Part shown: piece after piece, positions 1 to 64,000 of the stretch
Position numbering within the stretch: position 1 is the first letter of the stretch
Layout of the letters: each line of letters starts with the position of its first letter
Assembly: GCA_030427245.1 (NCBI GenBank)
Contig: JAUHXA010000002.1
Span: forward strand, 1 to 64,000
Direction of reading: 5' to 3'
DNA length: 64,000 nucleotides
From: Bacteroidia bacterium
GTDB taxonomy: Bacteria > Bacteroidota > Bacteroidia > Chitinophagales > UBA2359
Position numbers and translations under genes: made by a program
The notes under the pieces: generated by a model
Database searches by the model: none
What the model was told of the DNA's origin: nothing
The model's input: the letters and a program-made list of their open reading frames with translations, nothing else

Positions 1-1
1 T

Positions 2-118
2 GTCAAATATACTTGGATGCCATTTGATGCCTATGAGACATATAAAAAATTAGAACAATCAGTGCTTGATATTTTAAGAAAATTTGGTAAAGAAAAATAT
101 ACCATTAAATTTGAGTAG
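2..118 (+). CDS. C-terminal end of an unidentified protein (partial)
   Basis: The frame is open from the left edge of the window to a TAG at 116-118 and gives the last 38 residues of a protein ending in KEKYTIKFE. The fragment is rich in Lys, aromatic residues and short amphipathic helix, but carries no motif I recognise. The start lies outside the window. The next gene begins 49 bp downstream on the same strand, so the two may be co-transcribed. It could be a chance open frame, but its composition is protein-like and there is no competing gene on the other strand. Confidence 0.45.
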   Translation, partial: VKYTWMPFDAYETYKKLEQSVLDILRKFGKEKYTIKFE

Positions 119-167
119 GTACTTAGTCAAATATTGCCACTATATTTAGCCTCTAATACCTGTTATC

Positions 168-677
168 ATGCCTTCACTTTTAGCCAAAAAATACATTCAA
201 GAACTTCATTTAGAGCCTCACCCTGAAGGTGGTTTTTATCGGAAAACCTACCAAAGTTCCATTTCTATTAATGAGCATGATCTGCCCGATAGATTTGAAG
301 GCAATCGTTTTGCGGCAAGTGCCATCTATTTTTTACTCACAAATGATTCTTTTTCAGCATTTCACCGATTGCAGGCAGATGAATTGTGGCATTTTTATAC
401 AGGCAGTCCTATCACCCTTTATTGCATCGATTTAAACCATCAATTGCAAACCTACTATTTGGGAAATCCACTGATTCACCCTAAAGCCTCATTTCAAGTA
501 CACATCCCGTCTCAAACTTGGTTTGCAGCCGAGGTGACGAATACAGACGGTTTTGCTTTGGTGGGTTGCACACTGAGCCCTGCATTTGACTTTGCAGATT
601 TTGAATTGGCGAATAAAGGGAAATTATTGAAGGAGTATCCGCAATATGCCGAGTTGATAGAAAGATTAATTCGATAA
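168..677 (+). CDS. DUF985 (Cupin_5) family protein
   Basis: This 169-residue protein matches the DUF985 cupin family by its N-terminal signature LxPHPEGGFYRKTY (residues 16-28) followed by the cupin motif region with FSAFHRLQADELWHFYTGSP near residues 62-81 and the closing strand GFALVGCTLSPAFDFADFEL. It is full length for the family (150-180 residues). The fold is a single jelly-roll; the family's substrate is not established, so no reaction is assigned. The His and Glu in HRLQADELWHF are candidate metal ligands. The stop codon lies inside a GATAATTG direct repeat created by a small mobile element inserted directly behind the gene, so the last codons (Leu-Ile-Arg) are the ancestral end or were only minimally changed. 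Confidence 0.88.
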   Translation: MPSLLAKKYIQELHLEPHPEGGFYRKTYQSSISINEHDLPDRFEGNRFAASAIYFLLTNDSFSAFHRLQADELWHFYTGSPITLYCIDLNHQLQTYYLGNPLIHPKASFQVHIPSQTWFAAEVTNTDGFALVGCTLSPAFDFADFELANKGKLLKEYPQYAELIERLIR

Positions 678-680
678 TTG

Positions 681-859
681 GTAACTACCTAGGTACTTTA
701 AGAAAATGATTGTCAATAATAAACAATCATGCAAATATTAAATAAAAATTATGCAAATGTAATTAATTTGCTGTTTATCAAGTGTTTATAAAATTTACGG
801 TTAATTAATAAAAAATGCATGTGTTTGATTTTCAACATTATTAGTACCTAAGTAATTAC
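681..859. mobile_element. MITE-like element I (179 bp) with 8-bp target duplication
   Basis: A 17-bp imperfect terminal inverted repeat, GTAACTACCTAGGTACT at 681-697 and its complement at 843-859 (15 of 17 match), bounds 179 bp of AT-rich DNA without a coding frame. It is flanked by the exact direct repeat GATAATTG at 673-680 and 860-867, as left by transposition. The left copy of the target includes the TAA stop of the cupin gene. No transposase is present, so the element would have to be moved in trans. Confidence 0.7.
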
Positions 860-950
860 GATAATTGTATTTTCGAATAGTAGAACGAGGATTCTGTAAA
901 GAAGTGGGCCATACATATTTTGAAGCTTCCTCCACCACTTCCCAACACTA

Positions 951-3590
951 CTACATATTCTGGTAATAATACTGCAATTTTTCGTGGGTTTCTTTTGCTT
1001 TGATGTCTGCAATCTTTGAAGAAAGCTGTTCAATGCGTTCATCTAAACGATGGACTTGTTTGTTAATAACCTCACTTTCTTTACCAGACAAAGAAGTCAA
1101 CAACTTTCTTTTTTCGAGATATACCTCCAGAATGGATGTAATAGACTGTGTTGCATTCAGTCGAATCCACCAGTTTTTATCTCCAATGGCTATTTGCTCC
1201 AATGTAGGCAATCCTTTATCTAAAGCCTTATCTCCCATCCTACTCAAAAAATCACCATAAAATTCAACCAAGGTATAACGGTTGTTTCCCGTACTGCTTA
1301 CTAAGCGTTCTTCAAAATAAGTTTGTTTATCAATCTCCCCTTTCTCCGCATAGATTTTAGATACAATGTTCACTATTTTAGGATTGGTGTCCGACTCCAA
1401 TTGTATCGCAAAGTCAAGAGCTTTTTCAGGTGCCAAATCATTCAAGTATCTAAGTGCAGTAGCCATCACCAAATAGGAAGAATCATTGACCGCTTTCTGA
1501 AAAATGGGAACATAAACAGTGTCTTGAAGTTCGCCTAATTTTTCCAAAGCTGCCGCTCTGACCAAAGATTTGTCATCTTGAGTTGCCATCATTCGAATCT
1601 TCTCCAATACCATCTCATTCGAATCTTCAAAGTTGGCCTCAATGCGTTCCAAAGCCAGTTTTCGAATCGCCCAAAAATCTGCATCCAAAGCATTGAACAT
1701 TGCACTGTGTACGACTGGATTATCTCGTTGATACCTCGCCATTTTCAAAATCGCTTCATATTTGTCCAAGAAAAGAGGTGCATTATCGAGTTGGTAAGCA
1801 AACATTTCCAAAGATTTATCTTCTGTTTTATCTGCCAACAAAAACTTTTCGGCATCTACATTCACCAATTTGGGGGCTTCATCTACTGCAAAGGAGAAGG
1901 TATGAGAAGCTTCTGTCACTTCAATATTTTTTCGCTCCACCTTTCCATCTGCATGGTAAATATCAATGACCATTGGTAGTCTAAAGATATTCTCTTTTTG
2001 TTTTTGAAGAACAGTAATTTCTTGCTGCTTTTCTTCTTGGTTGTAAGTTTGTTTTATCTCCAATACAGGATGACCTTCTGTCAAAAACCACTGATTAAAA
2101 AACCAATTGAGGTCTTCTCCTGTCACTTCTTCAAACACCAATCGAAGGTTGTGAACTTCTACCGATTCAAAAGCATGGCGATTAACATACTTCCCTACGG
2201 CTTCAAAAAATGCTCCGTCACCTACATATTTTCTCAAGATGTGCATCACTCGGCCTCCTTTCTGATAGCTGTGTCGATCAAACATATCTTCTCGATCCTC
2301 ATAGTGAAACCGAAAAATAGGCACTTTTTTGATTTCGGCTTCTGAAAGATAGGCATTCAAATCTTGCATGAGGTGATAGTCTGCCTCAGCTCGACCATAT
2401 TTGTGCTCAAACCACAGATACTCCCCATAAGTGGCAAAGGCTTCATTCAGAGGCAGATTTGACCAGGATTCTGCTGTTACCAAATCGCCAAACCAATGGT
2501 GAACCAATTCATGAGCAACAATATCTTCGTTATTCGCATCAATGAGTTCTCGATCTGTCCGTTGAACCCCTTCATAATAAATCACTGCTCCTGTATTTTC
2601 CATCGCTCCCGCCACATAATCCCTCACAGGTATTTGGGCATATTGTTCCCATGGGTAATCGTATTGAAGAAGTTCAGAAAAGAAGTCCATCATTTCGATC
2701 GTATTCCCATAAATATTCTTAGCATAAGGAGCATATTCTTTTTCTACATAATAATTCACTTCAATGTCTCTCCACTTATCTTTCACCACCGCAAATTCGC
2801 CCACGACCAATGCCACCAAATAGGGAGCATGGTTCAAGGTCTGTTTCCAATAATCTGTGCGAGTACCATCGCTATTGGATTGGCTACGAATCAGTTTACC
2901 ATTACTTAAGGTTATATAGTGAGGCTGAACGGTGATATACAATTCTTGTGTAAACTCCTCATTTGGGCTATCAATCGTTGGAAACCAACAAGAATTTGCC
3001 TCAGTTTCACCTTGGGTCCAAATCTGTTTGGGTTTGGAAGGATGGCTACCGTCTGCATTGATGAAGTATAAGCCTTTGTTATCATAAGTGATGTAATTAT
3101 TCTGCTCAATCAACCTATCTGGAAATGCTTCATAATCTATAAAAACAGTGTAAGTCTCGTCTTTCGTATAGGTGCGGGGAAGTTGGATATGAAGTTGAAG
3201 ACTGTCATATTCAAAGGCAAGCGGTTTCTTTTGCGTACCTTGAATGAGTGCAACTTTATAGATATCAAAACCTTTTGCATCCAATGAAAGGGATGATGTA
3301 GGATAGTAGTAGGGTTTTACTTGAAGTGTTGCTTGACCAATAACAGAAGTTTTGTCCCAATCAAATTGAACCGCTAATTCCGTATGAAGAATATCGTTAA
3401 TTCTTTTTTTGGTGGCTCGGTAAGGATAAACAATCGTATCATTATGACTTGAAATTACTCCTATAGGAATACTCTCATTTATACTTTCTGTACTTGTAGT
3501 ATTTTCCGAATTCTGAAGAACTGTTGGAGTTGTACAAGAACTCCATACAAGTAAAGACAAAAGCATATTCAACAAAACATACTTATTCAT
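951..3590 (-). CDS. M1 family zinc aminopeptidase, predicted lipoprotein
   Basis: An 879-residue metallopeptidase of the M1 (gluzincin) family, which removes N-terminal residues from peptides. The substrate-binding GAMEN motif is at residues 328-332, the zinc site HELVH at 360-364 with the third ligand Glu383 exactly 19 residues on, and the transition-state Tyr lies in RHSYQKGG near 442. A hydrophobic N-terminus ending at Cys19 (LLVWSSC) suggests a lipoprotein, so the enzyme probably acts in the periplasm or on the outer membrane. Residues 610-800 form a HEAT-like helical tail (repeats such as VRAAALEKLGEL), as in other Bacteroidota M1 peptidases, and the very C-terminus is coiled-coil (IEQLSSKIADIKAKE). 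It is not in an operon. The role is presumably peptide nutrition or turnover. Confidence 0.95.
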   Translation of the reverse strand: MNKYVLLNMLLSLLVWSSCTTPTVLQNSENTTSTESINESIPIGVISSHNDTIVYPYRATKKRINDILHTELAVQFDWDKTSVIGQATLQVKPYYYPTSSLSLDAKGFDIYKVALIQGTQKKPLAFEYDSLQLHIQLPRTYTKDETYTVFIDYEAFPDRLIEQNNYITYDNKGLYFINADGSHPSKPKQIWTQGETEANSCWFPTIDSPNEEFTQELYITVQPHYITLSNGKLIRSQSNSDGTRTDYWKQTLNHAPYLVALVVGEFAVVKDKWRDIEVNYYVEKEYAPYAKNIYGNTIEMMDFFSELLQYDYPWEQYAQIPVRDYVAGAMENTGAVIYYEGVQRTDRELIDANNEDIVAHELVHHWFGDLVTAESWSNLPLNEAFATYGEYLWFEHKYGRAEADYHLMQDLNAYLSEAEIKKVPIFRFHYEDREDMFDRHSYQKGGRVMHILRKYVGDGAFFEAVGKYVNRHAFESVEVHNLRLVFEEVTGEDLNWFFNQWFLTEGHPVLEIKQTYNQEEKQQEITVLQKQKENIFRLPMVIDIYHADGKVERKNIEVTEASHTFSFAVDEAPKLVNVDAEKFLLADKTEDKSLEMFAYQLDNAPLFLDKYEAILKMARYQRDNPVVHSAMFNALDADFWAIRKLALERIEANFEDSNEMVLEKIRMMATQDDKSLVRAAALEKLGELQDTVYVPIFQKAVNDSSYLVMATALRYLNDLAPEKALDFAIQLESDTNPKIVNIVSKIYAEKGEIDKQTYFEERLVSSTGNNRYTLVEFYGDFLSRMGDKALDKGLPTLEQIAIGDKNWWIRLNATQSITSILEVYLEKRKLLTSLSGKESEVINKQVHRLDERIEQLSSKIADIKAKETHEKLQYYYQNM

Positions 3591-3738
3591 AGCTAATAGA
3601 TTTGGGTATATGGTGAAATGTCACTAATTGATGGTTTTCAGGACAAAATGAATATAATTTTTCCGTTCAGTACCCATTTTTAGATGACCTTCAATAAAAC
3701 ATTAAATAAAGGAATAAGTTGGGTTTTGTGTAAAATAT

Positions 3739-3871
3739 CATACTACTGTACAAAATGATTTTTGAACCATAAAAGTATCAAAAGGGCACAAAAGAGGTAG
3801 TTGAATTTCAGTTCTTTACTTTTGTTTTCTTTGTGCCTTTTGTGGTTGAATTAAAAATGTACAGTAGTATG
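3739..3871. mobile_element. MITE-like element II (133 bp) with 9-bp target duplication
   Basis: The ends are a perfect 14-bp inverted repeat, CATACTACTGTACA at 3739-3752 and its complement at 3858-3871. Inside them a second imperfect arm pair (GGGCACAAAAG near 3784 against CTTTGTGCCTTTTGTGG near 3829) lets nearly the whole element fold on itself. It is flanked by the exact direct repeat GTAAAATAT at 3730-3738 and 3872-3880. No coding frame. It lies in the upstream region of the M1 peptidase gene. Confidence 0.75.
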
Positions 3872-3913
3872 GTAAAATATAAAGTTGAGAGAAGTGTAGG
3901 TGTGAAATATATG

Positions 3914-4046
3914 TAACTTAGTAAAAAAGAAAAAATAACTCATCGACCAATATTCCCCTTTTGAAAAGCCTACCCCGATTTCTCGGTGGGGGGTGGGGTA
4001 TGTTAGCAAAAGAAAACGAAGAGTTATTTTTTTACCCTTACTTAGG
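3914..4046. repeat. Palindromic repeat family, copy A
   Basis: About 130 bp with inverted ends of the form CTTAGTAA...AAAAAATAACTC and an internal hairpin around CCCCGATTTCTCGGTGGGG. It is nearly identical, in opposite orientation, to 21611-21748, and its ends match those of the copies at 21526-21625 and 60981-61088. Its right end runs into the 3' end of the gene on the minus strand and supplies that gene's stop codon. Confidence 0.7.
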
Positions 4047-4470
4047 GTCTTTTTGCAGTATCTTCATAATATTGTCTGTAATTTCCAGACTCAATCGGGT
4101 TCAAATTTTGGGTTGTATGTTTGTAAACATAGACCATTGCTTCTATTATCTCACCATCGTCTTGAGTTACTTCCATCAAAACACGCTCATAGAGTTCGGG
4201 ACAGCCCTCGTACTCATCCAGCAAATCTACCAAAGGAGCCTCACAAGGAGGAATTCTAAAAAGCTCTCCATGTACTTTCGAACCTGGACGACCTGCAAAA
4301 ATTGCAGCAGGAAAATCTCCCACATCGTATAGGCTTCCTTCAAAATAGCCCTTCCCTTTGTAAGCAAAAGAACGCTGAACTAAATTAGACATCTCATTGT
4401 CAAAATCTCTTTGCAAACTACCATAAGCAAATAGATAAGAAGAAGGAAGTGAGTTTGGTACAACTTTCAT
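4042..4470 (-). CDS. Gamma-glutamylcyclotransferase-like (AIG2/GGCT) family protein
   Basis: Using the ATG at 4468-4470 the product has 142 residues; a longer frame reaches 4581 but its first 37 residues are hydrophobic and unlike the family. The GGCT fold signature YLFAYGSLQ (residues 11-19) forms the oxyanion/phosphate-like loop, and a Glu in LLDEYEGCPELYERV is the expected catalytic acid. Family members cyclise gamma-glutamyl-amino groups to 5-oxoproline; the exact substrate (glutathione degradation product or protein-bound gamma-glutamylamine) cannot be told from sequence. The protein ends in YYEDTAKRP, and its TAA stop at 4042-4044 lies inside repeat copy A, so the original C-terminus may have been longer. 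Confidence 0.85.
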   Translation of the reverse strand: MKVVPNSLPSSYLFAYGSLQRDFDNEMSNLVQRSFAYKGKGYFEGSLYDVGDFPAAIFAGRPGSKVHGELFRIPPCEAPLVDLLDEYEGCPELYERVLMEVTQDDGEIIEAMVYVYKHTTQNLNPIESGNYRQYYEDTAKRP

Positions 4471-4618
4471 GATAATAACGAATATGTGGACAATATCTTG
4501 GACATGGAGGAAAGAATAAATAGTTGAGAAATAAAAATTTAGTTTTAATAAAATATTGATTATCAAAAAAAGAACTCTCATTTCTCGCTTCTCGCCTACT
4601 CCATCCAGAGAATATAAT

Positions 4619-5449
4619 TTAAGCTGTTTTTAGCAATTTTCCAAATTTAATATCGTGTATGAAGGTTTTTATGGTTTGTTCCATATTTTTTGATTCCTTC
4701 AATGCCTTAATAAAAGCACTACCAATGATTGCGCCATCGGTAAAATGACAAGCTCTCGAAAAGCTTTCATGGTCTTTTATGCCAAATCCAACCACCAATG
4801 GATTCTTCAAATTTTTATTGACAATTCGCTGAAAATAGACCTCTTGTACATTCGACATCTCTTTTATTTTTCCTGTTGTACTGTTGTCCGATACTACATA
4901 AATAAACCCTTCTGTATGCCCATCAATATAGTCAATACGCTTGTCGGAAGTCTGAGGAGTCACCAATAAAATATTTGATAAGTTGTGTCTTTCAAACAAG
5001 GACTTGTAGGATTCTACATATTCTTCAATCGGCAAATCGGGTAAAATCACCCCATCAATGCCAATTTCTGTCGCTTTTCGACAAAATGCCTCCACACCAT
5101 ATTGCATCACAGGATTGAGGTATCCCATCAATAATAAGGGAATCGTCACCTTTTCTCGAATATTTTCCAACTGCTCAAACAAAAGCGACAAACTCATTCC
5201 ATTTTGAAGGGCAACTTCCGAGCTATGCTGAATAGTTGGCCCGTCTGCAATCGGGTCAGAAAACGGAATCCCTATTTCAATCATATCCGCTCCCGCTTCC
5301 TCCAATGCTTCAAGAATAACAGCCGTATCCTTCAATTGAGGATAACCCGCTGTAAAAAAGATGGACAGTACCTTTTTGTCCCCTTTATTTTGAAACAATT
5401 TTGTGATTCGGTTTTGCATATATTCTATTTTCGTTAGACGTTGGCTCAT
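4619..5449 (-). CDS. trpA: Tryptophan synthase alpha subunit
   Basis: A 276-residue TIM barrel that cleaves indole-3-glycerol phosphate to indole and glyceraldehyde 3-phosphate for the TrpB partner. The catalytic Glu and Asp sit in ADMIEIGIPFSDPIADGP (residues about 54-71) and GIDGVILPDLPIEE; the phosphate loop GFGIKDHE is present at about residues 221-228. An internal Met at residue 11 (MQNRITKLF, start at 5419) is an equally plausible start and gives the more usual N-terminus. No other trp gene is nearby: the neighbours are a GGCT-like gene and an unknown membrane protein, so trpA is detached from trpB here. The length is normal and all key residues are present, so it should be active. Confidence 0.96.
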   Translation of the reverse strand: MSQRLTKIEYMQNRITKLFQNKGDKKVLSIFFTAGYPQLKDTAVILEALEEAGADMIEIGIPFSDPIADGPTIQHSSEVALQNGMSLSLLFEQLENIREKVTIPLLLMGYLNPVMQYGVEAFCRKATEIGIDGVILPDLPIEEYVESYKSLFERHNLSNILLVTPQTSDKRIDYIDGHTEGFIYVVSDNSTTGKIKEMSNVQEVYFQRIVNKNLKNPLVVGFGIKDHESFSRACHFTDGAIIGSAFIKALKESKNMEQTIKTFIHDIKFGKLLKTA

Positions 5450-5574
5450 AACTTGCAGATAATCCAGATAAATAGTTCTTAATTTTTTCTAAGAATATCT
5501 TATCTTTTAGATTGTGAGAACCATAGTAGTATTTTTTCCATCTTACTTCTCGCATCCTATCTCCCACCTCCTAA

Positions 5575-6108
5575 CTAAAACAACTCTTTCGCTTCTTGGT
5601 GTAACAATTCTAATGCATCATCAGTAGGGCTTGTTTCTGATTCAATCACATATTCAAAAACTGCTCTGATCAAGTCACGTCCAGAAGCATCACTCGGCAA
5701 AGAACCTGCCACACGATTGATGATTGTAATCGTTTCCTCCGTTGCTGCTCTCACTACCATCCAGACTTTTCGAGAGACGTAGAGTTGTTGGGTGATGTTG
5801 TGCTCAAACTCCATTCTCACACTATTAATCAGCACAATATGCTGCTCGGGAGCCGTTGCAAAATCTCCTTGATTCCTCGACAAAAGATGTTGAGGACTGA
5901 TGCGTTCTAAAAAAAGAGCCAAACGCTCGTATGCTTGCAATCGAATAGGCAACGATTCATTGCGTTGTGCCAGTCTTCGTTCCATTTCTTGCCGCTTCAA
6001 ACCGTTCTCCAACATTTTTGACAACACGAAGTAAGCAGTCAAAAAAACCACCAAGGAAGGGATTAAGTATTTAAGAATTTCTATTACAAACTCAGGCATA
6101 GGTATCAA
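5575..6108 (-). CDS. Conserved Bacteroidota membrane-anchored protein of unknown function
   Basis: 177 residues: a short N-terminus, one transmembrane segment (about residues 10-29, LKYLIPSLVVFLTAYFVLS), a basic membrane-proximal stretch (KRQEMERRLAQRNESL) and a mostly helical soluble domain of about 130 residues containing PIRLQAYERLALFLERI and a conserved-looking VLINSVRMEFEHNITQQLYVS. The topology puts the helical domain in the cytoplasm. I recognise the general pattern from other Bacteroidota genomes but know of no assigned function. It is transcribed towards trpA with 125 bp between them, so a two-gene unit is possible. Confidence 0.7.
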   Translation of the reverse strand: MIPMPEFVIEILKYLIPSLVVFLTAYFVLSKMLENGLKRQEMERRLAQRNESLPIRLQAYERLALFLERISPQHLLSRNQGDFATAPEQHIVLINSVRMEFEHNITQQLYVSRKVWMVVRAATEETITIINRVAGSLPSDASGRDLIRAVFEYVIESETSPTDDALELLHQEAKELF

Positions 6109-6191
6109 TCAAAATTAAAGTAAAAATAAGAATCAAAAAGACATTGACTTACAATTAGATAAAACTAAAATAAGGTCAATTTATTATTGCT

Positions 6192-6345
6192 CTTTGTACA
6201 AGACAAAACGTTTTATTGAGCATGAATCTCAAACCTTATAGGTTTTTGTTTATGTAATTTAAGCAGATTATCAAATCTGTACATACTTTTAGAGGTTAAA
6301 CCTATAAGGTCTTTGGCTTCAAATATAGTTTTGTCCTGTACTGAG
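6192..6345. mobile_element. MITE-like element III (154 bp) with 9-bp target duplication
   Basis: Imperfect 18-bp terminal inverted repeats, CTTTGTACAAGACAAAAC at 6192-6209 and its complement at 6328-6345 (15 of 18 match), enclose two further nested dyads: ACCTTATAGGTTT at 6233-6245 against AAACCTATAAGGT at 6298-6310, and the central hairpin CAGATTATCAAATCTG at 6264-6279. The exact direct repeat ATTATTGCT flanks it at 6183-6191 and 6346-6354. It separates the putative promoter at 6381-6388 from the gene at 5575-6108. Confidence 0.75.
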
Positions 6346-6380
6346 ATTATTGCTATATTTCGTAAATTAACAATAAAGTG

Positions 6381-6388
6381 CAAAGATA
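6381..6388 (-). promoter_or_regulatory. Candidate Bacteroidota -7 box (TATCTTTG)
   Basis: On the minus strand this reads TATCTTTG, a match to the Bacteroidota -7 consensus TAnnTTTG. It points at the membrane-protein gene whose start is at 6108, with mobile element III in the intended leader. No clear -33 TTTG is seen at the usual distance, so this is weak. Confidence 0.35.
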
Positions 6389-6439
6389 TACTAAATTGCG
6401 AGTAAAATTACTATCAAAACTAAAAACAAACTTTTCTCT

Positions 6440-7654
6440 GTGAAACCTTCAAATTCGTCAAAACCTGTTCTACTACAAGTCATTCCTTCAATGGCGTATG
6501 GTGGTGCTGAAATTCAAACCCTGCAACAGGTGAATTATTTGCACCAAGCAGGTTTTGAAGTATATTTGGCAGTATTGAATAAAATAAGCGAATTTCCGAT
6601 TCCCATAGAGTTTCCTGAAAGTCACATTGAAGTTTTACATTTTGAATACGATTCGCTCACCTTTCAAGCCGTTAAAAAATCGTTTTCGCTTATCCGTCCA
6701 TTGCTTCAATTACTTCAAAAACGACAAATCACCCATGTCATTGCCCAGTTGCCTTTGAGTCATTTTGTGATGCGACTGGTCAAAATGCGCCAAAAGATTG
6801 GTAAAATACCTTCTGCCTCCTTCCAACTATTCCATTACCACCGAGCAATTCAATACGAAGAAAATCCACTCGATACTTTAGGTAAAAGAGTCTTCAATCG
6901 CTTCAATGACCAACTTGCCAAAAGAATGGACAACGGCAATATTTTCGTATCACAGGCCGCTTTTGATAACATTTCCAAACATCTGTCCATCAAAAATCCG
7001 ATGGTCATTCACAATGTCGTTGCCGAAAATAGAATAGAAACGAATCTTGCACTTCAATATTTACAAAATCATCAATTGAAGGTTTCTGATTTTTTAATGG
7101 TTTTGCCAGGTCGAGTTTTGGCGGAGGTAAAAGGACACCGACTGCTGATAGCTGCCTTTCAAAAATTGAAGCAGCGTTTGGCTTGGAAAATTGACGATGC
7201 AAAAGTTGTTTTTGCAGGAGGTGGTCGCTCTATTGAAGTATTAAAAAGAGAAATTGAAGCAGAGGGATTAAGCGATTTTTTCCATTTCACCAATTTTATT
7301 CCCAATCCGCTTTTACTTTCTTTTTTGAAGTTGGCAAATGTAGTAGTGATTCCTTCGATTGCAGAAGGATTTGGAAACGTGGCCGTTGAAGCATTGATGC
7401 AGCAAAGTACGATTGTCTGCTCCAATGCAGGCGGATTGAAGGAAATCATTACTGATGGCTTCAATGGCTGGGTATTCGAGTCGGGAAATATTGAAGCTCT
7501 CGCCGAAAAATTGACTTTTGTATATGAACATCGTCATTCACCTATTTTAGACAAAAAACTGCTTTTAGAGGAGTATCGAAAACGTTTTACGGTGGAGGCA
7601 CAGAAGGAGAAATTGGTGGGTTTTGTCTTTGGAGAAATAGGATGTAAGATGTAA
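6440..7654 (+). CDS. Glycosyltransferase family 4 protein
   Basis: A 404-residue GT-B fold enzyme with a GTG start. The N-terminal acceptor domain opens with LLQVIPSMAYGGAEIQTLQ (the glycine-rich loop after the first strand). The C-terminal nucleotide-sugar domain carries VLPGRVLAEVKGHRLLIAAF, a basic patch typical of GT4, and the donor-binding E-x7-E region VVIPSIAEGFGNVAVEALMQ at about residues 301-320. It transfers a sugar from an NDP- or UDP-sugar to an unidentified acceptor, for example an exopolysaccharide or lipid-linked glycan. It stands alone, with no polysaccharide gene cluster around it. A terminator-like hairpin for the facing gene follows. Confidence 0.92.
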   Translation: MKPSNSSKPVLLQVIPSMAYGGAEIQTLQQVNYLHQAGFEVYLAVLNKISEFPIPIEFPESHIEVLHFEYDSLTFQAVKKSFSLIRPLLQLLQKRQITHVIAQLPLSHFVMRLVKMRQKIGKIPSASFQLFHYHRAIQYEENPLDTLGKRVFNRFNDQLAKRMDNGNIFVSQAAFDNISKHLSIKNPMVIHNVVAENRIETNLALQYLQNHQLKVSDFLMVLPGRVLAEVKGHRLLIAAFQKLKQRLAWKIDDAKVVFAGGGRSIEVLKREIEAEGLSDFFHFTNFIPNPLLLSFLKLANVVVIPSIAEGFGNVAVEALMQQSTIVCSNAGGLKEIITDGFNGWVFESGNIEALAEKLTFVYEHRHSPILDKKLLLEEYRKRFTVEAQKEKLVGFVFGEIGCKM

Positions 7655-7712
7655 AATAATAAAACGGTATCTTTCTGCATCGAAAAAACCTACTTCCTTA
7701 CTGCTTCCCTCC

Positions 7713-7748
7713 AAAAAAAAAGCCGAAGCTGAATTCACAACTCCGACT
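7713..7748 (-). terminator. Rho-independent terminator of the large TPR gene
   Basis: Read on the minus strand, AGTCGGAGTTG (7748-7738) pairs with CAGCTTCGGCT (7731-7721) including three or four G-U pairs, followed by a run of nine T. It starts 67 bp after the TPR gene's stop codon. Confidence 0.7.
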
Positions 7749-7814
7749 TTAATTTCATGTCATTGCCTCAGCAGTTATGGGAACGACTATAAGCATTGGT
7801 TAAACAGATAAGTG

Positions 7815-10800
7815 CTAATTTTCACCACAGTACTGTTGAATATTGTCATACGCAGACCCATCGCCCAACTGCTCAGCTTTTCGCCAATCATTGCAACTGT
7901 CTTCTGATTTGCTCATTTCAAAGTGTGCATTTCCTCTTTCGAGGTAAGCCTGTGCATTTTTAGGATCTAATTGAATGACTTTGTTATAGTCCGAAATGGC
8001 TGCAGACACATCTTTCAATTGAAAGCGAACTTTACCTCTTTCAAAGTAAGCACTCTTGTCTTTGGGATTGATAGCAATAGCTCGATTGAGATCTGCCAAA
8101 GCTCCAGTATAATCACTGATATTGGCTTTAGAACTACCTCGATGTGCAAAGGCATGCTCATCGTTGGGGTTAATTTCAATCGCATGACCATAGTTTTCTA
8201 TCGCCATTTGATGACTGCCCATCTTGGCATAAACATCTCCACGATTGCTATACGCTTCTCCGAACTTCGCATCAAGCTGAATGGCTTTGTTGAAATCTTT
8301 AAGAGCATTAGAATTGTCTCCAACTGCCACATACGCCTTCCCTCTTTCATTGTAGGCATCTGCAAAAGAAGGGTCTATTTTAATTGCTGCATTGAAGTCT
8401 TCAATCGCACCTTTATCATCACTCATTTTAGATTTCACACTTCCTCTGTTTACATACGCAGATTGGAAGTTGGTATCCAGTTTTATGACTTCATCAAAGT
8501 CCAAAATCGCTCCTACAAAGTCTCCTTCTCGAAGTTTAGCCAACCCACGATTGTTGTATGCCTCCACAAACGTTGGGTCAATGGCAGTTGCTACATGAAA
8601 ATCTACTTTTGCAGCTTGGAAGTTCCCCAATTCGTATTGCGAAAGACCTCTGTCGTTGTAGGCTTGCGTGTATTTGGGATCCAATTTGATGGCTTTTTCA
8701 AATTCTTTCAAGGCATCTTTGTGGTTTCCTTGCATAGCTTCTAACTTCCCTTTGTAGTAGTAGGCATCTGCCCTTTCTTCTCCCAAACGATTGGTTCGAT
8801 CAAAGTCTTCAAAAGCTATTTTGTATTCTCCAATGTTCATACGTGCTAATCCTCGATTGAAGTAAGCCTCTGCATATTTGTTGTCAATTTTGACGGCTTG
8901 ACTGAAATCCAAAATTGCATCTTTGTACTCTTCATTCATCATTTTGGCAATCCCCTTACCCAAATAAGCCTGCTTGTATTGAGGGTCTATTTCGATGACT
9001 TTTTCGAAGTCTTTCAAGGCTTCCTTAGAGTTCCCCTCAGACATTTTGTAGCTCGCTCTACTGAAATAAGACAGCTTATATTTTGGGTCGACTACTGTTC
9101 CTATCTCTGCTGCTGTAATGTCTCCTGTACTCGCAAACTCTGTACCTGATTGATAGTAACTCAATCCATATTGAGGGTTCAACTCAATGGCTTGGTCAAA
9201 ATCTGCCATAGCCGCTTCGTGTTGTCCAATTGAAGAATTGACGGTTCCTCGATAGTAGTATGCGTCACTAAAAGTAGGTTTGATTTGGATGGCTTGGTTA
9301 AAATCTGCAATCGCCTCTTGGTACTGACGAAGTTTCAATTTTGCCTGCCCTCTATTGCTGTAAGCCTCTGCGGATTCTTTGTTCAGTTCTATCACTTTAT
9401 TGAAGTCTTCAATAGCACCTGAATAATCTTCCAAAGCCAATTTTGCATTACCACGAATATTATAGGAAATTTGGTCTTCTGGATTCAATGAAATAGCATG
9501 GTCAATATCGTCAATCACTTGATCATATTGTTTTTCCAACATTTTGATTTCGCTTCTATAGTAGTAAGCATCTGCAAAATTGGGGTCAATGTCAATTACT
9601 TTTGCATAGTCTGCCAGAGCATTTTTGTTTTGTCGTAAGTTCTTATAGACATTGGCTCGGTTGTAATACGCCAATTTGAAGTTAGAATCCAGACTCAAAG
9701 CTTTGTTAAAATCATCTAAAGCACCTTTGTAATCTCCAATAGCAGATTTGGCATTTGCTCGATTGTAATAACTCATCGTATGTTGTGCATACAGCTCTAA
9801 GGATTTATTGTAGTCGACAATCGCTCCAATAAAATCACCACGGGCAGCTTTTAGGTTTCCTCTACTGTAATAAGCAGATTGGAAATTGGGATCTAATTCG
9901 ATGGCTTTTTCAAAATCCTCAATTGCCTCCAAATATTCTCCTACTGCGGCCTTAGCATTGCCTCTCAAATTGTAGGCTTCTTTATCTCCTTCTTCATCCA
10001 AGAGAATCACCTTGTTAAAATCCTCAATTGCCCCTTTGTAGTCCAGTACTTCAATTTTGGTTTTTCCACGCTTTAAGTAAGCATCCTTGTTTTCACTATT
10101 AATTCCAATCGCAATGTGGTAATCAATCAATGCAGCTTTGTAATCCCCCATTGCAGCTTTGGCATCTGCTCGATTACTGTAAGCATCCATATCTTGGGAA
10201 TCAATGGTAAGCAATTGATCAAAATCAGAAATGGCATCTCGATAGCTCCCTGCCAATATTTTAGCTTCTCCTCTTTCGATAAAAGCTTTGCGATTGTTGG
10301 GTTCAAGATTCAGGACTTTGTTATAGTCTGCAATGGCTTCTTTATAATCTCCTTTAGCCATTTTCGTTTTGGCTCGATAAGCATACGCTTCTCCAAATCT
10401 GCTATCCAATTTGATGGCTTTATCAAAATCCTTAATCGCACTTTCGTATTCATATATTTCCTGAGAGGCTACCCCTCTTTTGAAGTAAGCATCTTTGTTA
10501 CTGGGATTTTGATTCAATATCTGTGTATAAGTTGCAATGGCACTTTCATGATCATTATAGGAGGCTTTCAACAAACCAATAACGTATGCCGTTTGCATCT
10601 TCAGGGCAGGATTGTTATCTTCAGACAAAACTTTGGCTGAATTGTCTGCATAATATACCTCTTTGTAGGAAGGGTCTATAATCATTGCCTTTTTGAAGTC
10701 TTTTACTGCTTCATCGTATTTACCCACGGCAGCTTTGGCTTTTGCTCGGTCATTGAAGGCTGCTGCATATTGATTATCCAATGCCAAGGCTCCATCGAAA

Positions 10801-11291
10801 GAAGTCAAAGCTCCTTGATAGTCACCCAATTTCAATTGAAGTTTGCCCTTTACATGAAATGCCTCTTTGGAATTGGGGTTTTCTGCAATGGCTTCACTCA
10901 AGTCTTCCATCGCTTCTTCAAAATTGTTTCGGGCGGCATTGCTTTCACTACGAGCGATATGAGCATCTACAAAATTAGGATCTATCTCGATGGCTTTGTC
11001 ATAGTCTTTGATGGCATCTAAATAATCACCCAATGCTGCTTTTGCCAAACCTCGCCCATGATATGCTTGGGCATAGTTGGGAGATAATTCAATAGCTACG
11101 GTAAAATAGGCACGAGCTACTTCAAAATTTTGTTCTTTTATTTTGGTTTGCGCTTTTTGATACCACAAAACTCTTTGATCTATATCAAAGGAGGTGTCGT
11201 TTACTTTTACCAAGTCACCATCACTGGGAGGTTGGCCTATACACATCACAGAGAAAAAAAGCAGCAGAAAAGTGGTAATCGTTCGTTTCAT
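7815..11291 (-). CDS. Secreted/periplasmic protein of about 30 tandem TPR repeats
   Basis: 1158 residues: a cleavable signal peptide (residues 1-19, ending SVMCIGQ) and then almost nothing but 34-residue tetratricopeptide repeats of the form AYxxRGxAKxxxGDYxxAIxDFxKAIxLDPxF, closing with a distinct cap CNDWRKAEQLGDGSAYDNIQQYC. Such an array forms a long right-handed superhelix used as a protein-binding scaffold; no enzymatic domain is present. One unit in the middle (YYQSGTEFASTGDITAAEIG, DNA near 9090-9180) is only 30 residues long, so it has lost four residues from its second helix. The repeats are divergent enough at DNA level to be stable. It is monocistronic and ends in a good terminator. 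The binding partner is unknown. Confidence 0.9.
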   Translation of the reverse strand: MKRTITTFLLLFFSVMCIGQPPSDGDLVKVNDTSFDIDQRVLWYQKAQTKIKEQNFEVARAYFTVAIELSPNYAQAYHGRGLAKAALGDYLDAIKDYDKAIEIDPNFVDAHIARSESNAARNNFEEAMEDLSEAIAENPNSKEAFHVKGKLQLKLGDYQGALTSFDGALALDNQYAAAFNDRAKAKAAVGKYDEAVKDFKKAMIIDPSYKEVYYADNSAKVLSEDNNPALKMQTAYVIGLLKASYNDHESAIATYTQILNQNPSNKDAYFKRGVASQEIYEYESAIKDFDKAIKLDSRFGEAYAYRAKTKMAKGDYKEAIADYNKVLNLEPNNRKAFIERGEAKILAGSYRDAISDFDQLLTIDSQDMDAYSNRADAKAAMGDYKAALIDYHIAIGINSENKDAYLKRGKTKIEVLDYKGAIEDFNKVILLDEEGDKEAYNLRGNAKAAVGEYLEAIEDFEKAIELDPNFQSAYYSRGNLKAARGDFIGAIVDYNKSLELYAQHTMSYYNRANAKSAIGDYKGALDDFNKALSLDSNFKLAYYNRANVYKNLRQNKNALADYAKVIDIDPNFADAYYYRSEIKMLEKQYDQVIDDIDHAISLNPEDQISYNIRGNAKLALEDYSGAIEDFNKVIELNKESAEAYSNRGQAKLKLRQYQEAIADFNQAIQIKPTFSDAYYYRGTVNSSIGQHEAAMADFDQAIELNPQYGLSYYQSGTEFASTGDITAAEIGTVVDPKYKLSYFSRASYKMSEGNSKEALKDFEKVIEIDPQYKQAYLGKGIAKMMNEEYKDAILDFSQAVKIDNKYAEAYFNRGLARMNIGEYKIAFEDFDRTNRLGEERADAYYYKGKLEAMQGNHKDALKEFEKAIKLDPKYTQAYNDRGLSQYELGNFQAAKVDFHVATAIDPTFVEAYNNRGLAKLREGDFVGAILDFDEVIKLDTNFQSAYVNRGSVKSKMSDDKGAIEDFNAAIKIDPSFADAYNERGKAYVAVGDNSNALKDFNKAIQLDAKFGEAYSNRGDVYAKMGSHQMAIENYGHAIEINPNDEHAFAHRGSSKANISDYTGALADLNRAIAINPKDKSAYFERGKVRFQLKDVSAAISDYNKVIQLDPKNAQAYLERGNAHFEMSKSEDSCNDWRKAEQLGDGSAYDNIQQYCGEN

Positions 11292-11940
11292 AACACAAAT
11301 AAAATTTATTGGGTTTCATTATGTACTGGTGAAAAAGTATGTCTATATGAAAAAATTGCATATTTATATTTACCCAACTCCATTGGAGTTCATTTTAGAT
11401 ATGCAAGTTATTACAAGCTAATCCTTTGACAATGACTTATGATAAATAAAGGTAAATATTTTTTGACAAATACGTGTCAAAAAACCTGCCTTTTTACGAA
11501 TCTTTTTATAGCTTGCTTACGTAGGGACATTTTTTCGGCCTATACATTTTTATTTAAATATTTTTATATTTCATACAATCAAATCACAATCAATCTATTA
11601 ACTTCAATCCTTATGTTACAGAACTGATTATAGAAAACGTGAACGGACTCACCTTTTTTATTTTAGTTTACACAAATTAAAAATGCTGAAGAAAAAAACC
11701 TGAAAAACACAAAAAATCTCAATCCTAAATCAAGTTGTCATATATTCAACAAGTAAAAGTGCATATAGGCTAATCAAGCTTCAAAAATAAAGAACCGTTC
11801 TTCAGAAATTTCTGAACAGTTGGTACAATTATTGAATATTCATTTTTAAATAAATTAATTGAAAGTATATAAATATCAAACCTAATTCCCCAGAACACTA
11901 AAGCCATGTTCTTTTTTGAAAATAGAAACGCCATTTTAAA
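11292..11940. other. Long AT-rich intergenic stretch
   Basis: This gap lies between two divergent genes. Apart from the dyad at 11459-11484 I see no gene, RNA or repeat in it. Short open frames exist on both strands but lack protein-like composition. Confidence 0.5.
11459..11484. promoter_or_regulatory. 10-bp inverted repeat, operator- or terminator-like
   Basis: TTTTTTGACA at 11459-11468 and TGTCAAAAAA at 11475-11484 form a perfect 10-bp dyad with a 6-base centre (AATACG). It lies between the divergent TPR gene and parE. The GC-poor stem argues against a terminator, so a protein-binding site is the likelier reading. Confidence 0.4.
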
Positions 11941-11980
11941 ATGCTGTGTTGAATCTGATTCACACAGCATTTTTTGTTTT
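11941..11980 (+). terminator. Terminator-like hairpin upstream of parE
   Basis: ATGCTGTGT (11941-11949) pairs with ACACAGCAT (11962-11970), with a further bulged GAATC/GATTC pairing inside, followed by TTTTTTGTTTT. No protein gene ends just upstream on this strand, so it either ends a small untranslated transcript or acts as a leader attenuator for parE. Confidence 0.5.
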
Positions 11981-12067
11981 TACAAAGGATTTGAATTTCT
12001 CTCAAAAACTCCTTTATTTTGCAAGTTCATTTTGGCGCAAAAATTTCCAAAAATCCATTTTTTTTAG

Positions 12068-12075
12068 TATTTTTG
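12068..12075 (+). promoter_or_regulatory. Candidate parE promoter -7 box (TATTTTTG)
   Basis: TATTTTTG fits the Bacteroidota -7 consensus TAnnTTTG and lies 30 bp before the parE ATG at 12106. A TTTC at 12044-12047, 20 bp upstream, is one base off the -33 TTTG. The box also sits inside a small dyad TTTTAG...CTAAAA. Confidence 0.4.
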
Positions 12076-12105
12076 CTAAAATTCTTAATAAATTCCAAAA
12101 ATTAC

Positions 12106-13968
12106 ATGGCAGTAGCAACAACATATACTGAAGATAATATCAAGTCGCTGGATTGGAAACAACACATTCGCCTGCGCCCGGGAATGTATATCGGTAAATT
12201 GGGTGACGGTTCGGCACAAGACGATGGAATCTATATCCTCATCAAGGAAATCATTGACAATGCTATTGACGAATATGTAATGGGCTTTGGTAAAAAAGTG
12301 GAGGTACAGGTTTCGGACAAACGGGTGATGGTACGTGATTATGGAAGGGGGATTCCTTTGGGAAAGGTGATTGACTGTGTATCAAAAATCAATACAGGTG
12401 GAAAGTACGACTCTAAAGCCTTCAAAAAGTCGGTTGGTTTGAATGGAGTTGGTACAAAAGCGGTCAATGCACTTTCCAACTATTTCAGAGTTGAATCGGT
12501 GCGGGATGGCAAAAAGAAGATTGCGGAATTCAAACAGGGAGTGGTGGTGAAAGATCATCGAGTACAATCTACTGATGAGCCAAATGGTACTTTTGTTTTG
12601 TTTGAGCCTGATGTAACCATTTTTAAGCACTTCAAATTCATTCCTGAGCACCTTGAAAATCAAGTCCGCAATTATGCTTACCTCAATTCGGGCTTAAACA
12701 TTTACTTCAATGGTCAACGCTACTATTCCAAAAACGGGTTGCTCGATTTATTGATGAGTAAAACCAATGATACTGAACTTCGCTATCCCATCATACACCT
12801 TAAAGACGATGATATTGAAATTGCTCTCACACACGGCAATGCCTACGGAGAGGAGTATTATTCGTTTGTAAATGGACAATATACACCTTTGGGAGGAACG
12901 CATTTGTCTTATTTTAGAGAAGCGATTGTCAAAACGATTCGGGATTTTTACGGCAAAAGCTTTGATGTAGCGGATATTCGTCAAGCAGTTATTGGAGCAA
13001 TTAGTGTGCGTGTAGAAGACCCGATTTTTGAGTCACAGACTAAGACTAAATTGGGTTCGCAAAACATGGGTCCCGATGCTCCAACGGTTCGTTCTTTTAT
13101 CAACGACTTTTTGAAGGAAAAACTGGACAATTTTCTTCACAAAAACAAAGAGGTTGCTGATGCCCTTTCTAAACGAATCCTTCAATCAGAGCGTGAACGC
13201 AAGGAGATTGCAGGGGTGAAAAAACTGGCAAAAAAACGAGCAAAATCTGCCAACCTTCACAACAAAAAATTGAGAGATTGCCGCTTTCACCTCAATGACA
13301 AAAAAGAAGACGACAAAAACTTTGAATCCACTTTGTTCATCACAGAGGGGGATTCTGCAAGTGGTTCTATCACCAAAGCACGAGATGTAGAAACACAGGC
13401 GGTTTTCAGTCTTAGAGGTAAGCCCCTAAACTGCTATGGCAGCACCAAAAAGGTCGTTTATCAAAATGAAGAGTTCAATCTCTTACAACATGCTCTCAAC
13501 ATTGAAGATGGCATTGAAGGTCTTCGCTATCAAAAAATCGTAGTTGCTACGGATGCAGATGTTGACGGAATGCACATTCGCTTATTGCTATTGACTTTTT
13601 TCCTTCAATTTTTCCCCGAAGTGGTGCGAAATGGTCATGTTTATATTTTGGAAACGCCTCTGTTTCGGGTACGTGACAAAAAAGAGACAATTTACTGCTA
13701 CGATGAATCCGAAAAACAAGCAGCTATACGTAAACTTCGTGGCAAACCCGAAATCACTCGCTTCAAAGGTTTGGGCGAAATTTCACCCGATGAATTTGGC
13801 AATTTTATTGGCGAAGATATCCGTCTCGAACCTGTTATTATGAGTAAAGACACTTCTATCGAAAAGATTCTCGGCTACTACATGGGTAAAAATACGCCTC
13901 AACGCCAGAAGTTTATCATCAATAATTTGAGAGTGGAAGAAGATTTGCTGGAGGAAGCAACTATCTAA
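12106..13968 (+). CDS. parE: DNA topoisomerase IV subunit B
   Basis: A 620-residue type IIA topoisomerase ATPase subunit, which with ParC decatenates daughter chromosomes. The start at 12106 ([18 protein letters not shown]) is chosen because the upstream 29 codons are low-complexity and unlike the family. Seen in order: GHKL ATPase motifs [20 protein letters not shown] and [14 protein letters not shown] in the first 120 residues; the transducer domain; the TOPRIM motif [10 protein letters not shown]; the metal site [12 protein letters not shown]; and the family C-terminus with RFKGLGE. The GSAQDDG insert after GMYIGKLGD and the absence of a GyrB-type insertion fit Bacteroidota ParE rather than GyrB. 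The usual parC partner does not follow; only a gene remnant and a TspO-like gene do. Confidence 0.93.
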
Positions 13969-14137
13969 TTTTCAGCTTTTTGGTTCTTTTGTTTGTAACA
14001 TGGTAGATTCATTTGGTTACTGCCGAAATGCACAATTTTTGCTCCAATGAGTTTTTGGAATCTAGGTAAATAATCTTTGTGAATTTTCAAGTCGTTTTTT
14101 AGTATCATCTTCTATATCTGTTTTATGTGAATCAATC

Positions 14138-14350
14138 TCAGTTATCCTTCTCCCTCATCTCCTCTAGTCTCTTTTCACGTTCTTTTTGAGCTTTCTCCAT
14201 TTCCTTTTGTCGTTTCTTTTCAGCCTTTCGAGCTTCTTTTTCTGCTTTCTTTTTTTCCTTGCGCTCCTCTTTTAGTTCTTTCTCCGTTTTTCCAGCATCC
14301 GTTTCGATACCTTCAACAAATTGATAGGGTTTTGTTTTTGAATGAATATA
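14138..14350 (-). pseudogene. Highly charged C-terminal gene remnant
   Basis: On the minus strand 70 codons are open from just after a stop at 14351-14353 to a TGA at 14138-14140. They read as a Lys/Glu-rich, strongly helical tail (for example KELKEERKEKKKAEKEARK) preceded by KPYQFVEGIETDAG. The first ATG occurs only near the end, so either translation starts at a rare codon or, more likely, this is the 3' end of a gene whose front part was lost. A further charged stretch (IDSHKTDIEDDTKKRLENSQ) follows in another frame down to about 14061, which fits a decayed gene. No family is recognised. Confidence 0.45.
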
Positions 14351-14512
14351 TCAAAGTTAAACTATTCATTTCACGAAACCATCACAAAGACAGCAAGGTT
14401 TCATTGTATCGAGTGACAACTTTTTGGTGCTATAGCTGTTGTTCGCTTGTATTTTATTACTGGATATTTTCAGATACATCCGCTAACAACTTCAATCAAA
14501 AACCCCAACAAG

Positions 14513-15277
14513 ATGAAAAAGTCGTATGCTATTGCCAATTTAATTGTAATTATAATCGTCATAATATGGAACTATATCAGCAATTCTGTTGGCGTGAATG
14601 GAAATACTGTGGGTGACTTGAGTAGAGAATACAACAATTTGTTTACTCCCGCAAGCTATGCCTTTTCGATATGGGGTTTGATATTTATTGGGCTTTTGGC
14701 ACATAGTATTTTTATGGTCAAAAGTGCTTTTGACAAAACAGCAGAAGATGATTTTGTCGCCCAAATTGGTTCATTATTGCTTATTGCTAATATTGCCAAT
14801 GGCTCGTGGATTTGGTTTTGGCTCAGTGAATACACAGGCTTGTCGGTTCTGGTGATGCTCACTATTTTGTTTTCCCTCTTGACCATCGTTGTCCGATTGA
14901 AGATGGAACTTTGGAATGCTCCCCAAAGAATTAGGCGTTGGGTTTGGATGCCGATTTCTTTTTATGCTGGATGGATTTCAGTAGCGACCATTGCTAATAT
15001 ATCTGCCTTTCTGGCAAAAATGGAGTGGCAAATTCTTTTTAGCGAAACAATTTGGACAGTTATTATGATTGCAGTGGCTACTTTGGTCAATTTATGGATG
15101 CTTAAAAACAGAAATATGCGTATATTTACCATTGTTGGCGTATGGGCCTTGATTGCCATCTCAATGAGGCATTGGGGAACAATACCTATACTTCAATGGT
15201 CAGCTTTGGGTGGGGCTATTTTACTGGTTTTAGCAAACATTCTGCACAGACATTCCGCCCCTCCTATTTCTTCATAA
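14513..15277 (+). CDS. TspO/MBR-like tryptophan-rich membrane protein
   Basis: With the ATG at 14513 the protein has 254 residues and about seven transmembrane helices. The segment LFTPASYAFSIWGLIFIGLL (about residues 44-63) resembles the FTPPxWxFxxxWTxLY signature of the TspO/MBR sensory proteins, and Trp is abundant (WIWFWLSEYTG, RRWVWMP). Canonical TspO has five helices and about 160 residues, so this is the longer Bacteroidota variant. TspO proteins bind porphyrins or lipids and are tied to stress and light signalling; function here is not proven. It heads a three-gene run with gaps of 16 and 12 bp. Confidence 0.75.
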   Translation: MKKSYAIANLIVIIIVIIWNYISNSVGVNGNTVGDLSREYNNLFTPASYAFSIWGLIFIGLLAHSIFMVKSAFDKTAEDDFVAQIGSLLLIANIANGSWIWFWLSEYTGLSVLVMLTILFSLLTIVVRLKMELWNAPQRIRRWVWMPISFYAGWISVATIANISAFLAKMEWQILFSETIWTVIMIAVATLVNLWMLKNRNMRIFTIVGVWALIAISMRHWGTIPILQWSALGGAILLVLANILHRHSAPPISS

Positions 15278-15293
15278 ATGAAATTCAAAACAG

Positions 15294-15821
15294 ATGGATT
15301 TTCGTCTCAGACCTTGGAAAATAGAAGATGTGGACAGTTTGGTGAAATACGCTAACAACCTCAATATCTCTAAAAACCTGCAAGACCGCTTTCCATCTCC
15401 CTACACACTCGAAGATGCATACGATTTCATCGGGATGAATATTGCCAAAGGCGAGCCGACCGAAATTTTTGCCATTGAAGTAAATGGAGAGGCTGCTGGG
15501 GGTATTGGCTTACATCAACAAGCAGACATTCAAATTAAAAATGCTGAAATGGGGTATTGGTTGGGCGAACCCTATTGGGGAAATGGCATCATGACTCGTG
15601 CCATCCAACAGATGGTAGATTATGGTTTTGAAACCTTCGATATCACCCGAATTTTTGCACGACCCTTTGGAACTAATTTGGCATCACAGCGAGTTCTCGA
15701 AAAGGCTGGCTTTATACTGGAAGGCCGCTTTGAAAAAACCTTATTTAAAAATGGAGAGTATTTGGATGAGTTGTTTTATGCAGTGAGAAGAAACTCTACT
15801 TCACTTTCGTCATCAAATTAA
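15294..15821 (+). CDS. GNAT family N-acetyltransferase (RimJ/RimL type)
   Basis: 175 residues with the acetyl-CoA fold: the beta4 strand and pyrophosphate loop at AEMGYWLGEPYWGNGIMTRAIQ (about residues 83-104), the downstream FDITRIFARPFGTNLASQRVLEKAGF (asparagine-rich helix alpha4) and FLxRRF-type end LFKNGEYLDELFYAVRR. The family acetylates alpha-amino groups of ribosomal proteins, antibiotics or small molecules; the substrate cannot be inferred. It is the second gene of the run beginning with the TspO-like gene. Confidence 0.92.
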   Translation: MDFRLRPWKIEDVDSLVKYANNLNISKNLQDRFPSPYTLEDAYDFIGMNIAKGEPTEIFAIEVNGEAAGGIGLHQQADIQIKNAEMGYWLGEPYWGNGIMTRAIQQMVDYGFETFDITRIFARPFGTNLASQRVLEKAGFILEGRFEKTLFKNGEYLDELFYAVRRNSTSLSSSN

Positions 15822-15833
15822 AATATCGAACTC

Positions 15834-16340
15834 ATGCAAATACCTACACAATCTCAAACTTCAAAAGAGTATTTCAAAACTCTGCAAATCATTTACTTTG
15901 CCCTCGTAATGGGTCAGTTGTGGTTTGTAGTTATTGCTTATTTTGTCAATTCTTATGCAGAAGGATTCAACAATGTAGAGGAAGATTTAATACAAATTGG
16001 GCAAATTATTGTGGCAGTATTGGCTATTGCGAATTTGATAATCAGCACACAGGTTTCAAAAGCCCTTGTCAACAAAGCAAAAGAGAAAAATACGCTCAAA
16101 GAAAAATTGATGGGCTATCGCAGTGCATTGATAGTAAAATATGCATTATTGGAAGGCGTATCCTTGTTTGCCTCTACGCTGTTACTGCTTACAGGAGATA
16201 TGTTCTTTTTCATCATTGCAGCATTGATAATTGGCATATTTCTACTCTATAGACCGTCCAAAGAAAAAACCATTGCAGAATTGGACTTACACCATACCGA
16301 ACAAGCTTTGATTGAAGATGAGGAAGCAACAATAACGTGA
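15834..16340 (+). CDS. Hypothetical multi-pass membrane protein
   Basis: 168 residues with four predicted membrane segments (about residues 20-42, 57-77, 100-118 and 121-140), a charged cytoplasmic linker (LVNKAKEKNTLKEKLMGYRSA) between segments 2 and 3, and an acidic tail ending in EDEEATIT. No family is recognised. It is the third gene of a closely spaced run, and it converges with the protease gene 14 bp downstream. Confidence 0.7.
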   Translation: MQIPTQSQTSKEYFKTLQIIYFALVMGQLWFVVIAYFVNSYAEGFNNVEEDLIQIGQIIVAVLAIANLIISTQVSKALVNKAKEKNTLKEKLMGYRSALIVKYALLEGVSLFASTLLLLTGDMFFFIIAALIIGIFLLYRPSKEKTIAELDLHHTEQALIEDEEATIT

Positions 16341-16354
16341 AACCTGAGATATTC

Positions 16355-17881
16355 TTATTCATACACATTCAACTGAAAAACAAATTTCTTGATGATTTTC
16401 ACTTGTTCAGTCAAGGGCAATCCTGCCAACCTATTGGTTTTAGGAAAGTCTGTATCAGTTCCGAGTATGTCAATCAAGTTCATGGCATTGCGTGCTTTGA
16501 TGGCATAAGATGCGTTTTCAGCCTCGTTATGACGTGCTTTGATAATGCCAATCAGCGCACCTTCTTGGTCAAACAAAGGACCTCCACTGTTTCCTCCATA
16601 AATGGCCATTCCAATTTGATAGACGGTTAAATTGCTTTTGTAACCACTCAATGAACTGATGATGCCATTGGACAATTTAACCTCGCTGCCCATTGTACTC
16701 CTCATAGGATACCCCAAAGTGAAGACCGACTCTCCCACTTCCGAAGTTTCTGATTTCAATACATAGGGAATCTCTTCTAATCCATTAAATGCAACATCTT
16801 CAATCTTCACAATTGCCAAGTCATTTATGGGGTCTTCTTTCACCACCACAGCATTGTATCTATTGCCATTCAGTTCTGCTTCAAATTGTGATGCACCTTT
16901 TACGAGGTGATAGCTCGTGAGTAAATACCCTGAGCGAGAGATGGCAAAAGCAGTTCCTGAGGAACTTATCAAGTCTTTGACGGATTCCTCTGTATTCAAA
17001 ATCTTAAAATATTCGTAGGTGTGGTCGTTGCCTTTGAAGCTCAATATCAACATCTTGTTTTTGTTCAAACTCACAAAAGCATCGTGATTCAACACTTTGT
17101 TGGGAAGCCTCCAACTAGCTGTGTGATAAGGATTGTTTCCTTTTGGGTCAATTTGTGCCATCAATTCTCCTTCTTCCCAATCTTTGTAGTTGGTCGCACC
17201 GCTTATATAAATCACATCGTAGCTACCCGCTTTGTTTTTGATGACTCCTATTCGGTAAGGACTTTTATTGGCGTGAGCTCCCAGTTTTTTTTCAAATTTT
17301 CCTTCAATAGGATCTGTTGAATTGGCCAAATGATTGTTCAAACTGGTTTCTCGATAACGGGTCATTTTCGCTTTGGGCAATTTCAAGGTATGATAAGGCT
17401 GATAGGTTACTCTATTTCCATACATCTTCATCCATAGATTGGTGAGATCTTGAAATATGGTTGGGCTTTTGCTGATAACGGCATCAGGAGAACTGAAGGT
17501 AAAAGTATTCCCCAAACAAGAAGTAAATGTAAGAGAATGATTGGCAAAGGTATTGCCAACTGGAGTCATATCCATCTTTACTTTTACAATATCGCAGAAA
17601 GAAGGAACTGCATTGAACAAACGATCTTTTTGAGAAGTAGTAATGCCAATATTATTGATTCCTAATTGTTGGAGATAAGAGGCCAATTGATTTACAATCA
17701 CATTATCATCTTCATCTACTTGTTGTTGAAGTTCAGCAGGCAGGTCTATAAAGGCTACATTGACACCACTCAAAAATTGATGAAAGTCTAAATTGGGATT
17801 GGAGGATTCCCTATTAATTTCTTGACCATTGAGTAACAAAACAGGAAGTAAACAGCAGAATAATAAGTACACGTTTTTCAT
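16355..17881 (-). CDS. Secreted trypsin-like (S1/Deg-type) serine protease
   Basis: 508 residues: a signal peptide (1-19, LLPVLLLNGQ), an N-terminal domain of about 280 residues that I do not recognise, and a C-terminal chymotrypsin fold. The catalytic triad is visible: His325 in LLTSYHLVKGA, Asp354 in INDLAIVKI and Ser432 in YGGNSGGPLF. GTAFAISRSGYLLTSYHL is the DegP-like lead-in. No PDZ domain follows, which distinguishes it from DegP/HtrA. The N-terminal domain contains a Cys pair (Cys96, Cys122) that could form a disulphide. It likely cleaves misfolded or substrate proteins in the periplasm. Two operator-like repeats lie 108-182 bp upstream of its start. Confidence 0.88.
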   Translation of the reverse strand: MKNVYLLFCCLLPVLLLNGQEINRESSNPNLDFHQFLSGVNVAFIDLPAELQQQVDEDDNVIVNQLASYLQQLGINNIGITTSQKDRLFNAVPSFCDIVKVKMDMTPVGNTFANHSLTFTSCLGNTFTFSSPDAVISKSPTIFQDLTNLWMKMYGNRVTYQPYHTLKLPKAKMTRYRETSLNNHLANSTDPIEGKFEKKLGAHANKSPYRIGVIKNKAGSYDVIYISGATNYKDWEEGELMAQIDPKGNNPYHTASWRLPNKVLNHDAFVSLNKNKMLILSFKGNDHTYEYFKILNTEESVKDLISSSGTAFAISRSGYLLTSYHLVKGASQFEAELNGNRYNAVVVKEDPINDLAIVKIEDVAFNGLEEIPYVLKSETSEVGESVFTLGYPMRSTMGSEVKLSNGIISSLSGYKSNLTVYQIGMAIYGGNSGGPLFDQEGALIGIIKARHNEAENASYAIKARNAMNLIDILGTDTDFPKTNRLAGLPLTEQVKIIKKFVFQLNVYE

Positions 17882-17988
17882 GAGTCAGGGCTTTTAGAGC
17901 TTTAAAAATAAATATGGGTGATTCGTTTTGTTTATTTCACTAAGGAAAAGGCAAAAAACCTACCAAAATTTATTCTCTCTAAAAATCG

Positions 17989-18063
17989 CTTCAAAACATG
18001 AACAATTAATTTATTATCATTTTTCCCTGTTAATCAACTCTTTAATTAGTTCAAAACTTGAAC
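17989..18063. promoter_or_regulatory. Two operator-like palindromes 60 bp apart
   Basis: CTTCAAAACATGAAC at 17989-18003 and GTTCAAAACTTGAAC at 18049-18063 share TTCAAAACNTGAAC; the second is a full GTTCA-N5-TGAAC palindrome. Their spacing is exactly 60 bp. They lie upstream of the serine protease gene (start 17881) and beyond the terminator of the PspC gene, so they most likely serve the protease promoter. Confidence 0.5.
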
Positions 18064-18285
18064 AAAACATTAATAATAACTTGCCTGCATATATGTGAAC
18101 CTACTATGGCATTTATCTTCTTAAGTTATTGATTGTGAAATGATAAATAAAGTTACAAAAAATCGTAAAATATGAATTATTTCCAAAAAATGGCTTTTTG
18201 TATTAAATACAACTTTCATAAGAAAAACTAACAAAAGTTATAAGGTAAGACTTTGAACTATCTGAACACTTCCTCAATAAAGCCC

Positions 18286-18325
18286 AAAAAGAAAAACGTC
18301 TTGTCAGATAAAATCCGACAAGACG
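18286..18325 (-). terminator. Rho-independent terminator of the PadR-PspC operon
   Basis: On the minus strand CGTCTTGTC and GACAAGACG form a 9-bp stem, extended by GAT/ATC after one mismatch, followed by TTTTTCTTTTT. It begins 43 bp after the PspC-DUF2807 stop codon. Confidence 0.85.
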
Positions 18326-18367
18326 CTCATAAAATTCCGTTCTTGAACAAACCAGAAATTCTTATAG

Positions 18368-20827
18368 CTACTCAATATGTACTTTTGTAATGTGTGCTGC
18401 ACCACTTGTTTCGCTGCGAACCTCTACAGGTTCTCCAACATACAACATCTGACTTGCACCTGATAAATCGGCTTCTAAGCTGTTTACCACTTTGATATGT
18501 GCATTGCTCGCTCCTGACAGTTCTGCTTCAGTATCATCGGTTTCGAAGTCATAAGCTTTCAATGTAGAAGCACCAGAAAGTTCCAAATACATTTTTTGAC
18601 TTTTTCCTTTCAAATTCAAATTACTTGCGCCCGACATGTCTGCTACCAATTTATCGGTATGAACAGAAGCATAGCAGTTGCTTGCGCCTGAGATATCAAA
18701 AGAGAGGTCTTCTTGATTGAAGTTCTTGATAATCGCATGACTTGTACCCGTCAGTTCTAATTCTGATAATTCGGGCATAGTCAAATAAAGGTCTAATTTC
18801 ACATTATTTGACTTCGTAAAAAACGACCACTTATTGTTCATAGATACCTCTAATGTATTGCCATCTTGTGTCACACTTGCTTTTTCGAGTTTAGTATCTC
18901 CTTCATGACTCACCAAAGTAACATTGAAGTCATCGCCTTGCTGAACATACACATTGAAGCTGCCTGCAATATCCAATTCATCAAAACCCGCAAAATCGAA
19001 GTTTTTAGTATGGTCTGTTGCTGTAATGGAAGGAATTAAAAAAGCATCGTCGTGTAGGGATTCAGCAGAAACGCTGTAACTCGCCTCTATTTCTTCTTCT
19101 TCCGCTTCTTCCCCTTCAAATTCGTGTTCTTCCTCCGCATCAATTTTCCATTCTTTCAATCCTGCTTCGGTCATCAACCACGTTTTGCCGACCATATCTC
19201 CATCATAAGTATTGGTAACATTTTTTACATCATAAATTACTTTGTATTTATCGCCATAAGTTGCCTTATCAAAATAAACCGCTTTACCTACAGGTACCTT
19301 CAAAGTGATGTTGTAGCGCTGAAAACGCCATTTGTCGGATTGGTCAATTTTGTAATAAGGACTGACATAGAGTGTTTCATCATCTACACTCATTTGATGA
19401 TTGATTTTTTCTGCAATTTTCTGAGCCGTATGAGTGCTTCCGCCTCTTGAAGAAATGGTTTTCACAATCTCAAAATCATCGGATTCACTTTTCTCCACAT
19501 CTAATTGTACTTTCTCTATGTAAATGGATTTGGATTGGCTATCAAAAATCACTTCATCAAATCGAATATCAGGCAGATTGACATCTATGTCCATTCCACC
19601 ATTGTTATGATAATGACCTTTGTGATGACCAGAACGCAATTTTGTATAATAATCGTCTTCTAACACGTTCACATGAAGCGTTTGAGCATTCACATCCAAT
19701 CTTTCGGCGGGGATAATAGTCGTGCTACGAGAAGAAAAATTATTGTCGTAAGTAGTTCCTCCTACTGCAATCAAACTGATCAAACTCAATACCCACAAAA
19801 ACCCCAATCCTCTTGCCCAACTCGCTGACTGTAAGCGAACATTGAAGGAACGACGCAAAACGGCATAACTAATAAAAAGAATCGGAATACCTATCAAAAA
19901 GAAAGTACTGATAGATACCAATGCAAGCGGCATGGAAGAAGAAAAAACAAAAGTGACAAAGAATTTGGAAAAGGCAAGCAAGCTACCAATAATGGCAATC
20001 AATGCAGTTCCCAATGAAATGAGCATGACAATGCCCAAAAATATCATAAAGCCTTTGAGTATAGAGCCGCCCGTTTTAAATGCTTTAGGAGCGGCTTTTT
20101 TCACCTCTTTTGTGGCTTGGCTAAAAAAAAATTTAGTTTTTTTTCCGCTTTCACTTTTGCTAAAATCTTCAATCGTATTTTTGAGGTTGTCCATTCCTTC
20201 TTTCACGATCTTTTCGATGTTAGACACATTAATAGGTTCGCCTCGCATCGCCAATTTTTGAGCAGGTGTTTTGGCTTCGGGTACTATCGCCCAAAGTAAA
20301 ATGTAGGGCAATAACCCCCAACCACCTGTGAAAAAGGAAACGGCAAATGCCATGCGAATCCATATCGGATCTTCAATGCCAAAGTAATCACTCAAGCCCG
20401 CACAAACACCACCCATAAAGGCTTCATCAGGGTTTCGATACAGACGACGACTTTTCTTGCGATTGCTCGCACGTTCTCCTTTGGGTACATCTGTTGCGGA
20501 ATTTCCCCCTTGATTTTCATGGTTCTTTTCATAGACATTTGCCTGTGTATGACCAGATTCTGGCTCGTCAAATTGGTCGGGAAGTCCCATGACACCAATG
20601 ACTTGACTTACATCAGAAGGCAAAATGACCTGTCTTTTGGATTGTGACAAAGTTTCTTGAAACATTTCGGCAACTCGTGCTTCAATGTCTTCGAGGATTT
20701 CATCTGCCCCTTCTTCATTGGCAAAATGTCGGTTGATAGAATCAAGATAGCCCTCCAATCTGGTAAAAGCATCTTCTTCTATGTGAAAAAATATACCGCC
20801 TAAATTGATGCTAACTGTTTTGTTCAT
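18368..20827 (-). CDS. PspC domain membrane protein with C-terminal DUF2807 (GIN) domain
   Basis: 819 residues in four parts. Residues 1-90 form an N-terminal alpha/beta domain seen before PspC in Bacteroidota (VSINLGGIFFHIEEDAF). A PspC domain follows (RRLYRNPDEAFMGGVCAGL, about 127-195) with its membrane helix, then two or three further transmembrane segments between about 255 and 360, then a long extracytoplasmic part ending in a DUF2807 beta-helix (about 625-819) with repeated SGAS motifs. PspC-type proteins sense envelope stress; the GIN domain is a head-like beta structure of unknown ligand. The gene overlaps the upstream PadR regulator by 17 bp, so both are one operon ended by a strong terminator. 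An acidic run EEHEFEGEEAEEEEIEA links the parts. Confidence 0.9.
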   Translation of the reverse strand: MNKTVSINLGGIFFHIEEDAFTRLEGYLDSINRHFANEEGADEILEDIEARVAEMFQETLSQSKRQVILPSDVSQVIGVMGLPDQFDEPESGHTQANVYEKNHENQGGNSATDVPKGERASNRKKSRRLYRNPDEAFMGGVCAGLSDYFGIEDPIWIRMAFAVSFFTGGWGLLPYILLWAIVPEAKTPAQKLAMRGEPINVSNIEKIVKEGMDNLKNTIEDFSKSESGKKTKFFFSQATKEVKKAAPKAFKTGGSILKGFMIFLGIVMLISLGTALIAIIGSLLAFSKFFVTFVFSSSMPLALVSISTFFLIGIPILFISYAVLRRSFNVRLQSASWARGLGFLWVLSLISLIAVGGTTYDNNFSSRSTTIIPAERLDVNAQTLHVNVLEDDYYTKLRSGHHKGHYHNNGGMDIDVNLPDIRFDEVIFDSQSKSIYIEKVQLDVEKSESDDFEIVKTISSRGGSTHTAQKIAEKINHQMSVDDETLYVSPYYKIDQSDKWRFQRYNITLKVPVGKAVYFDKATYGDKYKVIYDVKNVTNTYDGDMVGKTWLMTEAGLKEWKIDAEEEHEFEGEEAEEEEIEASYSVSAESLHDDAFLIPSITATDHTKNFDFAGFDELDIAGSFNVYVQQGDDFNVTLVSHEGDTKLEKASVTQDGNTLEVSMNNKWSFFTKSNNVKLDLYLTMPELSELELTGTSHAIIKNFNQEDLSFDISGASNCYASVHTDKLVADMSGASNLNLKGKSQKMYLELSGASTLKAYDFETDDTEAELSGASNAHIKVVNSLEADLSGASQMLYVGEPVEVRSETSGAAHITKVHIE

Positions 20828-21191
20828 GATTCGGAATATTTTGAGGAGTTATGATTGTTGTTGAATTTACGGTGCTGACCAGCTGATCCCAAGTGATTTT
20901 AAGTTCATCTTTGAAGGCTTTGCCTTCTTGGGTAAGGCTGTAATATTTGCGTGGTGGCCCTACTTCTGATTCTACCCATCGATAAGTAATCAAACCTATC
21001 TTCTTTAAACGAGTTAAGAGTGGATACAGTGTACCATGTACGACAATCAAATCATTTTCTTCTAATGCTGCAATGATTGTTTTGGCGTACATCTCCTCTT
21101 CACTCAGTAAAGATAAAATGCAAAATTCAAGTATGCCTCTTCGCATCTGTGCCTTAGCATGGTCTAACTTTTCTACTATTTTTTGATTCAT
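20811..21191 (-). CDS. PadR family transcriptional regulator
   Basis: With the ATG at 21189-21191 the product has 126 residues; an upstream Met (21227) would place the start inside the operator repeat. The winged helix is clear: MRRGILEFCILSLLSEEEMYAKTIIAALEE (helices 1-2), VVHGTLYPLLTRLKKIGLITYRW (recognition helix and wing) and GPPRKYYSLTQEGKAF. PadR proteins repress genes for envelope or detoxification functions and usually their own operon. Its last 17 bp overlap the PspC-DUF2807 gene. The tail after residue 105 is short, so it belongs to the small PadR-s2-like class. Confidence 0.93.
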   Translation of the reverse strand: MNQKIVEKLDHAKAQMRRGILEFCILSLLSEEEMYAKTIIAALEENDLIVVHGTLYPLLTRLKKIGLITYRWVESEVGPPRKYYSLTQEGKAFKDELKITWDQLVSTVNSTTIITPQNIPNHEQNS

Positions 21192-21213
21192 ACCATCTAA
21201 TTTAAAACTTTTT

Positions 21214-21242
21214 AAGGTACTATGCAATACAAGGTACTGTAT
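21214..21242. promoter_or_regulatory. Probable PadR operator, proximal (tandem AAGGTACT boxes)
   Basis: AAGGTACTATG at 21214-21224 is repeated directly as AAGGTACTGTA at 21231-21241, 17 bp on. The site sits 23 bp before the padR start codon, where repression or autoregulation would be expected, and shares its core with the distal site. Confidence 0.55.
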
Positions 21243-21317
21243 TTATTTAGTAGAACTACCGATTTCTTCAAATAGTTCCACTATACACTACTTTTTTGCA
21301 GAAAATTAACATTTTTT

Positions 21318-21345
21318 AAGGTACTATGTAGCATAGGAGTACCTT
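21318..21345. promoter_or_regulatory. Probable PadR operator, distal (dyad)
   Basis: AAGGTACTATG at 21318-21328 faces CATAGGAGTACCTT at 21332-21345, forming a dyad with one extra base in the right arm. The same 11-base core occurs in the proximal site. Together they cover both ends of the padR promoter region. Confidence 0.55.
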
Positions 21346-21384
21346 TTGTAGCCTACAACGTCTTTTTGGGAGAATATAGATAAG

Positions 21385-21510
21385 ATGTTTGACCAATATT
21401 TGTTGGCAATAGAAGAAAGAGGTGACGAAAGGTATTGGAGAGAATATACCTCGATGTTTCAAATCGTGCCTAAAGAGGCGAATCTGGAAGTGTTGTATGA
21501 AACTTATTAA
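21385..21510 (+). CDS. Small ORF of 41 residues, unidentified
   Basis: ATG at 21385 to TAA at 21508-21510 encodes MFDQYLLAIEERGDERYWRE and continues to KEANLEVLYETY. The composition is balanced and amphipathic like a real protein rather than random AT-rich DNA, and the frame extends upstream to about 21352 without a stop. It may be a small protein or the 3' remnant of a longer gene. It ends just before repeat copy B. Confidence 0.35.
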   Translation: MFDQYLLAIEERGDERYWREYTSMFQIVPKEANLEVLYETY

Positions 21511-21525
21511 AAGTCCTGAGTGATG

Positions 21526-21625
21526 GCAAAAAATAACTTGAACATTTTTCAGATAACATCTCCCTTGCCCTATTCAAAGAGAGAATTAGGGTGTCCAAGT
21601 TATTTTTTCCTTGTTACTAAGTAAG
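21526..21625. repeat. Palindromic repeat family, copy B
   Basis: AAAAATAACTTGAACA near the left end is matched by TGTCCAAGTTATTTTTT on the right (21593-21608), followed by CCTTGTTACTAAGTAAGG. Its right end is shared with copy C, so the two lie in tandem. Confidence 0.6.
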
Positions 21626-21748
21626 GGTAAAAAAATAACTCCTCGTTTTCTTTTGCTAACATACCCCATCCCCCACCGAGAAATCGGGGCAGGCTTTTCA
21701 AAAGGGGAATATTGGTCGATGAGTTATTTTTTCCTTGTTACTAAGTAA
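21611..21748. repeat. Palindromic repeat family, copy C
   Basis: Nearly identical to copy A (3914-4046) in reverse orientation, differing at only a few positions over about 125 bp, including the CCCCACCGAGAAATCGGGG hairpin and both TTACTAAGTAA ends. It begins 7 bp after the stop codon of the outer-membrane protein gene and could also end that transcript. Confidence 0.7.
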
Positions 21749-21754
21749 AGAAAA

Positions 21755-23425
21755 TCAGAACTTCAATATCGCTCCACCCAATACATTCAGTCCATAAGTA
21801 GGATAGTTCAAATAGCGTTCTGCTTTGATTCCGAGCGCATTGTTCACATTCGCAAAAACTGAAAGATTGTCAAATAGTTGGTACTTAGCTGCAAAATTAA
21901 GGTCTGTGTAATTTTTCAAATCCTGAGCTGTACCATCCGCCAAACGTCCTTTCATGCCATTGATGATGAACAATTCACCCATTAGGCTAAGATTTTCAAT
22001 CGGTTTTACCTCCGCCTTCAAATTAATCCTTGCACTTGGTAAATGCCAAGCCTCGGCTTCATCCTGCAAAGTATAACTATAGACATTGAAGCCCAAAGAA
22101 GTGAGCAAGGTTTCTCCCAATTGATAAGCTATTTCAACTTGTGGGTTAAATGTTTTCAATTCGGTTTCGTAAATCACCTGAAAGGTTTTGCCGTCAATCG
22201 AATCATTGACATACAAAGGCTGTTTGCTTGTAAGTTCTTGTCCAACACGCAAATTATAAGAAACACTGTTCACCGAACCTTTTGCACCAATATATCGGTC
22301 TTCTTTTTGAGAATTTTGAAGGGAGAAAAAAGGCATTACGAACGGGTTGTCTTCAGTGATAGACATATAGCTGTTTTTGACAAACTGTTTTTGCCATCCC
22401 CCATATACAGTCAATTTATCGGGAACAAGGTAAGCCTCCAAATTCAAATAGGGGAAGGAACTCAAATCATTGTCGTCAAATCCCAAGTTGGCTCCTGCTG
22501 AGAATCTACCAAAATCTGTGACATAGGTAAACTTTGGGCGTAGGTTCACAATCACATTGCCGACATTGCTCGTATCTGTATCGGTCACATTATTGAAGTG
22601 TAAGAAGGCTTCACCTCCCATCAACCAATCATCGTTCATAGGTCTTTCGGCTTCGCCCTTCATGATGAAGTTGTTCTCGGTGGCTTCAAAGTTTTTGTTT
22701 TGATAATTGTGGTAAGCGACTTCTGCATGGTAGTCCATTTCCGAGCGAGTTTCGGTGGTATTGCCCATTTCACCCCGAACCGAGATTTTGTTGAACTGCT
22801 GCTTGACATCCTCCTCCGTAAAGACAATCGTAGAATCTGTTTGGTCGTAGCCATAGTGATAAAATAGATTGCGATTGAAGTCTATGTTTCCACCAAAAAA
22901 TGCTTCATCAGTAAATACTTTTCCATACACACCCACTTTGGTTCGGCTGTAATCTTGAAAATCCAGTTTCCCTTTGGAGGAAATGTAAGAGCCGTTTGCA
23001 CCAATGACGTATTTATCCGATTTGCCGCTACTCAAGGCAATGTCCAAAACAGGTGTGCTTTGTGTACCAAAACCCGCACGAATCCAAGCATTGTAGAGGT
23101 CTTCTTCACCGTCATTTTTGCCATTTTTATCAGATTGATATGCCAGCGGCTTCAGAGTAGGTGGCTGATAGGCAATCGTCAAAAAACGATTGGGAACTTG
23201 GTAATTTCCAAAAACTGGTTGGTTTTGTTTGATTTCTTCTGGAGTCGGTAGGTCGGGAGAAAACTCCACCTTTACCGCATCCGCCAAGGTAGGTTCAAAC
23301 GGTTTTACAATGTCAATCTCTTCGGGGTCAATGTCCAAATCATTGTCTCCGTCAGGATTTTGTGCTACCAATAATCCTACTTGACAAAATATAAGAAGAA
23401 AAAATAAAATGGTTTTATGATTCAT
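21755..23425 (-). CDS. Outer-membrane beta-barrel protein (TonB-receptor-like, no plug)
   Basis: 556 residues with a signal peptide (1-21, ending GLLVAQ), a short N-terminal segment IVKPFEPTLADAVKVEFSP, and then alternating strands with the YxVxVGxxG-like pattern and a C-terminal aromatic residue (GGAILKF), as needed for barrel insertion. Phrases such as AEVKPIENLSLMGELFIING and DLNFAAKYQLFDNLSVFANVNN are typical of the last strands of TonB-dependent receptors in Bacteroidota, but there is no plug domain, TonB box or carboxypeptidase-like domain. It lies 139 bp downstream of a large TPR protein on the same strand, and the pair probably works together in the envelope. Confidence 0.8.
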   Translation of the reverse strand: MNHKTILFFLLIFCQVGLLVAQNPDGDNDLDIDPEEIDIVKPFEPTLADAVKVEFSPDLPTPEEIKQNQPVFGNYQVPNRFLTIAYQPPTLKPLAYQSDKNGKNDGEEDLYNAWIRAGFGTQSTPVLDIALSSGKSDKYVIGANGSYISSKGKLDFQDYSRTKVGVYGKVFTDEAFFGGNIDFNRNLFYHYGYDQTDSTIVFTEEDVKQQFNKISVRGEMGNTTETRSEMDYHAEVAYHNYQNKNFEATENNFIMKGEAERPMNDDWLMGGEAFLHFNNVTDTDTSNVGNVIVNLRPKFTYVTDFGRFSAGANLGFDDNDLSSFPYLNLEAYLVPDKLTVYGGWQKQFVKNSYMSITEDNPFVMPFFSLQNSQKEDRYIGAKGSVNSVSYNLRVGQELTSKQPLYVNDSIDGKTFQVIYETELKTFNPQVEIAYQLGETLLTSLGFNVYSYTLQDEAEAWHLPSARINLKAEVKPIENLSLMGELFIINGMKGRLADGTAQDLKNYTDLNFAAKYQLFDNLSVFANVNNALGIKAERYLNYPTYGLNVLGGAILKF

Positions 23426-23564
23426 TGTGTATGTTTAGGTTTTGCTTTGTTTTTAGGTTTCATATTTTAACTGAAATAAGAGTTTGAGGAGACCTCTTTG
23501 AGGAATCAAAAATAGCTTGTGCCGATTATTCGGTATGACACTTTGCCATTTAGGTCCTCATTAC

Positions 23565-26500
23565 CTACTGATTATCAAATTCAATATCGCCGCCACTACT
23601 ATCATCCTTCAATTTACTGCCCGATTTCTCCAATTCCAAAATCTTGTTCAATTTTGCACGAGCCTCTTTTTTGAGTTCATCTTCGGGCTCATAATTTTCT
23701 ATCACACTCACAAGCGTTGCCTTAGCTTGGAAAATGTCTTTTTTGGCGAGGTACACATCCGATAAAAGGATGAAACTCTTCACCATCCAATATTCATAAT
23801 CTTCCGTTTCTTTGATTACTTTGAAGGCATAATCCTGTGCTGCATCATACTGACCGTTTTTGTATTTGATGTCGGCAATGTAGTAGCGAGCCTTAGCGCC
23901 TTTTTCGTTTGTACTGCGCTTGACCACTTCGTCCAAATTGCGGACTGCCAATGGATACTGTTTGTTTTGATACGCCAATTCACCCACGGCAAAGTAGGCA
24001 TCCAATTTGTCTTCAGCCGTTGCATTTTCGTGTTTTTGCAGCAAGTCTGCATATTTTGAAACATCCGAAAGCTTGCCGAGCTTGTGTCCTGTCTGTACCA
24101 TCCCTCTCAACGCATTGACTGCCAGTTCCTTTCGGGAGGTAATGGCATAGAGTTGTTCATAATATTTGAAGGCTTTGTTGTAGTCCTCATTGATAAAGTG
24201 GGCAATACGAGAGCCTTTATCCAATGCTTGTTCGGTGAAAATGCTTCTTGGCTGTGCCAAAATAAAGTCATAATCTTGTCCCGCTTGTTGGAAACGTTCT
24301 TGACTGTACAAACACTGACCTCTATAAAAATGGGCGTACAATTGATATGAACCATTGGGATATTCAGCCAAGTATTTGGTAAATTCTTTCACTGCATTGT
24401 TACAATCTCCTTTGGTGTAGAAATTTTCTGCAATGCGGAAAGTGAGTGTATCCTGTGCCGAAGGATTGACATTGATGCCAGGGAAACGCTTCAAAAACTG
24501 TACATATCCTGCCGCATCTCCTTTGGCAATAAAGACATCTTTTATACCAAAAATAGCGCTTTGCCCTTCATCCGATTTGGGGTATTTCTTCAATATTTCC
24601 TCGTAGTACTTCAAAGAGTTGTTATAATCTCCAATATTGTAATAAGTAAGCCCTACACTTAGTAGTGATTTGGGAATGTATTCGCTATCAGGTTGGGTAG
24701 CTATCAATTTTTTGTGTGCTGCAATAGCCGCTTGAGGATTGTTGGTCTGCAAATGTGTTTCTGCAATCTGAAACAAAGCATCATCTACATAATAGGAATC
24801 CTGAAAATTATTGGTCATTGAAGTAAGTTGCTGGATTTTTTGGTCGTAATCACCCAACAATCCCGCCAACATTCCTTTTTGATAGTAAGCATAGTCTGCA
24901 CCCCGCAGATTGTATTGAAGTATTTTGTCGTATTGAGCAAGGGCAGCAGCATATTCTTTTTTGATAAAATGACAATCACCTGTCCTCAAAATGGCATCGG
25001 GATAAACCTGTGCTAAGACCGAATTTTGGTCCAATAAGATATCTGGTTTTTTGGCTAATAAATTGACTGTTTGTTCAAAGTAGTTTTTGGCATCGCCATA
25101 TTCTTTCTGGTTGAAAAGGCTGTAACCAATCGTATAATTTGCCGTTGCGGGATTCACCTTGTCACTCACTATCCGCCCTTGTGAAGTTCCCAAAAAAGCT
25201 TCCATTCCTCCAAATGCGGCATCGTATTGATTTTGACGGAAAGCGATATCTCCTTTCCAAAAATGCGCCAATGCTACAACCAATTCATCATAAGGGTTTT
25301 GCAAAGATTGATTGAAGTGCAATAATGCCTGTTCATAATTTTTGTCATTGAAGTATTCTACACCTCGATAGTATAAGGCTCTTTGATAAGAACGAGCCAA
25401 AGCGGGAGTTTTATTAGGGATTTTTTCGAGCCACTCTAAAGCACTTTGATAATCTTGTGTATTTTCAAACAAACTCGCCAAAAGTTGGGTTGCTTCGTTG
25501 TAGTACTGGGAATTGGGATAGTTGGCAATGAAGTATCGAAACCTTGCACTTGCGGTGCTGTGAAAGCCCAATTCGTAGGATAGTTTGGCGTGATTGAAGG
25601 TAGAAATCTCTTTGATAGTTGGGTCAAAATCCAATCTCGAAGCTTGGTCAAAGGCGTTGAGGGCTTTCGTTTTTTGGTCGACCTTCAAGTGGGTTGCCGC
25701 CAAATGATACATGGCATTTTGTCCAATCGAATCCTTCAAGGTATTCAGTTCGGTGAAGTTGGCAATTGCATCTTCGTATTGACCGACTTGATATTGTGTG
25801 TAGGCCAATTGGTAAATTTCGTCTTTGCGAACCTGTGGCGTATTGTCGAAATAGTATTGAAGGTAGGGTAGTGCTTTATTGAATTGCTGCTGATTGAAGT
25901 AGGTTTGACCCACCAACTGATTGATTTCATTTCGATAACGAATATCTTGACTCGTTTTAGGTTCAGCATATTGCAGCAGTTCACCGTATTGACCTTTGGA
26001 GTAGTAAATGTAGGTGATGTAGTAGGGAATCGCCTGAGCGTATTTTTTGTCTTTTTCTACCTTCCTAAAACTCAATAGTGCATCGTCGTAATCTCCTTCA
26101 AAAAACGAAATCATGCCATAATAGTAGTTGGCAGGATAGTAATATTCGTTTCGAGTATTGATGGTTTGTCGGAGATATTGTTTGGATTTATCGAATTTTT
26201 TGCTGGCAAAATAACTGTATCCCAACTGAAACTGTACCTCGCTTCGTTCCGCCTCGGACAAGGAAGACAAATCCATGTCTTCATAAGCTGAAATAACGTT
26301 TCGATACTGTTTTTTCTCAAAATATATTTTACCCAATTGGTAATGTGCCAAACCGACATAGTGTGCATTACTCTGTTCTTCAATGAATTCGGTGAGCAAA
26401 GTTTCTGCATTGGGTTGTTCGAGCTTCAATGCACAAATTGCTTGATAATAAAGCGCTTCTACCTTTGGCAGTTCCTTTTCGTCTGTAAAACTGTATGCAG

Positions 26501-26684
26501 GTAAAGCAATGGTTTTTTCAAAATATTGCTGTGCCAAAGAATAGTTTCCTTCATCGTAGTGTTCTTGTGCGATTTGGAAAACACGATAGGGTTGGGTATA
26601 AATCGCAGTTTCTTGTGCTAACAAGGGAGTCAAACAGAAAAAAAGGGATGCAAAAAATGAAAGTGATACTTTTAGGATATTCAT
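23565..26684 (-). CDS. Large exported TPR-repeat protein, partner of the barrel protein
   Basis: With the ATG at 26682-26684 the product has 1039 residues; a longer frame begins at 26774 but adds 30 residues ahead of a good signal peptide (MNILKVSLSFFASLFFCLTPLLAQ). The rest is a long series of TPR/Sel1-like helices, with units such as QFQLGYSYFASKKFDKSKQYLRQ and AMYHLAATHLKVDQKTKALN, resembling YbgF/BamD-type TPRs (KYPKSDEGQSAIFGI, YPNGSYQLYAHFYRGQC). No catalytic domain. The C-terminus is charged (GSKLKDDSSGGDIEFDN). A periplasmic scaffold role with the downstream barrel protein is inferred from operon structure only. Confidence 0.85.
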   Translation of the reverse strand: MNILKVSLSFFASLFFCLTPLLAQETAIYTQPYRVFQIAQEHYDEGNYSLAQQYFEKTIALPAYSFTDEKELPKVEALYYQAICALKLEQPNAETLLTEFIEEQSNAHYVGLAHYQLGKIYFEKKQYRNVISAYEDMDLSSLSEAERSEVQFQLGYSYFASKKFDKSKQYLRQTINTRNEYYYPANYYYGMISFFEGDYDDALLSFRKVEKDKKYAQAIPYYITYIYYSKGQYGELLQYAEPKTSQDIRYRNEINQLVGQTYFNQQQFNKALPYLQYYFDNTPQVRKDEIYQLAYTQYQVGQYEDAIANFTELNTLKDSIGQNAMYHLAATHLKVDQKTKALNAFDQASRLDFDPTIKEISTFNHAKLSYELGFHSTASARFRYFIANYPNSQYYNEATQLLASLFENTQDYQSALEWLEKIPNKTPALARSYQRALYYRGVEYFNDKNYEQALLHFNQSLQNPYDELVVALAHFWKGDIAFRQNQYDAAFGGMEAFLGTSQGRIVSDKVNPATANYTIGYSLFNQKEYGDAKNYFEQTVNLLAKKPDILLDQNSVLAQVYPDAILRTGDCHFIKKEYAAALAQYDKILQYNLRGADYAYYQKGMLAGLLGDYDQKIQQLTSMTNNFQDSYYVDDALFQIAETHLQTNNPQAAIAAHKKLIATQPDSEYIPKSLLSVGLTYYNIGDYNNSLKYYEEILKKYPKSDEGQSAIFGIKDVFIAKGDAAGYVQFLKRFPGINVNPSAQDTLTFRIAENFYTKGDCNNAVKEFTKYLAEYPNGSYQLYAHFYRGQCLYSQERFQQAGQDYDFILAQPRSIFTEQALDKGSRIAHFINEDYNKAFKYYEQLYAITSRKELAVNALRGMVQTGHKLGKLSDVSKYADLLQKHENATAEDKLDAYFAVGELAYQNKQYPLAVRNLDEVVKRSTNEKGAKARYYIADIKYKNGQYDAAQDYAFKVIKETEDYEYWMVKSFILLSDVYLAKKDIFQAKATLVSVIENYEPEDELKKEARAKLNKILELEKSGSKLKDDSSGGDIEFDNQ

Positions 26685-26743
26685 AAGGTTTTTGAATACT
26701 ATTAAAAGGGTAAATGTAAAAAAAAATCGCTTAATTGGGTGGC

Positions 26744-26797
26744 TTTCTTCCATAAAATAACGTGTAGGAAACAAGTTAGTATATTTTGTGGAAGAAA
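26744..26797. promoter_or_regulatory. 16-bp inverted repeat upstream of the TPR/barrel operon
   Basis: TTTCTTCCATAAAATA at 26744-26759 faces TATTTTGTGGAAGAAA at 26782-26797 with one mismatch and a 22-bp centre. It lies 60-113 bp upstream of the start codon, so it may be an operator, or the remains of a small inverted-repeat element; no target duplication was found. Confidence 0.4.
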
Positions 26798-26866
26798 AAC
26801 AACAAAATGTAAAAAATAAAGAATGGAATGAACTTTGTGTGTATAAAAAACGTATGTATTGCTGTA

Positions 26867-26895
26867 AGCTATTTTTGAAGTAGATTAAAATAGCT
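26867..26895. repeat. 9-bp hairpin between the TPR operon and rnr
   Basis: AGCTATTTT (26867-26875) and AAAATAGCT (26887-26895) pair perfectly, followed on the plus strand by ACTTTTTAG. The stem is AT-rich and its function is unclear. Confidence 0.3.
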
Positions 26896-26968
26896 ACTTT
26901 TTAGATTGTGAATTACTAAATTGTGAACAAAGGACTTTAGAAAATAAGACAATTTCCCCCTTTTAGTG

Positions 26969-26976
26969 TATCTTTG
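26969..26976 (+). promoter_or_regulatory. Candidate rnr promoter -7 box (TATCTTTG)
   Basis: TATCTTTG matches the Bacteroidota -7 consensus exactly and lies about 120 bp before the rnr start codon. A convincing -33 TTTG is not seen at the usual distance. Confidence 0.4.
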
Positions 26977-27097
26977 TCATAGATGAAAGACGACTTACCA
27001 ACTGATAACCTGCCTTTTAACTCCAAGATGTGTCATTAACAATCTTTCATTACTGATTGAAAAACAATCATTTAACAAACAAAAAAATATTAAAAAA

Positions 27098-29359
27098 TTG
27101 AGTAAACCCAAAAGACCTAACAGAAGAGGCAATCAAAACAAGAAATCAAGCCCACTATCCAAAAAGATTTTAAAAACCTTTACAAACGACCACACCTTAT
27201 CCCTTACCTACGCCGCAATATGGCGAAAAATGGGCAAAAGCAAATTTGAGAAAGACGAGGTAATCGAAGAAACCAACAACCTCTGGAAGCGTGGTCAATT
27301 GAACAAAAGTGAAAAGGGCAACCGATTTAGCTTCAATGCGGATAAAAGAAAGTCTAACTCCAATGACAACCGTCGCAGTCGCAGCGGTCGAGGAAAAACC
27401 GAAAAAATAGAAGTAGAAGGCGTAGTCGACATGACGAGCAGCGGTTCTGCCTTCATCGTTTCGAGCCAATTAGAACGAGATGCTTATGTACCTGCAAGCC
27501 GCTTAAACAGAGCGATTGATGGTGATAGAGTGCGGGTGTCGGTCGAAGTACAGCGAAAACGTGGTAAACGACCTGAAGGAAAAGTATTGGAAATATTGGA
27601 GCGAAGTCAACAAGAGTTTGTAGGTATTATCAAACTCTCCAAAAAGTTTGCATTTTTTATTGCAGACAAAGCAAGCGTCAATTTTGACTTTTTCATTCCC
27701 CTTAGCAAAACCAACAATGCCAAAGATGGTGACAAGGTATTGATTCGAGTGACCGATTGGGCACCCGAACAAAAAAGCCCAAAAGCAGAAGTCATTGCAG
27801 TATTGGGTAAACCTGGCACCAACAATGTAGAAATGCAATCTATCTTGGTCGACAACGGCTTTAGATTGTCCTTTCCCAAAGAAGTATGGAAAGAAACCGA
27901 AGAATTGGAAACGGTTATTTCGTTGGATGAAATCAAAAAAAGACGAGATTTCCGAGAGATTCCCACCTTCACGATTGACCCACGAGATGCCAAAGATTTT
28001 GATGATGCTTTGAGCCTTCAAAAATTGGACAACGGTAATTGGGAAGTCGGAGTGCATATTGCAGATGTGGCACACTATGTGAAGCCTGGCTCTGCAATGG
28101 ACGAGGAAGCCTATAAGAGAGCGACTTCTGTTTATTTGGTGGATAGAGTGCTGCCCATGTTCCCCGAAAAATTGTCAAATTTGGTGTGTTCACTACGGCC
28201 ACATGAAGAAAAATTGTGTTTTTCGGCAGTATTTGAAATGACAGATGATGCCAAAATAGTAAATGAATGGTTCGGTCGCACGGTTATTTTTTCTGATAGA
28301 CGCTTCAATTACAGCGAGGCGCAAGAAGTGATAGAAACGAGAGAAGGTGATTTTGCGGAGGAAATGCACGTTCTGAATGAATTGGCGAAAAAACTACGGG
28401 CTGAACGAATGAAATCGGGTTCGATTAACTTTGGCAGTAAGGAAGTTAAATTCATCTTAGACGATGAAGGCAAACCAATTGACGTGTATATCAAAGAAAC
28501 AATGGAGTCGAATCTGTTGATTGAAGACTTCATGTTGCAGGCGAATCGCTCGGTGGCAAAGTTTGTCAATACAAAAAAATACGCCGACAAGAATGTACCT
28601 TTTGTCAATCGTGTACACGCTACACCCGATGAAGAAAAACTGGCAGAATTTAAAGATTTTGCCAAAGCCTTTGGATATGAAATGGAGTTTGATTCTATTG
28701 AAGAAATATCTCAATCTCTTAACAAACTCCTAAACGAAGTGCAAGGCAAACCCGAACAACACCTTTTTGAAACCTTGGCAGTTCGGACGATGGCAAAAGC
28801 GGCTTATTCGACCAAGAATATTGGTCACTACGGTTTGGCTTTTAAACATTACGGACATTTTACTTCTCCGATTCGTCGTTATCCCGATGTGATGGTTCAC
28901 CGAATTTTGGCGGAGCAATTGAAGGAAAATCCCCAACCGAAATTCAACATTCACGTTCTTGAAAAGAAGTGTGAACATGCTTCGGCAATGGAACGCAAGG
29001 CAGTGACTGCCGAGCGTGCTTCAACGAAATACAAACAGGTTGAATATATGAGTAGCCGTATTGGAGAGGTGTACGAAGGCGTGATTTCGGGCGTGGTGAA
29101 GTTTGGCTTTTTTGTGGAAATGAAAGAAAACATGTGCGAAGGTTTGGTGCATATCAATACTTTGGTGGACGACCATTACACTTTTGAGGATACACAACAT
29201 GCAATTGTTGGCTACAATAAAGGCAAAAAATACCAATTGGGTGGCGAAGTGAAAGTAGTCGTAGTGAAAGCGGATTTGGCTTCTCGCAAGATTGACCTGG
29301 AAGTGGTAACGGCTGCAAATGTAGGAAAAATCAAAGGCTTTGATGCTTTGGATTCTTAG
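27098..29359 (+). CDS. rnr: Ribonuclease R
   Basis: A 753-residue RNB-family 3'-5' exoribonuclease that degrades structured RNA. It uses a TTG start (27098), because the N-terminal basic stretch and winged-helix domain (LTYAAIWRKMGKSKFEKDEV) begin there. Seen in order: helix-turn-helix domain (20-80), two cold-shock OB domains (about 105-235, with GSAFIVSSQLERDAYVPASR), the RNB catalytic domain with DPRDAKDFDDA at 294-304 that binds the two Mg ions, and a C-terminal S1 domain (GEVYEGVISGVVKFGFFVEM). The S1 domain ends without the usual long basic tail. It is monocistronic and converges with the ABC ATPase gene downstream. Confidence 0.95.
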   Translation: MSKPKRPNRRGNQNKKSSPLSKKILKTFTNDHTLSLTYAAIWRKMGKSKFEKDEVIEETNNLWKRGQLNKSEKGNRFSFNADKRKSNSNDNRRSRSGRGKTEKIEVEGVVDMTSSGSAFIVSSQLERDAYVPASRLNRAIDGDRVRVSVEVQRKRGKRPEGKVLEILERSQQEFVGIIKLSKKFAFFIADKASVNFDFFIPLSKTNNAKDGDKVLIRVTDWAPEQKSPKAEVIAVLGKPGTNNVEMQSILVDNGFRLSFPKEVWKETEELETVISLDEIKKRRDFREIPTFTIDPRDAKDFDDALSLQKLDNGNWEVGVHIADVAHYVKPGSAMDEEAYKRATSVYLVDRVLPMFPEKLSNLVCSLRPHEEKLCFSAVFEMTDDAKIVNEWFGRTVIFSDRRFNYSEAQEVIETREGDFAEEMHVLNELAKKLRAERMKSGSINFGSKEVKFILDDEGKPIDVYIKETMESNLLIEDFMLQANRSVAKFVNTKKYADKNVPFVNRVHATPDEEKLAEFKDFAKAFGYEMEFDSIEEISQSLNKLLNEVQGKPEQHLFETLAVRTMAKAAYSTKNIGHYGLAFKHYGHFTSPIRRYPDVMVHRILAEQLKENPQPKFNIHVLEKKCEHASAMERKAVTAERASTKYKQVEYMSSRIGEVYEGVISGVVKFGFFVEMKENMCEGLVHINTLVDDHYTFEDTQHAIVGYNKGKKYQLGGEVKVVVVKADLASRKIDLEVVTAANVGKIKGFDALDS

Positions 29360-29436
29360 TAAGATTTGAGCCCATTGGCTGATGATTGTCAGTAGGTTTG
29401 AAGACCATCTTTTCACCCTTCACATCGTACCTACTG

Positions 29437-30333
29437 TCAATTTTGATTCACCTGATTGATAAATATTTCGTTCAACGAAGGCAAAATTTCTTGAAAAGAA
29501 TCAATTTTGGTTTCGTTGTCAATGAAATATCGAAGTACATCATTGGAGTGAAAACCTTCGTTGAGACTGATTTCGAGTTGATGATCGGATTGCTGTAATA
29601 CGTTGAAGATGGGAGTATCCAATGCTGGTGGTTCCCCCACATAGTGCAAGCTGAATTTGTTCTCTTTGAAGCGGTGTTTGAGGTTTTTCACCTCTCCCTC
29701 CAAGATAATTTGACCTTTGTTGATGAGTGCTATGTTCTCACAAATTTCCTCGACTTGCTCCATTCTATGTGTCGAAAAAATAATGCTTTTTCCCTTTTGC
29801 TTCAATTCAAAAATCTCGTCTTTGATGAGGTTGGTGTTGATGGGATCCAAACCCGAAAAAGGCTCATCCAAAATAATCAAACTGGGATTGTGAACAATCG
29901 TAGCAATGAACTGAATTTTTTGCTGCATTCCTTTAGACAATTCATCCACAATCTTGTCCCACCAATCTTCAATGCCAAACTTTTGTAGCCAATGGTCAAT
30001 TTGTTTTTTTGCCTCTTGCTTGCTGAGGTTTTTTAGCTGTGCCAGATACATCAACTGCTCCCCCACTTTCATCTTCTTATACAAGCCCCGTTCTTCGGGC
30101 ATATAACCAATGTACATATTTCGTTCCTTATTGGAAATGTTTTTGAGGTCGATTGTTCCCGAATCTTGTACAAGAATCTGGGTAATCATTCGAATCAAGG
30201 TTGTCTTACCTGCGCCATTGGGACCCAACAAACCAAAAATGGTGTTTTCGGGAACGGTTAAATTGACATGATTGACGGCCGTTGTTTTCTCGTAAACTTT
30301 GGTGAGGTCTTGTATTGTTAAGATATTATTCAT
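29437..30333 (-). CDS. ABC transporter ATP-binding protein (NatA-like, with DUF4162 tail)
   Basis: Start at the ATG 30331-30333 gives 298 residues beginning MNNILTIQDLTKVYE; the frame extends to 30390 but the extra residues are not family-like. Walker A GLLGPNGAGKTT, Q-loop TQILVQDSG/GYMPEERG, signature ELSKGMQQKIQ, Walker B LIILDEPFSG and the H-loop IIFSTHRMEQ are all present in the first 215 residues, followed by a DUF4162-type domain. This class energises ABC-2 permeases for Na+ or drug export. No permease gene is adjacent on either side, so its partner is elsewhere or lost. The Bacteroidota gliding ATPase GldA is a distant possibility but lacks this tail. Confidence 0.88.
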   Translation of the reverse strand: MNNILTIQDLTKVYEKTTAVNHVNLTVPENTIFGLLGPNGAGKTTLIRMITQILVQDSGTIDLKNISNKERNMYIGYMPEERGLYKKMKVGEQLMYLAQLKNLSKQEAKKQIDHWLQKFGIEDWWDKIVDELSKGMQQKIQFIATIVHNPSLIILDEPFSGLDPINTNLIKDEIFELKQKGKSIIFSTHRMEQVEEICENIALINKGQIILEGEVKNLKHRFKENKFSLHYVGEPPALDTPIFNVLQQSDHQLEISLNEGFHSNDVLRYFIDNETKIDSFQEILPSLNEIFINQVNQN

Positions 30334-30430
30334 TGAGTCTTCGGTTTGGATGATTTGTTGGATAAGGACTGCGAGTCGCTTATTTACCAATTATTTAGGT
30401 TAGTTTTCATCCGATGATGATAAATACACG

Positions 30431-30618
30431 GTTACTATTCAGCAAGCCTTGAGGTGACATCTTTTCAATACCTAAAATAGTTAATTATCAATAATGTTTC
30501 GAGAAAAGGTGTAATCTCAAGGCGACAACATCAAGATTACACCTTTTTCTAATAGCCTGAATAATAGCAATTTACTTCAAAAACTGAAAAAGATGTCACC
30601 TTGATGCTGAATAGTAAC
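30431..30618. mobile_element. 188-bp nested inverted-repeat element
   Basis: GTTACTATTCAGCA at 30431-30444 and its complement ending at 30618 form terminal repeats that continue, with a short gap, through AAGGTGACATCTTTT-like arms on each side. Inside is a second perfect 14-bp pair, AAAAGGTGTAATCT at 30504-30517 with AGATTACACCTTTT at 30534-30547. An internal GCTATTATTCAGGC-like copy of the end lies at about 30554-30567 (complement strand). No exact target duplication is visible, and no coding frame. Confidence 0.6.
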
Positions 30619-30947
30619 AATATACAGTGAAATTTTGCTTAAAAGTAAGTAAAAAAATCAAAAAGCCTTCAAAGGTTTTAAATTGCTTTTTTGTTGATTC
30701 TATGTATCATGCAAGTTTCAACTTTTTTGGTGGTGATTTATTTTGCTTTCAAGCTCCAATAGCGTCAAAAGAAATTGATTTTCATTCAGTCTTGTCTATC
30801 CTAAATATTCTATTTTTTTTGTGCCAGAATCTTCGGTAAATCATACAGGAAAGGAACTTATTTTTGATCTGATTTGTATGAAAAGGAATATGAAAACACA
30901 TACTTTTGAGTGATGATTTGAGTATTATAAGAATGGTATTTTGAAGT
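30619..30947. other. Intergenic stretch without a recognised gene
   Basis: Between the inverted-repeat element and the glyS terminator. A 70-codon open frame at 30627-30839 on the plus strand is Phe/Cys/Lys-rich and has no family or upstream signals; I consider it chance. Nothing else is seen. Confidence 0.5.
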
Positions 30948-30986
30948 AAAAATCCCTCCACAACAAACAGTTATGGAGGGATTTTT
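30948..30986. terminator. Bidirectional terminator after glyS
   Basis: AAAAATCCCTCCA (30948-30960) pairs with TGGAGGGATTTTT (30974-30986); both strands end in a T-run after the 13-bp stem. It lies 55 bp past the glyS stop codon. Confidence 0.88.
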
Positions 30987-31040
30987 ATTTTAATTATAAT
31001 ATTGAAGGCAAAAGGTCAGGCCATAAAATCAGGCCCCAAC

Positions 31041-32600
31041 CTACCCTTTAATCAAAGTTCTAAAGTCTAATTTTCCTGCAATGTGTCCTTCAATTGCATC
31101 AATCGGAATCCGAACCTGCTCCAAGGTATCACGATCACGAACTGTCACCTCACCATCCTCCAAAGTCTCAAAATCAACTGTCACACAGAAAGGCGTACCG
31201 ATGGCATCTTGACGACGATAGCGGCGACCAATCGAATCTTTCTCATCGTATTGGCACTGTGTCACCCACTTCAATCGGTTGAAAATTTCTCGTGCTTTGT
31301 CCGCCAAAACCTCTTTTTTGACCAAAGGTAAAACCGCAACTTTCACAGGAGCCAATACAGGAGGAATTTTCATTACTATTCGAGTTGCCATATTTCCTTT
31401 GGCATCGGGAACTTCCTCTTCTTGAAGGGCATGACTCACAACTGCAAAGAAAGTTCTGTCCACACCAATCGAAGTTTCGACTACATACGGCACATAACTT
31501 TCACCCAAGTCAGAATCAAAATATTGCATCTTGCGGCCAGACAGTTCTTGGTGATTGCCGAGGTCAAAATCGGTGCGGGAGTGAATACCTTCGATTTCTT
31601 TGAAGCCAAACGGAAATTCAAATTCGATGTCCAAAGCAGCATTTGCATAATGCGCCAACTTATCGTGGTCGTGATATTGTAGTTTTTCGGCAGGAAAAAG
31701 GCTTTTGTGCCAGTTCATGCGAAATTCTTTCCAATAGTGATACCATTCCATTTCGGTGCCTGGCTGCACGAAAAATTGCATTTCCATCTGTTCAAATTCA
31801 CGCATACGGAAAATGAATTGACGGGCTACGATTTCGTTTCTGAAAGCCTTACCAATCTGCGCAATACCAAATGGTATTTTTTGGCGGGTTGTTTTTTGGA
31901 CATTCAAGAAATTCACAAAAATGCCTTGTGCCGTTTCGGGACGAAGATAGACCTTATTGGAGTTGTCGCCACCTTCGCTGGAAGTCGCTCCAAATTGAGT
32001 CGAAAACATCAAGTTGAATTGACGTACATCCGTCCAATTGCGAGAACCGCCTTCTGGGTCAGCGATTTGACACTCTTCAATGAGTGTTTTGAGTTCCCCT
32101 AAATCTTCCGAACTCAAAGCTTTCACAAACTTTTGGTGTATCGCATCTCGCTCTTCTTGTCGCTTCAATACCCGTGCATTGGTCGCACGAAATTGGGCTT
32201 CATCGAAAGAATCTCCAAAGCGTTTTTTGGCTTTTTCAACGTCCTTGTCGTTTTTTGCGTCAATTTTTGCCAAATGCTCTTCTATCAAGACATCCGCCCG
32301 ATAGCGCTTTTTGGAGTCTTTATTGTCAATCATTGGGTCGCTAAAAGCGTCAACGTGTCCCGAAGCTTTCCAAATCAAGGGGTGCATGAAAATGGCAGAG
32401 TCCAAACCCACAATGTTTTCGTGCATTTGTACCATGGCTTTCCACCAATATTCCTTGATGTTGTTTTTTAGCTCTACACCATAGGGACCATAATCATAAA
32501 CGGCACTCAAGCCGTCATATACCTCACTTGAAGGAAATACATAGCCATACTCTTTGCAGTGGGCTATCAGTTTTTTGAAGTCGTCTGTTGAATTTTTCAT
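31041..32600 (-). CDS. glyS: Glycyl-tRNA synthetase, alpha2 (eukaryote/Gram-positive-like) type
   Basis: 519 residues of a class II synthetase that charges tRNA-Gly. The start region KLIAHCKEYGYVFPSSEVYDG, motif 1 FNLMFSTQFGA/LRPETAQGIFVNFLN, motif 2 FRNEIVARQFIFRMREFEQMEMQFF and motif 3 VVETSIGVDRTFFAVV are visible, followed by the anticodon-binding domain (VLPLVKKEVLADKAREIF to the end, with DAIGTPFCVTVDFETL). It is the single-chain form, so no separate alpha and beta genes are expected. Its leader is very short if the -7 box at 32609-32616 is used, and it ends in a strong terminator. Confidence 0.96.
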   Translation of the reverse strand: MKNSTDDFKKLIAHCKEYGYVFPSSEVYDGLSAVYDYGPYGVELKNNIKEYWWKAMVQMHENIVGLDSAIFMHPLIWKASGHVDAFSDPMIDNKDSKKRYRADVLIEEHLAKIDAKNDKDVEKAKKRFGDSFDEAQFRATNARVLKRQEERDAIHQKFVKALSSEDLGELKTLIEECQIADPEGGSRNWTDVRQFNLMFSTQFGATSSEGGDNSNKVYLRPETAQGIFVNFLNVQKTTRQKIPFGIAQIGKAFRNEIVARQFIFRMREFEQMEMQFFVQPGTEMEWYHYWKEFRMNWHKSLFPAEKLQYHDHDKLAHYANAALDIEFEFPFGFKEIEGIHSRTDFDLGNHQELSGRKMQYFDSDLGESYVPYVVETSIGVDRTFFAVVSHALQEEEVPDAKGNMATRIVMKIPPVLAPVKVAVLPLVKKEVLADKAREIFNRLKWVTQCQYDEKDSIGRRYRRQDAIGTPFCVTVDFETLEDGEVTVRDRDTLEQVRIPIDAIEGHIAGKLDFRTLIKG

Positions 32601-32608
32601 ATTGGGCG

Positions 32609-32616
32609 CAAAGATA
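32609..32616 (-). promoter_or_regulatory. Candidate glyS promoter -7 box (TATCTTTG)
   Basis: On the minus strand this reads TATCTTTG, an exact match to TAnnTTTG, only 9 bp before the glyS ATG, implying a nearly leaderless mRNA. The -33 region would fall at the edge of the tandem repeats upstream. Confidence 0.45.
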
Positions 32617-32623
32617 AAATCTT

Positions 32624-32805
32624 TAGATTGGATTCTTATAGATTCTTGTGGATTCTTTTGGTGCGGTTGATTCTTAGTGGACGCTGTGGATGCTGTGGAT
32701 GCTTGGTGGATACTTGGTGGATACTATGGATGCTTGGTGGATACTATGGATGCTTGGTGGACGCTGTGGATGCTGTGGATGCTGTGGATGCTGTGGATGC
32801 TTAGT
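32624..32805. repeat. Imperfect tandem repeat of 9-12 bp units
   Basis: The stretch begins with three TTCTT(G/A)TGGA-type units and continues as about 14 units of TGGATGCTG, TGGATGCTTGG and TGGATACTATGG. Units of identical type are clustered, for example four TGGATGCTG in a row at 32766-32801, which suggests replication slippage. There is no open reading frame through it. It lies directly upstream of the glyS promoter box. Confidence 0.85.
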
Positions 32806-33030
32806 TAGTAACCAGTGAAATCTTGCGTTTTTTTGGCAAGACTTTGAAACCTGACCCCTCGAACCTGACCTGACACCTAACTCCTATCTACGCCAGGTTA
32901 GAGGATACTGTGTTTTGATAGCATTTTGGAAGTATTCAATGTATATTTTCCCAAGCCTTGTTTACAAATTTTCGATATAAGCCATTAACAGATATACAAC
33001 ACAACGTTCATCACTAAAAACCACAAGACT

Positions 33031-33231
33031 ATGCAAACTTTCAAGACATTTTTTTCTCAGATATTCCAATTCTTCGCACCCGAAAACACAATTGCAGCGG
33101 CTGAAAATCAGAGTAATGTAATTGAGCCTAAATTAGAAAGATACCCTTCTAATACCATTGAAGGAGGTTTTTTTGAAGAATTGCCTCCGATGGAATATTA
33201 TATTTTGAGTGCGCACTTTTTCATGCCTTAA
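33031..33231 (+). CDS. Small hypothetical protein (66 residues)
   Basis: The ORF encodes an amphipathic N-terminus (MQTFKTFFSQIFQFFAPE), an Ala/Asn/Glu-rich linker and a C-terminus EELPPMEYYILSAHFFMP. It has protein-like codon composition and its own upstream region, but no family is recognised. Its stop codon overlaps that of the convergent histidine kinase gene (33228). It could be a small membrane-surface peptide. Confidence 0.45.
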   Translation: MQTFKTFFSQIFQFFAPENTIAAAENQSNVIEPKLERYPSNTIEGGFFEELPPMEYYILSAHFFMP

Positions 33232-35315
33232 CTGATAGGTACGCCAACTGTTGCTTTTTGAAGCGTGAAGTAAAAAGTCGTTCCAACATCTGGAGTTGAT
33301 TCTACCCAAATTTTCTGCCCATACTGTTCTACAATCTTTTTGCAGGTAGCCAAGCCCAGACCAGAGCCTTCGTATTCAGACTGCGTATGCAACCTTTTGA
33401 AGGGGTCAAATATTTTTGATAGGTTGTCATCCTCCATGCCAATTCCGTTGTCATGAATCGCAATAATAGATTGTATCTCAGTTGACTGAACTGAAATACG
33501 GATATGTGGTTGGCTATCTGGCTTTTGATACTTGATGCCGTTGGCAATGATGTTTTGAAAAAGCTGAATCATAGGGGTGAAATGTGCCTCGATTTTTGGG
33601 AGGTTTTTGGATTCAATCTGTGCATTTGTTTCTTCAATTTGCAAACGTAAATTGGCTTTGGTAACACTCAAAACTCTGTTTAAATCTACAATTTCTAAGC
33701 TGCGGTCTATCCCAATATCAGCACGAGCAAATACTATCAAATCTTCCAGCAAATTCTCCATTCTGAGAGATGCATCTTTAATGAGTTGGAGGATTTCTTT
33801 ACCTTCTAAGTCATTTCTAAGATTCATTTCTAAGAGTCCACTCAAGCCTGTAATGTTTCGTAGGGGGGCCTTCAAATCGTGGGAAGCAATTCGGGTAAAA
33901 TGATTGAGTGCTTGGTTCTTTTCTCCCAGTTGTTCTGCTAATTTAGAAAGTTGATTGTTTTGTTTTTCCAATGTGTGACTCTGTTCAGAAATGGCTTTGT
34001 TCTGGGCTTCAATTTTCTCTTTTTGCTGCTTCAATAGGTAGTAGGCTTTCTCGATTTTTTTCTGCCCTCTAAACAGTACATAAGCCAACAACAATACCAA
34101 GCCAATTCCGCCCATCAAGGCATAATTCTGAACCATTTTTCTGTTTAGATTGGCTTCCAACAATTTGTTTTCACCTTCTTTTTGCTGGATTTCAAAGCTC
34201 GTTTGGAGATCTTTGATGGCTTCTAATTTTTGTTTATTGTAAAGACTGTCTTTGTATTCCAAGTTGCTATTTTGTGCCTCCAATGCTTTTTTGTAGTTGC
34301 CTTGAGTGGCGTATATGAGGCTCAAAATTTGGTACGTTTTGGTGATAAAAGGCAAAGTCCCAATATCTTTTGACAACTTCAAACCCTCTTCTGCATACTT
34401 TAGAGCTTCATCGTATTTTCCTGTTGAAGCATAAATCTCAGACAAGTGTACCAATACTTCTGCTATATTGAATTGTGCGTTTAATTTTTTAAAAACTTCA
34501 TACGCAGCTAAAAAATTCTTTGTCGCACATTCCTTTTGTATTTCGTCATTGCAGACTTGTGCAATGCCCAAATAACCAAATCCTACTCCCATTAAATCCC
34601 CAATTTTTTCTGAAATATTTTTTGCTTTTATGTAGTAAACCATTGCAGTAGAATCGTCTTTTTCATATTGGTAAATGGTCGCAATATTGTTGTATTGAAA
34701 TGACATTCTGAGCGAATCATTGTTTTTTTCTGCAATTTGAAGGGACTTATTGAAGTAGATGAGAGATTTGGAATAATTGCTTTGTTTTGCATGAATAACC
34801 GCTACATTGTTATAACAAGAACTAAGTCCTTTATCGTCCACAATTTTTTCAAAAACTCGCAAGCTTCTTAGGTGAAAATCCAATGCTAAAGTATCATTTC
34901 CACGCTGTTGGTAAACAGCTCCGAGATAGTTCAAGGAACGAGCAATTCCTTGTAGATTGTCTATTTCTTTGGACAGATCATACGACATCTGTAAGTATTC
35001 CAATGCCAATCCAAAATCAGACAAAACCAAATTTCCTACTCCCAAATTGTAGTAAGCAGTTGCAATCCCTAACTCATATTTGAGTTCTTTCGCCATTTTG
35101 AGCGCAGCAGTGCTTTTTTCGATAGATATTTTGGTATCGTTGTACCAATAAGCCTCTGAAAGCTGGTTAAGAATATCCACTTTCTCTTCAGGTTCTTCGA
35201 CCTGAGCCAATGCTTGACTAAGGCTGTCAACCTCCTGATTTTGTGCGTTTAGTGTGTCGAGACTAGTAATAAATGTTATACAAAATAAGACAATATATAT
35301 TGCATGGGTTTTCAT
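33228..35315 (-). CDS. TPR-containing sensor histidine kinase
   Basis: 695 residues: signal peptide (1-24), a periplasmic array of about seven TPR units (residues 45-355), one transmembrane segment (397-415), a coiled coil (420-470), and a HisKA/HATPase kinase core. The phospho-acceptor is His479 in IASHDLKAPL; the N box FQNIIANGIKY (586-596), G1 HDNGIGMEDD (621-630) and G2 GSGLGLATCKK (650-660) are intact. This is the architecture of Bacteroidota TPR kinases that monitor periplasmic or surface protein state. There is no receiver domain and no response-regulator gene beside it, so its partner is elsewhere. Confidence 0.95.
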   Translation of the reverse strand: MKTHAIYIVLFCITFITSLDTLNAQNQEVDSLSQALAQVEEPEEKVDILNQLSEAYWYNDTKISIEKSTAALKMAKELKYELGIATAYYNLGVGNLVLSDFGLALEYLQMSYDLSKEIDNLQGIARSLNYLGAVYQQRGNDTLALDFHLRSLRVFEKIVDDKGLSSCYNNVAVIHAKQSNYSKSLIYFNKSLQIAEKNNDSLRMSFQYNNIATIYQYEKDDSTAMVYYIKAKNISEKIGDLMGVGFGYLGIAQVCNDEIQKECATKNFLAAYEVFKKLNAQFNIAEVLVHLSEIYASTGKYDEALKYAEEGLKLSKDIGTLPFITKTYQILSLIYATQGNYKKALEAQNSNLEYKDSLYNKQKLEAIKDLQTSFEIQQKEGENKLLEANLNRKMVQNYALMGGIGLVLLLAYVLFRGQKKIEKAYYLLKQQKEKIEAQNKAISEQSHTLEKQNNQLSKLAEQLGEKNQALNHFTRIASHDLKAPLRNITGLSGLLEMNLRNDLEGKEILQLIKDASLRMENLLEDLIVFARADIGIDRSLEIVDLNRVLSVTKANLRLQIEETNAQIESKNLPKIEAHFTPMIQLFQNIIANGIKYQKPDSQPHIRISVQSTEIQSIIAIHDNGIGMEDDNLSKIFDPFKRLHTQSEYEGSGLGLATCKKIVEQYGQKIWVESTPDVGTTFYFTLQKATVGVPIS

Positions 35316-35486
35316 CTTGTGCCATTTGGGAAAGTTGTGAGTTAATGTTACCTATACCGCATAAAAGATGCCAATTTACAAACAGAACTTATTGGAGAAA
35401 ACAAACGTTGAGTAGGGGTGATTTTCCCTTGTCTAAAAGATAGGTAGAGGGCGAAAATAAAATTCGCATTGGACTTAGTTTTTCGT

Positions 35487-35494
35487 TATCTTTG
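35487..35494 (+). promoter_or_regulatory. Candidate -7 box (TATCTTTG)
   Basis: TATCTTTG followed by TAATATAAC lies 23 bp before the start of the TPR gene at 35518. The -33 element is not obvious. Confidence 0.4.
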
Positions 35495-35517
35495 TAATAT
35501 AACACAATATATATTTT

Positions 35518-36945
35518 ATGTCTAAAGACAATTTTCATCACGACTTAAATAGCAAGGAAGTTCGCCAATTGGTTAAACAATTTGAATCCATGCTAAAAAA
35601 TAATGGGAGCTGTTTTTTTGAACAAGGTAGTTTTCAACAGATTATTGAGTTTTATGAAGAGCAGCTTGAATTTCAGAAAGCTGTTGAAGTAATAGATATG
35701 GCATTGGAGCAACACCCTTACTCTGCTATATTTTTGATCAAAAAGGCTCAATTCTTATTTGAAGCAAAGCTGTGTGAAAATGCATTGCAACTCTTGGATA
35801 CAGCTGAAGTTTTGGCACCTAATGAAATAGAGGCCGTACTACTTCGAGCAGAAATTTACAGTTATTTGGGCAACGCCAACGAATCAATCGAATTATTAGA
35901 AACCACATTGCCGCTGGGAGATGAGGAGGAGAAAATAGAGATTTTGTTGGCACTGACCGAAGTACACGAAAACAATGATGATGAAAAAGAAGCATTTGAA
36001 ACATTGCTACGTGCACTGGACATTGATCCAACTCATGAAAATGTTCTTCACAAACTCGATTTTTGTGTAGAAATGATGGGCAATTACGAAGAAAGCATTG
36101 ACATTCACAAACGCATCATTGACATAGATCCTTACTGTTATTTGGCTTGGTACAATTTGGCAAATGCCTATTATTCTTTACAGCTTTATGAAAAAGCAGT
36201 TGAAGCGTATGAGTTTGTAACGGTCATTAATGAAAAGTACGATTTGGCTTACCGAGATTGTGGAGATGCTTATTTTGAAATGGAACAATACGGCAAAGCA
36301 AAAGAACAGTTTTTGGAATCTCTGGCTTTGGAAAAAGACACAGACGATGAACTCTACTACAATATCGGAATTTGTGCCTATCAATTGGGCAACTATCTTG
36401 AAGCGCTTCAGTATTTTACTCGTGCCACCGAACTTGTTCCTTCTCACAGCGATGCTTATTTTCAAATAGGGGAATGTCATCGAGAGTTGGAACAATGGAG
36501 TGAAGCATTTGCTTTCTACAACAAAGCGGTCAAATTTGCATTGTCCAAGGACGAATACTTAATTGCTATTGCAGAACTTTACTACGATTTGGAAAACTAC
36601 GATATGGCAGTAGTTTCCTATCGGGAAGCCATCGAAATTAATTCAAGTGATATTAACTATTGGATAGGTTGGGCGAAATCGTTTTTTGCCTTGGAGCTTT
36701 TTGAAGAGGCTCTCCAAATTGCAGAAATCGCTCAAAAGGACATTGATAAGGAAGGCAATGCAGAATTGTTGATGTTGATTGCAACTTGCTTATTTGCCTT
36801 GTACAAAAATAAGTTGGCTACGGCTTATTTTATTGAAGCACTTCAAATCGACTTTGAATCTTACAAACTCTGTTTTGATTTGATGCCAAAATTACAGCAA
36901 AATTCGGAGGTTTTGGCCTTATTGGACTTGTATAAAGAGGATTGA
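35518..36945 (+). CDS. Cytoplasmic TPR-repeat protein
   Basis: 475 residues without signal peptide, made of about 12 TPR units (for example AWYNLANAYYSLQLYEKAVEA and AYFQIGECHRELEQWSEAFA) after an N-terminal segment FHHDLNSKEVRQLVKQFESM. The protein is strongly acidic. Conserved in Bacteroidota as far as I recall, with no assigned function; it should serve as an assembly or chaperone adaptor. It stands between two genes of different strand and class and is not clearly in an operon. Confidence 0.82.
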   Translation: MSKDNFHHDLNSKEVRQLVKQFESMLKNNGSCFFEQGSFQQIIEFYEEQLEFQKAVEVIDMALEQHPYSAIFLIKKAQFLFEAKLCENALQLLDTAEVLAPNEIEAVLLRAEIYSYLGNANESIELLETTLPLGDEEEKIEILLALTEVHENNDDEKEAFETLLRALDIDPTHENVLHKLDFCVEMMGNYEESIDIHKRIIDIDPYCYLAWYNLANAYYSLQLYEKAVEAYEFVTVINEKYDLAYRDCGDAYFEMEQYGKAKEQFLESLALEKDTDDELYYNIGICAYQLGNYLEALQYFTRATELVPSHSDAYFQIGECHRELEQWSEAFAFYNKAVKFALSKDEYLIAIAELYYDLENYDMAVVSYREAIEINSSDINYWIGWAKSFFALELFEEALQIAEIAQKDIDKEGNAELLMLIATCLFALYKNKLATAYFIEALQIDFESYKLCFDLMPKLQQNSEVLALLDLYKED

Positions 36946-37047
36946 TATAGGTACAATTGTCTTTGCAGAGAAGGAAGTTTCTCTATAACTGATTTTTTTT
37001 TCACTCAAACGGTAAGATTATCAAATGAATCTGCATAAAGAGGTAAA

Positions 37048-37064
37048 CCAACAACAATTGTTGG
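37048..37064. promoter_or_regulatory. 17-bp perfect palindrome upstream of the astacin gene
   Basis: CCAACAACAATTGTTGG is a 7-3-7 palindrome 31 bp upstream of the astacin start codon, the position expected for an operator. No regulator gene is adjacent. Confidence 0.4.
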
Positions 37065-37094
37065 GAAATTCATTAACCTCAAAAGCAGAAAATC

Positions 37095-38846
37095 ATGAAA
37101 ACTTATCATCATGTAATTTTTAGAAACTTCAATTGGCAAAACTCTTTTTCTATCTATTTTCTTTTTGCCCTACTACTTATCAGTAGCTTCAATATTTCTG
37201 TATTTGCTCAAAGAACTATTCGACCTCAATCCAATCAAAAAGCACGTGTTTTTAACAACCGAGTTGCTAAGGTTCTTCCCATCAATAACAATACTGAAGA
37301 ATTTAATCCCACTACTCAAAAACGTGAAGTAGTTGAAGCAATGGTTGAATTGCCTTTCCACAAAACGGCTCAAAAAGTGAACGTTGAATTGGTGGACGGT
37401 ATGGCAATTATGGAAGGAGACATCGTATTAGGTCCCGCCATATTGTTCAATCCCGATGTTCAGGCTTCTGTCGTAATCAAAGGCAACAATTTTAGATGGC
37501 CAAATGGCAGAGTTCCGTATGTAATCAGCGGCAATCACCCCAAAACACAAACCATCTTGGATGCCATAGCTCATGTCAATGAAAAAACCAATGTCTGTGT
37601 TATTCCTCGCACAAATGAGCAAGATTACATCAAATTTGTCTATAAATCAGGTTGTTGGTCAATGGTCGGTCGTCAAGGTGGCGAACAAGAAATCAGCATT
37701 GGCAGCGGTTGTGGCTTTGGCGCAGCCGTTCACGAAATCTGTCATGCGATTGGAGCTTGGCACGAGCAATCTCGTGGAGACAGAGACAATCATGTTACGA
37801 TTCACTGGGAAAACATCAAAGAAGATAAAAAACACAACTTCAATAAGCACTCCGCAGATGGCATAGACATTGGCAGCTATGATTTTGGTTCGATTATGCA
37901 CTATGGAGCAACTGCTTTTAGTAAAAATGGTAAGCCTACCATCAGTAGTAAAGTGGCGGGCAAAACCCTTGGACAACGTACAGCATTGAGCGCAAAAGAC
38001 ATTGCAGGAATCAAGGCAATTTACCCAAATTCGGTGGGTTGTGGAACTGATATTTCTTGGGTTTCGCATCACGGTATGACTTCTGCCGAATATCAAAAGA
38101 AATTCAATCAATATGTCGGTCAAAGCAAAATGACCTTGACCCATGTAAGCGGCTACAATGTGAATGGCAAAGATTACTACGCTGCAATATGGGAAAAACA
38201 AAACAATCCTCCAGCATGGGTCGCTCGACATGCCATGACTTCTGCCCAATACCAAGCCGAATTCAATAAATGGACAAAAGCAGGTTATCGCCCCACAACA
38301 GTAAGCGGATACAGCGTGGGCAACTCTGCCAGATATGCAGCAATTTTCAGAAAAGTATCAGGTGGTGCATGGGTCGCTCGACACGGTTTGACGTCGGCTC
38401 AATATCAAACAGAGTTCAACAAATGGACGAAAGCGGGTTATAGCCCTGTGGTTTTGAGTGGTTATGGTGTAGCAGGAAAGGATTACTATGCCGTGGTTTT
38501 TGAGAAAAAATCTGGCGGGGCATGGGTAGCCCGACACGGTTTGACGTCGGCTCAATACCAAGCAGAATTCAATAAATGGACAAAAGCGGGTTATCGCACC
38601 GTGAATGTGAGTGGCTACTATGCCAATGGCAGCGATAGATATGCAGTTCTTTTTGAGAAAAAATCTGGCGGGGCATGGGTTGCTCGACACGGTTTGACTT
38701 CCAGTCAATACCAAGCTGAGTTTAACAAAAACAGCAGATCAGGCTATGAATTGATAGATGTAAGTGGTTATTCAAAAGGTAGTAGTTCGAGATATGCTGC
38801 AATCTGGCAGAAACCTTCAAATAGATTTGCATTGAAGAGGAAGTAG
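37095..38846 (+). CDS. Secreted astacin (M12A) metalloprotease with five BTRD1 repeats
   Basis: 583 residues. A signal peptide ends near residue 38 (FNISVFAQ). The propeptide (40-130) contains the MEGDIVLGP segment typical of astacin-like pro-regions. The catalytic domain (about 130-312) has the zinc motif HEICHAIGAWHE at 213-224 and the Met-turn SIMHY at 266-270, so it should be active. From residue 320 to 575 there are five repeats of about 51 residues with the pattern WVARHGLTSAQYQAEFN...GYxxxxVSGY...RYAAIWxK, matching the bacterial tandem repeat domain BTRD1. The repeats probably bind substrate or surface polymers. Repeats 3-5 are the most alike. It has no sorting domain of type IX secretion. 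Confidence 0.92.
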   Translation: MKTYHHVIFRNFNWQNSFSIYFLFALLLISSFNISVFAQRTIRPQSNQKARVFNNRVAKVLPINNNTEEFNPTTQKREVVEAMVELPFHKTAQKVNVELVDGMAIMEGDIVLGPAILFNPDVQASVVIKGNNFRWPNGRVPYVISGNHPKTQTILDAIAHVNEKTNVCVIPRTNEQDYIKFVYKSGCWSMVGRQGGEQEISIGSGCGFGAAVHEICHAIGAWHEQSRGDRDNHVTIHWENIKEDKKHNFNKHSADGIDIGSYDFGSIMHYGATAFSKNGKPTISSKVAGKTLGQRTALSAKDIAGIKAIYPNSVGCGTDISWVSHHGMTSAEYQKKFNQYVGQSKMTLTHVSGYNVNGKDYYAAIWEKQNNPPAWVARHAMTSAQYQAEFNKWTKAGYRPTTVSGYSVGNSARYAAIFRKVSGGAWVARHGLTSAQYQTEFNKWTKAGYSPVVLSGYGVAGKDYYAVVFEKKSGGAWVARHGLTSAQYQAEFNKWTKAGYRTVNVSGYYANGSDRYAVLFEKKSGGAWVARHGLTSSQYQAEFNKNSRSGYELIDVSGYSKGSSSRYAAIWQKPSNRFALKRK

Positions 38847-38896
38847 TAAAGTGAGTCGGTTTTCAAATTCAAATTGAAGCGGTTACTCTAAAAAAC

Positions 38897-38935
38897 AAAA
38901 CCTGCAATTGGCACAAATAGCTAATTGCAGGTTTT
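38897..38935. terminator. Bidirectional terminator between astacin and mscL genes
   Basis: AAAACCTGCAATT (38897-38909) pairs with AATTGCAGGTTTT (38923-38935) around a 13-base loop. The stem ends in A/T-runs on both sides, so it serves both convergent genes. Confidence 0.88.
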
Positions 38936-38960
38936 CTTATTTAAGCTCAAAAACAAGTAT

Positions 38961-39398
38961 CTACTTAGCTTGAAGCAAGTCTCTAATCTGCGTTAATAAA
39001 ACTTCTTCATTTGAAGGTGCAGGAGGCGCAGCAGGAGCTTCTGCTTCTTTCTTTTTAGTAGCATTTACACCTTTCACAACAAAAAATAAAGCGGCTGCAA
39101 CAATCAAAAAAGCAAGGAAAGCATTGAAGAACAAGCCATAACCCAATGCTACACCACCTGCTTCTCGCACAGCAGTAATAGATTCCATATTCACATCACT
39201 ACCTGTTGGAGCTTGAAGAATTACAAATAAATTACTAAAATCTGGTGAGCCAAGAACAGAGGCTAAAACAGGCATCAGTATATCGTCGACCAATGACTTG
39301 ATAACGGTACCAAATGCTGCGCCAATCACAATACCTACGGCCATGTCAATCATGTTGCCTTTTGCGGCAAATTCTTTGAATTCGGAAATCATTCCCAT
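38961..39398 (-). CDS. mscL: Large-conductance mechanosensitive channel MscL
   Basis: 145 residues with the family's N-terminal amphipathic helix (SEFKEFAAKGNMIDMAVG), the pore-lining TM1 (MAVGIVIGAAFGTVIKSLVDDILMP), a periplasmic loop with an NMESITAVREAGG stretch, TM2 (about 75-105) and a cytoplasmic helix bundle ending in NEEVLLTQIRDLLQ. It forms a homopentamer that opens on osmotic downshock. The length is usual; the Ala/Pro-rich linker AEAPAAPPAP before the last helix is longer than in E. coli. Confidence 0.95.
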   Translation of the reverse strand: MGMISEFKEFAAKGNMIDMAVGIVIGAAFGTVIKSLVDDILMPVLASVLGSPDFSNLFVILQAPTGSDVNMESITAVREAGGVALGYGLFFNAFLAFLIVAAALFFVVKGVNATKKKEAEAPAAPPAPSNEEVLLTQIRDLLQAK

Positions 39399-39522
39399 GT
39401 CTCTAATAAATTTAAGGAGTTAAAAAAAATGGTGGTTGAGGTAAAGTGTATCTGAATTTTTGGGGAGGTAATTTTGAGACGCTAATAAGAAGTTTGGTCA
39501 CAATAATATCATTTACTCCCAT

Positions 39523-39574
39523 AAAAAAAGCTTGAAACTACAATCAATGGGAATATCCAATTGAAGCTTCAAGC
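39523..39574 (-). terminator. Rho-independent terminator of trmB
   Basis: On the minus strand GGCTTGAAGCTTCAATTGG pairs imperfectly with CCATTGATTGTAGTTTCAAGC and is followed by seven T. It begins 61 bp after the trmB stop. Confidence 0.75.
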
Positions 39575-39635
39575 CTATATTTCAATATTTTATACCGTAA
39601 AACAAAGACAGGAAAGTGAGTATCAAAAAAGTGCT

Positions 39636-40349
39636 TTACAATTTGAAACGAACATACTTTATCGTCTCACCCAATTCGGCGTGTATGTTTTCATAACGAG
39701 TTTTCACACTCGTAGCCAAATCAAAATTGCGGTCAATCGCTGCTAAGTTTTCCTTTTCATTTGCAGCATACACATCTCGATAATGCACCACTATTTTGCA
39801 GTCATTCTCTTCCAAAGATTCCAGAGAATATTCGTACAAGAGCGTACTGTCTGTTTTGAGGTGAACCAATCCATCTTTTTTGAGGATTTGACGATACAAA
39901 TCCAGAAAACGAGCAGAAGTCAAGCGTTTTCGAGAACGACGGTGTTCCTTGCGAGGATCAGGAAAGGTGAGCCAAATTTCGTCCACCTCTTCCGCTTCAA
40001 AACAATCCAACAACTGTTCGATTTGTGTACGTACAAAAGCTGCATTCTTCAACCCCTTGTCCTGTACAAACTTTGCGCCTCTCCAAATCCGATTGCCTTT
40101 TACATCAATACCAATCACATTCAGATTTGGGTATCGTTCTGCAATCGCCATCGTGTATTCGCCATATCCACACGCCAATTCTATCACAATCGGGTGGTCA
40201 TTTTTAAAAAAATCACTTCGCCATTTGCCTTTCATGGCTACTTGTTCGCCTTTGTAATTTTGAAGTGTTGGCAATTTCCAATTGAAGTTTTGAAATACAT
40301 GTGGCATTGCCGAAATTTCGGAGAATTTTTCGAGTTTTCCTTTTGACAT
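39636..40349 (-). CDS. trmB: tRNA (guanine-N7-)-methyltransferase
   Basis: 237 residues of the TrmB family, which methylates G46 of tRNA with S-adenosylmethionine. The SAM loop VIELACGYGEYTMAIAERYP (residues 55-74), the acidic strand end VIGIDVKGNRIWRGAK, and the signature EIWLTFPDPRKEHRRSRKRL (about 126-145) with its catalytic Asp and basic cluster are present, plus the C-terminal TKYE-like end TRYENIHAELG. It is 98 bp downstream of the suhB-like gene on the same strand, so co-transcription is possible. Confidence 0.95.
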   Translation of the reverse strand: MSKGKLEKFSEISAMPHVFQNFNWKLPTLQNYKGEQVAMKGKWRSDFFKNDHPIVIELACGYGEYTMAIAERYPNLNVIGIDVKGNRIWRGAKFVQDKGLKNAAFVRTQIEQLLDCFEAEEVDEIWLTFPDPRKEHRRSRKRLTSARFLDLYRQILKKDGLVHLKTDSTLLYEYSLESLEENDCKIVVHYRDVYAANEKENLAAIDRNFDLATSVKTRYENIHAELGETIKYVRFKL

Positions 40350-40447
40350 AAGGTAAGAAATGAAAATTAAAGTAAGATTAAAAATTGAAGAACAAATTTA
40401 CAGCTTTCCTCTTATTTCTCACTTCTTTCGCCCAAAGTCTAACACTA

Positions 40448-41242
40448 TCAAAGATGCTTCGACACCACTTCAAAAAAATCTCCTGCAATCGCACTACTAC
40501 TCGCCACTATTTCACGACCAAATAGATAATCTTTTTCGCCCTTAAAGTCGGTCACAATTCCGCCCGCTTCTTGCACAATCAAGCTACCTGCTGCCACATC
40601 CCAGGGACTCAAACTGTGTTCCCAAAATCCGTCAAACCGTCCACAAGCCACATAACACAAATCAACGGCTGCCGCACCCAAACGCCTGATTCCTCGTGTT
40701 TCTCGGATGAAATATTGCAGCACCTTGAGGTATTTTTCTACAATGCTGAAATCGTAGTAGGGAAATCCCGTTGCTATCAAGGCATCCTTCAAATGGGGAT
40801 TTTGCGAAACGTGAATAGGCTTCCCATTCAAGAATGCGCCACCACCTTTCCAAGCCGAAAAACATTCCATTCGGTTGATTTCCAACACAACACCCAACAC
40901 AATTTCGTCATGGTGCATCAAGCCAATGCTTATCGCAAAGGAAGGAATATGGTGTAAAAAATTGGTCGTACCGTCCAAAGGATCAATAATCCATTGGTAT
41001 TCTTTATCGCTGTTGCGTTCCACAGTATTTTCTTCTGCAATGAATCCCGATTCGGGTAGAATTTGCTGCAAGGCTGCAATGAGACGCTTTTCGGAAGTCG
41101 TGTCGACATAACTCACCAGTTGATTGCGGTCTTTTTCTTCAATTTGATTCGTTTGGACTTTATCGAGTTCTGCTGCAATGAATAGGCCAACTTCTTTGGC
41201 AATATTGCAGGTTTCTTTGCAGAGAATGGAAAGGGATTTCAT
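40448..41242 (-). CDS. suhB: Inositol monophosphatase family protein
   Basis: 264 residues of the Li-sensitive sugar/inositol phosphatase fold. The metal site is WIIDPLDGTTNFLHHIPSFAISIGL (about residues 80-104), with the upstream acidic ligand in FIAEENT and the downstream motif SPWDVAAGSLIVQEAGG (about 211-227). It hydrolyses inositol 1-phosphate or related sugar phosphates; SuhB in other bacteria also acts in rRNA transcription, which cannot be judged here. It precedes trmB on the same strand. Confidence 0.92.
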   Translation of the reverse strand: MKSLSILCKETCNIAKEVGLFIAAELDKVQTNQIEEKDRNQLVSYVDTTSEKRLIAALQQILPESGFIAEENTVERNSDKEYQWIIDPLDGTTNFLHHIPSFAISIGLMHHDEIVLGVVLEINRMECFSAWKGGGAFLNGKPIHVSQNPHLKDALIATGFPYYDFSIVEKYLKVLQYFIRETRGIRRLGAAAVDLCYVACGRFDGFWEHSLSPWDVAAGSLIVQEAGGIVTDFKGEKDYLFGREIVASSSAIAGDFFEVVSKHL

Positions 41243-41372
41243 AGCTTAAAAGTTTATTGTGTGAGAATGACAATGTAGGCAATATTTGATAGGGAACTAC
41301 CAAAATTTCATAATTTTGAAGATAGAATTCAAAACTTTACCTACTCAAACGTAGTAAAATGTTTACAATAAA

Positions 41373-41405
41373 AAACCACTTTACAAGAAGAATGTAAAGT
41401 GGTTT
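41373..41405 (-). terminator. Rho-independent terminator of the aldo/keto reductase gene
   Basis: AAACCACTTTACA (41373-41385) pairs with TGTAAAGTGGTTT (41393-41405) over 13 bp; on the minus strand a TTTTTTA tract follows. It starts 23 bp past the stop codon. Confidence 0.88.
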
Positions 41406-41427
41406 GAATATCATTTTAGATAAATAC

Positions 41428-42414
41428 TTACCAAATCGGTTTTGCAGGCTTATTATCCAGAATCTCATCAATTTGAATCATCACCTCATCGGTCAATTGA
41501 TTCACATAATCCAAGGTTTTCAAATTTTGCTCTAAGTGACTTACCTTTGAAGCACCCAAAATAACCGTACTTACATTTTTGTTTTTAGTACACCAAGCCA
41601 AAGCCAAATTCGGCATCGAGATACCCAATTCATCTGCAAGAGTAGTTAGGTTTCGTACCTTTTGAAGGTTCTCTTCCACTAAAGTTCGGTCTTTCAGCCA
41701 GTCCATGCCTTCCATCGTCAAGCGGGTTTTTTCCTCTGGAATACCTTCATTGTATTTACCCGACAAAATACCCGAAGCCAAAGGCGACCAAATCGTTGTC
41801 CCCATTCCGAAGTTTTTGTAGAGTTTGGCATATTCCACTTCAAAGCGTTGGCGGTGCAGCATATTGTATTGAGGCTGCTCCATCGTAGGGCCAATCAAGC
41901 TGTATCGAGCTGCTACTGCATGGGCTTCGGTGATTTCTTGTGCGCTCCATTCAGAAGTTCCCCAATAGAGGATTTTACCCTGTTGAAGTAGGTGATTCAT
42001 CGCCCAAACCGTTTCTTCAATCGGCGTATTTCTATCGGGACGGTGGCAAAAGAACAAATCGAGATAATCTACTTGCAATCTTTTCATGGCAGCCTCACAC
42101 GCTTCCATGACGTGTTTGCGGCTCAATCCAGTTTGGTTCGGCTTTCGTCCGCCATCTCCAAAATAGACCTTGCTCGACACCAAATAACTGGAACGATCCC
42201 ACTGCATTTTATTGAAAATGCGTCCCATTACCCGTTCTGCCTCACCTGCTGCATAACCTTCTGCATTGTCAAAAAAGTTGATACCGCCATCATAGGCTGT
42301 TTTCATCAAATCTGTGGCTACATCTTCACCAATTTGGTTGCCAAAGGTAATCCACGCACCAAAAGATAATACGCTGACTTGAACGCCAGCCTTTCCTAAT
42401 CGTCTGTATTGCAT
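41428..42414 (-). CDS. Aldo/keto reductase (Kv-beta-like, YghZ/Tas subfamily)
   Basis: 328 residues of an NADPH-dependent TIM barrel. The catalytic tetrad is visible: Asp in GGINFFDNAEGY (about residues 45-56) with Tyr56, Lys in YLVSSKVYFG and His in DLFFCHRPD. GTSEWSAQEI and ILGASKVSHLEQNL form the cofactor-binding elements. The overall pattern GxxVSVLSFGAWITFG matches the potassium-channel beta-subunit-like group. Substrate not known; family members reduce aldehydes such as methylglyoxal. It lies alone with its own terminator. Confidence 0.93.
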   Translation of the reverse strand: MQYRRLGKAGVQVSVLSFGAWITFGNQIGEDVATDLMKTAYDGGINFFDNAEGYAAGEAERVMGRIFNKMQWDRSSYLVSSKVYFGDGGRKPNQTGLSRKHVMEACEAAMKRLQVDYLDLFFCHRPDRNTPIEETVWAMNHLLQQGKILYWGTSEWSAQEITEAHAVAARYSLIGPTMEQPQYNMLHRQRFEVEYAKLYKNFGMGTTIWSPLASGILSGKYNEGIPEEKTRLTMEGMDWLKDRTLVEENLQKVRNLTTLADELGISMPNLALAWCTKNKNVSTVILGASKVSHLEQNLKTLDYVNQLTDEVMIQIDEILDNKPAKPIW

Positions 42415-42473
42415 ATTTTTTTGTTTGAGTTTTTATGTGTTTAGGTTGATAATTGTATTTAGGTGTTTGTGTT

Positions 42474-42502
42474 GTAGAGACGTTTTAGTAAAACGTCTTT
42501 AC
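42474..42502. repeat. GTAGAGACG-type interspersed palindrome
   Basis: GTAGAGACGTTTT, an AG centre and AAAACGTCTTTAC make an almost perfect 29-bp palindrome. The GTAGAGACG...CGTCTCTAC pattern is a known highly iterated intergenic palindrome in several phyla. Only one copy is in this window. Confidence 0.6.
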
Positions 42503-42655
42503 GTAATACAAGTTCGTAATTGTGTTTGGGATTCCAAAAAATCAAATATCATAAATCTACCAATAATGAGTACAATTAATTGGGGAAATATTTGATTTAA
42601 AAACTGGTTGTTGGGCAAATCCTGTTGAGGCTGTAAAGACTATGACAATCCCATT

Positions 42656-43375
42656 TTACAATCCCACCATCTCCACCATCGTCTCTTTATCTTCAATCAC
42701 CTTCCCACCCTTCAATTGAATAATTCGTTGGGTTTTGCGAGCCAATTCGAGGTCGTGCGTGACGATAATCAAAGTCGTTCCAGCCTCTTTGTTGAGGTCA
42801 AAGAGCAGTTGTTCCACTTTCACACTCGTTTCTTCATCAAGATTGCCCGTAGGTTCATCCGCAAAAAGGATTTCGGGTTTGTTGGAGAAGGCACGAGCCA
42901 AAGCGATTCGCTGTTGTTCGCCTCCCGAAAGCTGAGAAGGATAGTGATGGTGTCGGTCAGCCAAGCCCACTCTTTCCAAGAGTTCCATGGATTGTTTGTG
43001 GACATTTTTTTCACCTCTGAGTTCCAAAGGCACCATTACATTTTCAAGAGCGGTCAAGGTTGGAAGTAGCTGGAAATTTTGGAAGATAAAACCAACGTGC
43101 TTGTTGCGGATAGCGGCTCTTTCGTCTTCCGAAAGTTGGTCTATGCGTTGACCTTTGATTTCTACACTGCCAGAAGTCGCTCTGTCTAAGCCTGCACATA
43201 AACCCAGCAAAGTAGTTTTACCACTTCCCGAAGGCCCTACAATAGCGACCATATCGCCTTTGTGAATACTAAAATTGACATCTTCTAATACAGTCAAAAC
43301 TTTGCCACCATTACGAAAGGATTTGGTAAGTTGGTGGACTTTGAGCATTTCATTCATACAATTGGTTCGATTCAT
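42656..43375 (-). CDS. ABC transporter ATP-binding protein (LolD/MacB/YbbA type)
   Basis: 239 residues, or 230-233 if the Met at 43348 or 43357 (MLKVHQLTKSF) is the true start, which fits the family better. Walker A IVGPSGSGKTT, Q-loop GFIFQNFQLLPTLTALENV, signature QLSGGEQQRIALARAF, Walker B ILFADEPTGNLDE and H-loop IIVTHDLELA are intact. The NFQLLPTLTALENVMVPLEL segment is typical of the LolD/MacB group that drives FtsX-like permeases for lipoprotein release or export. No permease lies next to it: the aldo/keto reductase gene is downstream and a divergent gene upstream. Confidence 0.9.
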   Translation of the reverse strand: MNRTNCMNEMLKVHQLTKSFRNGGKVLTVLEDVNFSIHKGDMVAIVGPSGSGKTTLLGLCAGLDRATSGSVEIKGQRIDQLSEDERAAIRNKHVGFIFQNFQLLPTLTALENVMVPLELRGEKNVHKQSMELLERVGLADRHHHYPSQLSGGEQQRIALARAFSNKPEILFADEPTGNLDEETSVKVEQLLFDLNKEAGTTLIIVTHDLELARKTQRIIQLKGGKVIEDKETMVEMVGL

Positions 43376-43450
43376 TTATCGCTTCCATAACCGAAAAACA
43401 TTGTAATTGGTTTAAATAAAAAACGTTAAATCTTAAAAGCAAGCGAAAAT

Positions 43451-45271
43451 ATGAATTATTCGAGAATTGCAGTGGTTTATTTGCTCCTTCTTCAAGTTTG
43501 TTTTGCATTGAAGGCACAAACAAATACTTATCAGCACCCATTTGCCTTTCCAAATTTTGGTGTTGGAGGATGTTATACTATTTGTATCAAAGAAAAAAGC
43601 GATTTGAGTGCCGAAGAAAGGAATTTTTTGAAGGAAAACCTACTTCGATTCAGCCCGATGGCATACACTCACAAAAAGAAAACTCGAAAGAAGATATTAA
43701 GATTTGGAGTAAAGAGGCGCAAAAGTGATACGCCACTTACAAAAAAGGACGAAAAGAAAAAGAGGCAAATTACCTATTCTTCACCCGTTATTCCCTATAC
43801 AACGGGTGAACCTATTCGCAAAATTTGGAAACTGACACCTTCCCAAGAAAACTGTTTGTCTATGTCTTCAGAGAACTGCATGACTTGGTGTTTGGAACAG
43901 CGCAACCCGAAAGTGAACAATTATGACCATCCTGTATCTCCAAACGAATCTCACCCCAATAATCTACCTGAAGGTTGGTATGTGGATTTTAACGATGAGT
44001 TGGAAAGTTATGAAGAATGGGTAATTCCGCCCATTGTCCAGAAATACGAATACTTTGAAGAAGTGATTCCTCCTTCAGAAGTAGTGATTGTGTTGAAGAG
44101 TGATAATTTGGACGAAAAACAAATGGCATATAGCATTGCAGAAGGCATGACAGGTTGGGTGCGGACAAGTCCCTGTTTGGAGCATGGAAAGTTATGGAAT
44201 GACATTCAGAAATCGTTGGAGTTGAGAGGTTATAAAATGGTTTCATCTCAGCCACAATCTGACCATGATTACCAAAAACAACAAGACACCCTTGAAGCGA
44301 TTACTGATGCTTATCTAAAAACGAAAGGTTGGAACAACAAATATTTGGATTATGAAGCATTGGAGTTGTTGGGTATCAACTCTTTTGAGAAAGATACGCT
44401 ATTTGCTTTTGGTGATTCTACTTCGATTCAGAATAGTAAAGGGTTGTTGTTTTTTCATGTGATTCCGCCTTATGATATACCACCCAACGAAGCCCGTATC
44501 TTGAAATCCCCATTTTCTACTCCCAATGACGATTCTATCAAATACTATAAACTTTTGAGAGATGCTCTGGTAGAAAACTTACAGCCTCCAAGAATGGCAT
44601 TTGACACGATATTTGAAAAAGTATGGATAAGAAAGGGAATAAAAACGGAGAAAAAGAACAAGGTGAAAAGGAAAGACTTCAAAAAAATAACTTGGGAAAA
44701 TCAACGACAACAATTGCTGTATCAGCACTCTTATTATCAAGGTAATTTTGAATCAAAAGGTTGTTGGGAATCGTGTGTGCGCTCTATTGACAAAAGCCTA
44801 ATACTCAAATACACTGAATATCCTGCAAAATACAAAACCTTCAATATCGAAATATTGGACGAATCCAGCTTGCCAACTTACTGCAAAACAGATAGCGTAC
44901 TACAAGAAAATGAAAAATGGGTTCTCGCTCCAAAATTTGAGGTTTTTCCGATATACAAGCCCAAAACCTCCAAAGCGAAAATTCCATTGATACCTGTACC
45001 GAGTGATGAAGCAGATTTTTTCCACCATTTTATCAACAAATATTCTCGTGATTGGGTAGAAATTCAACAGCCTTGCTGCATACCCGCAAAACCTAAACGC
45101 ATACCAGCTATTGAAATGAAACTAAAAGAAAAAGGTTATTACAAAGGCAAAGTCAGAGGGGTACTTAGTGAGGAATTGAAAGAAGCAATCATCAAGTTTC
45201 AAAAGGATAATAAACTCCCTGTTGGTCAGATAAATATCGACACATTGAGAGCTTTAGAAATCGAGTACTGA
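43451..45271 (+). CDS. Exported peptidoglycan-binding protein with internal duplication and Cx3C modules
   Basis: 606 residues with a signal peptide (1-22, VCFALKAQ). The C-terminus (553-606, IEMKLKEKGYYKGKVRGVLS) is a PG_binding_1 domain, which binds peptidoglycan. I see a degenerate second copy at about 252-309 (IQKSLELRGYKM ... YLDYEALELLGI). Each is preceded by a similar set: a Cx3C pair (Cys143/147 and Cys438/442), a WVxxP segment (EEWVIPP; EKWVLAP) and a Pro-Cys (SPC241-242; QPCC). An extra Cx3C (GGCYTIC, 41-45) stands at the N-terminus. The protein thus looks like two tandem modules of about 170 residues. Similar Cx3C-plus-PG_binding proteins occur in Bacteroidota from memory. Function is unknown; a cell-wall-bound envelope protein is inferred. 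Confidence 0.75.
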   Translation: MNYSRIAVVYLLLLQVCFALKAQTNTYQHPFAFPNFGVGGCYTICIKEKSDLSAEERNFLKENLLRFSPMAYTHKKKTRKKILRFGVKRRKSDTPLTKKDEKKKRQITYSSPVIPYTTGEPIRKIWKLTPSQENCLSMSSENCMTWCLEQRNPKVNNYDHPVSPNESHPNNLPEGWYVDFNDELESYEEWVIPPIVQKYEYFEEVIPPSEVVIVLKSDNLDEKQMAYSIAEGMTGWVRTSPCLEHGKLWNDIQKSLELRGYKMVSSQPQSDHDYQKQQDTLEAITDAYLKTKGWNNKYLDYEALELLGINSFEKDTLFAFGDSTSIQNSKGLLFFHVIPPYDIPPNEARILKSPFSTPNDDSIKYYKLLRDALVENLQPPRMAFDTIFEKVWIRKGIKTEKKNKVKRKDFKKITWENQRQQLLYQHSYYQGNFESKGCWESCVRSIDKSLILKYTEYPAKYKTFNIEILDESSLPTYCKTDSVLQENEKWVLAPKFEVFPIYKPKTSKAKIPLIPVPSDEADFFHHFINKYSRDWVEIQQPCCIPAKPKRIPAIEMKLKEKGYYKGKVRGVLSEELKEAIIKFQKDNKLPVGQINIDTLRALEIEY

Positions 45272-45275
45272 AAAC

Positions 45276-45956
45276 TTATTCCACCTTTGGTTCTCCTTCA
45301 ATCGTCAATTCAATCTTATCACTTTCATCTACATTGACCTCAATTTGAACAGATTCATTGGTACTAATTTGAGCCACACCACCCGAAATAATCAATTTCA
45401 TGGCCTGAGAAGATGTGAGGTTTTTGACGGGGATGATGTTTTCACGAGGAACAATAAAAAGGTTGCCCGAAAAATTGTAAGAGTGTGGAAAATACACCGC
45501 AACTTCTCCCTTCAATCCCAAACGTCCCATATCCTCATTGGTGACAAAGCCCAATCTTTTGATATTGGATTCTCGGTTGATAATCACAAAAACAGGGCTT
45601 TCAAGCTTCCGTTCTTCACTCAAAAAAGCCACAAATAAATCTTTGACCGAAGAAAAAATGATTTTGACCAAGGGCATCTTTGCCATAAAATTCTCCAATT
45701 CATTCAAGATGGGTCGAACCAAATAGTTTCGGCTCAAATAGCCGACAAAAGTAATGGTACAAATTAGAATCAACAAACCCAAGCCAGGAATATTGACTGG
45801 AATTATTTGGTCTAAAAAAGACAACAACCAGTAAATCAAGTAGATGGTAATGGCAATTGGGGCGACAATCAGCAATCCTTGAAAAAAATTGCTGGCAAAC
45901 ATTTTCCAAAGTATTTTTTCGGGTGCTTCTTCGTGTTTAGAAATCTGCTTTTGCAT
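45276..45956 (-). CDS. DUF502 family membrane protein
   Basis: 226 residues. The DUF502 pattern is clear: a first membrane helix FFQGLLIVAPIAITIYLIYWLLSFLD (about 19-45), the second GLGLLILICTITFVGYL, the conserved central stretch IFSSVKDLFVAFLSEERK and the strand-rich domain with GFVTNEDMGRLG, VAVYFPHSYNFSGNLFIVPRENI and the ending SGGVAQI. The soluble part is predicted to be outside the membrane. No function is assigned to the family. It converges with the peptidoglycan-binding gene, whose stop is 4 bp away. Confidence 0.9.
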   Translation of the reverse strand: MQKQISKHEEAPEKILWKMFASNFFQGLLIVAPIAITIYLIYWLLSFLDQIIPVNIPGLGLLILICTITFVGYLSRNYLVRPILNELENFMAKMPLVKIIFSSVKDLFVAFLSEERKLESPVFVIINRESNIKRLGFVTNEDMGRLGLKGEVAVYFPHSYNFSGNLFIVPRENIIPVKNLTSSQAMKLIISGGVAQISTNESVQIEVNVDESDKIELTIEGEPKVE

Positions 45957-46086
45957 CGTTTGTTTTTAGGAGTCTGTAATAAAATCTTTGTTTTTCACAT
46001 AAAGAACGTTTGTGTATTGCTAAAGTTGACCAAATGGTAAATTTGATTGAATATAGCCTATCCGAAATTTTCCTTATCTTTATTAC

Positions 46087-47823
46087 ATGAAAAAAATACC
46101 TTACGGCAGTGTAGGCACTTTCGAGGACTTGATAACACAAGGTTATCTGTATATTGACCGAACTCAATATATGGAAGAGTTGGAGCGATTGAGTGAGAAA
46201 CACTTGATTTTCTTACGCCCCCGTCGTTTTGGAAAAAGTTTGTTTATTTCTGTCCTTCAATACTACTATGGCATTGAACACCAAGAAAAGTTTGAACGGC
46301 TTTTTGGAGGCTGTTATATAGAGAAGAATCCTACTCCTTTGAGAAATAGCTATTTGATATTGAAGTTCAACTTTTCGGGTGTAGATACGACTACCGAGGA
46401 GTCAACAAGAACGAGTTTTATTGAAGAGGTTCGATTGGGTGTAGCCAACTGTTTAAAAACCTATTCTTCTGTTTTTCATCCCAAAAACATAGAAGTTCTA
46501 CAAACTATTTCTTCTCCAGAAATCATCATGAAGCAATTGTGGAGTTGGGTGAAAACGGAGGCAAACGGAACGAAAATTTACCTATTGATAGATGAATACG
46601 ACCAATTCACCAACGAAATAGTTGCGTATCGCTTTGAAGAATTCAAAAAAATCGTGGGTAGAAACGGTTGGGTTCGAAAATTTTACGAAACCCTCAAAAT
46701 TGGAGCAGACGATGGTATAGTGGATAGGACTTTCATTACAGGAGTCACACCCGTCACATTGGACAGTTTGACAAGTGGTTTTAGCAATGCCACGAATGTA
46801 AGTGACTATCTTCAGTTAAATGAAATGATGGGTTTTACACAAAAGGAAGTTATGGGACTTCTAAGGGATATTGGCGTGAAAGAAGCATTGTTGGAGGAAA
46901 CCATGATAGATTTGAAGAACTGGTACAATGGATATACCTTCAATAAAAAAGCAACACAAGGGATTTACAATTCAGAGATGGTGCTGCATTTTGCCAAACA
47001 ATATCTTCAGGAAAGGGGCTATCCTCAAAAGTTGTTGGCAACAAGTATTGCTACTGATTACCACAAAATCCGTTCAATGTTTCGGATTGGACACAAGGAG
47101 AAAGAGAACATTGAAGCCTTGCAAAAGGTTATAGAGGATGAAGGTATTTTGGCAGAATTGACCACCAAATTCAACTTTGAAATAGGCTGGGCAGAAAGTG
47201 ACTTCATCAGTCTTTTGTATTATTTGGGTTTTTTGACCATCAAAGGAAGTCGTATCAACCAGTTGCTTTTCAAGATTCCGAATTATGTGATACGAGAGCT
47301 GTATTACCAATATTTTGTTCAAATCACTTTGGAGCGTGCCAACATGGATATTTACCGAATAGACACACATTCTAAGGTGATAGAATTGGCAATGCACAAC
47401 AACCTCACTCCAATTATTGAACTAACCGAATCCGTTTTGGCAAAATTATCTGCCAATCACGACCATGCTTCCTTCAATGAAACCCATCCCAAATCTATTT
47501 TTGCTTCTTGGTTTTATGCAGCAGGTATTTACCACATTTACAGCGAATTGGAGGTAGAGAAGAAAAACAAAGACCAAGAAAAAGGGCGTATAGATTTACT
47601 CCTTACCCGCCGTCAGCCTTTTGTGGAGGAAGTTCCTTATCAGTTTATTTTTGAATTGAAGTACTTGAAGAAAGCAGGTAAAAAACGCTTAGAGACGGTG
47701 AAAAAAGAAGCGGTCTGTCAATTGAAGGAGTATTTGAAAGATGATAAAATCAAGGAGATGATGGATTTGAAAGCCTATGTGGTGATTTTTGTGGGGAATA
47801 AAGCGGAAGTAGTGGCTTTGTAG
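46087..47823 (+). CDS. AAA-ATPase-like protein with C-terminal PD-(D/E)XK nuclease-like domain
   Basis: 578 residues of the AAA_ATPase_like (PF09820) plus PDDEXK_9 (PF08011) type, usually present in many variants per Bacteroidota genome. The N-terminal family signature is TFEDLITQGYLYIDRTQYM; the P-loop is the atypical FLRPRRFGKSLF (about residues 42-53), Walker B IYLLIDEYDQF, and sensor TFITGVTPVTLDSLTSGF. The nuclease-like core is GRIDLLLTRR...QFIFELKYLKKA with its Asp and ExK. Its role is unknown; relatedness to defence-type or mobile ATPases is only inferred. A TATCTTTA -7-like box at 46075-46082 lies only 4 bp before the ATG. Confidence 0.88.
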   Translation: MKKIPYGSVGTFEDLITQGYLYIDRTQYMEELERLSEKHLIFLRPRRFGKSLFISVLQYYYGIEHQEKFERLFGGCYIEKNPTPLRNSYLILKFNFSGVDTTTEESTRTSFIEEVRLGVANCLKTYSSVFHPKNIEVLQTISSPEIIMKQLWSWVKTEANGTKIYLLIDEYDQFTNEIVAYRFEEFKKIVGRNGWVRKFYETLKIGADDGIVDRTFITGVTPVTLDSLTSGFSNATNVSDYLQLNEMMGFTQKEVMGLLRDIGVKEALLEETMIDLKNWYNGYTFNKKATQGIYNSEMVLHFAKQYLQERGYPQKLLATSIATDYHKIRSMFRIGHKEKENIEALQKVIEDEGILAELTTKFNFEIGWAESDFISLLYYLGFLTIKGSRINQLLFKIPNYVIRELYYQYFVQITLERANMDIYRIDTHSKVIELAMHNNLTPIIELTESVLAKLSANHDHASFNETHPKSIFASWFYAAGIYHIYSELEVEKKNKDQEKGRIDLLLTRRQPFVEEVPYQFIFELKYLKKAGKKRLETVKKEAVCQLKEYLKDDKIKEMMDLKAYVVIFVGNKAEVVAL

Positions 47824-47953
47824 CTTGATAGAATTCTCTGCAATAACTTTCACTAACCAACCAATTCGGTTATTTCGCTTATCGTTGGTATGGACTTAAA
47901 TGGGAAACCTACAAGCAGTTTGTCTTTTTGAAAACTCCTAATAAAAATAAGGC

Positions 47954-48730
47954 ATGAAACCTCCCATACATTACCGCAAACAAATTCCTCTTTTTTACGA
48001 AAAATCGGAAGCCGAATACCGCAAAGATCCTTATGAGCGATACGATGGAATGGTGACCAAGCAGTCGGTCATACATTTGGCAGATGAAGTATGGAAGAAC
48101 TATCCCATGCAAGCCGTTTTTGATTTTGCAGAAAACCACTGCGCTGATTACTCCGAACACAATATTTTAGAGTTGGGTTGTGGAGTCGGACGTTGGATTG
48201 GGACATTGGCACGACGCTTTCCCAATTCCCGCTGTTGGGGCATAGATTACAGCTACCAAATGTTGAGGCGAGCAAGTGAATTTTGGGTGGAAGGAAAGGA
48301 AATACTGATGGACTTGACAAGGCGAGGTTTTGCTGAACGCCTAACAGTACAAGGTCACCAACTCCAAAACCTTCAATTTGGATTGGCTAAAGCGGAAAGC
48401 CTTCCTTTTGACAGTGAGAGCCAAGATTTGGTTTTGAATAGTTTTTTGTTGGACAGATTGCAAGAACCCTCAAAAGGGTTATTGGAGATGCACCGTGTAT
48501 TGAAGCCCAAAGGAAAACTTATCTTGGTTACTCCTCTCAATTTTTATACAGCAGCTCAGTGGGAAGCATTTTATCCTCCCGTTAAGCTTTCTCTTTTATT
48601 GGCGAAAATAGGCTTTGACATCTTGGATTGGCAAGAGGAGATGGTCATTCAAGAACCTATGGATTTTCACGGCAATGTAGTGACTTGGAAATGTTTAGGA
48701 TTTGTGGCGGTTAAGAGTGGAGGGAATTGA
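47954..48730 (+). CDS. Class I SAM-dependent methyltransferase
   Basis: 258 residues with a Rossmann fold: motif I NILELGCGVGRWIGTLARRF (about residues 62-81), motif II RCWGIDYSYQMLRRA, motif III LPFDSESQDLVLNSFLLDRL and the post-motif EMHRVLKPKGKLILVTPLNF. It resembles methyltransferases of the UbiE/COQ5-like Methyltransf_11 group. Substrate unknown. There is no biosynthetic cluster around it. The N-terminus YRKQIPLFYEKSEAEYRKDP is a non-catalytic cap. Confidence 0.9.
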   Translation: MKPPIHYRKQIPLFYEKSEAEYRKDPYERYDGMVTKQSVIHLADEVWKNYPMQAVFDFAENHCADYSEHNILELGCGVGRWIGTLARRFPNSRCWGIDYSYQMLRRASEFWVEGKEILMDLTRRGFAERLTVQGHQLQNLQFGLAKAESLPFDSESQDLVLNSFLLDRLQEPSKGLLEMHRVLKPKGKLILVTPLNFYTAAQWEAFYPPVKLSLLLAKIGFDILDWQEEMVIQEPMDFHGNVVTWKCLGFVAVKSGGN

Positions 48731-48871
48731 AGGGTTGGAAATATTGCCCTTCAATAAAATATCGTTGATAAAGGAAATCATGTCGGTGTCCTTGAAACTT
48801 GTTTTCCATTCAACTTGTTACTGAATTTACGACACCTCATTCTCAAACTTAAAGAAGATTAAAATGAGTAC

Positions 48872-48905
48872 AAAAAAAGAGGAATCACAATCTGCAATTC
48901 CTCTT
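48872..48905 (-). terminator. Rho-independent terminator after the LTD protein gene
   Basis: AAGAGGAAT (48877-48885) pairs with ATTCCTCTT (48897-48905); on the minus strand TTTTTTT follows. It lies 31 bp past the stop codon. Confidence 0.82.
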
Positions 48906-48935
48906 CCACTTATAATTAAAACAATTTTTAAACTC

Positions 48936-51320
48936 CTATCTCTGAATAGCAATTTTCTTCACCACATTGCTACCTTCAAATTCCAATCTCACAAAATACA
49001 TCCCAACAGGCACTTCCGAAACATCTATGCTGTTACCGTTTATCTTGGCTTCGGTCATATTTTTACCCACAAGATTGTACAAATGAACAGTAAACGGACT
49101 ATTCACATCCGATACAATGTTAATCAAAGTATTTGCAGGATTCGGGTACATACGAATTTTGCCTTCTAAAAAAACATCATTGATAGACGACACCATCTCA
49201 TCATTTTGAACACCTGGAGTTCCTTTTTGTCCGCCTTCTTCATCATACGTAAGCGTAGAAAAAGACCAGTTTTCAGGTCGGTTGTTGCCTTCTGCGGTCA
49301 TCGCCATCGGATCTACCTTCAACATAAAGGTAACTTTGGAAGAACTTCCTGCTGGGGGAATGCCTATTGGAGCAGTATTGTCCATGCAATCACCAGAATC
49401 TTCATTGCCAATGTATTCACCATAACCATAATCGTAGCGTACTTCATCTACCAATGAACCATCTGCTTTCGCAATGATTACGCCATCAGGACAAGAAGTA
49501 TCTCCTTCGTCGGCATAGCTACTTTCGTTGTTGAAGCTTGGTTTTTTATAGTCGTAAAAGTAATCAAACACTACTCCTCCTTGTGCTTCTGGAATATTGA
49601 AGCCAGAGAAAACCGCATAGGATTTTGGGGCAAGGGTAAAGCTGCCAATCGTAGAAACATTGGAAGAACTCGATGCATCCGTCAATGTCCAACCATCCAT
49701 AACGATAGGTTCGTTGGTCGTATTATAGACTTCAAACCATTCGGTGTGTCCTTCATTTGGAGAAGTGTCTGCTCCGTCAGGATTGTTGGGAAGGGCAGCC
49801 GCCAATTGTTCATCCGTAGGTTTTTGTGGTCGGTTGTGGTATTCGGTGATAATCACCTCACCAGAACCAAAATCAGCAGGATTTGGAGGCAAACTACCGT
49901 CATTTGCCAAACCTGGCGTTCCTACTTGGTTGTTTTCTTCATCATATACAATCGTAGAGAAAGTCCAGTTTTCAGCCTTATCGTTCTCTCTGGAGTTCAT
50001 AACCATAGGATCTACCTTCAACATAAATGTAACTTTGGAAGAACTTCCTGCTGGAGGAATGCCTATTGGAGCGGTATTGTCCATGCAATCACCAGAATCT
50101 TCATTGCCAATGTATTCGCCATAGCCATAATCGTAGCGTACTGCGTCCACCAAAGAACCATCTGCTTTTGCAATGATTACACCATCGGGACAAGAAGTAT
50201 CTCCTTCGTCGGCATAGCTGCTTTCGTTGTTGAAGCTTGGTTTTTTGTAGTCATAGAAGTAGTCAAACACGACACCGCCTTGCGCTTCTGGGATATTGAA
50301 GCCAGAAAAAACCGCATAGGATTTTGGGGCAAGGGTGAAGCTCGTAATGGTGGAAACATTAGAGGAACTTGAGGCATCTGTCAATGTCCAACCATCCATC
50401 ACGATAGGTTCGTTGGTCGTATTATAGACTTCAAACCATTCAGTGTGTCCTTCGTTTGGCGAAGTATCTGCTCCGTCAGGATTGTTTGGGAGAGCGGCAG
50501 CCAATTGTTCGTCCGTAGGTTTTTGTGGTCGGTTGTGGTATTCGGTGATAATCACCTCACCAGAACCATAATCAACAGGTTCGCCCACACTGCCATCATT
50601 TGCCAAGCCTGGTGTTCCTTTTTGGTTATTTTCTTCATCATACACAATCGTAGAAAAGGTCCAGTTTTCAGGTCGGTCATTCGCTTCTGCATTCATGACG
50701 GTAGCATCTACTTTCAACATGAAGGAAACCTTAGAAGAGCTTCCCGATGAAGGAATACCGATTGCTGCTGTATTTTCCGAACAATCAGGAGAATCTGGAT
50801 TACCAATGTATTCGCCATAGCCATAATCGTAGCGCACTTCATCCACCAATGAACCATCTGCTTTCGCAATGATTACGCCATCAGGACAAGAAGTGTCTCC
50901 TTCATCGGCATAGCTGCTTTCGTTGTTGAAGCTTGGTTTTTTGTAGTCGTAGAAGTAGTCAAACACGACACCGCCTTGCGCTTCTGGGATATTGAATCCA
51001 GAAAAAACCGCATAGGATTTTGGGGCAAGGGTGAAGCTCGTAATGGTGGAAACATTAGAGGAACTTGAGGCATCCGTAAGCGTCCAGCCATCCATGACTA
51101 CGGGTTCGTTGGTCGTGTTATAGACTTCAAACCATTCCGTGTGTCCTTCATTTGGAGAAGTGTCTGCGCCATCTGGATTGTTGGGCAGAGCCGCCGCTAA
51201 CTGTTCGTCAGTCGGTTTTTGTGGTCGATTGTAATATTCGGTAATGATTACCTCTCCTGAGCCTTGACCAAAGGCACTTGCAGAGAGCAAAAGTAATAAA
51301 GTGAGTAAGTAAAATCTCAT
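48936..51320 (-). CDS. Triple lamin-tail-domain protein with type IX secretion sorting domain
   Basis: 794 residues: signal peptide (1-19, LLLLLSASAFGQ), three repeats of about 233 residues (20-251, 252-484, 485 to about 715) and a C-terminal sorting domain (about 720-794, IRMYPNPANTLINIVSD ... SNVVKKIAIQR). Each repeat contains the lamin-tail signature VIITEYHNRPQ, EWFEVYNTTNEP, DGWTLTD and LAPKSYAVFSG, followed by a second region with DGVIIAKADGSLVD and SSSKVTFMLKVDP. There is no catalytic domain. It should be exported by type IX secretion and anchored or released at the surface. The repeats are near-identical and equal to those fused to the PL6 lyase in the next gene upstream. Likely role: adhesion or polymer binding. 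I infer, but cannot show, that it binds the lyase substrate. Confidence 0.88.
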   Translation of the reverse strand: MRFYLLTLLLLLSASAFGQGSGEVIITEYYNRPQKPTDEQLAAALPNNPDGADTSPNEGHTEWFEVYNTTNEPVVMDGWTLTDASSSSNVSTITSFTLAPKSYAVFSGFNIPEAQGGVVFDYFYDYKKPSFNNESSYADEGDTSCPDGVIIAKADGSLVDEVRYDYGYGEYIGNPDSPDCSENTAAIGIPSSGSSSKVSFMLKVDATVMNAEANDRPENWTFSTIVYDEENNQKGTPGLANDGSVGEPVDYGSGEVIITEYHNRPQKPTDEQLAAALPNNPDGADTSPNEGHTEWFEVYNTTNEPIVMDGWTLTDASSSSNVSTITSFTLAPKSYAVFSGFNIPEAQGGVVFDYFYDYKKPSFNNESSYADEGDTSCPDGVIIAKADGSLVDAVRYDYGYGEYIGNEDSGDCMDNTAPIGIPPAGSSSKVTFMLKVDPMVMNSRENDKAENWTFSTIVYDEENNQVGTPGLANDGSLPPNPADFGSGEVIITEYHNRPQKPTDEQLAAALPNNPDGADTSPNEGHTEWFEVYNTTNEPIVMDGWTLTDASSSSNVSTIGSFTLAPKSYAVFSGFNIPEAQGGVVFDYFYDYKKPSFNNESSYADEGDTSCPDGVIIAKADGSLVDEVRYDYGYGEYIGNEDSGDCMDNTAPIGIPPAGSSSKVTFMLKVDPMAMTAEGNNRPENWSFSTLTYDEEGGQKGTPGVQNDEMVSSINDVFLEGKIRMYPNPANTLINIVSDVNSPFTVHLYNLVGKNMTEAKINGNSIDVSEVPVGMYFVRLEFEGSNVVKKIAIQR
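49180..51263. repeat. Three tandem ~700-bp DNA repeats encoding lamin-tail domains
   Basis: Units run about 51263-50568, 50567-49869 and 49868-49180. Long blocks differ by only one or two bases: about 50275-50375 and 50972-51070 are almost identical, while other blocks match the third unit better, giving a mosaic. Such a pattern points to recent duplication and gene conversion. Confidence 0.85.
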
Positions 51321-51324
51321 AAGA

Positions 51325-51346
51325 TTAAGTGTTTGGTTATGTTTAA
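51325..51346. repeat. Short direct repeat upstream of both LTD genes, copy 1
   Basis: TTAAGTGTTTGGTTATGTTT here matches TTAAGTGTTTAGTTATGTTT at about 54568-54587 with one difference. One copy lies just upstream of the triple-LTD gene and the other upstream of the PL6-LTD gene, so the leader may have been duplicated with the repeats. Confidence 0.45.
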
Positions 51347-51367
51347 TAAAGCGTTTTGTTTATTGAT

Positions 51368-54300
51368 TTACCTCTGAATAAGCACCTTCTTCACCACGCT
51401 GCTATCTCCCACATTCAATCGCACCAAATAGATACCAACAGGCACATCTGAAATATCAATGCTTCTATCCACGACCTTGGCTTCCGTTACCTCCTTACCC
51501 AAAAGGCTGTACAATTGAAGGGTAAACGGACTTTCTAACTCCGAAACGATGTGGATAACCGTATTGGCGGGATTCGGGTACATGCGAATTTTGCCTTCCA
51601 AAACAACATCGTTGATAGAAGTCCCCATTCCGTCATTTTGGATGCCTGGCGTACCTTTTTGGTTGTTGGCTTCATCATAGACAATCGTAGAAAAAGTCCA
51701 GTTTTCGGGTAAGTTGTTCCCTGCTGCGGTCATTGCTGACGGACTCACTTTCAACATAAAAGTAACCTTTGAAGAACTTCCTGCTTCGGGAATACCAATT
51801 GCAGCATCATTGTCTCTACAAGAACCAGCACTCTCATTGCCAATGTAATTTCCATAGCCATAATCGTAAAGCACTTCATCTACCAAAGAACCATCTGCTT
51901 TGGCGATAATGACACCATCAGGACAAGAAGTATCTCCTTCGTCAGCATAGCTACTTTCATTGTTGAAGCTCGGTTTTTTGTAGTCGTAGAAGTAATCAAA
52001 CACGACTCCACCTTGTGCTTCTGGGATATTGAAGCCAGAAAAAACCGCATAGGATTTTGGGGCAAGGGTGAAGTTCGTAATGGTGGAAACATTGGAGGAA
52101 CTTGAAGCATCCGTCAAGGTCCAACCGTCCATCACTACAGGCTGATTTGTTGTATTATAGACTTCAAACCATTCCGTGTGACCTTCATTTGGTGAAGTGT
52201 CTGCTCCATCAGGATTGTTGGGCAGAGCCGCCGCTAACTGTTCGTCAGTGGGTTTTTGTGGTCGGTTGTGGTATTCGGTGATAATCACTTCACCAGTACC
52301 AAAACCCACAAGGTCAGGGGGTAAACTACCATCATTCGCCAAGCCTGGCGTTCCTATTTGGTTGTTTTCTTCATCATAGACAATCGTAGAGAAAGTCCAG
52401 TTTTCAGCCTTGTCGTTCTCTCTGGAATTCATAACAGCAGGGTCCACTTTCAACATAAAGGTAACTTTTGAAGAGCTTCCTGCTGGGGGTATACCAATTG
52501 CAGCTTCCGCATCCATACAAGAACCAGAATCTTCATTGCCAATATAATACCCATAACCATAGTCATACCGTACTTCGTCTACCAAAGAACCATCTGCTTT
52601 GGCGATAATCACACCATCGGGACAAGAAGAATCTCCTTCGTCAGAATAACTACTTTCGTTGTTGAAGCTCGGTTTTTTGTAGTCATAAAAGTAGTCAAAC
52701 TCTACACCTCCTTGCGCTTCTGGAATATTGAATCCTGAAAAAACGGCATAAGATTTTGGCGCAAGGGTGAAGCTCGTAATGGTGGTGACATTGGAAGAAC
52801 TCGATGCATCTGTCAATGTCCAACCGTCCATTACTACAGGTTCATCGGTCGTATTATAGACTTCAAACCATTCTGTGTGTCCTTCATTTGGTGAAGTGTC
52901 TGCTCCGTCAGGATTGTTGGGAAGAGCTGCCGCCAATTGCTCATCCGTAGGTTTTTGTGGTCGGTTGTGGTATTCGGTGATGATTACCTCACCAGAACCA
53001 AAATCCGAAAGCTCTGAAGGGAGAAGGGAAGTATTGTAACTCGGTCCTGTATTTTCCTCCCTTGCAATGGGTTGTATCAAAATGTTGTGTGGGTATTCAT
53101 TGCAGCCCAAATCTCTTTCTTCAATGGTTTGTGGACGTTCCTGCCCCATCAAATCAAATCTAACATTGGCATCTATCGGCTCCATTCCTTCAAATTGTGG
53201 CAAATCGGCATAACCTGATTTTGCAGCATTAATCGCAGGGCTACTTTCCGACAAACCGAAAAAACCTGCACTGTTTTCTACCAACTCTGGGTCAACAATG
53301 GTCATTTCATCATCTTCCAGAAGCAGTCCTACATCGCCAGATGCGATATTACTAAACCAAGTTTCATTTCTTGTTCGCTCGACAAATAAAAACTCCTTGG
53401 GGTCTGCAAAAATATTGTTGGCAATCGTCACATTGGTTGGTTCATTAGAACCTCCTGAACCTCCCAAAATAACTGGCTCACAATTGATGACCGTATTGAA
53501 GGCAATGTTGATATTGTCCAAGGGGTCAGAGGCCTCGTTCTGCAAAAAGATGGGGCGGTCATCAATATCATAAAAGTAATTGTTGTAGATATAGTGGTCT
53601 TGACCTTCTCGCACTCTAACTCCTCCTTTTCCATTCAAAAAGAAATTGCCATAGACAATCGCCTCCGAACCATGACGCAATACCAATTCCGACTTTGGAT
53701 TGTTTTCAAAGGTATTGTAGCGATAAACATTCTGCCCTGCCTTGCTCGAAATGATTTCACCATCTCCATCACACTTTGTGAAATAGCAATACTCTACCAA
53801 CGAGCGACTGTTGAAGTCCGCTTGTGTACTGACTCCAATCCGAATCGGTTCAATTCCCATGTCGTTGCCCTCACCTTCAAAATTCTTGAAAGAGCAATAT
53901 TGTACTTTGTGATAGCCTGGGTTGGTGGCATCTACCAAAATCGAAAGGATGTTTTGGTCGTCCAGATTCAGCCGATTCTCAAAATTGCAGTACGTCACTC
54001 GATTGTATTGACATTCCTCTCGTATCCTCAAATATTTATACGACCTGTAGGCTCTGATGTTGATTTGTGTAAAGTGACAATAACTACCATACACGTTGAT
54101 GACATCATTCGTTCCAACGTTGCCACCCACAAATTGAACGCCCTGCAATGTGATATAATCACCCGAAACTCTCACCCTCGAACTTCCATTAAAAACCGTT
54201 TGACCCAATGCCTCGGCTGCAATAAAAAGGCGGCTTTTGGTGATGTTCATATAGATGTCCGAAAAAGTACCCGATTCCCAAATAATGGAGTCGTTCGCTG

Positions 54301-54436
54301 CGGCACTGCTTTGTGCATTGTCGAATTCTGACTGAGAACTCACCTTGAAAACCTCTGCATTTAGGGTGTTTGTGCATAGAAAGATGCAGAAGGTAAATAG
54401 TGCCTGAACGGAAAGAGATAATTGTCTGTCTATCAA
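51368..54436 (-). CDS. PL6 polysaccharide lyase fused to two lamin-tail domains and a sorting domain
   Basis: 1022 residues. After a signal peptide (1-27) comes a PL6 beta-helix (about 30-475) with repeated NxF/YxxN turns. The catalytic pair is Lys232 in IISSKAGQN and Arg254 in LVLRHGS, spaced 22 residues; chondroitinase B and AlyGC have 21. PL6 enzymes cleave alginate (poly-MG) or dermatan sulphate by beta-elimination with Ca2+. Two lamin-tail repeats follow (about 480-712 and 713-945), almost the same as those in the next gene, and a type IX sorting domain closes the protein (950-1022, IRMYPNPANTVIHIVSE ... VVKKVLIQR). It should be a surface-exposed or released endolyase, with LTD units probably binding substrate or cell wall. 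The 47-bp gap to the triple-LTD gene suggests one operon. Confidence 0.9.
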   Translation of the reverse strand: MIDRQLSLSVQALFTFCIFLCTNTLNAEVFKVSSQSEFDNAQSSAAANDSIIWESGTFSDIYMNITKSRLFIAAEALGQTVFNGSSRVRVSGDYITLQGVQFVGGNVGTNDVINVYGSYCHFTQINIRAYRSYKYLRIREECQYNRVTYCNFENRLNLDDQNILSILVDATNPGYHKVQYCSFKNFEGEGNDMGIEPIRIGVSTQADFNSRSLVEYCYFTKCDGDGEIISSKAGQNVYRYNTFENNPKSELVLRHGSEAIVYGNFFLNGKGGVRVREGQDHYIYNNYFYDIDDRPIFLQNEASDPLDNINIAFNTVINCEPVILGGSGGSNEPTNVTIANNIFADPKEFLFVERTRNETWFSNIASGDVGLLLEDDEMTIVDPELVENSAGFFGLSESSPAINAAKSGYADLPQFEGMEPIDANVRFDLMGQERPQTIEERDLGCNEYPHNILIQPIAREENTGPSYNTSLLPSELSDFGSGEVIITEYHNRPQKPTDEQLAAALPNNPDGADTSPNEGHTEWFEVYNTTDEPVVMDGWTLTDASSSSNVTTITSFTLAPKSYAVFSGFNIPEAQGGVEFDYFYDYKKPSFNNESSYSDEGDSSCPDGVIIAKADGSLVDEVRYDYGYGYYIGNEDSGSCMDAEAAIGIPPAGSSSKVTFMLKVDPAVMNSRENDKAENWTFSTIVYDEENNQIGTPGLANDGSLPPDLVGFGTGEVIITEYHNRPQKPTDEQLAAALPNNPDGADTSPNEGHTEWFEVYNTTNQPVVMDGWTLTDASSSSNVSTITNFTLAPKSYAVFSGFNIPEAQGGVVFDYFYDYKKPSFNNESSYADEGDTSCPDGVIIAKADGSLVDEVLYDYGYGNYIGNESAGSCRDNDAAIGIPEAGSSSKVTFMLKVSPSAMTAAGNNLPENWTFSTIVYDEANNQKGTPGIQNDGMGTSINDVVLEGKIRMYPNPANTVIHIVSELESPFTLQLYSLLGKEVTEAKVVDRSIDISDVPVGIYLVRLNVGDSSVVKKVLIQR
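51600..52999. repeat. Two further ~700-bp lamin-tail repeats within the PL6 gene
   Basis: Units run about 52999-52301 and 52300-51600 and match the three units at 49180-51263, making five copies within 4 kb. The central block coding for NIPEAQGGV...SFNNESSY is nearly constant in all. Confidence 0.85.
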
Positions 54437-54758
54437 AACATAACTAATGGTTAAAACAAACGAACTTTTTCCTTCAATTTTTATATTCTTATAGCAACTT
54501 GATGTTAATTTATTAGGAATTTATTGAAGGTATTGATATATGGGGAAACTTTAAAAAGTTCGTCTGTTTAAGTGTTTAGTTATGTTTTAACACTCAATTA
54601 GTTAAGAGTTTCCGTTCAAGCACTAAATAAGTAAATTAGATGTGTTTTTTGCATTGTATTTTGTTTGTAGGCATAGGATACTTTGAAAATACTCGATGCC
54701 TTTTGATATTTTTTTTTATTGAATTGACAATTTTAATTGACTGGTTCTTTTATGTTGT
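54437..54758. other. Intergenic stretch, mostly unassigned
   Basis: It holds the second copy of the short direct repeat (54567-54590) and otherwise no gene. A 71-codon frame at 54640-54855 on the plus strand is Phe/Ile/Trp-rich and overlaps the palindromic repeats, so I treat it as chance. Confidence 0.5.
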
Positions 54759-54864
54759 CTCGTCTAACGAGTGGAATAGTTCGTGGTCTTGGGTTGAACT
54801 CCTAAGGAGTTCTGTGATTACTCTCCTTATTTTTCTACAAATATTCAAGTCCTAACGGACTTCC
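54759..54864. repeat. Bacteroidota palindrome cluster (CTCCTAAGGAG / TATTTGTAGAAA type)
   Basis: Three palindromes follow each other: CTCGTCTAACGAG (54759-54771), AACTCCTAAGGAGTT (54797-54811) and AAGTCCTAACGGACTT (54847-54862), the last two separated by a TTTTTCTACAAATATTC spacer. The spacer plus last palindrome is repeated at 57430-57464. The layout matches an interspersed repeat I have seen in Bacteroidota intergenic DNA, function unknown. Confidence 0.6.
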
Positions 54865-54879
54865 TACATCCCGCTTCCC

Positions 54880-54934
54880 ACTTCTTGCTTCTTACTTCTT
54901 ACTTCTTACTTCTTACTTCTTACTTCTTGCTTCT
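54880..54934. repeat. 7-bp microsatellite (ACTTCTT)n
   Basis: About seven or eight copies of the unit ACTTCTT, with GCTTCTT variants at both ends, lie directly after the PL6 lipoprotein stop codon (54939). On the coding strand this is (AAGAAGT)n. Similar AAGAAG-rich tracts occur at about 57328-57345 and 4574-4590. Confidence 0.75.
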
Positions 54935-54938
54935 ATAA

Positions 54939-57275
54939 TTAATACACCAACTTCAATTTCAAATTCTCCTCCACTACTATCTTCCCAGAATTTACTATTT
55001 CATTCTCCGAATGTGTATTGTTCTTTGCACCCCACAATAGCGCAACCAATTTCACGGGGTTGTTTTTGAAGGTATTTTTTGAAATATCCACGTTGATAAT
55101 ACCTCTCGTATTCAACAAAATACCGTTCTCCTCTGCTCTACCACAATTGGTAAAAGTGCTATTCGTCACCGACAAATTACCTCCAATGGTAGATTCATCG
55201 TAACCACCTCTATAGTAGTCAATCACATTCTTTTCGATGCCTTCAAAGGTGCATTCATCAACCGTCAAAAACTCCACATTGTAGTCGCCTTTGTCATTGG
55301 TTTCTTCCGAAAGTTCGATGCCGTTTTTGCAGTCTTTGAAGCTCGTTTCGACAAAAGAAATTTCATCTGCAAAAGACTCTTTGTAGGCTTTCAGGACATA
55401 ATTGAAGTTGCTAATTTCACAACCCATTACCTCCAAATTGTACAAACTCGACATGTTTTCCTTCAAACTCGCAAAAGCATATTGCGTTTTTTCACCTTCC
55501 AAAACCACATTATTCAAGGTGAGTTTCCCTTTTGGTTGCATCTCAAATAGAGGCGTATTTTCTCCGCCCGTATAAAGAATGTGAGCCTTGGCAGTGGCAT
55601 CTGATGATTGAATCGTTATCGTTTTATTGATGACCAAAGGTTCTGCAATCGCATAATCTCCAGCACTCAAAGCCACAATGTCGCCATCCTTTGCCTCCGC
55701 AATTTTTGCCGCCAAATCTCCTGCATCAGCAGAAGTTGTAAGCGTTGTAGCAGGATTTGCAGCTTTTTCATTGGAGAACCAAGGCGCACCGTATTTTTTC
55801 TTGTCCAAAATCATGGGGTCAGCAGAAGGGCTTTGGGTCATTGCGCCAATGGTGTTTTTATTGGAGCGAGTATTTCCGAAAATATCTTTCTCAATCGTTT
55901 CAAAATCAAAACCTACAAATACTTCTTTTTCTTCCAATCCCGATTTGGGCGCAAAAATGTATTGAGCGACTTCTTCCATTTCAAAAGAAGCAGCGGCCTC
56001 CAAGCCTTCTTGCTTGTCAAAGTCCACACCTTGATTGTTGATGAGGTTGTTTTTGAAGTCTATGCCATCCACTTCGTCGTGGGCAACGACGGGCGTTGGG
56101 TCGCCTTTTTCGGTGTAGTAAATGAGGTTGTTCGCAACGGTGGTTCGGATAGGTCTTGCAGAGCGAATTTCGGATAGCGGAAGCACCTCTTTTTGGCTGA
56201 TGTTTGTTCCTACACCAAAATGCCAAGGAGCAGCACAGTCTACCCAAGTATTGTGGGCAACAACTACATCCGTCACCTGATTGTAGCGGTTCAAAGGTGA
56301 TTTTGGGATGCCATTCATCACCGCCAAAGGGCTCCTAAATTCTTTGCCCTTCAAATCGTAAAAGTAATTATTGGTCACCCAATGCCCTGTATTAATCAAT
56401 CGAACACCTCCTACATTGTCTGAACCATCTCCAATGAAATAATTGCCGTCAATGATGCAGTAGTTTCCATGCCGTGTTACCAAAGAACCTTCCGACTTGT
56501 AGAACACATTGTTTCGGAACTCATTGAAGTTGGTCTTGCTCGAAATCACCTCGACTTCCCCATTACATTCTTCAAATAAATTGTTCGCCACCAAAGTATT
56601 AGAGGGCGACATGGAAGTGTAACTGTCCCCCAATTGAAGGGTTTCTGCTTTTGGCCCTCCCTTGCGTGGACGTGGCCCGAAGTGATTGTGGATGATTTTG
56701 TGGTAGTTGCGAATACTTTCATTGCCCTTGATGTCGACTCTCACTGTTGGGCCCTCATTCGATTTTCCCGCCAAATAGCAATGGTCTAATTGGTTGTGCC
56801 TGCCCGAAAATTCAACCCAATGGTCTTTTTTATCTCTTTGAGGCTGATTGTAATCTTCAATCACACAATTCGTTACCCTACAATGATTCGCCACTTGCTT
56901 ATTGTCTGTAATAAACTGAATCACATTGTCAGAAGGTGTGTATCCATTCCTGAAATACAAACCATCAACTACTAAGTATTCTCCTCCAAACTTCAAATCC
57001 GACTGCCCTTCAATAAACACTTCACCTGCAGTTTCTGCCCTCAAAATGATGGGGTTACCTTCTTCACCCTTTGCAGTAAACACTATCTGAACATCTTTCC
57101 AAGTGCCATTCGCCAACACGATTTCGTCACCAGGTTTGGCATTGGTAAGTGCCGTTTGCAGCTCTTCTTTGGTTTTGACTACTCCGCCCGTTTTTCCTGT
57201 TTTGCTCGTTTGAGTTGTTTCTTGACAGGCAAAAAATAGAAAAACAATGCTTAAAAAAGTTAGGTATTTGTACAT
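54939..57275 (-). CDS. PL6 family alginate lyase-like lipoprotein (two beta-helix domains)
   Basis: The start at 57275 (MYKYLTFLSIVFLFFAC) gives 778 residues with a lipobox Cys17; a longer frame from 57350 would hide this signal. The N-terminal PL6 beta-helix (about 35-480) has the catalytic Lys247 in VISSKTNFN and Arg268-His269 in VTRHGN, spaced 21 as in characterised PL6 enzymes, and the substrate-site stretch GPRPRKGGPKAETLQLGDS. The C-terminal half (about 500-778) is a second beta-helix, as in the two-domain alginate lyases of the AlyGC type. It should be anchored in the outer membrane and cleave alginate, probably exolytically (inferred from domain layout). It lies between a sugar isomerase-like and the PL6-LTD gene on the same strand. 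Confidence 0.9.
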   Translation of the reverse strand: MYKYLTFLSIVFLFFACQETTQTSKTGKTGGVVKTKEELQTALTNAKPGDEIVLANGTWKDVQIVFTAKGEEGNPIILRAETAGEVFIEGQSDLKFGGEYLVVDGLYFRNGYTPSDNVIQFITDNKQVANHCRVTNCVIEDYNQPQRDKKDHWVEFSGRHNQLDHCYLAGKSNEGPTVRVDIKGNESIRNYHKIIHNHFGPRPRKGGPKAETLQLGDSYTSMSPSNTLVANNLFEECNGEVEVISSKTNFNEFRNNVFYKSEGSLVTRHGNYCIIDGNYFIGDGSDNVGGVRLINTGHWVTNNYFYDLKGKEFRSPLAVMNGIPKSPLNRYNQVTDVVVAHNTWVDCAAPWHFGVGTNISQKEVLPLSEIRSARPIRTTVANNLIYYTEKGDPTPVVAHDEVDGIDFKNNLINNQGVDFDKQEGLEAAASFEMEEVAQYIFAPKSGLEEKEVFVGFDFETIEKDIFGNTRSNKNTIGAMTQSPSADPMILDKKKYGAPWFSNEKAANPATTLTTSADAGDLAAKIAEAKDGDIVALSAGDYAIAEPLVINKTITIQSSDATAKAHILYTGGENTPLFEMQPKGKLTLNNVVLEGEKTQYAFASLKENMSSLYNLEVMGCEISNFNYVLKAYKESFADEISFVETSFKDCKNGIELSEETNDKGDYNVEFLTVDECTFEGIEKNVIDYYRGGYDESTIGGNLSVTNSTFTNCGRAEENGILLNTRGIINVDISKNTFKNNPVKLVALLWGAKNNTHSENEIVNSGKIVVEENLKLKLVY

Positions 57276-57388
57276 ATTGTGTAAAGCTTTTGTTTGTTTT
57301 ATAGATTGTTTGTTAATAATTAGACTTTGGACGAAAGAAGTAAGAAGCAAGACATTTATTACAATGTTTGGGTTGAATGGAAACCTGT

Positions 57389-57408
57389 CCCGAAGATGAA
57401 TCGGGATG
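57389..57408. repeat. TCCCGA hairpin upstream of the PL6 lipoprotein gene
   Basis: TCCCGA and TCGGGA pair around a 7-base loop. It lies about 110 bp upstream of the lyase start; role unclear. Confidence 0.3.
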
Positions 57409-57429
57409 GAGTTTTGTAAATACTCCCTT

Positions 57430-57464
57430 CATTTTTCTACAAATATTCAAGTCCTAGTGGACTT
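57430..57464. repeat. Second copy of the TTTTTCTACAAATATTCAAG repeat
   Basis: This stretch, with the palindrome AAGTCCTAGTGGACTT at 57449-57464, repeats 54830-54862 with two changes in the palindrome centre. The two copies flank the PL6 lipoprotein gene as direct repeats. Confidence 0.65.
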
Positions 57465-57515
57465 CCAAAACCATGAAATAAATTGTATATTTTTGCATTC
57501 GATTTTAGTTCAAGG

Positions 57516-58484
57516 CTATATATCCTTCCACACCTCCCTCAAAAACCTCAAATCTTTCTCTATCTTCTCTAAAACCTCTTCTTGTGGAATAGAAATCTCC
57601 GCTTTGCCTTTCTCTGCTCCTCCAAGGTCGTATTCCACATGCAGCGAAACAGGCACGTTGATTTGATATTCCTTCAATAGCTGAAAAAATCGCTTGAAAT
57701 CAACCATTCCTTCACCCAATGGTACATGAACAGGTTTCCATTTGCCATCCACTTGTTCCCACTTAAAATCTTTGATAACCAAACTATTGATTTGGTCTTT
57801 GACAAGCCTCAATGCTGTCTCCCAACTCGTTCCACCTTCTACTGTTGCATGGCGAATATCGTATTGAAAACCTAAGTGTTCGGGGCTAATTCCCTCCAAA
57901 ATCTGATGGGTATCCCAAATTGCCGCACCCACATAATTTTTGCCGGCATGATTTTGATAACCTCCCGCCAATCCGAGTTGCTGATTGAGTTGAGCCAATT
58001 TTTTGAATTGCTTGCGATACAATTCCATGCTCTCTTGAATATCTCTATCCAAAGGATATTTCAACCAACCCGTTCTGTAACATTGATAGCCCAACTTGCT
58101 TGCCGTTTCCAGTACTTTTTGGTCAAGCGGATTGTCGACATCTGTCACATTAGTCGTCCATAAATCGGGACGAAACCCAACTTCTTTCAATGCTTCCGTT
58201 GCTTTTGGAAGGTCTCGCTCCACGTTTTCGGGTAATACGTGACCTTTTGGGCGCACGGTCAAATCCACTCCATCAAAACCCATTTTCTTTGCCGCTTTTG
58301 CCATTTCTCGGTAGTCCAAAAACTGAAGGTGCTTTGAGAAAATATGGACTTTTAGGTCATTGGAAGTAGTAGGAACCTTTGCCAGCAAAGGACTTGCACC
58401 CAATAACGAAACACCCCCTACGATTGCAGCGGATTGTTTTAGAAAATTTCGTCTTGTGGGTTTTGTTTTGAACATTTTTTTCAA
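57516..58484 (-). CDS. Tat-exported sugar isomerase/epimerase-like TIM barrel
   Basis: 322 residues with a twin-arginine signal (TRRNFLKQSAAIVGGVSLLG, residues 9-28). The rest is an AP-endonuclease-2/xylose isomerase-like barrel: KMGFDGVDLTVRPKGHVLPENV near the first strands, NHAGKNYVGAAIWDTHQIL, GFQYDIRHATVEGG and VSLHVEYDLGGAEKG with the His and acidic residues that usually bind metal. Such proteins in lyase and hydrolase loci are thought to act on oligosaccharide or uronate products, but the reaction is not established. It lies between the PL6 lipoprotein and the heparinase-like lyase, all on the same strand. Confidence 0.87.
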   Translation of the reverse strand: MKKMFKTKPTRRNFLKQSAAIVGGVSLLGASPLLAKVPTTSNDLKVHIFSKHLQFLDYREMAKAAKKMGFDGVDLTVRPKGHVLPENVERDLPKATEALKEVGFRPDLWTTNVTDVDNPLDQKVLETASKLGYQCYRTGWLKYPLDRDIQESMELYRKQFKKLAQLNQQLGLAGGYQNHAGKNYVGAAIWDTHQILEGISPEHLGFQYDIRHATVEGGTSWETALRLVKDQINSLVIKDFKWEQVDGKWKPVHVPLGEGMVDFKRFFQLLKEYQINVPVSLHVEYDLGGAEKGKAEISIPQEEVLEKIEKDLRFLREVWKDI

Positions 58485-58562
58485 TTTTATCTTATCGCAG
58501 TATAGGGTTTTAGCGTAGCAAACAAATAATTAATATTACTCTACAGCCTTTGTACTTGTATG

Positions 58563-58652
58563 ATTCAACCCACCCCTGCCCCCTCCCAAGAGGGGAATTT
58601 CTCACTCGGTACGAGTTTTCCCCTCCTCGGAGGGGTTGGGGTCGGTTTCAAT
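58563..58652. repeat. GC-rich imperfect hairpin repeat (ACCCC...GGGGT)
   Basis: A left arm with ACCCACCCCTGCCCCCTCC...AGGGGAA and a right arm with TTCCCCTCCTCGGAGGGGTTGGGGT form a hairpin of about 80 bp, unlike the AT-rich surroundings. The ACCCCxxCCCCTxxAAGGGGAA core also occurs in copies A to D of the palindromic family. It is an interspersed repeat, possibly also a transcription barrier. Confidence 0.6.
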
Positions 58653-58741
58653 ATATTATTTGACAACTTGCACAAGAATATTAAAAACTTATTTGTGGAA
58701 CTATAAATCCTATCCTGCGATAAAAAATAAGGGCTTCGCAT

Positions 58742-60958
58742 TTAAAACCCAATACTTTCCCCTGACTTCAATACCTTTTCATCTTTCCCTCCAATATTCA
58801 CTTTCACCTCTTCCACTCCAATAGATTGCAGCTTTCGCTCCCCGTCTTTCCAAGAAACAAACACATCCGTTTCAGCCGAAAATTGAAGTTTAATTCCTTC
58901 TATCTCTACCTCACTCACTCCAAAAAGAATTGCTTCCTCCTGTTTAGACAATGCCTGATTCCCTTTCCATTCAAAAGATAAATCATTCAATTTCCAATTG
59001 CCGAGCGTGGGGATTTTCTCTTCTTCGTTCATTCTATCACTGTATTTTTCAAAAGGATAAACGACCGTAATGAAACTAAAATCGTTCTGTCCTTCCTTTT
59101 TGACAACCGACCATTGTTTGCCCCTTTTTCCAGATTGGACAACAGCATCCACCGACTCCAACTGCAAAATATCGCAGCCGCTTCCATCTACAAAAGAACT
59201 TCGCAATAAGTTCGCCCCATTTTCGTCGGTATAATGCCCCTGCCAAACCTGTTTGTATGTGTGTGTATCTTCTGCTTCAAAGTTGTCTTTGATTATCCAA
59301 AAAACGTCTTTTAGGTAAATCACCTGACGAGAATAACTGACTCCAATATTGGAGAATCCATCATGTGAGCCTACAAAACAATCCATTTGTTCATCGCTCG
59401 TCCAAGCAATCACTTTGGGGTTTGGCAGTTCTCGAAACTTCCCAAAACCACTACCCCCTTTATTTCCTGTCCACTGTTTGCCTTGCAGTTCATCGTCCAC
59501 CAAAGCCACGTTTTTGACCATCGAATTTTTGAACCAATCGAAGTCCTTCAATGAGTAGCGTACTTGGTAGTTGGGTAAAATCACATTGCCGCTTACCATT
59601 GCTTGAATGCCCAACATATCGCCATGTTGATGGTCGGGTTTGTCGGCATCCAAACCTGCCGAAACAATCATCATTTTGTCCTTCTTTCCCCAACCTTCCC
59701 GCATGATGTAGTAGCCTGTTTCGGGGAAAAAAGTAGAGCCAATTTTGGGCTGGGTTCTGTCAATGGATTTGAGTGCGTCCAATTGCTTTTTCTGCAAAAA
59801 CCAATACATTTTCTCCTCCACTTTGCTCTCTGCAAAATAGCCAAATTCGGGATTGTCAAAAAGCAAATAACCCAAGGTCATTGTTCGGGCAATTTTATTT
59901 TTCTCTGCCCAAGGGTCGTCTGTATCGTCTTGCAACACAGGAGCAGTTTTGTCGGGATAGGCAATTTTGACCAAGGTTTCAAAAAGCGATTGCAGCCTTT
60001 CTTTCCAAACTGCATCTACTTCAATACCGCTGATTTGCGCCAATTGATAGACATAAAAATAGTTGGAAATATCGCTTAGGTGGTAATGCACTGAGCGTTC
60101 AAACTGAAAACCGTCCGAATTGATTTCCTTGTCGAGATGTTCGCCCAAGCGGGTCATTGCCCGCTTGTACCACAAATCTGCTTCTTCAAAATCTCGAAAC
60201 AATATCGCCAACATTGCCAAAGCAGACATGCCTCTTGTTTGGTGATTTCCATAGCGAAATTTGTCATTGTGTGCATACAAATGTGCGCCATGTTGCAACA
60301 AGGTAGCTATCGTGTAGAGTTGGTCACTGTCGGAATAGGCTTTTTCTCCCAAAAACAAATTGTGGATACTCAACCAATTCAGCACCCGATACCCCGCTCT
60401 AAAAACTTCATATACGCCATTTCCATCTTCGATTTTTTCATACTCTCCATTCTCCAATGCCACATTGAGGGATTGCATTTGTCGGGTGAAATAGTCAATG
60501 TATTTTGGATTTTTGTCTTCGTAAAAATAGAGGTAAGCAATGTCCATCATTTTGTGCTGCCGAGCCAAGTGCCGCAAAGCGTAGGCATTGACGGGTTCTC
60601 CGTTTTGGTAATTGAAGGGTAACTTCCACAAAGTGGAATCTGCATATTTTGATAGATGATCGTTTGCTCTTGAAGTGTGTGATTTTTCATTTCCATATAA
60701 ATCATTGTAGCGGTCAAATCGGCTATCAACGATTTGCCAATCGTAGAAAAAGCGCTCTTTGAAGTTTTGTCTGAAATGGGCTGCTAATACTGCTTCTGAA
60801 ATATTGCCATTGGAGTGAAGGGTCTTGTATATTTCTTTTTTGAGGTAATTGGGTAATTCTTCTATTGGAAGAATTTTATCAGAAGGTATTTCTTGTGCTT
60901 GAAGGAAGCAGTAAGAACAGGTGAGTAGGAAGATAAAAAGTGTTAGGGAAAGCCTCAT
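58742..60958 (-). CDS. Heparinase II/III-fold polysaccharide lyase (PL17-like oligoalginate lyase)
   Basis: 738 residues with a signal peptide (1-21). Residues 60-370 form an alpha/alpha toroid with RYGNHQTRGMSALAML (Asn238-His239) and SDGFQFERSVHYHLSD (Tyr292); residues 400-738 form the heparinase II/III beta-sheet domain with DKPDHQHGDMLGIQAM (His443, His445, Asp447). The Asn-His/Tyr/His set is that expected in PL17, PL15 and PL39 lyases. Next to PL6 enzymes the likely activity is exolytic cleavage of alginate oligomers to unsaturated monouronate in the periplasm, but other uronate substrates cannot be excluded. It is the most upstream gene of the minus-strand lyase run. Confidence 0.87.
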   Translation of the reverse strand: MRLSLTLFIFLLTCSYCFLQAQEIPSDKILPIEELPNYLKKEIYKTLHSNGNISEAVLAAHFRQNFKERFFYDWQIVDSRFDRYNDLYGNEKSHTSRANDHLSKYADSTLWKLPFNYQNGEPVNAYALRHLARQHKMMDIAYLYFYEDKNPKYIDYFTRQMQSLNVALENGEYEKIEDGNGVYEVFRAGYRVLNWLSIHNLFLGEKAYSDSDQLYTIATLLQHGAHLYAHNDKFRYGNHQTRGMSALAMLAILFRDFEEADLWYKRAMTRLGEHLDKEINSDGFQFERSVHYHLSDISNYFYVYQLAQISGIEVDAVWKERLQSLFETLVKIAYPDKTAPVLQDDTDDPWAEKNKIARTMTLGYLLFDNPEFGYFAESKVEEKMYWFLQKKQLDALKSIDRTQPKIGSTFFPETGYYIMREGWGKKDKMMIVSAGLDADKPDHQHGDMLGIQAMVSGNVILPNYQVRYSLKDFDWFKNSMVKNVALVDDELQGKQWTGNKGGSGFGKFRELPNPKVIAWTSDEQMDCFVGSHDGFSNIGVSYSRQVIYLKDVFWIIKDNFEAEDTHTYKQVWQGHYTDENGANLLRSSFVDGSGCDILQLESVDAVVQSGKRGKQWSVVKKEGQNDFSFITVVYPFEKYSDRMNEEEKIPTLGNWKLNDLSFEWKGNQALSKQEEAILFGVSEVEIEGIKLQFSAETDVFVSWKDGERKLQSIGVEEVKVNIGGKDEKVLKSGESIGF

Positions 60959-60980
60959 AGAGTGCTGTTTAGGAATTTTA

Positions 60981-61088
60981 TAACTTAGTAATGGTAAAAA
61001 AAACTTGAACGATTTTTCAACTTAACATACCCCAACCCCTTTCTAAAGGGGAATTAAGGTGTTCAAGTTATTTTTTCTTATTACTTAT
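60981..61088. repeat. Palindromic repeat family, copy D
   Basis: The left end AACTTAGTAATGGTAAAAAA is mirrored by TTTTTTCTTATTACTTA on the right. Inside, AACTTGAAC and GTTCAAGTT pair, and the core CATACCCCAACCCC...AAAGGGGAATTAAGGTG resembles copies A-C. It lies just upstream of the lyase gene start (60958). Confidence 0.65.
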
Positions 61089-61128
61089 CAAAAAAAAATT
61101 AGTAGCCATTTTGCTATTTTGGAAAACC

Positions 61129-61150
61129 AAAAATTGGCAGACCAATTTTT
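61129..61150. repeat. AT-rich 9-bp hairpin
   Basis: AAAAATTGG (61129-61137) and CCAATTTTT (61142-61150) pair around a 4-base loop. No gene is seen in the rest of the gap between 61089 and 61297. Confidence 0.3.
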
Positions 61151-61297
61151 AATAGTCCAAAAGTAATAAATATTTTTTGAAAAGGAGACAATTTGAAGGA
61201 TAGAAAAGAGGAAAAATTAAAATCCAGGTTGTAAGACTCTGAGCGTGCAGTGGTAAAATGAATAACCTTCTCCGTTTTTGACTTTGAACCTAATAGT

Positions 61298-61332
61298 CAA
61301 AAAAAATAGCCTACTGAAATACAGCAGGCTAT
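61298..61332 (-). terminator. Rho-independent terminator of trxA
   Basis: ATAGCCTACTG (61306-61316) pairs with CAGCAGGCTAT (61322-61332) with one mismatch; on the minus strand eight T follow. It starts 27 bp past the stop codon. Confidence 0.87.
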
Positions 61333-61358
61333 CTCGTAAAGAAAAACTCACGTAGTGA

Positions 61359-61688
61359 CTACCATAATAATTCATCCAATTTATTGCTAATATCATATTT
61401 AGTTAGATTCCCCTCTTTTTTATCTACTATCTCCCCATCTTTGAAGAACAAAAGAGTAGGGATACTGCGAATACCATATTTTTTAGGCGAGTCTGGATTT
61501 GTATCCACATCTAAGCTAGCCATGATTGCTTTCCCATCATATTCACCTGCCAATTGTTCTACAATAGGGCTTACCATTAGACAAGGACCGCACCATTCCG
61601 CCCAAAAATGAACCAGTACTGGTTTTTCGCTGCCACGCACAACGATTTCATTAAAATTTGAATCTGTAGCTTCAATTACGTTTGCCAT
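61359..61688 (-). CDS. trxA: Thioredoxin
   Basis: 109 residues of a classic thioredoxin, the general cytoplasmic disulphide reductant. The redox centre is WCGPC (residues 32-36) in VHFWAEWCGPCLMV, the buried Asp lies in the SDFNEIV-like start and the cis-proline in GIRSIPTLLFF. No signal peptide. It stands alone with its own terminator; no thioredoxin reductase gene is near. Confidence 0.96.
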   Translation of the reverse strand: MANVIEATDSNFNEIVVRGSEKPVLVHFWAEWCGPCLMVSPIVEQLAGEYDGKAIMASLDVDTNPDSPKKYGIRSIPTLLFFKDGEIVDKKEGNLTKYDISNKLDELLW

Positions 61689-61934
61689 TGTTCTTAATTT
61701 TTTGATGTTAAAAAAAATAAATTATTCCGTCAAAAGGAACTTTCTTTTGTATATCCAAATAGACGTTTAAGATTGAGGCATTTGAAGGAAAAAAGAAATG
61801 TTTTTTTAAAAAATAACACAATTAATAAATAATCAATCATTTCTTTTTGAAAACAAATTAGTTGGAGTATTATTGTTAAGTAATGATAAAAAATAGATTA
61901 TGACAAAATCACTGATAAACTTAAATCTAAGATG
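61689..61934. other. Intergenic stretch between trxA and the DUF2306 gene
   Basis: About 246 bp with A/T-rich tracts; no gene, RNA or repeat is recognised. Confidence 0.4.
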
Positions 61935-62546
61935 CTATGCGATTGAACTTCGACGTATCCACCATTCTGCCAACAATAAATTCGGCACCCAACACAGCCA
62001 AGCAATGATTACATAAGCCTCAATAAAACCCATGCCGAGTCCTTCTGTGAATAATGGCAACCAAATTCGGAGTGTGACTGCCGCAAAGGTCAGGGCATAA
62101 CTGCGAATCATCCATTGTTGATGGAAAACGATTTTTTTCTTTTGAATGCTTGTGTAAGCATTGAAGGTGGTAAATAACCATAAGACTGCAAGTGAAGCAA
62201 AACCGAGAATCGAGACGATTCCACCTGTTGCGAAAAGGGCAATGTACAGTCCTGCAATGCCACTCAATAAAACCGAAATGACATAAATTTTGCCCAAATT
62301 GCGGTGTAGATTCATTCTATTTTGACGGAGTTTTAGGCTGAATTGCGACCAGCCTGTAAGCAAGGCTATTCCTCCCAATGCAATATGGGTGTAGAATAGA
62401 AAATGCCAGAGGTAGTTTTGAAAAAGTTCGGGAGGTTTTCGGCCAAGTAAGCCTTGATTGGACATATCTACCACAAAGTAGAGTAAGGGATAAATGCCAA
62501 TCATAGAAGCGAGAAGGGCGAAGAGAAGGAAGAGTAGTTTTTTCAA
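61935..62546 (-). CDS. DUF2306 family membrane protein
   Basis: 203 residues with six predicted membrane helices. The family pattern is visible: HIALGGIALLTGWSQF (about 55-70), the basic loop RQNRMNLHRNLGKIYVISVLLSGIAGLYIALFATGG with its conserved His, and FHQQWMIRSYALTFAAVTLRIWLPLF, where His and Arg may bind haem as in related cytochrome b561-like proteins. That role is inferred, not shown. It is monocistronic with a promoter match just upstream. Confidence 0.88.
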   Translation of the reverse strand: MKKLLFLLFALLASMIGIYPLLYFVVDMSNQGLLGRKPPELFQNYLWHFLFYTHIALGGIALLTGWSQFSLKLRQNRMNLHRNLGKIYVISVLLSGIAGLYIALFATGGIVSILGFASLAVLWLFTTFNAYTSIQKKKIVFHQQWMIRSYALTFAAVTLRIWLPLFTEGLGMGFIEAYVIIAWLCWVPNLLLAEWWIRRSSIA

Positions 62547-62565
62547 AGTTTTGGGTTTTTAGTTC

Positions 62566-62573
62566 AAAAATAA
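62566..62573 (-). promoter_or_regulatory. Candidate DUF2306 promoter -7 box (TATTTTTG)
   Basis: On the minus strand TATTTTTG lies 19 bp before the start codon at 62546. A TTTC is found exactly 19 bp upstream of it, one base from the -33 consensus TTTG. This is the best-spaced promoter match in the window. Confidence 0.5.
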
Positions 62574-62616
62574 AGGCAATTTACTACAATCGAAATTAAC
62601 AATGACAAAAATCACT

Positions 62617-62644
62617 TTCCCAAAGGACTTATGCCTTTTGGGAA
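62617..62644. repeat. CCCAAAGG hairpin in the divergent DUF2306-pckA region
   Basis: TTCCCAAAGG (62617-62626) pairs with CCTTTTGGGAA (62634-62644) with one bulged base. It lies between two divergent promoters and may be an operator or the start of a small RNA; nothing further supports either. Confidence 0.35.
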
Positions 62645-62776
62645 CTCTAAAATCTATATTAAATTTAGTATTGAATTTTATTGGTGAAAGTTGCAAACAA
62701 CTGAGATTTTAATCAACTATAAATCGAAGATTTTCACGTTTAAATTTTCACTTAGTCATCTAAAAAAATAATTTTT

Positions 62777-64000
62777 ATGAACTTTAATCTAAGTCAATAC
62801 GGAATTGATGTTTCCGAAATTCATCGAAACTCTGCTGTCCCGTTACTATATGAAATTGCCTTCAAATATGAAAAGGGTACAGCTATGTCTGAGACAGGTG
62901 CGTTGATGGTTTATTCTGGTGAAAAAACGGGCCGAAGCCCAAAAGACAAACGTATCGTCCGTAATCCTTCTTCTGAAAACAATATTGACTGGGGCGCAAT
63001 CAATATTGATTTAGATGAACATGTGTTTGATATCAATCGGGAACGTGCTATAGATTATCTCAATATTCTTCCAAGATTGTTTGTTGTAGATGCTTTTGCA
63101 GGTTGGGACGAAAAGTATCAAATTAAGGTAAGAATTATTTGCACAAGAGCTTATCATGCGCTTTTCATGCAAAATATGCTGATCATGCCCACTGAAGAGC
63201 AATTGCTCAACTTTGGAGAGCCTGACTATGTGATATTCAATGGGGGTGGATTTCCTGCAAATCGCCACACCTCGAAAATGACCTCCAAAACCAGTATCGA
63301 TGTTAATTTAGAAAAGAAAGAAATTGTCATTCTTGGAACAGAGTATGCGGGTGAAATGAAAAAAGGTATTTTCTCTGTCATGAATTACTTGATGCCTTTG
63401 AAGAATGTACTTCCCATGCACTGTTCCTGCAATGTGGGAGAAGACGGTAATGTGTCCATTTTGTTTGGTCTTTCGGGGACAGGTAAAACAACCTTAAGCG
63501 CAGACCCAAAACGCAAATTGATTGGTGACGATGAGCACTGCTGGACGGATGATGGAGTCTTCAATATCGAAGGAGGTTGTTATGCCAAAGCTATTGACCT
63601 TTCGGCTGAGAATGAGCCTGATATCTACAATGCTATAAGGTATGGAACGGTCCTCGAAAATGTGGTTTACGACCCCAAAACTCGAATGGTTGATTACTCC
63701 GATACTTCAATCACCCAAAACACACGGGCTTCTTACCCCATTCACTACATCGAAAATGTACAGATTCCTTGTGTAGCAGGTCATGCGAATCATGTCATTT
63801 TCTTGACTTGTGATGCATTTGGTATATTGCCTCCGGTGAGCGAATTGACTCCCGAACAAGCAGGTTATCACTTTATTTCGGGTTATACTGCTAAAGTTGC
63901 AGGTACTGAGATGGGCATAACAGAACCACAAGCCACTTTTTCGGCTAACTTCGGCGCAGCATTTATGATGTGGCATCCAAACAAATACGCTGAATTGTTG
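62777..64000 (+). CDS. pckA: Phosphoenolpyruvate carboxykinase (ATP), N-terminal part
   Basis: From the ATG at 62777 the frame is open for 408 codons to the edge; the full enzyme has about 530 residues. It converts oxaloacetate and ATP to phosphoenolpyruvate in gluconeogenesis. The substrate and nucleotide elements seen are [16 protein letters not shown] near residue 48, the Lys/His metal region [16 protein letters not shown], the P-loop [15 protein letters not shown] and the metal-binding IGDDEHCW that follows, then the [19 protein letters not shown] segment. It is the ATP-dependent form, not GTP-dependent. Gluconeogenesis from uronate-derived pyruvate would fit the nearby lyases, but this is only context. 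Confidence 0.96.

Follow-up and report, generated by a model that had tools for sequence, protein, structure and literature searches.

The gene at 43451..45271 (+) of the window, the whole 64,000-nucleotide stretch of DNA that was analysed, encodes a protein in which cysteine pairs of the form Cx3C recur ahead of a C-terminal peptidoglycan (PG)-binding domain. It raises the question of which module lies between these cysteines and the PG-binding domain, and whether the protein contains it twice. By whole-unit homology the protein is a divergent offshoot of an unnamed Bacteroidota family, called the CYAKC family here, and not a canonical member; of this family, the Pfam and NCBIfam libraries have the anchor domain alone. 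Its members are built in the order signal peptide, C1YAKC2, N-arm, tip C3x7C4x3C5, C-arm, WxExxC6 and PG_binding_1. The features of the 606-aa protein are as follows, with the cysteines numbered by this scheme.

43451..45271, +, whole gene of the two-unit CYAKC family member, 606 aa
43451..43516, +, signal peptide predicted from the sequence, N-terminal hydrophobic stretch, residues 1-22
43571..43585, +, base of unit 1, C1/C2 = C41/C45
43586..43852, +, N-arm of unit 1, residues 46-134, 89 aa, repeats worn off
43853..43891, +, tip of unit 1, C3, C4 and C5 = C135, C143 and C147
43892..44173, +, C-arm of unit 1 (residues 148-241, 94 aa), carrying WVIPP at 190-194
44174..44176, +, C6 of unit 1 = C242
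44183..44380, +, decayed PG_binding_1-like domain of unit 1, residues 245-310 (about 245-312)
44387..44761, +, linker and worn N-arm of unit 2, residues 313-437, without a CYAKC motif
44762..44776, +, C438/C442, with C442 at the C3 place, C438 extra, and C4 and C5 missing
44777..45073, +, C-arm of unit 2 (residues 443-541), carrying PAKYKTF, WVLAP at 490-494 and a further cysteine, C478
45074..45079, +, C542/C543, one of the two being C6 of unit 2
45083..45268, +, PG_binding_1 domain of unit 2, residues 545-606

The ORF is confirmed, with 606 aa and no internal stops. Its cysteines are at residues 17, 41/45, 135, 143/147, 242, 438/442, 478 and 542/543. Signal cleavage is expected before QT, matching the AQ of relatives, which is nearly invariant in the family alignment. 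The preceding gene encodes an ABC transporter ATPase and the following one a DUF502 protein. Since both are on the opposite strand and apparently unrelated, the gene is most likely its own transcription unit. A viral origin was considered and rejected: none of the 29 pattern matches from viral contigs were relatives, there were zero matches among 50,697 phage records, and no PHROG was found for the protein. The window also contains two other repeat proteins. One (48936-51320, -) has a Lamin Tail Domain unit in three close tandem copies (LTD, three stretches) and a Por_Secre_tail, and the other (37095-38846, +) has five BTRD1 (polyglycine hydrolase-like) repeats fused to an astacin-type metalloprotease.

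The two units of the 606-aa protein

The three Cx3C pairs, two Pro-Cys (241-242 and 541-542) and two WVxxP segments (190-194 and 490-494) listed in the first-pass annotation are all present in the sequence. The two-fold repeat that it proposed from them holds in that there are two units, which are seen only via relatives, but its register holds only in part. The proposed self-alignment of residues 130-310 against 430-606 gave a score of 42 (shuffled mean 32.4, SD 5.5), which 6.4% of 1000 shuffles reached, and the aligned part was one 46-column piece around WVxxP. Residues 240-310 against 535-606 scored 23, the same as shuffles. Unit 1 compared directly with unit 2 scored 49, out of register, and this was reached by 23/500 shuffles. 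The alignments do not support treating the pairs 143/147 and 438/442 as equivalents; in alignments with L039 and the family C442 is at the place of C135 (C3), and when PAKY is used as the anchor, unit 2 has residues other than cysteine where C4 and C5 would be. The N-terminal pair 41/45, described as lone, is the ordinary start of unit 1, which begins there and not at 143.

The units become visible through comparison with relatives. With the first 385 residues as query, CYAKC members were found in 8/20 genomes of the taxonomic family, own genome included, the best non-self match having an E-value of 3.7e-7 over residues 8-276. L039, which has one unit in 327 aa and comes from another genus of the same taxonomic family, scores 136 against unit 1 and 150 against unit 2, with maxima over 500 shuffles of 57 and 58, respectively; the WVxxP motif is common to L039 and the 606-aa protein. 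In an alignment with 40 members, the six cysteines of unit 1 sit in the six invariant cysteine columns, and the arms of this unit are near-equal at 89 and 94 aa. Unit 2 is alignable to the family from about residue 384 and has cysteines at the C3 and C6 places only, those of C1, C2, C4 and C5 being lost. The 23-aa repeats of the family are worn away in both units, with PAKYKTF in unit 2 as the sole clear remnant. These comparisons indicate that the internal repeat is real but old.

This arrangement is rare. Searches of 98 other relatives, of 19 further genomes of the taxonomic family (with the first half as the query) and of 395 further genomes of the order, three sets that overlap, found no full-length two-unit relative. 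Among the ORFs collected, L136 is the only other protein with cysteines and two PG-binding domains. This protein (1501-2358, -) has 286 aa in a tandem double unit with short arms and belongs to another family of the order; its doubling is most likely independent of that in the 606-aa protein.

The C-terminal PG-binding domain is clear, as first described, with a PF01471 match at residues 553-602 (E 2.4e-8; 34.5 bits, above the Pfam gathering cut-off of 23). This is the only Pfam match on the protein, and NCBIfam likewise matches PG-binding parts alone. The decayed first domain, originally given as residues 252-309 and placed here at about 245-312, is recovered by the family's own profile but not by Pfam, which found no second PF01471 stretch at 245-312. 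A profile of the family's PG-binding tails gave the stretch after C242 a score of 16.3 bits, the best shuffle reaching 9.7 (2000 shuffles, of which 1764 got a score), and the whole-family profile gave 5.0 bits vs 3.2 for the best of 500 shuffles. With the tail profile, both of the worn arms of unit 1 scored below zero. A PG-binding domain comes directly after C6 in each unit, clear in unit 2 and decayed in unit 1. Structural support for the decayed domain was dropped. The AlphaFold2 model of unit 1 is weak (pLDDT 57.7), a PG-binding structure is absent among its 48 Foldseek matches, and the VIA-align row for the MMP-1 prodomain (Z 4.0, rmsd 2.0, 47 aligned) ranks under unrelated Prp8 rows (Z 4.1-5.3).

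PG_binding_1 (PF01471) proteins such as SltB3, SleB and CtpB share the domain that the 606-aa protein has at its C-terminus. In the model of a canonical CYAKC member this domain superposes on that of SltB3 (5anz) with a Z of 6.4 and 1.9 A over 58 residues. The 606-aa protein differs from these proteins in having no enzyme domain and in carrying the six-cysteine two-arm module in front.

Make-up and distribution of the CYAKC family

The module that the first reading could not name, located between the cysteine pairs and the PG-binding domain, is indeed unnamed in Pfam and NCBIfam, and no entry in Pfam, NCBIfam or the PDB sequences lies over the CYAKC arms. Among the papers listed in literature searches, none deals with the family as judged by its title and the opening part of its abstract. 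The family is called undescribed here in the sense of being absent from these searches and from the family libraries named.

The arms of canonical members consist of 23-aa repeats, PAxYETVTEQV in the N-arm and PAEYKTVTKQV in the C-arm, with between 3 and more than 20 repeats in each arm. The genome that carries the 606-aa gene also encodes four ordinary one-unit paralogues of about 320-360 aa with a PG-binding domain, two of them in tandem on contig C125, and a profile search found a fifth of 258 aa without the anchor. All five have a signal peptide, CYAKC or CYKKC, two arms, a three-Cys tip and a WVE..C ending. In the four anchored paralogues the first arm has repeats like PAxYETVTEQVLVKEAS and is followed by the tip CLSxNPEDCxVWCLxExPA; the second arm has repeats like PAEYKTVTKQVLxSPATT, then GGFTxWVEVLC and PG_binding_1. 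The six cysteines are invariant in 20 aligned members.

Relatives are encoded by 215/227 pattern matches on GTDB r220 contigs. The best 80 of the 215 come mostly from Saprospiraceae and other Chitinophagales MAGs, and the named organisms among these 80 include Saprospira grandis and Aureispira. A family match at E 1e-20 is present in 145/396 genomes of the window's order. At E 1e-15 a match is present in 12/395 genomes drawn from the class, and five of these 12 are in the window's order, own genome included.

A family member with 74% identity (L053) is on a contig titled as a Nitrosomonas sp. MAG, which is probably mis-binned Bacteroidota DNA. Several relatives depart from the common plan. L169, L171, L073, L076, L040, L062 and L059 end directly after C6 without an anchor; those of L169 and L171 are near an anchored copy on the same contig and are its possible partners. 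L006 (913-1686, +) and L162 have three PG-binding domains and an N-terminal, lipoprotein-like cysteine, without the two-arm module. L212 (2513-7663, +) is a 1717-aa protein with arms of 800/788 aa, one OmpA inside each arm and PG_binding_1 at the end.

Matched arms and proposed cysteine pairs

The lengths of the two arms, C2-C3 and C5-C6, are closely matched across the family. In the 137 six-Cys members whose tail is of PG-binding size the correlation is 0.98, 19 with other or cut tails having been set aside, and it is 0.996 in the 125 of them whose arms lack an OmpA-like HTD[SA] motif. Where OmpA is inserted, the arms no longer match, e.g. 308/435. Examples of arm lengths are 76/75, 99/98, 122/121, 145/153, 168/175, 191/198, 283/290 and 444/452, and the difference is <23 aa (one repeat) in 124/125 members; L155 has a C-arm 53 aa longer than its N-arm. 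Of the 28 length classes 27 are matched, against 3.8 on average and 13 at most in 10000 permutations of the arms. On a tree of the anchor segment, a quick tree from short joined segments that include the arm ends, 24 changes of repeat number in the N-arm and 23 in the C-arm can be explained by as few as 25 joint ones, which means that almost every change affected both arms.

Residue covariation between the arms was computed from 113 sequences (109 distinct), i.e. 115 parsed members minus L015, which was misparsed, and L046. It peaks at c-n = +8 counted from the base (z 6.4) and at -9 counted from the tip (z 6.1), neither being reached by any of 200 shuffles, which gives one antiparallel diagonal at each end. 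A first version with another correction gave z values of 6.2 and 2.4 for base and tip. Because the C-arm is one residue shorter in the commonest class, +8 and -9 are one register. An AlphaFold2 model of the Saprospira grandis member (44 sequences; pLDDT 73.6, pTM 0.47) has N-arm strands mirrored by C-arm strands with i+j = 326, for example 43-54, 57-63 and 66-77 by 272-283, 263-269 and 249-260. The register of this model, +7/-8, is one residue off that of the covariation, and its confidence is 75-90 at the base, 70-90 at the tip and 50-60 in mid-arm. Much the same sequences were seen by AlphaFold2, so the modelled pairing is not independent of the covariation. Matches in the PDB beyond the PG-binding domain were weak. 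A charge zipper between an acidic N-arm and a basic C-arm was also tried; it fits many members, but the N-arm is positive in 42/115 and the idea was rejected.

Loss of cysteines suggests which of them are partners. The family profile matched 187 ORFs, 158 with the six-Cys pattern and 29 without. Of the latter, 12 divergent full-length members were scored by eye and 17 were dropped: 13 that are cut or frame-broken, L014 and L016 with six cysteines and a shorter tip spacing, and L006 and L162, which have only PG-binding domains. C1 agrees with C6 in presence or absence in 12/12 (3 double losses), and C3 and C4 agree in 11/12 (4 double losses). Joint loss beyond chance was found for no other cysteine pair among the 12. 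The p-values of 0.0045 and 0.010 are too optimistic, since possible orthologue pairs are included (L023/L230, 43% identical; L201/L210, 40%). The base, C1xxxC2 LxPDQYETV, resembles the tip, C4xxxC5 LxEVPAQYKTV, so the two staples would be equivalent by pseudo-symmetry, with C2 and C5, one per end, left without a partner. C1 and C6 are both lost in L201 (1741-3801, +), L210 (2-1945, -; read by eye) and L151 (2619-4601, +), in which two-arm modules are fused to VWA/YfbK-type domains.

Taken with the arm data, the unnamed module is most likely a giant two-stranded beta-hairpin, stapled by C1-C6 and C3-C4 and tethered to peptidoglycan. The N-arm would run out, turn at the tip C3x7C4x3C5 and return in register as the C-arm, and this register would require an equal number of 23-aa repeats on both arms. 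Disulphides C1-C6 and C3-C4 would staple the base and the tip. Pairing of the worn arms in the 606-aa protein is an extrapolation from the family, because its PAxYETV repeats are almost gone and the model of unit 1 is poor; the arms may nevertheless continue to pair.

It is also conceivable, though unlikely, that each arm folds on itself as a beta-meander or solenoid and that the two rods lie side by side or stacked, the length match coming from the packing of two sheets. A free two-stranded ribbon of >100 residues is unusual, the 12- and 7-residue strand repeats could form meanders, and the mid-arm confidence of the model is low. However, covariation lies on one antiparallel diagonal at base and tip, and the mirrored strand borders in the Saprospira grandis model are those of directly paired strands. 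Metal binding by the Cx3C pairs, as in a periplasmic metal sensor or carrier, was raised in the first-pass annotation alongside disulphides but is very improbable. The pairs are conserved, but losses couple C1 with C6 and C3 with C4 and not C1 with C2 (agreement in 2/12) or C4 with C5 (7/12), and no metal-binding family reached a meaningful score in Pfam or NCBIfam. The pattern of joint loss therefore fits disulphide staples better than a Cx3C metal site, as far as sequences can tell.

The 606-aa gene itself might be a functionless, decaying paralogue, in view of its lost repeats, the worn first PG-binding domain and the four cysteines lost from unit 2. The genomes searched have no full-length relative, and the four ordinary one-unit paralogues with a PG-binding domain are in the same genome. 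Against this, 606 codons have stayed open without a stop, the C-terminal PG-binding domain is well preserved, all six cysteines of unit 1 are kept, and the worn type is also open as the single-unit gene L039 in another genus. Decay without function is thus rather unlikely. The 606-aa protein is probably an exported, peptidoglycan-tethered structural protein that arose by fusion of two single-unit CYAKC genes followed by strong divergence.

Proposed wall tethering and possible role

The PG_binding_1 domain at the base, or OmpA in other members, would fix the rod to the cell wall. Some members have OmpA or nothing after C6; L220 and L228 end in OmpA, L201 ends in VWA, and L151 has PG_binding_1, TonB_C and the start of a vWF_A domain. 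That one wall-binding domain is replaced by another at this position supports wall tethering as the function common to these proteins. The likeness to OmpA-like (PF00691) proteins is limited to those members with OmpA at the base or inside the arms, where the wall anchor appears swappable; the 606-aa protein has no OmpA domain. In the latter, unit 1 has six cysteines and a decayed anchor, and unit 2 has the anchor and two of the six staple positions. Since only the anchor of unit 2 is kept, the protein would serve as a strut or spacer of two rods, attached through its last domain.

A role of the family as a periplasmic strut or spacer would be in keeping with the dimensions of the arms. At about 0.33 nm per residue, a ribbon of 99 residues, if straight, would be near 33 nm long, which is about the depth of a periplasm. 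The G5-E stalks of SasG/Aap and the Rib stalks are wall-anchored, beta-rich rods with variable repeat number, built of consecutive domains on single chains. By description the CYAKC proteins are set apart from them, in that the two arms of one chain are length-matched and seemingly stapled at both ends.

The start of each arm, CxxxC-L-x-x-P-x-x-Y-x-T-V, gives C1=C4, C2=C5 and C3=C6 under pseudo-two-fold symmetry. With C1-C6 and C3-C4 as staples, one unpaired cysteine is left per end (C2 or C5), so joining through C2-C5 is possible. Such disulphides could connect ribbons by their ends, or pair them as antiparallel dimers, to build wall-anchored fibres, and the 606-aa protein would be a covalent two-rod version of these. 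This is a doubtful proposition. As a co-lost pair C2-C5 was rejected, with agreement in 7/12 and joint loss no more than chance, and the link is speculation.

By itself the 606-aa protein is a worn duplicate, and the point of interest is the matched arms of its family. CYAKC proteins form a widespread, undescribed envelope family in which the repeat number on two distant arms evolves in step, and a new Pfam domain could be built for them where Pfam has none now. If the hairpin model is true, this would be a rare and directly testable case of length control by self-pairing. The CYAKC proteins are candidate spacers or fibres for the envelope of the filamentous, gliding Saprospiraceae.

Follow-up and report, generated by a model that had tools for sequence, protein, structure and literature searches.

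A secreted protein of three lamin-tail modules encoded beside PL6 lyases in a marine-type Bacteroidota genome

The enzyme-free secreted protein LTD3, encoded at 48936 to 51320 on the minus strand of the window (the whole 64,000-nucleotide stretch of DNA analyzed, from a marine-type Bacteroidota genome), is of the non-catalytic module kind familiar from polysaccharide loci, here built from a subfamily of lamin-tail domains (LTDs). Most occurrences of the module are in Bacteroidota that degrade alginate. In Flavobacteriaceae, one module with a sorting domain lies inside alginate-type loci, and in Saprospiraceae and related Chitinophagales the module is multiplied to two to four. We consider that LTD3 probably serves as a non-catalytic accessory of alginate degradation, exported by the type IX secretion system (T9SS) and multivalently retaining alginate near lyases. 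The module probably assists alginate breakdown, most likely as a candidate binding part; that it would bind alginate is a guess from genomic context.

LTD3 is 794 amino acids (aa) long, read from an open reading frame with an ATG start. Its first 19 residues (MRFYLLTLLLLLSASAFGQ; 51264 to 51320, minus strand) resemble by eye a signal peptide, which lacks a lipobox cysteine and whose end abuts the start of the first module at residue 20. Modules A1 (residues 20 to 251; 50568 to 51263), A2 (residues 252 to 484; 49869 to 50567), and A3 (residues 485 to 715; 49176 to 49868) follow on the same strand, with lengths of 232, 233, and about 231 aa, and together they match the Pfam LTD profile three times (5.9e-34, 117 bits against a cutoff of 34.3). 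Single modules of this type score 42.7 to 44.4 bits each for PF00932, above the same cutoff, and thus qualify as lamin tail domains. The C terminus is a type IX sorting domain (PF18962/TIGR04183; residues 724 to 793; 48942 to 49151, minus strand), matched by Por_Secre_tail over residues 724 to 792 (2e-12) and by TIGR04183 (6e-12), and its modeled structure matches the solved T9SS sorting domains 8glk_D and 8glj_D. With its by-eye signal peptide and this C-terminal domain, LTD3 has the makeup of a type A T9SS cargo, and a working T9SS is likely in the host genome given the many other sorting-domain genes there. No catalytic family was found in LTD3 with Pfam profiles; short matches to XkdW and DUF7276, about 30 residues each, were regarded as chance. 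A consensus scan placed a terminator-like stem-loop with a T-tail downstream of the gene (48875 to 48907, minus strand), in an apt position, but such sites are about as frequent in the region as chance predicts.

The next gene upstream, 47 bp away, encodes a fused lyase of 1,022 aa with a TTG start (51368 to 54436, minus strand). It comprises a PL6-type catalytic domain (residues 32 to 317; 53486 to 54343), modules B1 (52301 to 52999) and B2 (51602 to 52300), and a Por_Secre_tail sorting domain (51377 to 51583), all on the minus strand. By sequence it belongs to PL6, as it matches the β-helix family PF14592 (1.5e-33) and PL6 alginate lyase structures (up to 1e-23), and its SSKAGQN and LRHG motifs line up with their counterparts in structurally solved PL6 enzymes, with the catalytic Lys and Arg kept. 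The earlier note had counted five modules in one operon-like unit, and the two co-directional genes, the short gap between them, and the terminator-like stem-loop after the last gene fit this count and arrangement. Farther upstream on the same strand lie a full, AlyGC-like PL6 alginate lyase (54939 to 57350; PF14592 at 9e-201, AlyGC structure 5gkd at 9e-128), a xylose-isomerase-like TIM barrel protein (57516 to 58484; PF01261), and a heparinase II/III-type lyase (58742 to 60958; PF16889 and PF07940), whose best structural matches are heparinase III. The TIM barrel protein has a Tat-like start and also adjoins PL6 in L075 and L104. Its sequence does not place the heparinase-type gene in PL17; the genome's PL17 sits on contig C31. 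A gene 58% identical to the heparinase-type gene lies in the alginate-type locus L075 of Mariniflexile fucanivorans, beside a PL17-type gene.

Contig C31 of the host genome carries an alginate locus with a GntR regulator, SusC/SusD pairs, a PKD protein, PL7, an Nramp-type transporter, PL17, a major facilitator superfamily (MFS) transporter, and a reductase. The Nramp-type metal transporter (PF01566; L105:13561-14805) has similar-looking open reading frames in the same place in two relatives (L102:18865-19998 and L103:447-1709). In the window, an identical 25-base palindrome, AAGTCC-N4-GGACTTGAATATTTG, lies upstream of both PL6 genes (54838 to 54862 and 57440 to 57464, minus strand), two exact copies against 0.01 expected. 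It may be an operator or a dispersed repeat; the alginate locus on C31 showed no copy, so the palindrome lends no support to a common regulon. Between the two PL6 genes, a 7-base tandem repeat, ACTTCTT, runs for about eight copies (54880 to 54934) and could be phase variable or neutral. Elsewhere in the window, at 37095 to 38846 (plus strand), an astacin-type metalloprotease is followed by five polyglycine-hydrolase-like repeats (PF17660).

The earlier note's anatomy of LTD3 (signal peptide, three modules, sorting domain, no catalytic part) holds, but its description of the modules as equal does not. Modules A1 to A3, B1, and B2 share 86 to 94% identity in protein and 81 to 87% in DNA; a whole-genome search found no further full copy of this module type in the host, where LTD matches number 22. 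Synonymous divergence (dS) between the five is 0.5 to 1.2 and reaches 1.4 over residues 1 to 150, where dN is 0.009 to 0.026 and dN/dS about 0.01 to 0.04; the C-terminal third is less constrained (dN/dS of 0.12 to 0.46). The modules are thus old copies under strong purifying selection and not fresh repeats, recent tandem duplication or recent gene conversion being ruled out by the inter-module dS of 0.5 to 1.4. They form one clade against all relatives (support 100/98) and were therefore multiplied or homogenized long ago within the host lineage. Within this clade A2 pairs with B1 and A3 with B2, linker and sorting domain included.

A scan of 84,980 species genomes returned 13 loci, one of them a relative already known from the window's own family, and a Flavobacteriaceae-level sample added two more, one distant (L101). 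Carriers comprise 15 strict loci and the distant one, 16 in all with the window. Enzyme-free proteins with their N terminus in view occur in 11 genomes and bear one to four modules: four in L065; three in the window, L066, and L068; two in L070 and L073; and one in L067, L075, L076, L077, and L100. The gene runs off the contig in L069, L071, and L072, and the sole copies found in L074 are fused to PL6. The module is rare, being present in 2 of 20 genomes of the window's family, 6 of 248 in a Saprospiraceae-level sample, and 4 of 397 in the Flavobacteriaceae-level sample. A phylum-wide sample had one carrier among 395 genomes, the host itself, so that co-occurrence could not be judged from it. 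The distant protein, with two LTD modules (L101:8941-10482), belongs to a SusC-SusD-PL6 locus, with a TIG-domain protein intervening, an arrangement suggesting that the LTD family of alginate-type loci is a wider one. Two loci combine LTD modules of the present kind with DDCDDN-type repeats (L072:1-2661 and L074:7160-12646); the L074 repeats match PF11617, a putative metal-binding motif.

Function is suggested by the company that the module keeps. PL6 stands beside the module gene or is fused to it in 10 of 16 loci (L065, L066, L068, L069, L074, L075, L076, L100, L101, and the window, with one gene between the two in L101), an adjacency with a probability of about 8e-17 under an assumed 1% chance per genome. 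Two further loci are alginate catabolic clusters: L072 has PL17 and homologs of uronate catabolism genes (aldolase, sugar kinase, reductase, and transporter), and L077 has such catabolic genes together with SusC/SusD. No lyase was found near the module gene in L067, L070, or L073, and the contig of L071 is too short to tell. The co-occurrence with PL6 or PL17 to which the earlier note had looked is found at the genome level as well, with PL6 in 14 of 16 carriers and PL17 likewise in 14 of 16; two metagenome-assembled genomes of unstated completeness (G457 and G459) have the module and showed neither. Within the Saprospiraceae-level sample of 248 genomes, 5 of 6 carriers have PL6, against 71 of 242 non-carriers (P = 0.011, a statistic that ignores kinship). 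The remaining LTD genes of the host genome served as a control: none lies near its PL6 genes.

Fusion to lyases has arisen more than once. In L065, L066, and L069, separate lyases encoded next to the LTD gene and convergently with it are 68 to 69% identical to the catalytic part of the fused lyase in the window. A second PL6 type has a gene of its own next to the LTD gene in L068 and in L074 forms one protein with three modules; the lyases of these two loci are 65% identical. The two types share about 29% identity, and both keep the aligned catalytic Lys and Arg. Since each is separate in some species and fused in others, LTD arrays have been captured at least twice. The unfused orthologous lyases have a different sorting domain, whereas that of the window's fused lyase is allied to LTD3's, which indicates that the sorting domain arrived with the modules. 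The relation implied by calling LTD3 a companion of the lyase is therefore in part the other way round, since it is the enzyme-free protein that is widespread and the LTD-bearing lyase that is the derived fusion. A descent of LTD3 from a lyase that lost its enzyme is disfavored, because the enzyme-free state is the common one and because the fused lyase gave up its original sorting domain for another. Fused to two PL6 types, the module also shows the non-catalytic attachment to carbohydrate-active enzymes that characterizes a carbohydrate-binding module (CBM).

The module of about 230 aa has a helical insert (residues 19 to 28), an aromatic and acidic stretch (about residues 96 to 128), and a C-terminal extension. 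In AlphaFold models (mean pLDDT of 62 and 71, with the core mostly at 70 to 90 and low confidence for residues about 146 to 230), the best solved fold for the core is the lamin A/C Ig domain (Z = 8.5 to 8.9), and the module is accordingly predicted to have a lamin-type Ig fold. The LTD core and C-terminal extension also match the DUF4876 protein BT_1938 (4q1z; Z = 8.7, root mean square deviation of 4.0, 160 residues aligned). A carbohydrate-binding or alginate-module fold does not stand out when the models are compared with structures, which does not imply its absence; a sequence search of solved structures with the module profile gave no match, and Pfam gave no carbohydrate-binding family in LTD3 at E = 0.1. 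The module is strongly acidic (net charge of −21 to −32 in the host lineage, pI of about 4), with 13 conserved acidic positions and few conserved basic residues (R13, K16, H41, K108, K134, and K178). Its conserved positions include H41, E43, D64, Y103 to Y107, and N113 to E115, and the aromatic/acidic motifs are invariant across relatives down to 55% identity. C126 and C161 are invariant in one module alignment and may form a disulfide.

We propose that LTD3 would be exported, its sorting domain then cleaved, and the protein either retained at the cell surface or released. Acting multivalently in the manner of CBMs, the repeated modules could then hold alginate, probably as the Ca2+ gel and via bound Ca2+, near surface lyases; the scaffold or adhesin of the earlier note would be a reasonable guess for such a protein. 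Known alginate-binding modules bind through Lys and Arg (PMC9971899; PMC13235733), and the strong acidity of the LTD module argues against direct binding of this kind and is the chief weakness of such a reading. Its acidity, its few conserved basic residues, the missing CBM family match, the three loci with no lyase nearby, and the two carrier genomes that showed neither PL6 nor PL17 all speak against the binding reading. Because the module is acidic while known alginate-binding modules use basic residues, we considered calcium bridging; the acidity suggests either this or a non-binding role. A more specific version, in which the module recognizes Ca2+-cross-linked alginate via bound calcium and not a basic groove, on a multivalent enzyme-free surface protein that was independently recruited into PL6 lyases by fusion, is offered tentatively and taken as a whole is rather improbable.

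An alternative hypothesis is that the modules are structural, forming a stalk of stable Ig-like spacers with no affinity for glycans, whose task is to raise or shield some surface component; length would then matter, hence the variable copy number. The predicted lamin-type Ig fold, the range of one to four modules among the enzyme-free proteins, the presence of LTDs in many unrelated proteins of the host genome, and the acidic surface are all consistent with such a stalk. However, a dN/dS of 0.01 to 0.04 (typically about 0.02) over residues 1 to 150 at dS of 0.55 to 1.4 is a constraint that a passive spacer does not need, and the aromatic/acidic motifs hold across the relatives. In addition, the five single-module enzyme-free proteins have nothing to lift, and the module is tightly linked to a single substrate class, so that we regard a stalk as possible but unlikely. 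A second alternative is that the acidic modules handle calcium, binding Ca2+ and loosening or docking onto the calcium cross-links of alginate gel to give lyases access. The net charge, the conserved acidic positions, and the joining of modules to DDCDDN-type repeats in L072 and L074 (with the PF11617 match in the latter) point this way, as does the dependence of the Ig-like domains of CelAly, a T9SS enzyme of Aquimarina, on the three-dimensional alginate gel network (PMC13235733). In contrast, the module showed no known Ca2+ motif, model confidence in the loops is too low for a site to be named, and a stoichiometric Ca2+ sink is implausible in sea water; such a role is improbable in our judgment. 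It is highly improbable that the module is itself an unrecognized enzyme with alginate, or a polymer linked to it, as substrate: its extreme conservation, which extends to H41, E43, D64, Y103 to Y107, and N113 to E115, would fit catalysis, but no enzyme family matches it, its best solved folds are lamins, and the fused protein already contains a lyase with its catalytic Lys and Arg intact.

The earlier note's suggestion that LTD3 takes the place of SusD where SusC/SusD are missing has in its favor that no SusC/SusD was found in the window (nor within 6 kb of the cluster; the nearest pair lies more than 67 kb along the contig in another gene group), but it can be set aside as hardly credible, because SusD-like genes occur in 16 of 16 carriers, the host has its regular SusC/D-PL7-PL17 locus on C31, the LTD gene shares a locus with SusC/SusD in L076, L077, L100, and L101, and LTD3 has no lipoprotein signal, its T9SS export differing from SusD anchoring. 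Nor did LTD3 match the SusD-like families PF07980 and PF14322 at E = 0.1. The LTD protein therefore adds to SusD and does not replace it.

Lamin-tail domains are frequent in exported bacterial proteins, mostly without known ligand, and here genomic context names a likely substrate, alginate. The module is nearly unchanging in its core, stands beside lyases in many species, and has twice been fused to them. If the proposed binding is true, it would provide a function for a lamin-tail subfamily and a type IX-exported accessory for alginate utilization loci. In the literature searched, we found no paper that connects either alginate loci or type IX secretion with lamin-tail domains.

Among known systems, the surface glycan-binding proteins of polysaccharide utilization loci (PKD proteins next to SusD, or those of the SusE/F type) are likewise non-catalytic surface proteins of polysaccharide loci. 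These are lipoproteins. LTD3, unlike them, bears a T9SS sorting domain, and a PKD protein is additionally present in L077 and in the C31 locus. With PF00932 proteins exported by other bacteria, such as extracellular nucleases, LTD3 shares the Pfam match and the lamin A/C core fold; in contrast to those nucleases, its module is about 230 aa with extra parts and is associated with alginate loci instead of DNA degradation (PMC8289736). The DUF4876 protein BT_1938 is the only solved structure seen to match both the LTD core and the C-terminal extension, at 12% identity and by comparison with a partial, low-confidence model. CBM96 and other alginate-binding modules (PMC9971899) are also tandem non-catalytic modules on alginate lyases, but the known ones bind by a Lys/Arg groove, whereas the LTD module is very acidic and matches no CBM family. 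In CelAly, the Ig-like domains B1 and B2 bind alginate gel (PMC13235733), a precedent for the role proposed here. CelAly differs in its Big-type Ig domains, basic binding residues, and PL31/GH5 enzymes, and a text search of PMC13235733 gave no lamin-tail modules; like the LTD modules and their fused lyase, it unites a T9SS sorting domain, repeated non-catalytic Ig-like domains, and an alginate lyase in one protein.
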